Source of the DNA: an uncultured Synergistales bacterium
GTDB taxonomy: Bacteria > Synergistota > Synergistia > Synergistales > Aminobacteriaceae
Assembly (NCBI GenBank): GCA_905233455.1
Contig: CAJOES010000013.1
Location: forward strand, 1 to 33,821
Reading direction: 5' to 3'
DNA: 33,821 bases
The notes under the pieces are model-generated. The model was not told where the DNA came from. It did not search any database and was given only the letters and a program-made list of their open reading frames with translations. Below, piece by piece: positions 1-33,821 of this stretch; the first letter of the stretch is position 1, and each line of letters starts with the position of its first letter. A program made the translations under genes and the position numbers.

Positions 1-70
1 CGAAGTACAGGTATTCGCCGTAGATTGCGAGTCCTGTTGAGCTGGTTTTCTTTGCTGGTGATTCGGGCAT
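1..70 (-). CDS. Partial gene running off the left edge, unknown product
   Basis: Only the first 23 codons are present. The ATG at 70-68 shares its A with the TAA stop of the preceding gene (TAATG overlap). A strong GGAGG lies inside the end of that gene, 10 bases upstream, so translation from here is well supported. The protein begins MPESPAKKTSSTGLAIYGEY and shows no signal peptide. It is the fourth member of the leftward operon and follows a pilin-like coding segment, so a pilus assembly role is possible, but 23 residues are too few to name a family. Confidence 0.6.
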   Translation of the reverse strand, partial: MPESPAKKTSSTGLAIYGEYLYF

Positions 71-1728
71 TAATACCACACCTCCATATCTGTGAGTCTG
101 TCAAATGATGCTATCTTGTCAAATGATATACCATGAGGAAAGTCTTTGCTAACAAAGCCAGCCTTTGTGATGAAATTATCTGTGCTCTCTATTGTTATTA
201 TCTTGACATCTGAACTTCTGACTAATGACTGATGCATAATGTGTCTTTCTGATGTTGTCTTTGTGTATGCTCTTATAAGGTAGTATTTTCGTATTTTGAG
301 TCTGGAGTCATCAGAATTTTTATTGAAAATTTTTAGTTGAACATCAGGAGAATTATGATAAATTTCTACACTATTACTTGTAACACCATGAATATAATTG
401 CTGGTATAAGGATTATCCGGAGATATTGTGGAGAATATTCTTTTGCTCATATCTGTGCCGGTATCAGGGGCTTTATCAATGCTATCAAAATTATTACTGT
501 CAAAACTATAATTCAAGTTGAAAACACGAACATGATAGCCACTTGGTGTGTCCATGCTAAATTTATGGCTTCCTGTTGTTGGGTTTTCTAATACTGTAAG
601 TTCATAAAAATTTTTCTTGCCATTAGAACCATATGATTTGGTCGTATTAGTATCAGTTAGCGTAGATTTGCCTAGCTCTTTATCTGCACTGTCTATCAGA
701 CTCTCAAGCATTATACGCTTCGTCAGAATCTCTCTTTCCTCTATGCCGTCCTCAAGCGATAAAGTCGTGAAGAAATACACCTGAGCAGTAATCACAACAG
801 CCATCATGAAGAACACCAGAACGCTTACCATAGAACTTCCGCGCCTCCGTCTCATGAAGGCATTATCATAATCATTCCTGCAAGTCTCCCTGAACCTGCA
901 GACCGAACACAAATTATTGTCCCTCAAAATTTCCGGCCTCCTCCTCCGTGAAATCACATCAAATGCCGACCTGAACAGATCCGGCAGTCCCGCATCAATC
1001 ATGCCCCTTACGCTTTGTGAGTCAAAAACGTCCGGAGCTTTTTCGTTCTCATCGAGATATATTATCTCCACCGACGGCACAACACCCGTAAGCCTCTCGA
1101 TCAGCCACGAATATATCAGGCTTTGCGACAACGGCACGGTAATATCGCTCTTCCTGTAGCCCTTGAATTCAAACAGCCTTGCTTCTGCCCTGTCCGGATT
1201 GAACATCAGAGCATCATAGCACCCGGTAATCATCAGCCTTCCGCCCTCAAGGTCATAACGCCCGCGCAGTTTCTGTTCCGGCTCAATGAACACAGTGTGC
1301 ATGTTCCCTTCAGGATAGTGCATCAATGACGGAATGCTCCGGAAGAATTCCGCCATTGCCCGAACCCATACCCCGACTCCGCCCGCCATAGCCATGAGCT
1401 GTCCTGCAGTGAGTCCGCCCGCATATCTCGACACGAACGGCATGAATATATCCTCCCGGACGAGTGCTTCAAGACGTGAAACGCCTCCGGAGACTGCACC
1501 GGCAATCTTTGCGTGAAGGATATTGCGGGGATGCGCTGCCGCCTCGAAGAACACCCGTGCGATATTCTCGTGGAACATTGAGCCGTAAGGGAAGCCTCCT
1601 CCCCTGATGCCGACCTTCCATGCGTCCTTTTCGCCGTAATGCAGCTTGTAGGTGAGCAGTGCCGGGCATCGCTGGCACAATGCAAGATCGCTTACTGTCG
1701 TATAGTATGTCAGCGGTGCGGTAATCAT
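70..1728 (-). CDS. Cas4/RecB-like PD-(D/E)XK nuclease fused to a pilin-like membrane protein
   Basis: 552 residues in two parts. Residues 1-291 look like a Cas4/RecB-family nuclease: Cys18 and Cys21 near the N-terminus, H53 in a GxxxH context, D172 in GCYD, E187-F-K189, and Q202 with Y206 in QSLIY. Three more cysteines (274, 277, 283) would complete a Cas4-type iron-sulfur site. From Met292 the character changes: a short basic stretch (MRRRRGSS), a hydrophobic helix at about 301-322, then a polar ectodomain, as in PilX- or minor-pilin-like proteins. The start overlaps the ATPase stop as ATGA, implying coupled translation. The ectodomain DNA is AT-rich (16 G+C in 301-360) whereas the nuclease DNA is not (38 G+C in 1381-1440). 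The fusion could be real, or Met292 (ATG at 855-853) could be a separate internal start. Nuclease call fairly sure; pilin-like call moderate. Confidence 0.7.
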   Translation of the reverse strand: MITAPLTYYTTVSDLALCQRCPALLTYKLHYGEKDAWKVGIRGGGFPYGSMFHENIARVFFEAAAHPRNILHAKIAGAVSGGVSRLEALVREDIFMPFVSRYAGGLTAGQLMAMAGGVGVWVRAMAEFFRSIPSLMHYPEGNMHTVFIEPEQKLRGRYDLEGGRLMITGCYDALMFNPDRAEARLFEFKGYRKSDITVPLSQSLIYSWLIERLTGVVPSVEIIYLDENEKAPDVFDSQSVRGMIDAGLPDLFRSAFDVISRRRRPEILRDNNLCSVCRFRETCRNDYDNAFMRRRRGSSMVSVLVFFMMAVVITAQVYFFTTLSLEDGIEEREILTKRIMLESLIDSADKELGKSTLTDTNTTKSYGSNGKKNFYELTVLENPTTGSHKFSMDTPSGYHVRVFNLNYSFDSNNFDSIDKAPDTGTDMSKRIFSTISPDNPYTSNYIHGVTSNSVEIYHNSPDVQLKIFNKNSDDSRLKIRKYYLIRAYTKTTSERHIMHQSLVRSSDVKIITIESTDNFITKAGFVSKDFPHGISFDKIASFDRLTDMEVWY

Positions 1729-3677
1729 TTCTTGTCCGCAGGGGTTATGATTATGTCGTTCTTTGAATGGAACGTTTTGAACATTGCCTTATTGGATTTC
1801 AGAAAAGCAATCAGTTCATTCCGGCTGACTATAATTTTTCTCTGCGATAACAACTCCACTGCTTTATCCACGCTAAGTATGCTTACAGGCGAAGATTTAA
1901 CTACGCTCATGAGGTTTACTGCAAGCACGTCAGGATTCACTACTATAACAGGCTGTGAAGGCTCATGCCTGTCCTTCTCTTCCGGCATTTCTGCTGATTT
2001 AGGCAGGGACGGCCCCATATCAAGAAGCCCTATGTGCTTCACAAGCTCTTTCAGGTCATCCCGTGAAGCTATTTTGTTTCCTGAAGGGGTATACAGGATT
2101 ACGTCGCCGTTGTCTACAGTATTGATTAAAGACGTTAGAGCATACCAATTTACCCTTGAAGTATTGTCCAGAAGTACAATGCGCCCACCAGCCCGTTCCA
2201 AATCTGCAAGTTTACCGCTGACCTTTTTCCATGTTTCTTTATGCAGTTTTTTTTCTGATACGTAAAAGCATAGGCCGTCAGGATTTTTCTTCAGGAAAGC
2301 AAGCCCTTGATTGATTGCGGCTAATGCTTTTGAATGTATGCTGGGCGTGAGGATTATGAACAGGCATTTTTTGCCGCTGATATTACCGCTTAACTTCATA
2401 AACCTGTCCGTCCTGTCCCTTATCGTAGCAAGATCGCAGTCTTCCCTGAGTTTCACCCAGACTTCAAGAGCGCGTGCAAGATGTTCGCTGTTTGGAGGCC
2501 AGGCTTCTGGTTCTGCAAGGACTTTGCGGCGTTCATTCCCGTATGCTGTTCCGATGGGGTCAGTTGGAGTGTCTATAGCTTCATTGGCGAGCTGAAGCAC
2601 TATTCGGGGAGGCGTGCCCTGTTTCAGTTTTGCATCAAGCCCGGACATAAGCCAGTGATATTTTTCGTCTATGCTCTTTTTGCCCTCATCCCTGAAAGCG
2701 TCAGCTATCCTGTCATACACAAGCTGCCTTGCCTGCTCGATAGTACAGCCTTTCATTGTCATCTTAGTTCTTAGACGGTCAATTATGGCATCATTCAGCA
2801 CTGCGATAAAAACGTCGTTCCATGTATCCGGCTTCATGAATGCTAAAGGTATCATGCCCCAAGCCTCATTTACCAGAAAACTTATCACCCTGCCCCATGC
2901 GTTGATAATATCCTTGTCATGAGGCATTGCATCAAGCTCATCAAAGCATACCATCATAGGAACACGTGCATAGCCCATAACAAGTCCCAGAGAAACCAGA
3001 ATCTTTCTTGCCCTGTTTTCACGCCCTGCATCAGTCATGGAATCCACGTCAACAAAAGGAAGCCCCAGCTGAAGTGAATCTTCCTCATCTAGGCCGGATC
3101 GAAGCCACTGTATTATATTTGCCCTTATTGCTTCATCCTGAGTCCCAAGATAGCCGAGCATACAGTTCAGAAAATTTTTATCTATGCTTAACATGTCTTT
3201 CATCAGGTACGTGCGCAAGTTCAGTTTATCTATATCAGCAAAGCCGTCTTTTGCCCGCTGTTCTCTGTAGGAGTTCATCATTTCGCTGAGAAGCATATCA
3301 AGCTGCGAACGATGCCCGCTCCCTTTCAGCGTAAGGCTGATGATTATATCCGACAGCAGGTCATGAAGGACGGACTCGGGGTTATGGAATGTCTTTACGG
3401 TAACGAAAATAGCGTGCCATCCATGACTGCGGAGCTTCCGGAGTATTCGCGCAAGCATATGGGTTTTCCCGGCACCTGCCCCGCCGAGTATCAGACCTGC
3501 GGCAGGTGTGGAAGGAGTCCTGCGCTTGTCCCTGAGCATCTGCTCAATCTCGCCTGAAATGTCCGCGTTTAGCTGCTGAAGGTCCGGTGATTTATTCGTC
3601 TCCGGCGGCAGTGATACGTTATACCTGAACGGATTATTTTTGCTTAACTGTTCTTTGATTGAAGCACTATTTGACAT
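1725..3677 (-). CDS. AAA-type P-loop ATPase with C-terminal winged-helix-like region
   Basis: 650 residues from the preferred ATG at 3677. An in-frame start at 3713 exists, but 3677 leaves only an 11-base overlap with the upstream gene. A Walker A motif (GGAGAGKTH) lies at about residues 65-73, and a Walker B (MMVCFDELD) at about 241-249 carries the expected acidic pair. The N-terminus (NPFRYN, then a helical stretch before Walker A) resembles stand-alone AAA ATPases found in defence and DNA-processing operons. A second alpha/beta region at about 430-535 is followed by a charged linker and a C-terminal segment that could be a winged helix. There is no signal peptide or membrane segment, so it is cytoplasmic. 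It is coupled on both sides: overlap with the winged-helix gene upstream, and ATGA with the nuclease downstream. Exact family not recognised; a motor or switch for the nuclease is an inference. Confidence 0.75.
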   Translation of the reverse strand: MSNSASIKEQLSKNNPFRYNVSLPPETNKSPDLQQLNADISGEIEQMLRDKRRTPSTPAAGLILGGAGAGKTHMLARILRKLRSHGWHAIFVTVKTFHNPESVLHDLLSDIIISLTLKGSGHRSQLDMLLSEMMNSYREQRAKDGFADIDKLNLRTYLMKDMLSIDKNFLNCMLGYLGTQDEAIRANIIQWLRSGLDEEDSLQLGLPFVDVDSMTDAGRENRARKILVSLGLVMGYARVPMMVCFDELDAMPHDKDIINAWGRVISFLVNEAWGMIPLAFMKPDTWNDVFIAVLNDAIIDRLRTKMTMKGCTIEQARQLVYDRIADAFRDEGKKSIDEKYHWLMSGLDAKLKQGTPPRIVLQLANEAIDTPTDPIGTAYGNERRKVLAEPEAWPPNSEHLARALEVWVKLREDCDLATIRDRTDRFMKLSGNISGKKCLFIILTPSIHSKALAAINQGLAFLKKNPDGLCFYVSEKKLHKETWKKVSGKLADLERAGGRIVLLDNTSRVNWYALTSLINTVDNGDVILYTPSGNKIASRDDLKELVKHIGLLDMGPSLPKSAEMPEEKDRHEPSQPVIVVNPDVLAVNLMSVVKSSPVSILSVDKAVELLSQRKIIVSRNELIAFLKSNKAMFKTFHSKNDIIITPADKK

Positions 3678-4371
3678 TGTAGGTAACCGTTCCCATTCTG
3701 AAATTATTTTCATCGATAAAGCAGTCTTCTACTTCATTGCCTTTCATCGTTGACGCATCGGCCGTATGAAGCTGGATTATCGATTTGTCCCGAAGGTCTC
3801 TGAGCATCTGGTCAAATACATTGCGGGGCCAGTTGAGCATTCTGCGCAAATCAGGAATGCGTACAAATATCCTGCCGTTGTCCAGCAGATCAAATGCTTC
3901 ACGGAATGCTTCCGGTGTATATCCTGCAGGTACTGAAGGTTTAGGAGCGGCTACAGCTTCAGCCCTGAATATCTGCGGTTTGAAGTCTTTGGTGAGAGTG
4001 ATTTTTGCCTGTCCTGCTTCAACAAGCACATTCACGGTCTCGATAACTTCCGGCTTAGTGAAAGGAAGGGTATTGATGGTTTTCATGTCAAACGGCTTCT
4101 TTGATGACAGGAGGCCAAGCACCAACTCGGAAGGTTCGCAGGGCGTGAGTATATATGTCTTTGCGCCTTTCTTGCGGAACATAAACTGCCCCTCTGATGC
4201 GGCCGCCTCTATCTTTTTCTGAAGTATACCGGCTGTTTCTTTGCTCTTCTTTATGCCTAACTGCTGGCGCACTTCATTGCTTAACAGCGCAGGCAAGTTA
4301 GAGAGAAGAACAAAGCCTTTATTTTTATCTAATATGTTCTGAATAGTGTCGGATATATTTTTCTCTGGCAT
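3667..4371 (-). CDS. Winged-helix multi-domain protein, first gene of the nuclease operon
   Basis: 234 residues from the ATG at 4371; a GTG at 4383 is also in frame, but GAGG lies 13 bases before 4371, like other starts here. The first 80 residues (helical, then FMFRKKGAKTYILTP) and residues 85-140 (SSKKPFDMKTINTLPF, then helices and a beta hairpin) each read like winged-helix folds. The C-terminal part (FREAFDLLDNGRIFVRIPDLRRML and onward) reads like a third one with a longer wing. No catalytic motif is visible. It may recognise DNA or act as the regulator or specificity partner of the following ATPase and nuclease. It is the promoter-proximal gene of the operon and is divergent from the anion transporter. 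Confidence 0.6.
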   Translation of the reverse strand: MPEKNISDTIQNILDKNKGFVLLSNLPALLSNEVRQQLGIKKSKETAGILQKKIEAAASEGQFMFRKKGAKTYILTPCEPSELVLGLLSSKKPFDMKTINTLPFTKPEVIETVNVLVEAGQAKITLTKDFKPQIFRAEAVAAPKPSVPAGYTPEAFREAFDLLDNGRIFVRIPDLRRMLNWPRNVFDQMLRDLRDKSIIQLHTADASTMKGNEVEDCFIDENNFRMGTVTYNVK

Positions 4372-4383
4372 GGCTTTAATCAC

Positions 4384-4615
4384 ACCTCAATTTTTATTGT
4401 GTTGCTTTGATTTGATTAATAATTTTACCGCGTGTTGTGATATTAGACAAAAAGACAGGATCGTAAAAATAACGATAATGCGTATGCACAGGACAAAAAA
4501 TTTTCCGCATAAATATCCTGTTGACTTTTTATGTGTTTATTATTATTATTTCGTCATTCACTGGATACATTATAGACAACATAAAAATATTTTTTCGAGG
4601 AGTGTGATCGTTCAC
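4384..4615. other. Divergent intergenic region
   Basis: This 232-base AT-rich gap separates the leftward nuclease operon from the rightward transporter gene. It must hold both promoters. Only the rightward one is convincing (see 4521-4549). The reading frame of the transporter stays open leftwards to 4346, but no ribosome binding site or membrane-protein character supports that extension. No RNA gene is visible. Confidence 0.6.
4521..4549 (+). promoter_or_regulatory. Sigma-70-type promoter for the anion transporter gene
   Basis: A TTGACT -35 hexamer at 4521-4526, a 17-base spacer and TATTAT at 4544-4549 lie upstream of the transporter start. The spacing is ideal, and each hexamer differs from consensus by one base. 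Confidence 0.55.
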
Positions 4616-5890
4616 ATGAGTCCGGCAGTTATTACCCTGTTGTTCTTAGCGTTCGCAATCATCATGTTCGTTACCGAAAAAATTCCGCTCGGCTTAACGT
4701 CCATGATCGTCTGCATCGGCCTCGTCATTACCGGAGTGCTTGACATGAAGTCGGCATTCTCGGGATTCATTGACGGCAATGTTATTTTGTTCGTCGCAAT
4801 GTTCATCGTAGGCGGTGCACTGTTTGAGACCGGAATGGCCAACGAGATCGGCGGAATCGTTACGAAATTCGCCAGCTCGGAAAGAATGTTGATCGTAGCA
4901 ATCATGACTATAGTCGGGTTGATGAGCGGTGTTCTCTCCAACACAGGAACAGCCGCAGTGTTGATCCCAGTTGTGATAGGAATAGCCGCAAAGTCAGGGT
5001 TCAAGCGTTCCAGGCTTCTGATGCCCTTAGTCTTTGCGGCAGCTATGGGCGGCAACCTTTCCCTAATAGGCGCGCCCGGAAACATGATAGCACAATCCAC
5101 GCTCACAAAGGCAGGACTTGAGGGCTTCGGGTTCTTTGAGTACGCAGTAGCAGGACTCCCTATCCTAATTGCAGGCATACTCTTTTACGCAACTATAGGC
5201 TTCTGGCTTCTTCCCAACCATGACCCTAAAGGCGAAGGCGTTTTTGATGAGCAAAAGGACTTCAGCGCAGTGCCACAGTGGAAAAAGACATTATCACTCG
5301 TAATTCTTGTTGCTACACTGCTGGGAATGATCTTCGAGAAGCAAATACATATCTCGCTCAGCATAACAGGCTGTGTCGGCGCAATACTGCTGATACTCTG
5401 CAACGTCATATCCGAAGAAGACGCATTGAAGTCAATCGACCTCAAGACAATATTCTTATTCGGCGGGACTCTTTCGCTTGCAGCGGCACTCGATAAGACA
5501 GGCGCAGGAAAGCTCATAGCTGAAACAGTTATAGGAGCTTTAGGAAGCAACCCATCACCGACACTGTTCACGTTCGTAGTGTTCATTCTGTGCTGTGTCA
5601 TGACTAACTTTATGAGCAACACTGCAACTACGGCATTAATGGCTCCGATATGCCTCTCAATCGCTCAAGGCATGAACGCTGACCCCAGAGCTGTACTCAT
5701 GGCGTGCGTTATCGGCGGATCCTGTGCGTATGCCACGCCTATCGGAATGCCGGCTAACACTATGGTGGTTGGTGCAGGGGATTATACCTTCATGGACTAT
5801 GTTAAGTCCGGACTGCCTTTAATCGTCATTGCAACGATCATCAGCATGCTGATACTGCCGGTTGCGTTCCCGTTCTTTCCGGCTGGCTAG
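4616..5890 (+). CDS. SLC13/ArsB-superfamily anion (dicarboxylate) transporter
   Basis: 424 residues from the ATG at 4616, preceded by AGGAG 13 bases upstream. The protein is a polytopic inner-membrane carrier with about 11-12 hydrophobic segments. Two family-like hairpin segments are visible: SNTGTAAVLIPVVIGIA in the first half and MSNTATTALMAPICLSIA in the second, an inverted-repeat pair typical of the ion-transporter superfamily (SLC13, CitM, ArsB). The GAPGNMIAQS and GMPANTMVVGAG stretches are the matching substrate-site loops. Its position before tartrate dehydratase genes recalls the E. coli ttdA-ttdB-ttdT arrangement, so uptake or exchange of tartrate or another C4 dicarboxylate is likely. 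Substrate is inferred from context only. Confidence 0.85.
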   Translation: MSPAVITLLFLAFAIIMFVTEKIPLGLTSMIVCIGLVITGVLDMKSAFSGFIDGNVILFVAMFIVGGALFETGMANEIGGIVTKFASSERMLIVAIMTIVGLMSGVLSNTGTAAVLIPVVIGIAAKSGFKRSRLLMPLVFAAAMGGNLSLIGAPGNMIAQSTLTKAGLEGFGFFEYAVAGLPILIAGILFYATIGFWLLPNHDPKGEGVFDEQKDFSAVPQWKKTLSLVILVATLLGMIFEKQIHISLSITGCVGAILLILCNVISEEDALKSIDLKTIFLFGGTLSLAAALDKTGAGKLIAETVIGALGSNPSPTLFTFVVFILCCVMTNFMSNTATTALMAPICLSIAQGMNADPRAVLMACVIGGSCAYATPIGMPANTMVVGAGDYTFMDYVKSGLPLIVIATIISMLILPVAFPFFPAG

Positions 5891-5920
5891 TGCTGAATTA
5901 AAGCAGAGGAAAAAAGCCAA

Positions 5921-6328
5921 ATGTGCGGATTATCGCGTATAACGGTGAAACGGCTTCATATTCTACATAGATGCGCAACAGTGCCCACAATCTATGCTAA
6001 TTATCGCGGCGAGGCAAACGGATTATCGCGTATGGATAAGCGGCACAACAACTGCGCAACACTGCCTGTAATACACGCTATACATAGCGGCAGTGCAGAA
6101 AAATTACCGCATATCATGACTGGACAGCATAACGGGCTTTATTCTCTGGACTATAACGCAATACTGCCTGCACTCTGCGCTAATCATCGCGGCGGGGCAA
6201 ACGGATTATCGCGTATCATGGTGGTACAGCATCTTAAACACTATCGCATACATCAGCAATACGCAGCATATATACGCAAAAACAGAAATATACTGCCAGA
6301 AATCTCCGCAAACATCACGGCAGCATAA
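5921..6328 (+). CDS. Small repeat-built ORF of unknown function
   Basis: 135 residues, starting 30 bases after the transporter stop, with AGAGGA 10 bases before the ATG. It consists of about four degenerate copies of a unit with protein pattern (C/N)A-x-LP-x-I-x-AN-x-x-G-x-AN-GLSR. Recognisable unit cores begin at codons 5972, 6053 and 6155, with a partial copy near 6287. These intervals (81, 102, 132) are all multiples of three, which suggests the reading frame matters. A 38-base block at 5996-6033 recurs at 6179-6216 with two differences. The composition is rich in His, Asn and Arg, with no signal peptide or membrane helix. It matches no family I recognise. It could be a small protein, or a non-coding repeat that happens to stay open. 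Confidence 0.45.
   Translation: MCGLSRITVKRLHILHRCATVPTIYANYRGEANGLSRMDKRHNNCATLPVIHAIHSGSAEKLPHIMTGQHNGLYSLDYNAILPALCANHRGGANGLSRIMVVQHLKHYRIHQQYAAYIRKNRNILPEISANITAA
5927..6220 (+). repeat. Degenerate direct repeats, units 81-102 bp apart
   Basis: The sequence GGATTATCGCGTAT occurs exactly at 5927-5940, 6020-6033 and 6203-6216, with a diverged copy (ATTACCGCATAT) near 6102-6113. Longer unit cores of about 65 bases align from 5971, 6052 and 6154. The pair 5996-6033 and 6179-6216 is identical at 36 of 38 bases. The copies are direct rather than inverted. Confidence 0.8.
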
Positions 6329-6353
6329 ATATATTAAAGGGGGTAAAAGTTTT

Positions 6354-7247
6354 ATGGGCGATCAGGTTCAAAAGATGACGGACATGATGGCAAAGTTTAT
6401 CGGACATACGGCCAAGAAACTTCCTGATGACGTTATCGCAAAGCTGGAGGAGCTGCGCGAAAAAGAAGACAGCCCTATGGCAAAAGTAATCTATGATACT
6501 ATGTTCAGGAATCAGGAGCTTGCAGTGAAGCTCAACCGGCCTTCATGCCAGGATACCGGAGTGCTTCAGTTCTGGGTCAAGTGCGGGACAAAATTTCCGC
6601 TCATTGATGACCTTGAGGCACTGCTCAAAGAGGCAGTCATTAAAGCAACATTCGAGACTCCTCTGCGCCACAATTCAGTTGAGACATTCGACGAGTACAA
6701 TACCGGGAAGAACGTCGGCAAAGGCACTCCTACTGTATGGTGGGATATAGTTCCCCATTCCGACAAGTGCGAAATATATACCTACATGGCCGGCGGCGGA
6801 TGCACACTTCCGGGACATGCAATGGTGCTTATGCCCGGTGAAGGGTATGAAGGCGTAACGAAATTCGTGCTTGACCGCATGACCACTTACGGACTCAATG
6901 CCTGCCCGCCGCTTTTGGTCGGCGTTGGTGTTGCTACGTCGGTCGAAACTGCCGCATTACTGTCGAAGAAAGCTCTCATGCGTCCGATCGGTTCGCACAA
7001 TCCCAACGAACGCGCCGCACAGATGGAGAAGCTGTTAGAGGACGGCATTAACGCTATCGGCATCGGCCCTCAGGGCATGGGCGGCAAATATGCAGTAATG
7101 GGCGTGAATATCGAGAACACTGCACGGCATCCTTCAGCTATCGGCGTTGCTGTAAACGTCGGGTGCTGGAGTCATCGGAGAGGTCATATAATCTTCGATA
7201 AGGATCTCAACTATGAGATTACAACACATTCGGGGGTGAAGCTCTAA
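6354..7247 (+). CDS. ttdA: L(+)-tartrate dehydratase alpha subunit
   Basis: 297 residues. With TtdB it dehydrates L-tartrate to oxaloacetate using an iron-sulfur cluster in the cytoplasm. The sequence follows E. coli TtdA closely from memory: the LPDDV segment, LNRPSCQDTG, the PLRHNSVE/FDEYNTGKN block, YMAGGGCTLPG, NACPPLLVGVGVATSVE, and GCWSHRRG near the end. Cysteines in SCQDTG, GGGC and NACPP are the expected cluster ligands. Class I fumarase alpha subunits share these motifs, so fumarate or another hydroxy acid remains possible. A very strong AAAGGGGG precedes the ATG by 10 bases. The stop overlaps the ttdB start (TAATG). Confidence 0.85.
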   Translation: MGDQVQKMTDMMAKFIGHTAKKLPDDVIAKLEELREKEDSPMAKVIYDTMFRNQELAVKLNRPSCQDTGVLQFWVKCGTKFPLIDDLEALLKEAVIKATFETPLRHNSVETFDEYNTGKNVGKGTPTVWWDIVPHSDKCEIYTYMAGGGCTLPGHAMVLMPGEGYEGVTKFVLDRMTTYGLNACPPLLVGVGVATSVETAALLSKKALMRPIGSHNPNERAAQMEKLLEDGINAIGIGPQGMGGKYAVMGVNIENTARHPSAIGVAVNVGCWSHRRGHIIFDKDLNYEITTHSGVKL

Positions 7248-7882
7248 TGTCAGTAGAATTCAGAGACGGCAAAAAGATACTGGTAACTCCTATCAGTGCC
7301 GAAGACTTGAAGGACATCAAAATCGGCGACATAGTGTACCTGTCCGGAAGCCTCACTACCTGCAGGGACGTTGCGCACAGAAGAGTAGTAGAAGAAGGCA
7401 GGGAGATTCCTGTTGACGTTCGGAACAACGCTATACTTCATGCAGGGCCGATCATCCGTCCTATTGACCCGGACAACGGAAAATTCGAGATGGTGTCTGT
7501 AGGGCCGACAACATCAATGCGCATGGAGAAGTTCGAATACGAGTTCGTGAAGATTACCGGCGTGCGCGTAATCGTCGGGAAGGGCGGAATGAAAGAGAAT
7601 ACCGCCAATGCCTGCAAGGATTTCGGGTGCATTCACTGTGTCATCCCGGCGGGTAATGCTGTCGTTGCCGCAGTGTGCGTTGAGGAGATCGTAAAGGCTG
7701 AGTGGAGGGATCTCGGTATGCCTGAGACTCTCTGGAACTGCCGCGTTAAGGAGTTCGGGCCGCTGATCGTGTCGATTGATGCTCAGGGCAGAAACTACTT
7801 CGAGGAAAAGAAAGTAGAGTATAATAAGAAAAAAGACGAACAGATCGCAGAGATCTGCAAGCATGTGAGCTTCATAAAGTAG
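7247..7882 (+). CDS. ttdB: L(+)-tartrate dehydratase beta subunit
   Basis: 211 residues, close to the usual length. It is the beta (fumarase C-terminal-like) subunit that completes the active site with TtdA. Recognisable blocks are TPISAEDL, GDIVYLSGSLTTCRDVAHRR, ILHAGPI, the MVSVGPTTSMRM segment, VGKGGM, and RVKEFGPLIVSIDAQG. Its first ATG overlaps the ttdA stop, so translation is coupled. A terminator hairpin follows at 7958-7987, closing the operon. Confidence 0.85.
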   Translation: MSVEFRDGKKILVTPISAEDLKDIKIGDIVYLSGSLTTCRDVAHRRVVEEGREIPVDVRNNAILHAGPIIRPIDPDNGKFEMVSVGPTTSMRMEKFEYEFVKITGVRVIVGKGGMKENTANACKDFGCIHCVIPAGNAVVAAVCVEEIVKAEWRDLGMPETLWNCRVKEFGPLIVSIDAQGRNYFEEKKVEYNKKKDEQIAEICKHVSFIK

Positions 7883-7957
7883 GCGGGCATTTTTCAACTA
7901 CATTTTCAACTACAAAAATGCAGCGTAAAACCAGTAAGCAGGAATAAAAACAACATG

Positions 7958-7987
7958 CCGGGCACTGAATAAAGTACCCGGTTTTTT
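7958..7987 (+). terminator. Intrinsic terminator after ttdAB
   Basis: CCGGGCACT and AGTACCCGG form a stem with one mismatch around a six-base loop, followed by TTTTTT. It ends the rightward tartrate operon. Confidence 0.8.
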
Positions 7988-8014
7988 GTTGTCCTGCTCC
8001 TGCCTTCAACGCAC

Positions 8015-8050
8015 AAAAAATAACCGGGCTTCCCGTCCTGAGAAACCCGG
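8015..8050 (-). terminator. Intrinsic terminator of the FMN/FAD reductase gene
   Basis: Read on the minus strand, CCGGG and CCCGG arms (8024-8050) with inner TTTC/GGAA pairing are followed by a T-rich tail (A-run at 8015-8020 on plus). It faces the ttdAB terminator, insulating the convergent operons. Confidence 0.75.
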
Positions 8051-8069
8051 CAAACTCTTTATACTTTCA

Positions 8070-10331
8070 CTAATACTTTGCCGCTTCCTGTCCTGCAATC
8101 CTGCCGAACACAACGAAATCTGCCACAGCAGTCCCGCCTAACCTGTTGCCGCCGTGAACTCCCCCGGTAACCTCGCCAGCCGCGAAAAGTCCCGGAATCA
8201 CTGAGCCGTTGCCCTTGAGCACTCTGGTCTTGCCGTCAATCTGCAGTCCGCCCATCGTGTGATGAATGCCGGGCGTTACTTTTATTGCGTAGAAGGGGGC
8301 TTTGTCGAGAGGTTCAATGAAGCTGGTACGCCCGAAATCAGGATCGTTCCTGTTCTTCACGTAGCCGTTCCAGTCATTCATAGTCTTTGCGAACACGTCA
8401 GCAGGTATATTCAGCGTTTTCGCTAATTCCTCGTAACTGTCTCCCTTGAACGTGTAGCCTTTGGAGATATAGCCCTGAATCAGCAGTGAATCATCAGCCA
8501 TCTTCTGATCTATTACCAGCCATGCAAATGAACCTGGCTGATCAATCTCTGCCTTTGAGACAACATCACGGGTCAATACTTCATCAATGAAGCGTTTGCC
8601 TTCAGTGTTCACGAGGATAGCACCGTCCCCGCGCAGTCCTTCGGTGATTAGGTTGGAGGAGTCGAACTGTACTGTAGGATGAATCTGAATCTCCTTCATG
8701 TCTACCGTAGCCGCACCGAGTTCCTGAGCCATTACGATGCCTTCACCGTTGATGCCTGGTGCATTGGTGGTCATGAATCCGGTAAGTTCAGGCTTAATGC
8801 GCGCAATCATCTTCAGGTTTGCACCGAAGCCTCCTGACGCGATAACCACAGCCTTAGCGTGAACGGTAATTTTTGCTCCCTTGCTCTCTGCAAGAACTCC
8901 GGAGACTGCCCCGCCGTCAGTCATGATTGACTGTGCCGTAGTGCTCATCAGCATAGTGATGTTACTGCGGGATTTGCAGGCCGCTTCAAGTCTGGGAACC
9001 ATATAGCCTCCGACAGATACAACCTTTTTCTGCTCGTTCAGAGGACGGTGAATACGTTTGACCGATGCACCTCCTGCCGCACCCACTGAGGACAGATCAA
9101 TATTAACCGTCTTCAGCCATGCGATAGAATCCGCAGTGTTTGCGCATAATGCCTCGACTAATTCAGGGTTATTGATTCCGTGCCCGCCGATAATGGTATC
9201 AAGCTCCATAAGTTCAACGCAGTCAAAGTAACCTTCAGGCTTGGCCTTGTATGCTTCCCACTTTTTGCGCACCGTGTCAGCCAGTGCAGTAATCACGGGA
9301 TGATCTGCCCATTTTTCTGCGGCTGTCTTGAGCGTCTTCTCTACTCCTGCCTCTTCAGTGAACTTGTTGCTGTCCTGTTCGGGAGTATCTGCGGCATTCA
9401 TTCCGCCCGAAGCACGCACGGAGTTTCCGCCGACCATTGCCTGTTTCTCAATAAGGATTACTTTCTTCCCTGCGTCTGCCGCTGTTATAGCCGCGACCAT
9501 TCCTGCACCGCCTGCACCGATAACTGCAACGTCAGCAGTATATTCCTTGTCCTCTGCCTTGAAGTCTCCTCCTGCCTTCTTGTAATCCTCCGGATTCAGC
9601 CCCGCGGCGATTATTGCCGCTTCTGCCGCCTTGAGGATTCCGTTTGAGCTGTAGGTAGCTCCTGTAAGGCCGTCAACAAGAATGCTGTTGCGCGCAACCA
9701 TTTCTGCGGGCATCTGTTCAACAGCAACCGAACCGATTCCCTGAGTTTCATTCGGGCCTTCAGCTTTTGCCGCAGTAATCTTCCCGTCCTTCACCGTAAG
9801 GCTTACCGTGATAGCTCCAGGGCCTCCGAAACCGTCAGCAGTTCCCGTGAATGTGTCCGGGTCTTTGGGGGCTTCCGTCTTGGCCGGGGCTGGGGCAGGT
9901 GTTGATGCTGGGGCTGGGGCTGCCGAAGCTGGGGCTGCCGGGGCTTTTGCGACATTCACCGGGCCGCCGAAGTCCTTCGGGTCAAGCCCTCCCGCAGTAA
10001 GCGCACGTTCTGCCGCCTGACGTATGCCGGTTGAACTCATCGTAGCACCCGTTACGCCGTCAACATTGATGCTGTTCTTTGCGACCATATCGCCGGGCAT
10101 CTGCGCAATGGCCTTTGAGCCTATGCCGTCCGTCTCTTTCGGGCCTTCAGCGTTCACCGCAGCAATCTTTCCGCCGGTGATCGTCATCGTTACGGTGATT
10201 GCGTCCTTACCGCCGAAGCCGTCGCCCTTGCCTGAAAGCGTCTTAGCGTTCAATGCTTCCTGTGATGATACGGTCATGATTGCAACAATAATTATTGCCG
10301 CAAGAAGAAAAAATATACTCTTTTTCTTCAT
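8070..10331 (-). CDS. Exported flavin reductase: two FMN-binding domains plus FAD fumarate-reductase domain
   Basis: 753 residues. A signal peptide-like N-terminus (KKKSIFFLLAAIIIVAIM) is followed by an FMN-binding domain (about 30-118) with DGVTGATMSS, and a Pro/Ala-rich linker (about 129-157). A second FMN-binding domain (about 160-248) has DGLTGATYSS. The threonines T97 and T226 fit the site where ApbE-type flavin transferases attach FMN. The rest is an FAD-binding fumarate-reductase-like domain starting with VAVIGAGGAGM (about 268-278) and ending with the FAD-contact stretch AAGEVTGGVHGGNRLGG. No CxxCH heme motif is present, unlike Shewanella flavocytochrome c. The family includes fumarate, urocanate and other enoate reductases, so the acceptor cannot be fixed from sequence. 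GGAGG precedes the ATG by 11 bases. Next to tartrate genes, but on the other strand. Confidence 0.85.
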   Translation of the reverse strand: MKKKSIFFLLAAIIIVAIMTVSSQEALNAKTLSGKGDGFGGKDAITVTMTITGGKIAAVNAEGPKETDGIGSKAIAQMPGDMVAKNSINVDGVTGATMSSTGIRQAAERALTAGGLDPKDFGGPVNVAKAPAAPASAAPAPASTPAPAPAKTEAPKDPDTFTGTADGFGGPGAITVSLTVKDGKITAAKAEGPNETQGIGSVAVEQMPAEMVARNSILVDGLTGATYSSNGILKAAEAAIIAAGLNPEDYKKAGGDFKAEDKEYTADVAVIGAGGAGMVAAITAADAGKKVILIEKQAMVGGNSVRASGGMNAADTPEQDSNKFTEEAGVEKTLKTAAEKWADHPVITALADTVRKKWEAYKAKPEGYFDCVELMELDTIIGGHGINNPELVEALCANTADSIAWLKTVNIDLSSVGAAGGASVKRIHRPLNEQKKVVSVGGYMVPRLEAACKSRSNITMLMSTTAQSIMTDGGAVSGVLAESKGAKITVHAKAVVIASGGFGANLKMIARIKPELTGFMTTNAPGINGEGIVMAQELGAATVDMKEIQIHPTVQFDSSNLITEGLRGDGAILVNTEGKRFIDEVLTRDVVSKAEIDQPGSFAWLVIDQKMADDSLLIQGYISKGYTFKGDSYEELAKTLNIPADVFAKTMNDWNGYVKNRNDPDFGRTSFIEPLDKAPFYAIKVTPGIHHTMGGLQIDGKTRVLKGNGSVIPGLFAAGEVTGGVHGGNRLGGTAVADFVVFGRIAGQEAAKY

Positions 10332-10376
10332 ACTTGTAATGCCTCCTTTTGAATGTGTGTTTATGGTGATTGCATA

Positions 10377-10386
10377 AGTATATAAT
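10377..10386. promoter_or_regulatory. Overlapping divergent -10 elements
   Basis: The 95-base gap between the reductase start and the channel start contains TATAAT on the plus strand (10381-10386), and TATACT on the minus strand overlaps it (10382-10377). No good -35 hexamer was found for either, so this is tentative. Confidence 0.3.
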
Positions 10387-10426
10387 AATTATGCAAAATT
10401 TTTCATTCGAAAGGGGATTTTTACAG

Positions 10427-12667
10427 GTGCGTAAATTTTTCTTTGCTTTCCTTATAACAGCACTTCTCATTGTTCCGTCATTCGGTGCAGAACAACAGCA
10501 GGATTTAACCAGCGATTATATTACGCAGATACAAACAGAAATCAGCCGTGATATTTCGAGAATCCGCGAAAGTGTCAGCAAAGAACTTGAAGGATTAGCT
10601 CTGTCCAGTTCGGATATTGCCCGGCGCATCAATGAGCTTGCTGAACTCACGCAGAAATCATCTGATGATATGTCCGCATGGGGCTATACCGAAGAACAGC
10701 GGGAACTTCACACGCAGACATTATCACAGCTAAGTGTTGCGTATTCGGCGTATAGCGCACTGCTTCAGGGTAATGTGTTCGGCTCAGAAGCTCCGGAAAC
10801 TATTGACGTATCAACATTGGGAGATGATACTTCACCGGACATAACTACAGCTGATGACCTGCGCAGGGAGATCACAAAGGTATCACGCCGTCTTGATGTT
10901 CAGCTGTTCTATGTTCAGTCGAAGATAAACAAGCTCAAAATAGATTTGGCTGAAGCGTCGAACTTGCGCAAACGGCTTGAGGAGGCAGAGACCGGGAATA
11001 CTGCAATAGAACTCCCGCGTACATATGTATTGCGTTTTGAGCTGGCAAAAATCAATGTCGCGCTATCACAGTTACAGGTTCGCAGTTTGAGGAATGCTTT
11101 TGACCAGAATGTTGCCGCAATACAGAGACTGCGCAGGAGACTGGACAGAATACTCCCTACAATAATATTCTCGCAGGAAGTTCTTGATGCACAGCTTGAA
11201 GCCATACAGGCAACAATCAATGAACGAACTGAAGAGATGAGCAAGGCCCGGAAGTCCCTTGATTCCGCGAATGCAGCACTGATACGCGCAAGAGCCGCAA
11301 TGACCTCACAGGACGCTGACCAGCTCACTACGGCATCAACAAACTACATGGTACGCACAGCAAGGGTGAATTACTGGGAGTATACGGTTTCACTGCTTGA
11401 GGAAGAAATATCATACATGCGCGAGAACCAGCAGTTATGGCGGTACAGGTACAAGCTGTTTCACGATCAGGCAGGCGGCGATGAGATATGGAAGCTCCGA
11501 AATGATTCAGAGGCAAGGATACAGGAATTGCAGAGGCAGTTAGAGAGCATAAGGACTATGGAGGCTAACGTACTGCGTCAGGTTGAGGCTACACAGAAAC
11601 AGTCTGCAGCTGAAGGGCTTTCGGGCGTTGTTGCGCAGAACCTCATACAGGCGGCAGAGAACCAGAGGCGCATAATCTCGGAAGTACTGAACCGTTACGA
11701 GTCCCTGATACCTGAAGCTGTCTTCTATCAGCAGAGACTATACAGCGAGGCCAACGACAACCTAAGCACGTTAAGGGTAGTGGAGAAAGTCGGATCATTC
11801 AGCAAAGAGACCGTAATGAACTTCCTGAATACGGAATTATGGCAGGGTGAGGGATATTCCGTTACAGTTCAGAAGCTCGTTATTGCTGTATTGGTCTTCC
11901 TGTCCAGCTTCTTCCTCAGTTCATGGGGCAGCCACTGGATAAAGCGGAGAATGATTAACCGCTTCAAGGCCAGCATTACGGCGGCTAATGCAGTTCAGCG
12001 AATATCGTTTTATATCTTATGGATAGCGTTCGCATTGATCGCGCTGAACATAGTCAAGATACCTTTAACGGCGTTCGCATTCATGGGCGGTGCTGTTGCA
12101 GTCGGTATAGGTTTCGGAATGCAGAACATATTCAACAACCTCATCAGCGGATTCATCGTGATATTCAGCCGTCCATTCAAGGTGAATGATATTGTTGACG
12201 TTGCAGGGGTTCAGGGAGTGGTTGAGGATATAGGCTCACGCGCAACAACCATAAAGACATGGGACGGTTTCGACGTTATGGTGCCGAACAAATACCTTCT
12301 GGAGAACTCCGTAACCAACTGGACGAAATCCGATATGAGGAAACGCGAAATCCTGAAGGTAGGCGTTGCGTACGGTTCAGACAGCAGACAGGTGGAAAAA
12401 CTGCTGCTTGATGTCGTGAAGGGACATACGGCAGTGCTGAAAGATCCTGCACCGTTTGTAATCTTCAAGAACTTCGGGGACAGCGCATTAGAGTACGAAA
12501 TATATTACTGGATTGAACTGCGCAAGGCTTCAGGGCTGAAGGTGTCAAGTGATATGCGCCATCACATAACGGCAGTGTTTGAACGCGAGGGAATCAGCAT
12601 TCCGTACCCTCAAAGGGACATACATATTATTGCGGACAAACAGAAGCCACACACGGAAAATGCCTGA
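10427..12667 (+). CDS. MscS-family mechanosensitive channel with long periplasmic coiled-coil domain
   Basis: 746 residues from a GTG at 10427, chosen because AAAGGGG lies 8 bases upstream and a signal peptide (RKFFFAFLITALLIVPSFGA) starts there; in-frame ATGs at 10370 and 10391 lack this. Residues from about 25 to 470 are highly helical, charged and coiled-coil-like, without hydrophobic segments, so probably periplasmic. Membrane helices follow at about 480-500, 522-545 and 546-575. The pore helix and beta domain of MscS are clear in GGAVAVGIGFGMQNIFNN, SGFIVIFSRPFKVND, and VEDIGSRATTIKTWDG. The C-terminal alpha/beta part ends with GISIPYPQRDIHI, a family hallmark. The layout resembles large MscK-like channels but with fewer membrane helices. 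Likely role: releasing solutes on osmotic downshift. Confidence 0.88.
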   Translation: MRKFFFAFLITALLIVPSFGAEQQQDLTSDYITQIQTEISRDISRIRESVSKELEGLALSSSDIARRINELAELTQKSSDDMSAWGYTEEQRELHTQTLSQLSVAYSAYSALLQGNVFGSEAPETIDVSTLGDDTSPDITTADDLRREITKVSRRLDVQLFYVQSKINKLKIDLAEASNLRKRLEEAETGNTAIELPRTYVLRFELAKINVALSQLQVRSLRNAFDQNVAAIQRLRRRLDRILPTIIFSQEVLDAQLEAIQATINERTEEMSKARKSLDSANAALIRARAAMTSQDADQLTTASTNYMVRTARVNYWEYTVSLLEEEISYMRENQQLWRYRYKLFHDQAGGDEIWKLRNDSEARIQELQRQLESIRTMEANVLRQVEATQKQSAAEGLSGVVAQNLIQAAENQRRIISEVLNRYESLIPEAVFYQQRLYSEANDNLSTLRVVEKVGSFSKETVMNFLNTELWQGEGYSVTVQKLVIAVLVFLSSFFLSSWGSHWIKRRMINRFKASITAANAVQRISFYILWIAFALIALNIVKIPLTAFAFMGGAVAVGIGFGMQNIFNNLISGFIVIFSRPFKVNDIVDVAGVQGVVEDIGSRATTIKTWDGFDVMVPNKYLLENSVTNWTKSDMRKREILKVGVAYGSDSRQVEKLLLDVVKGHTAVLKDPAPFVIFKNFGDSALEYEIYYWIELRKASGLKVSSDMRHHITAVFEREGISIPYPQRDIHIIADKQKPHTENA

Positions 12668-12678
12668 AAATAATTCAC

Positions 12679-12700
12679 GGCACTACGTATAATCAGTGCC
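12679..12700. repeat. Inverted repeat between channel and TAXI genes
   Basis: GGCACT and AGTGCC arms enclose ten bases that include TATAAT. There is no T-run, so it is a poor terminator; it could be an operator over a -10 element. Function not established. Confidence 0.3.
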
Positions 12701-12727
12701 TGGTGCGCTGAAAAAACAGTACAGCAT

Positions 12728-12735
12728 GATACAAT
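12728..12735 (+). promoter_or_regulatory. Possible extended -10 promoter for the TAXI transporter operon
   Basis: TG followed by one base and TACAAT lies about 40 bases before the TAXI start. A weak -35-like CTGAAA sits 16 bases upstream of the hexamer. Confidence 0.4.
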
Positions 12736-12774
12736 ATTCTGCACAATTCAAAAATTCAAGGAGCGTGAAAATTC

Positions 12775-13743
12775 ATGAAGAAAATAGTTTCTATCGCGTT
12801 GGTTCTGGCTTTAGTGCTTGCGTTTGCGGCATTTGCTGACGAAAAGGCAGGAATGCCCGGAGGCACGAAGCTCATCTTCACGACAGGCGGAGCGCAGGGA
12901 ACATATTACGGTTTCGGCGGAGTCCTTGCAGGGAAAGTCGGAGAGAAGACCAGCACAACAATCACTGCGATCACTTCGGGCGGCTCAAAGGCTAACATTG
13001 AGGCAATGGATGACGGTGATGCACAGCTCGGCTTCGTTCAGTCAGATGTCGGTGCATATGCTTACAGGGGAACGAGGCTGTTCGACGACAAGATCACGAA
13101 CTTCTCGACGGTCGCAAATCTCTACATGGAGCAGGTGCAGATAGTTACGCTTGATCCCAGCATCAAGACAGTAGCAGACCTCAAGGGCAAAAACGTGTCT
13201 GTAGGTGCTGCAGGTTCGGGAGTGTACTTCAATGCTGTAGACCTGCTGAATGTTTACGGGCTTGACATCGACAAGGACATTAAGCCGACGTACCAGTCAT
13301 TCGGGGACAGCGTAGAAGCACTGCAGGACGGAAAGATTGATGCGGCATTCATCGTTGCCGGTGCTCCTACTACGGCGGTAACATCACTTGCGGCAACAAG
13401 GAAAGTATACCTTGTTGGCGTTGATGATGAGCATATACTTGCGCTAAGGAGCGTATCACCGTACTACGATAAGAACGTTATCATGAAGGAAGTCTACAAC
13501 ACTGAAGATGACGTGTTCACCGTAGCTGTAGGTGCTGTGGTTATCGCCCGCGATGACGTATCAGAGGCGGACGTGTATAACTTCCTGTACGGAGTGTTTG
13601 AGAACAAGGACGAGATCACTGCCGCACACGCAAAGGGAGCAGACCTGAATCTCAGCTTTGCGGCATCATATATAGCCGTCCCCTATCATAAGGGAGCAGT
13701 AAAATATTTCTCAGAAAAGGGAATCAAAGTTTCCGGCAAATAG
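12775..13743 (+). CDS. TAXI-family TRAP transporter substrate-binding protein
   Basis: 322 residues. A signal peptide (KKIVSIALVLALVLAFAAFA) precedes the mature domain. The N-terminal KLIFTTGGAQGTYYGFGGVLA stretch and the SGGSKANIEAMDDGDAQLGFVQSD block are typical of TAXI proteins (TRAP-associated extracytoplasmic immunogenic family). It would capture a small organic acid or amino acid outside the membrane and hand it to the permease encoded next. No acidic-substrate specificity can be read from sequence alone. AAGGAG lies 11 bases before the ATG. Confidence 0.9.
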   Translation: MKKIVSIALVLALVLAFAAFADEKAGMPGGTKLIFTTGGAQGTYYGFGGVLAGKVGEKTSTTITAITSGGSKANIEAMDDGDAQLGFVQSDVGAYAYRGTRLFDDKITNFSTVANLYMEQVQIVTLDPSIKTVADLKGKNVSVGAAGSGVYFNAVDLLNVYGLDIDKDIKPTYQSFGDSVEALQDGKIDAAFIVAGAPTTAVTSLAATRKVYLVGVDDEHILALRSVSPYYDKNVIMKEVYNTEDDVFTVAVGAVVIARDDVSEADVYNFLYGVFENKDEITAAHAKGADLNLSFAASYIAVPYHKGAVKYFSEKGIKVSGK

Positions 13744-13772
13744 CGTTACTGCCCGTGCAAACAGGTAAAATT

Positions 13773-13806
13773 CAAGGCGGCTGTGATTAGTTTCATGGCC
13801 GTCTTG
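13773..13806 (+). promoter_or_regulatory. Stem-loop between TAXI binding protein and permease genes
   Basis: CAAGGCGGC and GCCGTCTTG pair over nine bases with one G-U wobble and a 16-base loop. No U-run follows. A hairpin here could stabilise the upstream message or attenuate read-through, which would favour the binding protein over the permease. Confidence 0.45.
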
Positions 13807-13830
13807 TTATATGAAGGAGGGAAAAATTTT

Positions 13831-15888
13831 ATGAGTGATGATATTAATTCTGTCGATGTCGGAACTGCGCAGGACGTTGAAGACATCATGAAGAAGTATG
13901 ACCGTGAATCAAACGTGCGCATATGGGAAGGCAGGCCCGCAGTGATTGTCCGGTGGCTTTCTGCATTATTCTCGCTGTACTGCATTTACGTTACGCTGTT
14001 CAGTACTGCAATGCCGGAAATCAGGCTGAATATATTTCTTGGCCTGATTCTGATTCTGGGCTACCTGCATTACCCCATCAGGAAAGCATCAGGTGAGATA
14101 AAGCCCGGCCTGAATGATTCTATCTCAATACCGATAACGCTCGACACAACGCCGCGGGTGAACTCGATACCGTTCTACGACATAATCATTATGCTTGCCG
14201 GTGCAATACCGTTCTTCTATTTCGCGTGGAATGCAGAGAGCATCATCAAACTTGCATTGCGCGTAACGAGTCCGAGAAACCCGAATTATGTTTTGATGGT
14301 GTCAATGGCGGTAATAGCGATCCTCTCAACAATGGAACTCTGCCGCAGGTGCGTGGGAATCCCGATTCTGTGTGTTGTAGGAGCACTGATGCTTTATGCG
14401 TTCTCTACGGTCAGGTTCGGGAAGGTGATATACGATCTGTATTATTCGACAGGGGACGGGCTGAGGAGCACGCCAATAGAAGTATGCGCAAAATATATTG
14501 TCGTATTCATCATATTCGGTGCATTCCTTGAGCGCACTGGAATATCTACATTCTTCATCAACCTCGCCAACGCAATAGCAGGAGCAAGCGCAGGAGGCCC
14601 GGCAAAAGTAGCAGTAATCTCTTCGGCACTGTGCGGAATGGTTTCGGGGTCTTCCGTCGGCAACACTGTAACTACCGGGAGCGTAACTATACCCATGATG
14701 AAGCGTACCGGGTACAAGCCTGAATTTGCCGGAGCAGTTGAGGCCGCCGCGTCAACAGGAGGGCAGATCATGCCGCCGATAATGGGTGCTGCGGCGTTCC
14801 TGATGGCGGAGTATATGGGCATACCGTACTCACAGGTTGCACTGAAAGCTATTCTGCCTGCGGTGCTGTACTTCACGGGAATATATATTGCTGTTCACCT
14901 TGAAGCGAGGAAGCTGGGACTGAAGGGCATTCCCAAAGAGGAACTGCCGAGAATCCTGAAGCTGCTGCCGAAGATATATTTGCTTCTGCCGCTGGTTGTG
15001 CTTGTGATCATGGTATCAACGAACATGTACACTATGCAGTTCTCTGCGGCAATAGCGATCGGAATAGCGATACTTGTCGGGCTGATGAATTCGGACGAGA
15101 GGATTACCCCGCGCAAGATAATTGATGCTCTGGAGGCTGGCGGACGGGGAACTATAACTGTTGCTGTAGCGTGTGCAATGGCCGGGCTGGTTGCAGGGTG
15201 CATAACGTCAACTGGGCTTGCATCTGAACTCATAACTATGGTGGTGAATGTTTCCGGCGGTCATGCGTTCATTGCGTTAGTGCTGACGATGATATGCTGT
15301 ATCATTCTCGGAATGGGAGTACCTACAACGGCGAATTACTGCATTATGGCGGCAACATGCGCACCGATTCTGATGGCTCCTGCGATAGGGATAGAGAAAA
15401 TCTGCGCGCATTTCTTCGTGTTCTATTTCGGGATCGTGGCAGACATTACGCCTCCGGTTGCACTGGCGGCATATGCGGGAAGTGCGATCGCCAAAGCCCC
15501 GCCAATGAAGACGGCCTTCAACGCGACGAAACTGGCTATAGGAGCATTCATCGTGCCGTATATTTTCGCGTTCACCCCTGCGATGCTGTTCGAGAACGTA
15601 CAGCCGATAATTGCTATTGCCGGAGCCGGGCCGGTGCTGACGAATATTCTTGTTGTGCTTGAGATAGTATTAATCTGTGCTACGGCTCTGCTGGGGATAT
15701 TCGGTGTTGCTGCGGCTCTGAACGGGTATCTCTACAAACCGATGAATCCAATTCTGCGCGTGATCATCTGTGCGGGAGGACTGAGCATGTTAGTGCCGGG
15801 TATCGTGAGCGACCTTATAGGGCTAATGCTTGTGGGATTTGTGGTTACGGTGCAGTATATGAAGAGGGATGTGAATCCTGCTGTGTAA
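13831..15888 (+). CDS. TRAP transporter fused permease (small and large membrane subunits)
   Basis: 685 residues from the ATG at 13831, chosen because AAGGAGGG lies 9 bases upstream; an in-frame start at 13783 lacks one. After a charged cytosolic N-terminus come several membrane helices corresponding to the small (DctQ-like) subunit. The large (DctM-like) domain follows, with the signature stretch SSALCGMVSGSSVGNTVTTG and GGQIMPPIMGAAAFLMAEY. A second half contains GMGVPTTANYCIMAA and ADITPPVALAAYAGS. Fused QM proteins are the rule for TAXI systems. With the preceding binding protein it forms a sodium-driven uptake system in the inner membrane. Confidence 0.9.
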   Translation: MSDDINSVDVGTAQDVEDIMKKYDRESNVRIWEGRPAVIVRWLSALFSLYCIYVTLFSTAMPEIRLNIFLGLILILGYLHYPIRKASGEIKPGLNDSISIPITLDTTPRVNSIPFYDIIIMLAGAIPFFYFAWNAESIIKLALRVTSPRNPNYVLMVSMAVIAILSTMELCRRCVGIPILCVVGALMLYAFSTVRFGKVIYDLYYSTGDGLRSTPIEVCAKYIVVFIIFGAFLERTGISTFFINLANAIAGASAGGPAKVAVISSALCGMVSGSSVGNTVTTGSVTIPMMKRTGYKPEFAGAVEAAASTGGQIMPPIMGAAAFLMAEYMGIPYSQVALKAILPAVLYFTGIYIAVHLEARKLGLKGIPKEELPRILKLLPKIYLLLPLVVLVIMVSTNMYTMQFSAAIAIGIAILVGLMNSDERITPRKIIDALEAGGRGTITVAVACAMAGLVAGCITSTGLASELITMVVNVSGGHAFIALVLTMICCIILGMGVPTTANYCIMAATCAPILMAPAIGIEKICAHFFVFYFGIVADITPPVALAAYAGSAIAKAPPMKTAFNATKLAIGAFIVPYIFAFTPAMLFENVQPIIAIAGAGPVLTNILVVLEIVLICATALLGIFGVAAALNGYLYKPMNPILRVIICAGGLSMLVPGIVSDLIGLMLVGFVVTVQYMKRDVNPAV

Positions 15889-15902
15889 TTGCTGTAATGC
15901 TG

Positions 15903-15932
15903 ATTCCCCTGCCTGTGATCGGGCGGGGGAAT
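15903..15932 (+). terminator. Intrinsic terminator after the TRAP permease gene
   Basis: An 11-base-pair stem (ATTCCCCTGCC with GGCGGGGGAAT, one G-U wobble) and an eight-base loop are followed by TTTCTTATAT. It separates the TRAP operon from the repeat-bearing cluster. Confidence 0.7.
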
Positions 15933-15985
15933 TTCTTATATGATATACTCTCACGCAATCTAAACAGAAAGAGGAATGATATAAC

Positions 15986-17185
15986 TTGAATATAGCAGTA
16001 TTAGGAGGAGGGAATATCGGTACGCAGTTTGCATGTATTTCTGCCTCAAAAGGCCATGACGTGAACATATACACATCAAAGCCTGAACTATGGAGCAGTG
16101 AGCTTGAAGCGCACAATGATGACGGAAGCATAACACGCGGTCAAGTCTCTTTAATCTCTGATGATATATCGCAGGTTCTTGACGGCAGGAATATTATATT
16201 CATCACTTATCCTGCTTTCATGTTCCGTGAAATCTCTGAATTAATCCTTCCCCACATTCATGAAGGCATGTACATGGGCGTTATTCCAGGCACAGGCGGG
16301 GCGGAATATGCTTTCAGCGGGTGCATCAGGAGCGGTGCAGGGCTATTCGGGCTTCAGCGAGTACCTTCCGTTGCGAGAATCATAGAGTACGGCAGAAGCG
16401 TAAGAACTGAGGGCTACAGGAATATGCTTGAACTTGCCTCAATACCTCACAGCGAATCACCGAAACTTGCAGACTTCATATCAGAATTATTCGGTATACC
16501 CTGCGGAGTTCTGCCGAATTACCTGAACGTTACGCTTACACCGAGCAACCCTATCCTGCACACAACAAGACTGCGGACGCTTTTCCATGACTACGGCGAG
16601 TGGAAAATTTACCCGGAAAATCCATTATTCTATGGAGACTGGAGCAATGAATCATCTGAACTTCTCTTCAGGTGTGATGACGAACTGCAGAAGATATGTT
16701 CACTGCTTTACGGTTTGGACATGTCCGGCGTAAAGTCCCTGAAGATTCACTATGAGAGCAGTACACCCGAACAACTAACGCGCAAGATACGAAGCATAAA
16801 GAGCCTGAATAAATTACGTTCTCCCATGAAGGAACATGCAGGAGGATGGATTCCTGATTTCAGCTCAAGATACTTCACAGCAGATTTCCCGTTTGGACTG
16901 GCAATAATTGAGGATATTGCTGACCTACTTAACTTCAGGGCACAAAATATCACTGAAACCATGAAATGGTACAGAGATATTACCGGTGATACTTCACGAT
17001 TCAGTCTCAGCGATTACAATATCAAAAATATGCAGGATTTCTATAACATTTATCAGCAAAAAGGACTTGACAAAATGAAAAAAGCCACCATAATTGACAC
17101 GACACGACACGACACGACACGACACGACACGACACCTATTCTTGTTCTTGAAAGTCGGCTTTCATTACAGGGGGAAGCGGCATGA
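15986..17185 (+). CDS. Octopine/opine dehydrogenase-like protein, with repeat-encoded C-terminal tail
   Basis: 399 residues from a TTG start; AAAGAGGAA lies about 9 bases upstream and no ATG fits. The N-terminus IAVLGGGNIGTQFA (residues 3-16) is a Rossmann NAD(P)-binding motif. TLTPSNPILHTTRL (about 184-197) matches the opine dehydrogenase substrate domain, whose conserved histidine would be H192. Family enzymes reductively join an amino acid and a 2-oxo acid. The last 36 residues (from Met364) differ: they are encoded by a leader-like sequence plus the (GACAC)8 tract and read as two full DTTRH repeats and a partial third. The ancestral enzyme probably ended near residue 363. The stop overlaps the next start (ATGA). 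Loss or gain of one repeat unit would change only the tail and the coupling to the next gene, not the enzyme core. Confidence 0.75.
   Translation: MNIAVLGGGNIGTQFACISASKGHDVNIYTSKPELWSSELEAHNDDGSITRGQVSLISDDISQVLDGRNIIFITYPAFMFREISELILPHIHEGMYMGVIPGTGGAEYAFSGCIRSGAGLFGLQRVPSVARIIEYGRSVRTEGYRNMLELASIPHSESPKLADFISELFGIPCGVLPNYLNVTLTPSNPILHTTRLRTLFHDYGEWKIYPENPLFYGDWSNESSELLFRCDDELQKICSLLYGLDMSGVKSLKIHYESSTPEQLTRKIRSIKSLNKLRSPMKEHAGGWIPDFSSRYFTADFPFGLAIIEDIADLLNFRAQNITETMKWYRDITGDTSRFSLSDYNIKNMQDFYNIYQQKGLDKMKKATIIDTTRHDTTRHDTTPILVLESRLSLQGEAA
17061..17095 (+). promoter_or_regulatory. Repeat-leader module, copy 1 (RBS, start codon, conserved leader)
   Basis: The 35 bases immediately upstream of, and joined to, the GACAC tract carry AAGGA, an ATG at 17075 nine bases later, and the shared CATAATTGAC that runs into the repeats. 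Aligned with copy 2 (18181-18215) with no gaps, 28 of 35 positions match from GACTTGACAA onward. A TATAA-like element lies about 30 bases upstream, as in copy 2. The ATG opens a 36-codon frame identical to the tail of the dehydrogenase and ending on the ATGA of the next gene. Confidence 0.55.
17096..17135 (+). repeat. Pentanucleotide simple-sequence repeat (GACAC)8
   Basis: Eight perfect copies of GACAC. Because 5 is not a multiple of 3, slippage by one unit changes the reading frame. In the present frame translation ends exactly at the ATGA of the next gene. One alternative frame stops at TGA 17149-17151; the other runs past the next start, to about 17330. Confidence 0.95.
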
Positions 17186-18135
17186 AGATAATCACATTCA
17201 GCGACATTGCTTCCCTCAAGATAACCCCTTCAGAATGCAGCAAGTGGGCAGAAGAAGCCATTGCACACAAATCAAGAGCATTGTTGCCGCCAAAAATAAG
17301 CATGAAGCCTTCAGACGGAATATTCTGTAACGTTATGCCCGGCATAATTCCAGCAGATATTTCACCTTTAGGCCATTCAGTTGGCGGAGTCAAAGTAGTA
17401 ACCCGTTATCCGGACAGAAACCCATCACTGGACAGCAAAATATTGTTGTTCAATGCTGACACAGGAGAGAATCTAGCCTTAATGGACGGAAATTTTATTA
17501 CTGCCATGAGAACTGGAGTTGTTGCAGCACATTCCGTAAAACTGTTTGCTAAGAAAAATTATTCCGCTCTTGGGATAATGGGGCTTGGGAACACTGCAAG
17601 AGCCTTTATGCTGGTGCTTGCAGAAACGGACAAGCGCAATATCAGCGTGAAACTCCTGAAGCATAAGGGACAGGAAGAACTGTTTGCGCAGAGATTTTCG
17701 GGCTGTGAGCACCTGAGCTTTGAGTACGTTAATACGCCTGAAGATTTAGTGCAAGGCTCTGATGTTGTGGTGTCTGCCGTAACGTATGCTCCGGAAGATT
17801 TCTGCCGTGATGAATGCTTCGGTGAAGGTGTGCTGATAGTTCCGGTTCACACGCTGGGGTTCACGAACTGTGATCTGTTCTTCGACAAGGTATTTGCTGA
17901 CGACACAGGACACGTAAAACACTTCAGGAACTTCGGAAAATTCCGCTGTTTTGCTGAAGTCTGTGATGTCTTAAACGGTGAGGCCAGAGGACGGGAAAAC
18001 GACAGCGAGAGGATAATCGCCTACAATATAGGAATATCACTGCATGACATAAATTTTGCGGCCCATATACTAGAGAAAGCAAACAATGCCGTAAATGTTG
18101 ATATGCACGAACCTGTAATTAAATTCTGGCTGTAA
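17182..18135 (+). CDS. Ornithine cyclodeaminase / mu-crystallin family protein
   Basis: 317 residues. The family includes NAD(P)-dependent ornithine cyclodeaminases, alanine dehydrogenases and related imine reductases. SVGGVKVVTRYPDRNP (about 66-81) holds the conserved Lys71. ITAMRTGVVAA (about 106-116) is the family signature with Arg110, and LGIMGLGNTARAF (about 130-142) is the nucleotide-binding loop. The C-terminal IIAYNIGISLHDINFAAHI is also typical. Substrate unknown; pairing with an opine-dehydrogenase-like gene suggests a route that builds or interconverts an unusual amino acid. Its start overlaps the upstream stop and there is no strong separate ribosome binding site, so translation probably depends on ribosomes that have read the repeat tract. 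Confidence 0.8.
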   Translation: MKIITFSDIASLKITPSECSKWAEEAIAHKSRALLPPKISMKPSDGIFCNVMPGIIPADISPLGHSVGGVKVVTRYPDRNPSLDSKILLFNADTGENLALMDGNFITAMRTGVVAAHSVKLFAKKNYSALGIMGLGNTARAFMLVLAETDKRNISVKLLKHKGQEELFAQRFSGCEHLSFEYVNTPEDLVQGSDVVVSAVTYAPEDFCRDECFGEGVLIVPVHTLGFTNCDLFFDKVFADDTGHVKHFRNFGKFRCFAEVCDVLNGEARGRENDSERIIAYNIGISLHDINFAAHILEKANNAVNVDMHEPVIKFWL

Positions 18136-18152
18136 GATATTTTGATGATGCG

Positions 18153-18161
18153 TGTTATAAT
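18153..18161 (+). promoter_or_regulatory. Extended -10 promoter for the cytidylyltransferase gene
   Basis: TGT-TATAAT is a perfect extended -10, placed about 36 bases before the start codon. No strong -35 is visible. It would allow the phase-variable gene to be transcribed independently of the genes upstream. Confidence 0.55.
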
Positions 18162-18180
18162 TCATTATCTTACAAGAGAG

Positions 18181-18212
18181 GACTTGACAAAAGCAAAATG
18201 GCTGTCATAATT
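18181..18212 (+). promoter_or_regulatory. Repeat-leader module, copy 2
   Basis: Same layout as copy 1: AGAGAGGA, GACTTGACAAAA, a start codon, and CATAATTGAC leading into the tract. Here the start is the ATG at 18198, six bases further down than the copy 1 ATG; the position of the copy 1 ATG reads AGC. Both starts are in the same frame relative to the repeats. Confidence 0.55.
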
Positions 18213-19130
18213 GACCAGACCAGACCAGACCAGACCAGACCAGACCAGAATTATGCTCAAAATTACCCGCCATTAACACACAATCAATTCAATATTCTTG
18301 ATGCGCTGATTTCATCGGGATATGTTTCTGATGATTTAGCGAATACTCCAGATTTCAATACTCTCTGCAATGCTGGCTGTATATCCGAAGGCAGAATAAC
18401 ATCACGCGGCTATATGGCTCTTGAACCGTACAGGGTAAAACGTGCTGTGTTCATTGCGGCAGGTTTCGGCTCAAGGCTTGTGCCTGTAACGCTGAATACT
18501 CCGAAGCCCCTTGTGCGTGTTAAAGGCAAAAGGATTCTTGACGGGCTGCTTGATGCTGTTCTGTACGCAGGTATACATGAGATATATATAGTGCGCGGCT
18601 ATCTGTCCGAACAGTTTGACCAGCTTCTATACAAGTACCCTATGATAAAGTTCATAGAGAACCCTTCATACAATGAGGCAAATAATATCTCTTCAGCTAT
18701 GTGCGCAAGATACCTTCTGTGCAATGCGTATGTGCTTGAAGCAGATTTGTTGATTCACAATCCCGCCCTGATAAAGAGATACAACTACGCATCAAATTTT
18801 CTCGGAATAAAAAAAGAACGTTCTGATGATTGGTGCTTCAGCGCAAATGATGAGGGCATAATCACATCACAGACTGTAGGAGGACTGAACTGCTTTCAGG
18901 AAGTCGGCATATCCTATTGGAACGACGAGGACGGCAGAAAACTATCCGAACATATACGCCTTGCATGGGAGATGCCCGGAGGTAAAGAGCGTTATTGGGA
19001 TCAGATACCTTTCACAGTTTTTCCGAACGAATACAGAGTAGAAATCAGGGAATGCAGAGAAGAAGACATCATAGAGATTGACACATGGCGAGAACTTAAG
19101 GCCATTGACAAATCTTATGACGTAAATTAA
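18198..19130 (+). CDS. LicC-like CTP:phosphocholine cytidylyltransferase family, N-terminal repeat tract (phase ON)
   Basis: 310 residues. Residues 6-17 are repeat-encoded (DQTRP units). Residues 24-78 look like a winged helix (LTHNQFNILDAL, ITSRGYMALEPYRV). Residues 81-310 are a nucleotidyltransferase: VFIAAGFGSRLVPVT, NTPKPLVRVKGKRI, EIYIVRGYLSEQFDQL, NPSYNEANNISSA and a final ERYWDQIPF/EIDTWRELKAID region. These line up with pneumococcal LicC, which makes CDP-choline for decorating surface polymers. The true substrate here may be another phospho-alcohol or phospho-amine. The current seven GACCA copies keep the gene open; the two other frames stop within about 20 codons after the tract. An APC permease follows 14 bases downstream. 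No choline kinase (LicA) or LicD is in the window. Confidence 0.82.
   Translation: MAVIIDQTRPDQTRPDQNYAQNYPPLTHNQFNILDALISSGYVSDDLANTPDFNTLCNAGCISEGRITSRGYMALEPYRVKRAVFIAAGFGSRLVPVTLNTPKPLVRVKGKRILDGLLDAVLYAGIHEIYIVRGYLSEQFDQLLYKYPMIKFIENPSYNEANNISSAMCARYLLCNAYVLEADLLIHNPALIKRYNYASNFLGIKKERSDDWCFSANDEGIITSQTVGGLNCFQEVGISYWNDEDGRKLSEHIRLAWEMPGGKERYWDQIPFTVFPNEYRVEIRECREEDIIEIDTWRELKAIDKSYDVN
18213..18249 (+). repeat. Pentanucleotide simple-sequence repeat (GACCA)7
   Basis: Seven perfect copies of GACCA followed by GA, placed 15 bases after the start codon of the cytidylyltransferase gene. In the present frame it reads DQTRP and continues into the enzyme. The +1 and +2 frames meet stop codons soon after (TAA at 18274-18276 and TGA near 18299). 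It is the expected arrangement of a contingency locus. Confidence 0.95.
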
Positions 19131-19144
19131 AGGAGTGTTTATCT

Positions 19145-20557
19145 ATGAATGACAGTAATACTTTACTGCGGAGGCTGAGACCGTTAAACGTCTGGGCATT
19201 GGCTTTCGGGTGCGTTATAGGCTGGGGTGCTTTCGTGAATCCCGGCAAGAAGTTTCTGCCTTCTGCGGGCATTGCAGGAACAGGAATAGCCATGATACTT
19301 GGAGCGTTGATTATGATTGTGATTGCGCACAGCTATTCAGAGATGACTGCAAGATACCCTTCTGCCGGAGGGGAATTCACGTTCACCAAAGCATGTTTCG
19401 GGAAGAGGTCTGCATATTTATGCGGGTGGTTTCTTGTGGCTGCATACCTCACTAACGTCCCTATGAACTCTACAGCTTTAGGCCTGATAGTGCATGGATT
19501 GTTTGGGCCTGTACTGCGCGTAGGGTTTCATTATGAGATTGCAGGATTCGATATTTACGCTGGTGAAATGTTCTTTGCGATGGCCGTGCTGCTTTTGCTG
19601 GGAGTGTTCAGCATTAAGGGTGTTCGCGTTGCCGGAGTGATTCAGACGGTTCTTGCTGGATGCTTGGCTGTTTCCGTGATTGCCCTGACGTGCGCGGCTC
19701 TGTCCAGCCCAGAGACTTCTGCGGCTAACATGTATCCGTTATGGGGCTTCGATCGTGCCGGGGCAGGATATATTCCCCATGAAGGAGGCATGAAGATTAC
19801 CGGCAGTGTTCTGGCAATGCTGGCCATAGCTCCGTGGGCGTTCGTGGGGTTCGACACAGTACCGCAGGCGGCTGAAGAGTTCAAGTTCCCGGTGCGCAAG
19901 GTGAATGTAATCATGATTGTAGCGATTATGTTCGGATGCTTCGTGTACGTGGCAAACAACACGATAACTGCTGCTGCTCTGGAGAAATGGCCGGAACTTA
20001 TCATAAACAGCGAATCAACTCCGTGGCTTCTGCTTGCGGCGGCTGAAAAACTTTTGGGTTTCAAGGGAAAAATACTTATCGGGCTTGCTGTCTTCAGTGC
20101 CGTGCTGACGGGGATATTAGGTTTCTACATGGCATCATCAAGGCTGATATTCTCCATGTCCCGCGATGGATACCTGCCGGAATTTCTCAGCAAAGTTGAC
20201 GCAAAACACGGCACTCCCGCAAATGCAATAATCTTCTGCATGATAATATCACTGTCCGGCCCTGTACTTGGGCGCGAAGCTCTCGGCTGGTTTCTGGATA
20301 TGTCTGCTATAGGCGCATCGATAGGCTATGCGTTTACGTGCATGTCTGCGGCAATAACCCTGAGGAAGTCCGGAGGAAGCATAACTGTTCCGGTGCTTGG
20401 TGCGTGTTTCTCGTTTATGTTCATGTTCTTGCAGTTGATTCCTGTGCCGGGACTTGAAGGCGTACATTTCGGGAGTGAATCATATATCATGCTGGCAGTT
20501 TGGATCATGCTCGGTACAGCGTTTTATTTCAGACAGGCAAAAAAAATAACCCCCTAG
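19145..20557 (+). CDS. APC-superfamily amino acid/amine permease
   Basis: 470 residues with about 12 hydrophobic segments. FGCVIGWGAFVNPGKKFLP near the N-terminus is the first APC helix with its unwound substrate site, and SEMTARYPSAGGEFTF is the typical following loop. The middle APWAFVGFDTVPQAAEEFK stretch is the conserved sixth helix region. Family members import amino acids, polyamines, ethanolamine or similar amines. Being last in the cluster, it may supply the amine or amino acid substrate that the upstream enzymes modify, a job filled by LicB in Haemophilus. AAAGGAG lies close before the ATG. The stop codon falls inside the hairpin at 20551-20571. Confidence 0.85.
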   Translation: MNDSNTLLRRLRPLNVWALAFGCVIGWGAFVNPGKKFLPSAGIAGTGIAMILGALIMIVIAHSYSEMTARYPSAGGEFTFTKACFGKRSAYLCGWFLVAAYLTNVPMNSTALGLIVHGLFGPVLRVGFHYEIAGFDIYAGEMFFAMAVLLLLGVFSIKGVRVAGVIQTVLAGCLAVSVIALTCAALSSPETSAANMYPLWGFDRAGAGYIPHEGGMKITGSVLAMLAIAPWAFVGFDTVPQAAEEFKFPVRKVNVIMIVAIMFGCFVYVANNTITAAALEKWPELIINSESTPWLLLAAAEKLLGFKGKILIGLAVFSAVLTGILGFYMASSRLIFSMSRDGYLPEFLSKVDAKHGTPANAIIFCMIISLSGPVLGREALGWFLDMSAIGASIGYAFTCMSAAITLRKSGGSITVPVLGACFSFMFMFLQLIPVPGLEGVHFGSESYIMLAVWIMLGTAFYFRQAKKITP

Positions 20558-20571
20558 ATTCCTTCTAGGGG
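20539..20571 (-). terminator. Intrinsic terminator of the glmU-prs operon
   Basis: On the minus strand CCCCTAGA and TCTAGGGG form a perfect 8-base-pair stem with a five-base loop, followed by GTTATTTTTTTT. It lies just past the prs stop and overlaps the end of the convergent permease gene. Confidence 0.85.
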
Positions 20572-20581
20572 ACTCTATCTG

Positions 20582-21547
20582 TTATTCTGACATACTGCTG
20601 ATCGATTCTTCCTCGTGAACTCTCCTTATTGCTTCGGCGAATATCGGAGCTATCGAAAGCTGCATAATCTTATCCGAGCGTCTGTCTTCAGGTATCGGTA
20701 TCGTGTCGGTAAATATCATCTTCTCGATACATGACTCCTCTATACGCGCTTTAGCCACGCCCGACAGCACAGCATGAGTGGCGCACGCAAAGACTCTCGC
20801 ACAGCCTCTCTCCTTCAGCCCGTCGGCAGCATGGCATATCGTCCCGGCAGTGTCTATAATGTCATCGACAAGTATTGCAGTCCTGCCGCGAATATTCCCT
20901 ACAATGTCCATGACTTCAGATACATTCGCGACATCATATGAGCGTCTCTTGTCCACTATGGCAATATCAGTATCCAGCATAACAGCAAATTTCCGCGCCC
21001 GCGCAACTCCTCCGACATCAGGAGACACAACGACAACTTCATTGCGTGAAAGCTCATCAGCAAGAAAATCCTTGAAGTATTCAGCTAACAGTTTCATTCC
21101 GGTCAAATGGTCAACAGGAATATCAAAGAATCCCTGAATCTGTCCCGCATGAAGATCCGCAGTAATCACCCGGTCAACTCCCCCGTGAGTCAGAAGGTTC
21201 GCGATAAGTTTTGCCGTAATTGGCTCTCTGGGCTTGGCCTTCCTGTCCTGGCGCGCATAGCCGAAATACGGGATCACTGCATTGACGTAGCTCGCTGATG
21301 CCCTCTTCATTGCGTCCGCCATGATGAGAAGCTGCATGATGTTCTCGTTCACTGGCGCGCATGTCGGCTGAATGATGAACACGTCAGACCCTCTAACCGT
21401 CTCATTGAGCGATACGCCTATTTCACCGTCGGAAAAGCGGTAATGTCTCTGGCTCGATAACGGTATATTGAGTTCCCTGCTTATGCGTTCCGAAAACTCC
21501 GGGTGCGCGTCCCCTGAAAATATCTTTAAGCTGTTTCCTCTGGACAA
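20582..21547 (-). CDS. prs: Ribose-phosphate pyrophosphokinase
   Basis: 321 residues. It makes PRPP from ribose 5-phosphate and ATP for nucleotide, histidine and tryptophan synthesis. Diagnostic stretches: FSDGEIGVSLNETVRGSDVF, the YFGYARQDRKAKPREPI catalytic loop, DLHAGQIQGFFDIPVDHL, VVSPDVGGVARARKFA and the PRPP-binding ILVDDIIDTAGT. The start is a TTG two bases after the glmU stop, with GAGGGGG inside the end of glmU, so the two are translated together. The glmU-prs pairing is also found in Bacillus (gcaD-prs). Confidence 0.95.
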   Translation of the reverse strand: MSRGNSLKIFSGDAHPEFSERISRELNIPLSSQRHYRFSDGEIGVSLNETVRGSDVFIIQPTCAPVNENIMQLLIMADAMKRASASYVNAVIPYFGYARQDRKAKPREPITAKLIANLLTHGGVDRVITADLHAGQIQGFFDIPVDHLTGMKLLAEYFKDFLADELSRNEVVVVSPDVGGVARARKFAVMLDTDIAIVDKRRSYDVANVSEVMDIVGNIRGRTAILVDDIIDTAGTICHAADGLKERGCARVFACATHAVLSGVAKARIEESCIEKMIFTDTIPIPEDRRSDKIMQLSIAPIFAEAIRRVHEEESISSMSE

Positions 21548-21549
21548 GA

Positions 21550-22950
21550 TTATTTTTCCCCCTCAGTTTTTGCTGTGCTGTGATTGTGATGCTTCCGTAA
21601 TGACCAGTCCGCTATATTCTTCTGCCGTGCCCTGCCGACAGCAAGAGCATTCTCCTGAACCTCCTGCGTGATGACAGACCCTGCCGCAGTTGCCGCACCG
21701 TCATGAAGTTCAACGGGAGCAACAAACATTGTATTTGACCCGACAAAACAGTTATTGCCGATGAATGTCTTGTTCTTGTGTTCGCCGTCATAGTTGCAGG
21801 TTATGCTTCCCGCGCCGATATTCACGCCATGCCCTAGCGTAGCATCACCCATGTATGACAGGTGAGGGACTTTCGAGCCTTCCCCGATGTGAGAGTTCTT
21901 CAGCTCCACGAATTTTCCCGCAAAAGCATTAGGCTCAAGGCATGAATTGTCCCGTATATAGCAGAAAGGCCCTGCTTTAGCGTTGTCTTTAAGCTCGCTG
22001 TTCTCTATCACGGCATAAGCGGTAATGTTTACGTTCATTCCTATTTTTGCGTTGGTGAGTATTGAACCTGAACCGATAACGCTTCCTTGCCCTATAATGC
22101 TTTTTCCCCATATCTGCACGTCAGGCATGATCACAACGTCAGGCGCAAGCACGGCATCAGAACCGATATAGACGCTTGACGGGTCAGGCATTCTCACGCC
22201 TTCAGCAAGCCAGCGGGACAATATCTCCTCACGCATAACCCGCGAAACTTCCGCAAGTTCCTTCTGCGTGTTCACACCCTGCATTTCTGCTTCAGGCATA
22301 ATGAAAGCTCCCGCAGACATCCCGCCGTCGTTCATCAGGCCAAGCGCGTCCGTAAGGTAATATTCTTTGTGTGCATTGTTGTCGGTGATGAGGTCTATCA
22401 CTCTCTGCAACGCTTCAACCCTGAAGGCATAGCACCCGGCGTTGACCTCGTGAATCTTGCGCTGTTCCTCCGTTGCGTCCCTGAACTCTACGATACTCAC
22501 CCGGCCGTTGTCGCGTATAATCCTTCCGTATGCTCCCGGGTCTTCTGCATTGAACGTGATGACGGTGCAGTCGTCCTTACCGCAGCATGACACTAACTCT
22601 TTGAGGCTTTCGGGCTTCAGGAGCGGCAGATCACCATTCAGCACAACAAGGTTAGCGTAATCCTTCCACCATTCGCGTGCGGATTTTACTGCGTGGCCTG
22701 TTCCTAACTGTTCATGCTGCCATAATATTTTCACTGCCGGGAATTGTTTAACTATATGGGCTTGCACTAATGCTCCCCCTGAACCGATAAGTACTGCTAT
22801 ATTTTCGGGCGGTATTCCGATTGATAGGACGTTCTGAATCACATAATCTATTATGGGTTTGTCCAGAACCTGATGTAAAACTTTAGGTGCTGCGCTCTTC
22901 ATACGTGTGCCTTTTCCTGCGGCCATGATGAGAACGCATAAATTATTCAT
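21550..22950 (-). CDS. glmU: Bifunctional GlcNAc-1-phosphate uridylyltransferase / glucosamine-1-phosphate acetyltransferase
   Basis: 466 residues, normal length. The N-terminal pyrophosphorylase domain has LIMAAGKGTRMKS, KVLHQVLDKPI, QLGTGHAV and LNGDLPLL. The C-terminal left-handed beta-helix acetyltransferase domain (from about 260) has hexapeptide repeats, the AGKFVELKNSHIGEG block and NIGAGSITCNYDG. It forms UDP-GlcNAc for peptidoglycan and surface glycans. GAGGTGAT precedes the ATG. A tRNA-Gln lies 26 bases upstream in the same orientation and is probably cotranscribed. Confidence 0.97.
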   Translation of the reverse strand: MNNLCVLIMAAGKGTRMKSAAPKVLHQVLDKPIIDYVIQNVLSIGIPPENIAVLIGSGGALVQAHIVKQFPAVKILWQHEQLGTGHAVKSAREWWKDYANLVVLNGDLPLLKPESLKELVSCCGKDDCTVITFNAEDPGAYGRIIRDNGRVSIVEFRDATEEQRKIHEVNAGCYAFRVEALQRVIDLITDNNAHKEYYLTDALGLMNDGGMSAGAFIMPEAEMQGVNTQKELAEVSRVMREEILSRWLAEGVRMPDPSSVYIGSDAVLAPDVVIMPDVQIWGKSIIGQGSVIGSGSILTNAKIGMNVNITAYAVIENSELKDNAKAGPFCYIRDNSCLEPNAFAGKFVELKNSHIGEGSKVPHLSYMGDATLGHGVNIGAGSITCNYDGEHKNKTFIGNNCFVGSNTMFVAPVELHDGAATAAGSVITQEVQENALAVGRARQKNIADWSLRKHHNHSTAKTEGEK

Positions 22951-22976
22951 TGTTCACATCACCTCAATAATCATAA

Positions 22977-23050
22977 TGGCTGGGGTGGATGGATTCGAAC
23001 CATCATTACAGGATCCAAAGTCCCGCGTCCTGCCATTGGACGACATCCCA
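22977..23050 (-). tRNA. tRNA-Gln (UUG), CCA encoded
   Basis: A 74-base cloverleaf folds on the minus strand. The acceptor stem TGGGATG pairs with CACCCCA (one A-C mismatch, weak U1-A72 first pair as usual for tRNA-Gln). The anticodon loop is CTTTGGA, giving UUG, and the T-arm is GATGG-TTCGAAT-CCATC. The discriminator G is followed by an encoded CCA. Confidence 0.93.
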
Positions 23051-23065
23051 ACGCAAAACGTAGTA

Positions 23066-23094
23066 ATTATTGCCTAAATATTTTATGCCGTCAA
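23066..23094 (-). promoter_or_regulatory. Promoter of the tRNA-Gln-glmU-prs operon
   Basis: On the minus strand TTGACG (23094-23089), a 17-base spacer and AATAAT (23071-23066) sit just upstream of the tRNA. One mismatch to consensus in each hexamer. Confidence 0.65.
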
Positions 23095-23157
23095 GTTATG
23101 CGCAAAATTTATGTTAATCTTACGTGTTATTTCAATACGGTAAAAGGTGATGAAATT

Positions 23158-24174
23158 ATGCGGAAAGAACTCATAAAAATATTATCTGCGGTTTCAGTGT
23201 TAGTGTTTCTGTTTGATGTTTTGCCGGTAAGTGCCGCATCACGCCTGCGCGGAAAAGCACTGCGTCCCGGAGACTGCATCGGGGTTATTGCTCCTGCCAG
23301 CACCACAAACCCAAAGAATCTGTCTGCGCCGCTTGAACTCCTGAAATCTTACGGATACCGCGTGAAGGTGGCTGAATCATGTTCATCGGAGCATGAGATA
23401 TTTGCGGGAACTGATGAACAGCGGGCAGAAGAACTCAACGAATTTTTCCGGGACGATGACGTGAAAGCAATCCTGTGCATGAGGGGCGGCTACGGTTCAG
23501 CACGTATCCTTGATCTGCTTGATTACGGCATGATAGCCGCACACCCTAAAGCCTTAATCGGTTACAGCGACATAACTGCACTTCATACGGTTTTGGGCGA
23601 GAAAAGCGGAATAGTTACGGTACACGGGCCTATGTTTCTTTCACTCGCTGCCCCGCAGAACTCCGAATACACGCACAGGCAGTTCTTCGGCGGACTCCGG
23701 AGCACCAAGCCTGCCGGGAGGATTCAGCTGCCTGCAGGCCGGAAACTTGAGACAGTCATAGCAGGTACGGCAGAGGGCGTGATCATGGGCGGTAACCTCT
23801 CGATTATTGCCTCGCTTGCAGGAACTCCGTATGAACTTGACGGTACGGGAGCATTGCTGCTGATTGAGGAGATCGGGGAGAAGCCTTACAGGATAGACCG
23901 CATGATGAACCAGCTATGGCAGAACGGATTGCTTAACCGCGTAAACGGTATCCTTATCGGTGATTTCATTGACTGCAGGGACAACGATTCGTATACGTTT
24001 GAACATGCCGTCAAGCACTATGCCCGGCTGTCAAAAAAGCCTGTCATAAAGGGAATCCCGGCAGGACACGGCAAGGATAATGCGTTTATCCCGTTCGGTG
24101 TACATGCTGTGATGAAGGGCAATAAGGACGGTACAGCAAGCCTTGTGATTGATGAGGCCGCATTCAGCAAATAA
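23158..24174 (+). CDS. LD-carboxypeptidase family protein (peptidase S66)
   Basis: 338 residues from the ATG at 23158, preferred over 23098 because a signal peptide (KELIKILSAVSVLVFLFDVLPVSA) starts there and AAGGTGAT precedes it. GDCIGVIAPAS near the start, CMRGGYGSARILDLLD and LIGYSDITALH with the nucleophilic serine are S66 family marks. Family members trim the terminal D-alanine from tetrapeptide cell-wall fragments or cleave microcin C-like compounds. The signal peptide suggests a periplasmic role in peptidoglycan turnover, whereas E. coli LdcA is cytoplasmic. Confidence 0.88.
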   Translation: MRKELIKILSAVSVLVFLFDVLPVSAASRLRGKALRPGDCIGVIAPASTTNPKNLSAPLELLKSYGYRVKVAESCSSEHEIFAGTDEQRAEELNEFFRDDDVKAILCMRGGYGSARILDLLDYGMIAAHPKALIGYSDITALHTVLGEKSGIVTVHGPMFLSLAAPQNSEYTHRQFFGGLRSTKPAGRIQLPAGRKLETVIAGTAEGVIMGGNLSIIASLAGTPYELDGTGALLLIEEIGEKPYRIDRMMNQLWQNGLLNRVNGILIGDFIDCRDNDSYTFEHAVKHYARLSKKPVIKGIPAGHGKDNAFIPFGVHAVMKGNKDGTASLVIDEAAFSK

Positions 24175-24180
24175 GAGGCA

Positions 24181-24210
24181 AAAAAAAAATCCCCCCTGCA
24201 TTTAGGGGGA
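24181..24210. terminator. Terminator between convergent LD-carboxypeptidase and ftsH genes
   Basis: CCCCC and GGGGG arms (24192-24196 with 24205-24209) surround a short loop. On the minus strand a long T-run follows (A-run at 24181-24189), a strong terminator for ftsH. On the plus strand AAATTTTATATTT follows, so it may work both ways. Confidence 0.75.
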
Positions 24211-24220
24211 AATTTTATAT

Positions 24221-26128
24221 TTACGCTAAAAAGTCTCTCGTTCCTGATTGCGGAAGTGAGTCAATTCTGGTTTCAGGCAGTTCCGGTATTTCCGGTTTCT
24301 TCTCTTCTTCCTTCATGAGCCGTTCAAACTCTTCTGAGTCAATAACCTCACGCTCGAGCAGGACACCCGCAATCTTGTCCATCAAAGCGCGTCTTTCAGT
24401 GAGAATCTCCTTCGCCTTAGCGTAACAGGAATCTATTATTGCCTTCACTTCAATATCTATCTTGCTGGCAACTTCCTCGCTGTAATTCCTGTCCTCTGAT
24501 ATGTCGCGCCCTAAGAATATTTCTTCACGTTTGTTGCCGAGTTTCACCAGCCCAAGCGCATCACTCATGCCAAGCTGCGTAACCATCTGCCTTGCTGTCT
24601 GTGTTGCGCGTTCAAGGTCATTTGCCGCACCGCTGGTTACGTCATTGAACACAAGCTCCTCACTGACACGCCCGCTGAGGAGTACGGATATGCGGTTCAT
24701 GAGTTCCGACTTCGACACGAGGAATCTGTCTTCTTCCGGAAGCTGAAGCGTGTATCCTAATGCCGCCTGTCCTCTTGGGATGATAGAAATCTTGTGCACG
24801 GGATCAGACCCCGGTAAAGCCTTCGCAACTATAGCGTGTCCGGTCTCATGGTACGCAATGATTTTCTTCTCACGGTCATTGATGAGTCTGCTCTTCCTCT
24901 CCGGTCCTGCCATAACGCGCTCAATTCCTTCTTCAAGCTCATCCATGCCGATTTTGTCCTTGTTGTGCCTTGCCGCCAGTAATGCAGCCTCATTCACGAG
25001 ATTCTCCAGATCCGCACCGACAAGCCCTGGAGTCCTGCGCGCCAATATTCCCGTGTCGACATCGTCAGCAAAAGTCTTGTCCTTCATGTGCACCTTGAGT
25101 ATCTCCTCGCGTCCCTTAACGTCCGGGCGGTCTACTACTATGTGCCTGTCGAATCTTCCCGGCCTCAGCAATGCGGGATCAAGTATATCCGGCCTGTTTG
25201 TTGCCGCAATGAGTATCGTGCTGCTTGTGTCGTCGAACCCGTCAAGCTCAACAAGAAGCTGATTCAGTGTCTGTTCCCTCTCGTCATGGCCTCCACCGAG
25301 TCCTGCTCCCCTGTGCCGTCCGACTGCGTCCATCTCGTCAATGAAGATTATGCACGGCTGGTACTTTTTCGACTGCTCGAAAAGATCTCTGACCCTGGCC
25401 GCACCGACACCTACGAACATTTCAACGAAATCTGATCCCGACACGCTGAAGAACGGAACATCAGCTTCACCAGCCGCCGCACGTGCCAGCAGCGTTTTAC
25501 CTGTTCCGGGAGGCCCTACAAGCAGTACACCTTTGGGGACTCTTGCACCGAGCTTCTTGAATTTCTCCGGGTCTTTCAGGAAGTGTATTACCTCCTGCAG
25601 TTCCTCTTTCGACTCCTCACAGCCTGCTACGTCATTGAACGTAACTTTGGGTTTGTTGTCGAGGAATAATTTTGCCTTGCTCCTGCCGAATGACATTATG
25701 CGCCCGCCTCCGCCCTGCATGTTATAGAGGAAGTATACCCATACGCCTATAAGCAGCAGTGTCGGAAACAGCGAGGTCATAAGGGACATGAGCCACGTAT
25801 TTTTCTGCGGTGCCTCAAATGTTACGGTGATCCCATTTGCCGCAGCTTTGTCCGCAATCTCCTGAACGTTAAGCCCGTAAGTCAGGAATCTCTGCCCGCT
25901 TTTAGTCTCTCCCTGAAATGTTGCAGAACTGGATTCACCCGGGACTGTATTGTTGCGTATCTGGAGTATCCGGACGTTACCGGCTTCAAGTTCTGACAGA
26001 AACTGGCTGTAGCTTATTTCATCATATTGCTTCTGGACTTCCTCCGGTGATATGAACATGTTGACCATAGATACGACAACAAGAACCAGCACAAGATAAA
26101 GGCCAAGATTCTTTACGATTTTGTTCAA
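24221..26128 (-). CDS. ftsH: ATP-dependent membrane zinc protease FtsH
   Basis: 635 residues from a TTG at 26128, ten bases after GGAGGG; the frame is open to 26218 but those 30 residues do not resemble FtsH. Two membrane helices (about 7-25 and 115-135) flank a periplasmic domain. Walker A GPPGTGKT is at about 205-212, Walker [12 protein letters not shown] and the SRH region RPGRFDRHI follow, and the zinc site HETGH is at about 427-431. It degrades misassembled membrane proteins and short-lived regulators. The gene is single and preceded by its own promoter. Confidence 0.97.
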
Positions 26129-26174
26129 AATAAATAATCCCTCCGTATAATTCAGATTATTATGATTATCAAGC

Positions 26175-26183
26175 ATTATAACA
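26175..26183 (-). promoter_or_regulatory. Extended -10 promoter of ftsH
   Basis: TGT-TATAAT on the minus strand lies about 47 bases before the ftsH start. No good -35 hexamer, but the extended -10 is perfect. Confidence 0.55.
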
Positions 26184-26193
26184 GAGGGACATG

Positions 26194-26231
26194 AAAAAAC
26201 GGCAGCTCCCGAATTCAACCGGAAACTGCCG
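26194..26231 (-). terminator. Terminator of the small secreted protein operon
   Basis: On the minus strand a 12-base-pair stem (CGGCAGTTTCCG with CGGGAGCTGCCG, two G-U wobbles) with an eight-base loop is followed by TTTTTT. It lies just before the ftsH promoter. Confidence 0.8.
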
Positions 26232-26253
26232 CTGTTTGTGCAAATTTATATTT

Positions 26254-26886
26254 TTATTTTCCGCCGAGCTTGGTGCGGAGTCTTCTTGCCGGCATGTAGT
26301 TAGGATATATCTTCAGGCATCTGTTGACCCAGTTCAAAGCCTGTCCCTTTCTGCCCATCTCGAAATTGACCTGAGCAAGCCTGTAAGCTGCAAGGTAGTC
26401 ATTCGGGTTGGATTTCAGTATTCTCTTGTACCTTTCATCCTTCTCACGGTTGCCCTGGCCTTTTGCAGCTTCGTTGTGCTTATTGATGAGTGCCTTTGCC
26501 GCAGAAGCCTTCAAACCGTAGCTGTTGATGACCTTCTTTGTGTCCTCTGAGTTCTTTTCGCGCTTGTCTGCAACAGACTTAGCCGTTTTCATTGGAGCAG
26601 TTACTGTGGACTGCTGGGGGGTAACCTGATTTTCATCGTACTCTGACGGATCATCAAGCCTTACAGGATCCTGCTGGCCCGGTTCATCTTCCGGCAGGGC
26701 TTCGTATCCGTCGTCCTCATAGTCATCAGCGTCATAATAATCATCTTCTCCCTCGTCCGGCACAAAATCATCCTCGACAGGGTCAGAACCGAAATATCCC
26801 TCATTGGAAGCGGCAAATGCGCTAACGGCGAAGGAAGCTGTCATAACAACGGCAAGCAGCAAAGCGATGATTTTTTTTGTCTTCAT
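26254..26886 (-). CDS. Secreted acidic protein with C-terminal TPR-like helices
   Basis: 210 residues. A signal peptide (KKIIALLLAVVMTASFAVSAFA) is followed by a very acidic, Tyr-rich low-complexity stretch at about 28-85 (DEGEDDYYDADDYEDDG). A Lys-rich helical part follows. The last 60 residues (NPNDYLAAYRLAQVNFEMGRK, ALNWVNRCLKIYPNYMPARR) read as a TPR pair. The product is probably periplasmic or outer-membrane associated and binds another protein. It is 28 bases downstream of another secreted-protein gene, forming a two-gene operon. No named family recognised. Confidence 0.65.
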   Translation of the reverse strand: MKTKKIIALLLAVVMTASFAVSAFAASNEGYFGSDPVEDDFVPDEGEDDYYDADDYEDDGYEALPEDEPGQQDPVRLDDPSEYDENQVTPQQSTVTAPMKTAKSVADKREKNSEDTKKVINSYGLKASAAKALINKHNEAAKGQGNREKDERYKRILKSNPNDYLAAYRLAQVNFEMGRKGQALNWVNRCLKIYPNYMPARRLRTKLGGK

Positions 26887-26914
26887 GGTTTAAATCTCCT
26901 TTTACTGTAAAAAT

Positions 26915-27379
26915 TTACTTTTTGATTTTTCCCATAGCATAAGCAAGCCCCTTGCTCTGTATGGAATTCTTCACAACTTTCACGAAATATTTGCGCCTGG
27001 CTCCCGTGCTGTTGTCATAATCAATCTTGTATATCAGTTTGCCCAGCATATCATAATGCCTCACGTATGATTGTGCGTACTGAGAACCATCCGCTGTATA
27101 TTCGTATCTGTATTCAGTGAAGTATAATGCTTTGGCTTTTTTTTCGGGAACACGGTTGCGTGAGATAAGTTTTTCAATGGTATCACTTTTAACGGCCTCA
27201 CTGGTGTAGTATTTTCTGGCTACTGCATAATACGAATCATAATCAGAACCGTAATCAATCAGCCACCACGTCATGCCTGAACCATCCCTGCCGATCTGCA
27301 CCTGTTTCACGAAAGCATCTTCAGCAAATGCCGGAACTGCCAGCATTAAAACGAGAACTACGGCAAAAAATTTACGCAT
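26915..27379 (-). CDS. Small secreted protein of unknown function
   Basis: 154 residues. The signal peptide RKFFAVVLVLMLAVPAFA is clear. The mature part is rich in Tyr and Lys and contains alternating beta-like segments (YFTEYRYEYTADGSQYAQSYV, LIYKIDYDNSTGARRKYFVKVV), typical of small periplasmic beta proteins. No motif assigns a function. First gene of an operon with the acidic TPR-like protein. Confidence 0.65.
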   Translation of the reverse strand: MRKFFAVVLVLMLAVPAFAEDAFVKQVQIGRDGSGMTWWLIDYGSDYDSYYAVARKYYTSEAVKSDTIEKLISRNRVPEKKAKALYFTEYRYEYTADGSQYAQSYVRHYDMLGKLIYKIDYDNSTGARRKYFVKVVKNSIQSKGLAYAMGKIKK

Positions 27380-27428
27380 CTTTCCTCGACTCCCCCATGA
27401 TGAAAATTTTGTGTAAATGATTTCTGGT

Positions 27429-27437
27429 ATTATAGCA
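27429..27437 (-). promoter_or_regulatory. Extended -10 promoter for the small secreted protein operon
   Basis: TGC-TATAAT on the minus strand, about 50 bases before the start at 27379. Confidence 0.5.
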
Positions 27438-27503
27438 TGATAAATATACGCACAATTAATTTTATATGTACATTTTACTTAATGTTTGGAGGCAATGATA
27501 ACT

Positions 27504-28511
27504 ATGAATGAGGCATTAGAACTTTCCCTTAATGACTGGCAGATATTATTTGCAGGCTGGAATGAGCAGAAATTCAGAGCCGCCCAGGTATGCCAGTGGA
27601 TATATGCAAAAAAAGTCTTCAGTTATTATGACATGAGCAACTTATCGAAAGGACTCCGCGAAAAGCTGAATAATAACGTAATGATGTACCTTCCCATATT
27701 AATACGCCAGCAGACATCGAAAGACGGCACGAAAAAATATTTGTGGCAGCTTCAGGACGGCTCAAGGGTAGAGAGTGTTCTGCTCACTCACGGGGGGCAC
27801 AAAACGGCGTGCATCTCCAGTCAGGCCGGGTGTCCTCTGGGGTGCGTATTCTGTGAGACGGGAGCAAACGGCTTCACACGGAATCTTACGCGGGGGGAGA
27901 TTCTCGGGCAGTTCCTCATGATGGAGAAGATGAACGGCGGGGACATCAACAACATTGTGTTCATGGGAATGGGAGAGCCTCTGCTGAATGAGATACGAAC
28001 GCTCAACGATAAGGATATGCGCAATCTTGGCGCACGCCATATCACAATCTCCACTTCCGGAATAGTACCGGGCATTGAGGATCTCGCAGATTTCGGCATA
28101 CCCATAAGGTTATCGCTTTCCCTTCATGCCCCGAATGATGCACTGCGCTCAAAGCTGATGCCCGTAAACCGCCAGTACCCGCTGCAGAAGCTGGTTGCCG
28201 CACTGAGACGCTACAGGGAACGCACCGGAGAACGCATTACGGTGGAATATGCTCTGATTGACCGTGTGAACGATGCACCGGAACTGGCCTATGAGACGGC
28301 AGCACTGCTTGACGGGCTTGAACCCTACATCAATATAATACCGTTCAACCCGATCCCCTCAAAGCCGGAGCTGAAGAGATCTTCACGCGTTAGGGAGTTC
28401 TGCGCGGCACTCTCTGAACTGAACATAGAGCATGAAGTCAGGAAGGAACGCGGCACGGATATTATGGCGGCCTGCGGGCAGCTTGCAGGGTCTATGCGTA
28501 CCTCTTCATGA
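27504..28511 (+). CDS. rlmN: 23S rRNA/tRNA adenine-C2 methyltransferase
   Basis: 335 residues from the ATG at 27504, 11 bases after GGAGG; earlier in-frame TTG and ATG codons overlap or crowd that site. It is a radical-SAM enzyme methylating A2503 of 23S rRNA and A37 of some tRNAs. CPLGCVFC (C110, C114, C117) binds the 4Fe-4S cluster. FMGMGEPL, GARHITISTSGIVPGI and RLSLSLHAPND are diagnostic, and a C-terminal cysteine (about 324, in MAACGQL) is the methyl carrier. Between MGEPLLN and TLNDKD the loop is about six residues shorter than usual. The 3' end overlaps the convergent GDP-fucose synthase gene by 20 bases. Confidence 0.93.
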   Translation: MNEALELSLNDWQILFAGWNEQKFRAAQVCQWIYAKKVFSYYDMSNLSKGLREKLNNNVMMYLPILIRQQTSKDGTKKYLWQLQDGSRVESVLLTHGGHKTACISSQAGCPLGCVFCETGANGFTRNLTRGEILGQFLMMEKMNGGDINNIVFMGMGEPLLNEIRTLNDKDMRNLGARHITISTSGIVPGIEDLADFGIPIRLSLSLHAPNDALRSKLMPVNRQYPLQKLVAALRRYRERTGERITVEYALIDRVNDAPELAYETAALLDGLEPYINIIPFNPIPSKPELKRSSRVREFCAALSELNIEHEVRKERGTDIMAACGQLAGSMRTSS

Positions 28512-29421
28512 AGTCTTCATATGCGAGTCTGATTCCGTCTTTCAGGCTCGTTTTGTATTTCCATCCCATAGCTTCAGCCTTGCTCACGTCCATAACTTTG
28601 CGTGGTGTTCCGTTGGGCTTTGACGTGTCCCAGAGAATCTCGCCCTTATAGCCTACAGCATCAGCGACAAGCTCCGTCAGTCCCTTTATGGTTATCTCGC
28701 GTCCTGTTCCTGCATTGACGGTTTCACTGCCGGAATAGCTGTTCATCAGGAACACGCAGAGTTCGGCAAGGTCATCAACATACAGGAATTCGCGCAATGG
28801 TGTTCCGTCTCCCCAGCATGTTACGCTTGAAGCTCCTGACACTTTAGCCTCGTGAAAACGCCGGATCAATGCCGGTAATACGTGGCTGTGCTCCGGGTGA
28901 TAGCTGTCGCCTATGCCGTAAAGGTTGCAGGGCATCACGGAAATATAATCAGTTCCGTACTGTGTATTGAGATATTCGCAGTACTTCAGGCCGGAGATTT
29001 TCGCCAGCGCATAAGCCTCGTTAGTCTTCTCCAGATAACCGGACAACAGATATTCCTCCTTTATGGGCTGGGGGCACATGCGGGGATATATGCACGATGA
29101 GCCGAGAAACTCCAGCTTTCTGCACCCGCTGATCCAGGCAGAATGAATCGTGTTCATCTCAATCATCATATTCATGTACATGAAATCAGCCAGTGCCTGA
29201 GAATTTGCGGCTATACCTCCGACTTTTGCGGCGGCGACAAATACATATTCCGGCTTTTCCTGCGCAAAAAATTTTTCCGTATCTTCCTGCCTCATCAGAT
29301 CAAGCTCTGAATGCGGGCGCGTTATGATATTGCTGTAACCCTGCCGTTTAAGCTCGCGAACTATAGCAGAACCCACCATGCCGTTATGGCCTGCAACGAA
29401 AATCTTTGAATCCTTCTGCAT
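28492..29421 (-). CDS. fcl: GDP-L-fucose synthase
   Basis: 309 residues from the ATG at 29421, with CGGAG 13 bases upstream. It converts GDP-4-keto-6-deoxymannose to GDP-L-fucose with NADPH for surface glycans. FVAGHNGMVGSAIVREL is the Rossmann motif, and AAKVGGI is a strong family mark. LGSSCIYP supplies the serine and YALAKISG the Tyr-x-x-x-Lys pair; the segment after it (TDYISVMPCNLYG) also fits. The partner gmd is not in the window. The 3' end overlaps rlmN. Confidence 0.93.
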   Translation of the reverse strand: MQKDSKIFVAGHNGMVGSAIVRELKRQGYSNIITRPHSELDLMRQEDTEKFFAQEKPEYVFVAAAKVGGIAANSQALADFMYMNMMIEMNTIHSAWISGCRKLEFLGSSCIYPRMCPQPIKEEYLLSGYLEKTNEAYALAKISGLKYCEYLNTQYGTDYISVMPCNLYGIGDSYHPEHSHVLPALIRRFHEAKVSGASSVTCWGDGTPLREFLYVDDLAELCVFLMNSYSGSETVNAGTGREITIKGLTELVADAVGYKGEILWDTSKPNGTPRKVMDVSKAEAMGWKYKTSLKDGIRLAYEDFMKRYA

Positions 29422-29484
29422 GAATAAAACCACTCTCCGATATAATTTTGCCGTAATAATATCACGCGTCTATACGGAGGAAAC

Positions 29485-30024
29485 ATGAACAAAAACTTAC
29501 TGCTTCATATATGCTGTGCGCCGGATGCTTCCGTGCCCGTCCCGGATTTGCTGGCTGAAGGCTGGAACGTTCACGGATACTTCTACGGCTCGAACATTCA
29601 CCCGCAGGAAGAATACGCGAGAAGGCTTGAGGCTCTGCACAGGCTGACCGGACACACCGGGATTCCCTGCGACATTGCCGGATACGCTCCGGATGAATGG
29701 CTTGAAGGCGTGCGCGGCCTTGAGGACGAACCCGAAGGCGGCAGGAGGTGCGCGCGGTGCTTTGAGCTTCAGCTTGAGGCGGGGGCAAAGATTGCGCGGG
29801 CTTTGGGGTGTGAATACTTCTGCACGACTCTGACAATAAGTCCGCACAAGAATGTGGAGCTGATTAACGCACTGGGGGAGAGGATTGCGGGGCTTCACGG
29901 GCTTTGCTGGGAAAAAAGAATATGGCGCAAGAATAACGGTTTTCTGCGTTCGGTGAGAGCTTCTAAGGAGCTTGGCCTGTACAGACAAAATTACTGCGGG
30001 TGCAGATTCAGTAGAACTACGTAA
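29485..30024 (+). CDS. queH: Epoxyqueuosine reductase QueH
   Basis: 179 residues. It performs the last step of queuosine synthesis, reducing epoxyqueuosine in tRNA, and is the iron-sulfur alternative to QueG. Signature parts: LLLHICCAPD (C10, C11), the FYGSNIHPQEEY segment, GGRRCARCFELQLE (C89, C92), the TTLTISPHKN loop, and YRQNYCGC (C171, C173). It is divergent from fcl; GGAGG lies close before the ATG. The stop codon overlaps the putative -35 of the next gene's promoter. Confidence 0.93.
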   Translation: MNKNLLLHICCAPDASVPVPDLLAEGWNVHGYFYGSNIHPQEEYARRLEALHRLTGHTGIPCDIAGYAPDEWLEGVRGLEDEPEGGRRCARCFELQLEAGAKIARALGCEYFCTTLTISPHKNVELINALGERIAGLHGLCWEKRIWRKNNGFLRSVRASKELGLYRQNYCGCRFSRTT

Positions 30025-30049
30025 CAAAAAAAAAAAAATTACGTATAAT
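30021..30049 (+). promoter_or_regulatory. Putative promoter with A13 tract in its spacer (possible phase-variable promoter)
   Basis: A GTAACA -35-like hexamer at 30021-30026, a 17-base spacer and a perfect TATAAT at 30044-30049 precede the surface protein gene. Bases 30026-30038 are 13 consecutive A residues, so 12 of 17 spacer bases are the homopolymer. Gain or loss of an A would alter the spacing. ACGTAA and TTACGT flank the run as an inverted repeat. The -35 matches consensus at four of six positions only. Confidence 0.5.
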
Positions 30050-30092
30050 CGGCGTTATCCCATTAATTTTAATTAGGAGGTAGAGAGTAATT

Positions 30093-33000
30093 ATGCGTAA
30101 AAGCTACAAGTTTTTCATGTTTCTTCTGTTGTTTGTAGCATTCATGTCTGTGTGGCATGAAACGGTTTTTGCTCAAGATTCCGGGCCTTCGTTCGGTATA
30201 AGGTATTCAAGGACTTTTGATGTCCGGCTTTACGGGCTTCAGAGGCCAAGATATTACTATGATACTGGCTATGATGGCTATTATCTTGGAGGCGATGAAG
30301 AGTACTTGGAAGATTATGCAGGTGTCATGGGCACTCTTCAGGTTGTTAGCGCGGACAGTGAGTATAAGGGAGTAACCAGACTGTTAAAATATTACAGGAA
30401 TTATTATATAAGCATGTATGGTGAAGGTGCCGTGCTTAACTGGTATTTCCCGGCTGCTCCTTCTCTCAACGGAAGCATTGTAGTTCCTTCCAGCAAGGAC
30501 ATCTATGCAAAGACTACCCCGAATTATGCGCCTTATGTAGGGTTTGTAAGCGACAACAGGGAAATCAACGGTATTGTATGGTATTTCGCCAGTGCTGATT
30601 TTTCCTCAAAATCTAGTACAGTTAAGGTAAATCCTGATGTTACCGTCAAACCTAATGTATCAGAAGTTAATATAAGCATTTATAAAAACGTATTATCAGG
30701 AGATCGTTTTGTTGACGAAGCAGTATTTGAGGAAACTCTTTCTAATGATGCTGATTTCAGCAATAGAAGGGTATCATTTGATGCTTTTGTTTCGAATGAT
30801 ATTTACATATATGTTACAGTCCAAAGCGGAGACGTTCACCTTAAATGGGATTTCTATTTTGATGGTGAAGAATATATAGGTCAGTCTGAAAGGGAAATAC
30901 CTGAACTTACTTCCGCAGACTTTACGACTCAGTTTATTCATGATGAAGCAGCATATATTTATAACTCTGGAATTCCCTACTATGATAGTTATGAAGATTC
31001 CAATAATAGCCTAACCGCAGTCTTATCCGGTAAAGTCAGCAATGACAAAGGGTATTGGAGATTTAACCACGAGTATCGTGCTGTTTTGATTTATAACGAT
31101 GTCGTCGATGACGAAGGCAGGCCTAGAGAGACTGTGATTGATACAAATTACCCGGATGAATATGGCAATATAACTTTCTCCACTGAATTCATAGCAAGAG
31201 AACGCAGAACAGTTGATTATGAAATCAGAGCTTACTCAAACTCAGATGAATACGAATTAAGTGGTACAGTTGTCAATAAAGGCACATTAGTAATTCCAGC
31301 TTCGTCTGATGTACGGAGCAGGGAAGATCAGCTGAGAAAATACTACTTCCCTTATATTGAGATCAGTAAGGATGCCGTAAATACTAAGAGCATAAAATGG
31401 GGACTGGTTAAGGCGATCAGCATAGATAACGAATACTACTGGTCCGGCTATGAAGTGTCTTATGATAACTCCGTTGCTGTTTCACCTTCGTCGATAAACG
31501 TATCAGGGCTCAAGCTGTCGTATAACATATATAATTATGGCTATATGCCTTATACTCCCTATACTACGTATTCTGCGGACTTTCCCGCTGACTCAACCAG
31601 TTTTGCGACGTACACTGTGAATCAGCCTAATGGTCAACTTAACTACTTATATGTTGATTTTATGGATACAGCTACAAACATAATCTACAGGTGGAATTTC
31701 AGCGTATATGCCGTAGCCGACTATACTAAAGCCCAAATGCCTGCCAAGACAGGAAATGCTCTGAAACCTCATTTCTATTTTGAAGGCAAAGTAAACCTAG
31801 TAAACGGCAGGCCGGACTACAGCAGAGCTGAAGGAACAGTAAACTTAGATTTTGTAGGTAAAGAATATGTTTCGGGTGATGAGTATATATACTCGAAATA
31901 TATTGGTAATCTTGTGAGCAGTCATGATATTCCGCTTATGCCGGTAGACGGAGAACAGGCTTCGGTTTATCATGAGACAAATGGAGATATTTTGACGTAC
32001 GACGGTCATTACGACGGACACGTGCATTATGAGTCTGAGTACAGCATAGAAGGCTTAACCAGTAAGGATACAATCTTCTGGGAATTCCCCTTGAGCTCTG
32101 ACCTGAACGGCAAAGCATCCGTGCCTAACTTCCGCACGTTAGATAAACAGCTTTCCACCTATGTCCCATATGTAGAGTTTAAGCACGAGGGAGTTAATGT
32201 TACCGGCATAAAGTGGGGGTTCGTCAAATCTGCGGATGAGAAGGCTACAGTAGTATATCCGTCTGGCGTAGACGATATGCGTCTGTATGTAGATTACGTT
32301 ATTACAGTCATGAGTAAAGATTACACTTTCCATGAAGCCACCAAAACCTTATCGGTAGATTTCAAGCCTACAGCAGACAAATTTGCACCTGAAGATATAG
32401 ACTTCAAGAGATGGCCGGAACTTGCAATACGATCTGTGTATTTTGCGTTTGAGGCTAACGGCGTAGATTACGAGTGGGATTTCAATATTAATGGCAGCGA
32501 CTATAATATGCGCAGTGTAGTTAATTGGGGAGACCTTGACTCGTATCCTCCGTTAAAGCTCAAGATAGGTGAAACAAAGGCCGTAAAGCTCGTTTTCTCT
32601 GATGATATATATTACTACTACAGAGACAGCAAGTGGGACGATGCCTATCTTTCAATACACGATATTTCTATCATCAGTTCTGATGTAAGTTTGGATCTTG
32701 GTGAGCCTATCTCGCGTGAAGTTCAGGTCGGCAATTCAGAAACAGAAGAGGATAGTACCAAAGTTGAATACCATGACACTATTACGGGAATTACGGCTTC
32801 ATTCAAGGGGCTTAAATCCGGCAGGACATCGGTAATTCTGACTCTCCGCAGGATCATCAACTACACTAGAAGTGGAAGCAGTTATTACTACGAGAAATAC
32901 GTAACACTGCCGCGTGAAATCTGGGTACTGAATGCTGACGGTACAGATCCTGCAGATCCGAGCGCAATATCCAGCGCAAACGATAAGGACTATAACCCGT

Positions 33001-33809
33001 GGTACACAACGTTCGTATTTCCTAAACCAGAACCAGAACCAGAGCCCGAGCCAGAACCAGAGCCAGAACCAGAGGATAATAATTCTGCGAACAACACACC
33101 CGGCAACAACACAGGCAGTTTGCCCGGAGGAAGTACAGGCACAGTAATACCGGGCGGGCTTTCTGTAACTGCAAAGATAGTAACTCCTTCCGCGGCTTCT
33201 GCAGCTGTTGTGGAAAGCTTCAGGCAAATACTTGAGAATATCGGCGATAATACACCGGTTGTTCCGGTAGCTTCCAGCAGCTTTGATGTAGAAAATGCAC
33301 CTAAGGTTGAAGAGGTTTTCTCTGCAGTCAGCAATGATCTTATGAATGCTGACACTCCTCAGATACTTGCAGCGGTTATTCCGACTATTACTGCAAACAC
33401 TACAGGTTTCTATATCTTTAAGTTAGATTTGAGCCATATACCGTCAAATCAGCGCATTTTCTGGTATCCGGACTATAAGAAGCTTGGTGTTGCGGCGGCA
33501 GACGATCTCAGCCCCAAAGCAGAGGTAGGCTACAATGAGTTCATGGACAAGAACGGAAATAAGGCTACTACTGCAGGTGACGGAGATATTAGTGTTGTAA
33601 CGTATCTTGCTGAAGGGACAACATATAATCCTATAGTAGCGGCGGAAGCTACACCTGAGGACGTAAGCACTATAAATAGCGGCACTTCAGGTAACGACGG
33701 CAGCGGTCCCGGAGGCGGTGGAAGCAGCGGCGGCTGTGATGCAGGCTTCTCCGTTGCAGGGCTCCTGATGCTTGCAGGAATTATGATGCTCAAGAAGAAC
33801 AACGCATAA
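30093..33809 (+). CDS. Large surface protein with Synergist-CTERM sorting signal
   Basis: 1238 residues. A signal peptide (KFFMFLLLFVAFMSVWHETVFA) starts the protein. The bulk is Tyr- and Asp-rich beta-like sequence with three diverged modules of about 270 residues. Each holds a (P)YxxFxxxxxxIxxIxW-(G/Y)(F/L)V/A-like strand pair (GIVWYFASAD, SIKWGLVKAIS, GIKWGFVKSAD), and about 100 residues later a WDF-like strand (HLKWDFYFDG, IYRWNFSVYA, YEWDFNINGS). Residues 979-994 are eight Pro-Glu repeats, a probable wall- or envelope-spanning spacer. The C-terminus has a Gly/Ser run, GGCDAG, a hydrophobic helix (VAGLLMLAGIMML) and KKNN. This is the Synergist-CTERM layout, where the Cys region is presumed to be processed and anchored at the surface. 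AGGAGG lies 12 bases before the ATG. Function beyond surface display unknown; adhesin-like or S-layer-like roles fit. Confidence 0.8.
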   Translation: MRKSYKFFMFLLLFVAFMSVWHETVFAQDSGPSFGIRYSRTFDVRLYGLQRPRYYYDTGYDGYYLGGDEEYLEDYAGVMGTLQVVSADSEYKGVTRLLKYYRNYYISMYGEGAVLNWYFPAAPSLNGSIVVPSSKDIYAKTTPNYAPYVGFVSDNREINGIVWYFASADFSSKSSTVKVNPDVTVKPNVSEVNISIYKNVLSGDRFVDEAVFEETLSNDADFSNRRVSFDAFVSNDIYIYVTVQSGDVHLKWDFYFDGEEYIGQSEREIPELTSADFTTQFIHDEAAYIYNSGIPYYDSYEDSNNSLTAVLSGKVSNDKGYWRFNHEYRAVLIYNDVVDDEGRPRETVIDTNYPDEYGNITFSTEFIARERRTVDYEIRAYSNSDEYELSGTVVNKGTLVIPASSDVRSREDQLRKYYFPYIEISKDAVNTKSIKWGLVKAISIDNEYYWSGYEVSYDNSVAVSPSSINVSGLKLSYNIYNYGYMPYTPYTTYSADFPADSTSFATYTVNQPNGQLNYLYVDFMDTATNIIYRWNFSVYAVADYTKAQMPAKTGNALKPHFYFEGKVNLVNGRPDYSRAEGTVNLDFVGKEYVSGDEYIYSKYIGNLVSSHDIPLMPVDGEQASVYHETNGDILTYDGHYDGHVHYESEYSIEGLTSKDTIFWEFPLSSDLNGKASVPNFRTLDKQLSTYVPYVEFKHEGVNVTGIKWGFVKSADEKATVVYPSGVDDMRLYVDYVITVMSKDYTFHEATKTLSVDFKPTADKFAPEDIDFKRWPELAIRSVYFAFEANGVDYEWDFNINGSDYNMRSVVNWGDLDSYPPLKLKIGETKAVKLVFSDDIYYYYRDSKWDDAYLSIHDISIISSDVSLDLGEPISREVQVGNSETEEDSTKVEYHDTITGITASFKGLKSGRTSVILTLRRIINYTRSGSSYYYEKYVTLPREIWVLNADGTDPADPSAISSANDKDYNPWYTTFVFPKPEPEPEPEPEPEPEPEDNNSANNTPGNNTGSLPGGSTGTVIPGGLSVTAKIVTPSAASAAVVESFRQILENIGDNTPVVPVASSSFDVENAPKVEEVFSAVSNDLMNADTPQILAAVIPTITANTTGFYIFKLDLSHIPSNQRIFWYPDYKKLGVAAADDLSPKAEVGYNEFMDKNGNKATTAGDGDISVVTYLAEGTTYNPIVAAEATPEDVSTINSGTSGNDGSGPGGGGSSGGCDAGFSVAGLLMLAGIMMLKKNNA
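33027..33074 (+). repeat. In-frame hexanucleotide repeat encoding (Pro-Glu)8
   Basis: Eight degenerate CCAGAA/CCAGAG units. Changes in copy number would keep the frame, altering only spacer length. Confidence 0.9.
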
Positions 33810-33821
33810 TACGCGCAGTCT

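Follow-up and report, generated by a model that had tools for sequence, protein, structure and literature searches.

Putative slipped-strand contingency loci with a common translation leader across a genus of rumen Synergistaceae

What does it mean that two unrelated genes of an uncultured Synergistales bacterium are headed by nearly the same leader, which runs at each gene into a different pentanucleotide tract? The window analysed here (33,821 nucleotides) is one entire contig (C13) of a genome of 2.49 Mb in 166 contigs. Its two sites carry the following elements.

17042-17047, + strand: TATAAC, a possible, weak -10 element upstream of site 1, lying within the 3′-terminal part of the preceding ORF
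17058-17066, + strand: SD-like AAAAAGGAC of leader 1
17067-17094, + strand: leader 1 core, with TTGACA at 17067-17072, the ATG start at 17075-17077 and CATAAT at 17089-17094
17096-17135, + strand: tract 1, (GACAC)8.0, 100% perfect
18156-18161, + strand: TATAAT, the probable -10 element of a site 2 promoter
18176-18182, + strand: SD-like GAGAGGA of leader 2
18184-18211, + strand: leader 2 core, with TTGACA at 18184-18189, the ATG start at 18198-18200 and CATAAT at 18206-18211
18213-18249, + strand: tract 2, (GACCA)7.4, 100% perfect

A first-pass annotation had described two perfect 5-bp tracts behind a shared leader, and its coordinates, the perfection of the tracts and the identity of 28/35 were all reproduced; leaders 17064-17098 and 18181-18215 mismatch at 7 of 35 positions. 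The ribosome binding site that it placed before each leader corresponds to SD-like purine blocks, AAAGGA ahead of leader 1 and AGAGAGGA ahead of leader 2, and such a block directly precedes TTGACA in 79 leaders of the family described below. Its TATAA-like element about 30 bases upstream is the TATAAC or TATAAT found 25-28 bases before TTGACA. The start codons at 17075 and 18198 do share an identical frame relative to the tract. A sequence-only leader model (R1), built from seven leaders, matches leader 1 at 17058-17098 (E = 1.1e-10) and leader 2 at 18174-18215 (E = 7.5e-12).

The leader is not confined to this window. A search of the same genome for four GACNN units gave 11 tract sites, and model R1 gave at least 16 leader-plus-tract sites, nine of them at E<2e-10. 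Beyond those 16 come sites whose leaders are variant (C35, C38 and C48), a site truncated by the start of its contig (C94) and a decayed one (C28/C80); a PF00535 search of this genome added nothing. The earlier suggestion to look elsewhere for the leader followed by a tandem repeat was borne out by these dispersed sites and by model matches at E<=1e-4 in 23 of 43 species of the genus, which consists of rumen Synergistaceae MAGs. One related genome is that of Synergistaceae bacterium RGIG3234, from goat reticulum. True leader-plus-tract sites were found in none of 139 other genomes of the order, nor in one genome with a borderline match. A candidate leader outside the genus, in G126 of another family (E = 9.5e-5), proved to be an ordinary gene start, apparently that of a prephenate dehydrogenase, with no tract.

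In the genus 92 distinct leader-plus-tract sites were read, and these form the basis of the site counts given here. TTGACA belonged to the filter that defined these sites; therefore its constancy was tested from the tract side, with no leader assumed. A TTGACA leader precedes 14 of the 15 (ACTCAGG)>=3 tracts in the genus. The association of leader and tract is far beyond chance. Sites 1 and 2 head unrelated genes and belong to a genus-wide family; they are therefore not local duplicates, and the duplicated cassette proposed by the first-pass annotation is excluded in favor of two members of a dispersed family.

The common layout is TATAAT, an AAAGGAG-like SD, TTGACAAAAT, ATG, CATAATT and then the tract. 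Relative to TTGACA the ATG stands at +8 or +14, or one or two positions beyond, and in many leaders it lies 15 nt from the SD, a long spacing. The upstream TATAAT is enriched family-wide: 45 of 91 sites have a perfect copy where 7.4 would be expected, and its distance to TTGACA is mostly 29-36 nt. From the ATG the frame is open into the tract in 86 of 87 ATG leaders, although the leaders share ancestry and these are therefore not 87 independent tests. The remaining five leaders have TTG or GTG near the expected place of the start. Most leaders (60/92) have a single open frame, because CATAATTGAC closes the other two.

The repeat units measure 5 bp at 51 sites and 7 bp at 41, and none is a multiple of 3, so each unit gained or lost shifts the frame. 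Units of 4 or 8 bp are absent among the 92 tracts. Among the 27 unit types, no stop codon occurs in any forward frame (0/27), against 7/27 in the reverse orientation (Fisher P=0.010; shuffles P=0.0076). At 13 of the 92 sites the tract coincides with a contig end, which is suggestive only, as repeats alone can break an assembly.

We propose that the sites are translation-initiation cassettes with slipped-strand frame switching, and give this reading a probability of about 0.87. Each cassette would consist of an SD, a start codon, a few codons and a perfect tandem tract with units of 5 or 7 bp. Slipped-strand mispairing would add or remove units, every unit would shift the frame, and therefore about one state in three would be ON. 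Two outputs are envisaged. In the fusion type the tract would pass into a gene without its own start; in the coupling type a short tail would follow and stop at the start codon of a gene that has an SD itself. Slippage may be frequent within a population and would then switch surface glycans. In silico, changes of unit number move the genes between in-frame and out-of-frame states.

The fusion arrangement is the common one: at 59 of the 76 sites with sufficient downstream sequence, a long ORF lies open where the tract ends. The leader ATG is in frame with it at 22 of these 59, fitting one third (P=0.58), L058 being counted only via a second ATG at the junction. Protein domains follow the tract immediately, at residue 2 for the GT2 domain of L066, residue 1 for the acyltransferase of L054 and residue 5 for Stealth CR1 of L056. 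A further 14 sites are classed as coupling type. Ten of them have one frame that stops within -6 to +8 nt of the next start codon, compared with a null mean of 4.2 (P=0.0002), and in the remaining four (L051, L071, L100 and L104) no frame reaches the gene.

The window holds one example of each type. The reading frames of site 1 are as follows.

15986-17185, + strand: octopine-dehydrogenase-like (ODH-like) ORF, in frame through leader 1 and tract 1; also found in G033 (locus L115)
17075-17185, + strand: leader ORF 1, 36 aa, MKKATIIDTTRHDTTRHDTTPILVLESRLSLQGEAA; its TGA at 17183-17185 overlaps the ATG of the next gene
17182-18135, + strand: OCD/mu-crystallin family gene, predicted to be coupled to leader ORF 1; its orthologs in G033 and G062 have a tract before them

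Judged from its reading frames, site 1 appears to be of the coupling type and in the ON state, through the ATGA overlap with the OCD-like gene. It would thus work by translational coupling and not by fusion, a point that the first-pass annotation had missed. The ODH-like ORF spans leader 1 and tract 1 in frame; therefore the length of the tract also sets its C-terminal tail. In G033 the halves of this locus lie at the ends of two contigs, as ODH-leader-GACAA and GACAA-OCD, and in G062 the OCD ortholog follows a mixed GACAA/TACAA tract.

Site 2 carries one relevant frame.

18198-19130, + strand: 310-aa ORF consisting of leader 2, the tract and a LicC-like nucleotidyltransferase; putative fusion, ON, native start lost

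No other in-frame ATG occurs in this ORF for 54 codons, and in its G062 ortholog (L193) an ordinary SD-ATG stands close to the corresponding position and there is no tract. Therefore the leader 2 ATG is the only likely start of the window nucleotidyltransferase.

The genes behind the leaders are diverse. A Pfam tally of 74 downstream proteins contains pyruvyl transferases (8), acyltransferases (7), GT2 (5) and GT61 (5), together with methyltransferases, Stealth, GT11, sugar transferases and LicD. By their domain content the targets are predicted to be mostly surface-glycan enzymes, as expected of contingency genes.

Repeat numbers were compared between different species of the genus, and they differ at orthologous loci. 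One locus is represented by L213 (G065) and L086 (G010), with 91% overall identity and hardly any difference close to the tract. In L213 the tract is (GTCAA)8 and the TGA of the 47-aa leader ORF overlaps the ATG of the next gene, which corresponds to ON. L086 has four units, one of them mutated to TAA, and its ORF ends after 11 codons, which corresponds to OFF. Likewise L081 and L088, whose contexts are 93% identical, differ in unit number, with 15.6 in the former and 3.0 in the latter. Twin contig ends in G031 (L112/L113) were considered as within-species variation and rejected, being a 15-kb identical assembly duplication. The contingency-locus reading of the first-pass annotation is thus strongly supported by the frame of the start codon, the stop-free units, the fusion and coupling arrangements, the functions of the genes and the differences in copy number at orthologous loci.

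The leader also marks the borders of exchanged segments. L097/L123 and L106/L118 have the upstream gene and leader in common and differ in the gene behind; L106/L114/L147 and L099/L141 have the leader and gene in common and differ in the upstream region. The homology breaks at the leader, from which it follows that leader-plus-gene blocks were exchanged, and the leader may have spread by recombination of such blocks between loci and species. The leader had been called portable, and this holds insofar as its combinations with the gene behind and with the upstream region are reshuffled between species; no hallmark of a mobile element was seen.

The strongest competitor to the translational switch, although an improbable one, takes the leader mainly as a promoter, made up of TTGACA and, 16-17 nt further on, a [CTA]A-rich -10 element. 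Transcription would start inside the tract, and the length or unit of the tract would affect transcription or the stability of the RNA rather than the reading frame. In favor of such a promoter, possibly of the sigma-70 type, TTGACA hardly varies, even when approached from the tract, and a -10-like hexamer that keeps A2 and T6 follows it at 16 or 17 nt in 80 of the 92 sites. However, the spacing at the other sites spans 12-19 nt, with 12-15 nt at some, and the resulting RNA would be without a start codon. An open ATG frame, stop-free units that are not multiples of 3, and coupling stops are not predicted by a promoter. The tract starts after both the start codon and the -10-like hexamer, where its length would leave the promoter spacing unchanged, and the arrangement is therefore not of the promoter-spacing (hmw) type.

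Still less probable is that the tract encodes a variable N-terminal tail (DTTRH, DQTRP etc.) or is neutral, and that expression is frame-independent from later starts. A later in-frame ATG within 60 codons exists at 33 of the 59 fusion genes and could give such expression, and tracts have decayed beside retained leaders at L101, L150 and L157. Against this, a varied tail would favor units in multiples of 3, and there are none; 26 of the 59 lack any further ATG within 60 codons, protein domains start at the tract, and the coupling-type sites end on the next start codon. A small MITE-like mobile element that inserts before genes and switches them only by accident is just as unlikely: dozens of copies are dispersed and the G062 ortholog of the window nucleotidyltransferase has no leader, but similarity ends at the leader edges, the leader consensus has neither terminal inverted repeats nor a stable stem (-0.79 kcal/mol), scored sites are always in sense to the gene with the ATG frame preserved, and the exchanged leader-plus-gene or upstream-plus-leader blocks fit homologous recombination.

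The translational-switch reading leaves one element outside its account, namely the embedded TTGACA-16/17-CATAAT. This constant core might be a promoter embedded in the leader or a shared control site acting at the RNA level; a search for a stable RNA fold of the leader found none, the consensus forming four weak pairs. As a tentative extension, which we hold to be possible but rather doubtful, the SD-TTGACA-ATG core would be a joint control site for every contingency gene of the genus, either an embedded promoter or the target of a single RNA-binding protein or small RNA, and the leader would act as a recombination joint, allowing glycan genes to be exchanged beneath a standard switch. If true, the family would be a plug-in phase-variation platform combining random with coordinated control.

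Parts of this arrangement are familiar from other bacteria. The Neisseria opa genes carry a CTCTT pentamer in the signal-peptide region, and like the present family they place a pentamer just after the start codon in many copies; their switch is translational, as is proposed here. A shared 5′ end is expected among opa genes because they are paralogs, whereas the genes behind the present leader are unrelated. In Bacteroides fragilis, polysaccharide promoters are invertible, by site-specific inversion defined by inverted repeats. There too, many different surface-polysaccharide loci begin with one standard switch module, but B. fragilis inverts a promoter and slippage in a translated tract is proposed here.

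The contingency loci of Haemophilus influenzae include the tetranucleotide loci lic, lgt and mod and the GACGA pentamer of hsdM, and both pentamer and heptamer tracts are known there singly (PMC2651432). As in the present loci, units that are not multiples of 3 lie in the 5′ coding part and one frame of three is ON (PMC2651432). Targets in H. influenzae are surface glycans and restriction-modification genes, and surface glycans are likewise the apparent targets here. H. influenzae uses mostly tetranucleotides and no single leader over unrelated genes; here there are one leader, 5-/7-bp units and a coupling mode. The hmw1A/hmw2A genes also have a heptamer tract near the gene start, but it lies in the promoter and grades transcription (PMC2651432), whereas the present tracts follow the start codon and are stop-free. 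A large survey of frameshifts places translational coupling in one class and repeat phase variation in another (PMC3711429). In a partial literature search, no paper turned up that describes repeat-mediated phase variation for Synergistota.

Comparative sequence thus suggests that the sites are slipped-strand contingency loci which have a single translation leader in common and make up one genus-wide family; the class of mechanism is known. New are a leader held in common by non-homologous genes, the strict restriction of units to 5 or 7 bp and the tract-gated coupling. Each genome of this uncultured rumen lineage seems to carry up to about 20 glycan switches made with one standard part, and the leader motif permits contingency genes to be listed from sequence alone. 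Tract-gated translational coupling would be a second output mode, overlooked by ordinary annotation.

Orthologous loci also reveal turnover of the repeat unit. The first-pass annotation supposed that the tract may change while the leader is kept, and such cases exist: L211 has GACTCAG x2.9 and L075 GATTCAG x5.9, with the leader and near flanks common to both, and the ODH-OCD locus unit has GACAC in the window and GACAA in G033. The difference between L211 and L075 is a point change that has passed into every copy of the unit, by homogenisation. Among the unit types there are 21 pairs one step apart, against 11 in composition-shuffled sets, a number reached in 0 of 500 shuffles. One further site, L152, has a 14-bp unit.

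The octopine-dehydrogenase-like ORF (window 15986–17185) contains no stop before leader 1, which precedes (GACAC)8, and reads through this leader in frame. The same in-frame run is present in the congener genome G033. Because the ORF enters and passes the leader in this way, a single tract may have a dual role, setting the C-terminal tail of the octopine-dehydrogenase-like enzyme as well as how the gene that follows is coupled.

At the ends of C28 and C80 in the window's own genome, G000 (loci L059 and L060), the tract behind the leader has decayed. The frame of the leader ATG continues directly into MAVYRVQQNFFSKIVIAILLAVSL, an N-terminus of membrane type, which looks like a switch locked ON. 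At two other G000 sites, on C35 (L042) and C38 (L043), the repeated unit is GGTCT, which is GACCA, the unit of tract 2, in reverse complement. Both tracts sit after a related leader, one of the two having TTGACA-17-CATAAT, and each downstream gene, over 100 nt further on, has an SD and an ATG of its own.

In the congener G024, a leader and tract (L104) lie 118 nt upstream of what looks like lepA (an EF-Tu-type GTPase), an unusual target. The tract contains an internal TAA, and none of the frames at L104 gets to the lepA-like gene. A leader-like site in G025 (L152) has the 14-bp tandem unit GGCTCAAGAACAGC; this length, 2 × 7, is the only one seen besides 5 and 7.

In G031, the start of C2 and the end of C10 are identical over at least 15 kb and both break off in a CGAACCA tract; the shared sequence is an assembly duplication.

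The window also contains a hexamer array, (AACCAG)8 (33025–33073), in the 3′ part of a long ORF:

30093–33809, 1238-aa ORF, with (AACCAG)8 in its 3′ part

The array is in frame, and so reads as a protein repeat of variable length, not as a switch.
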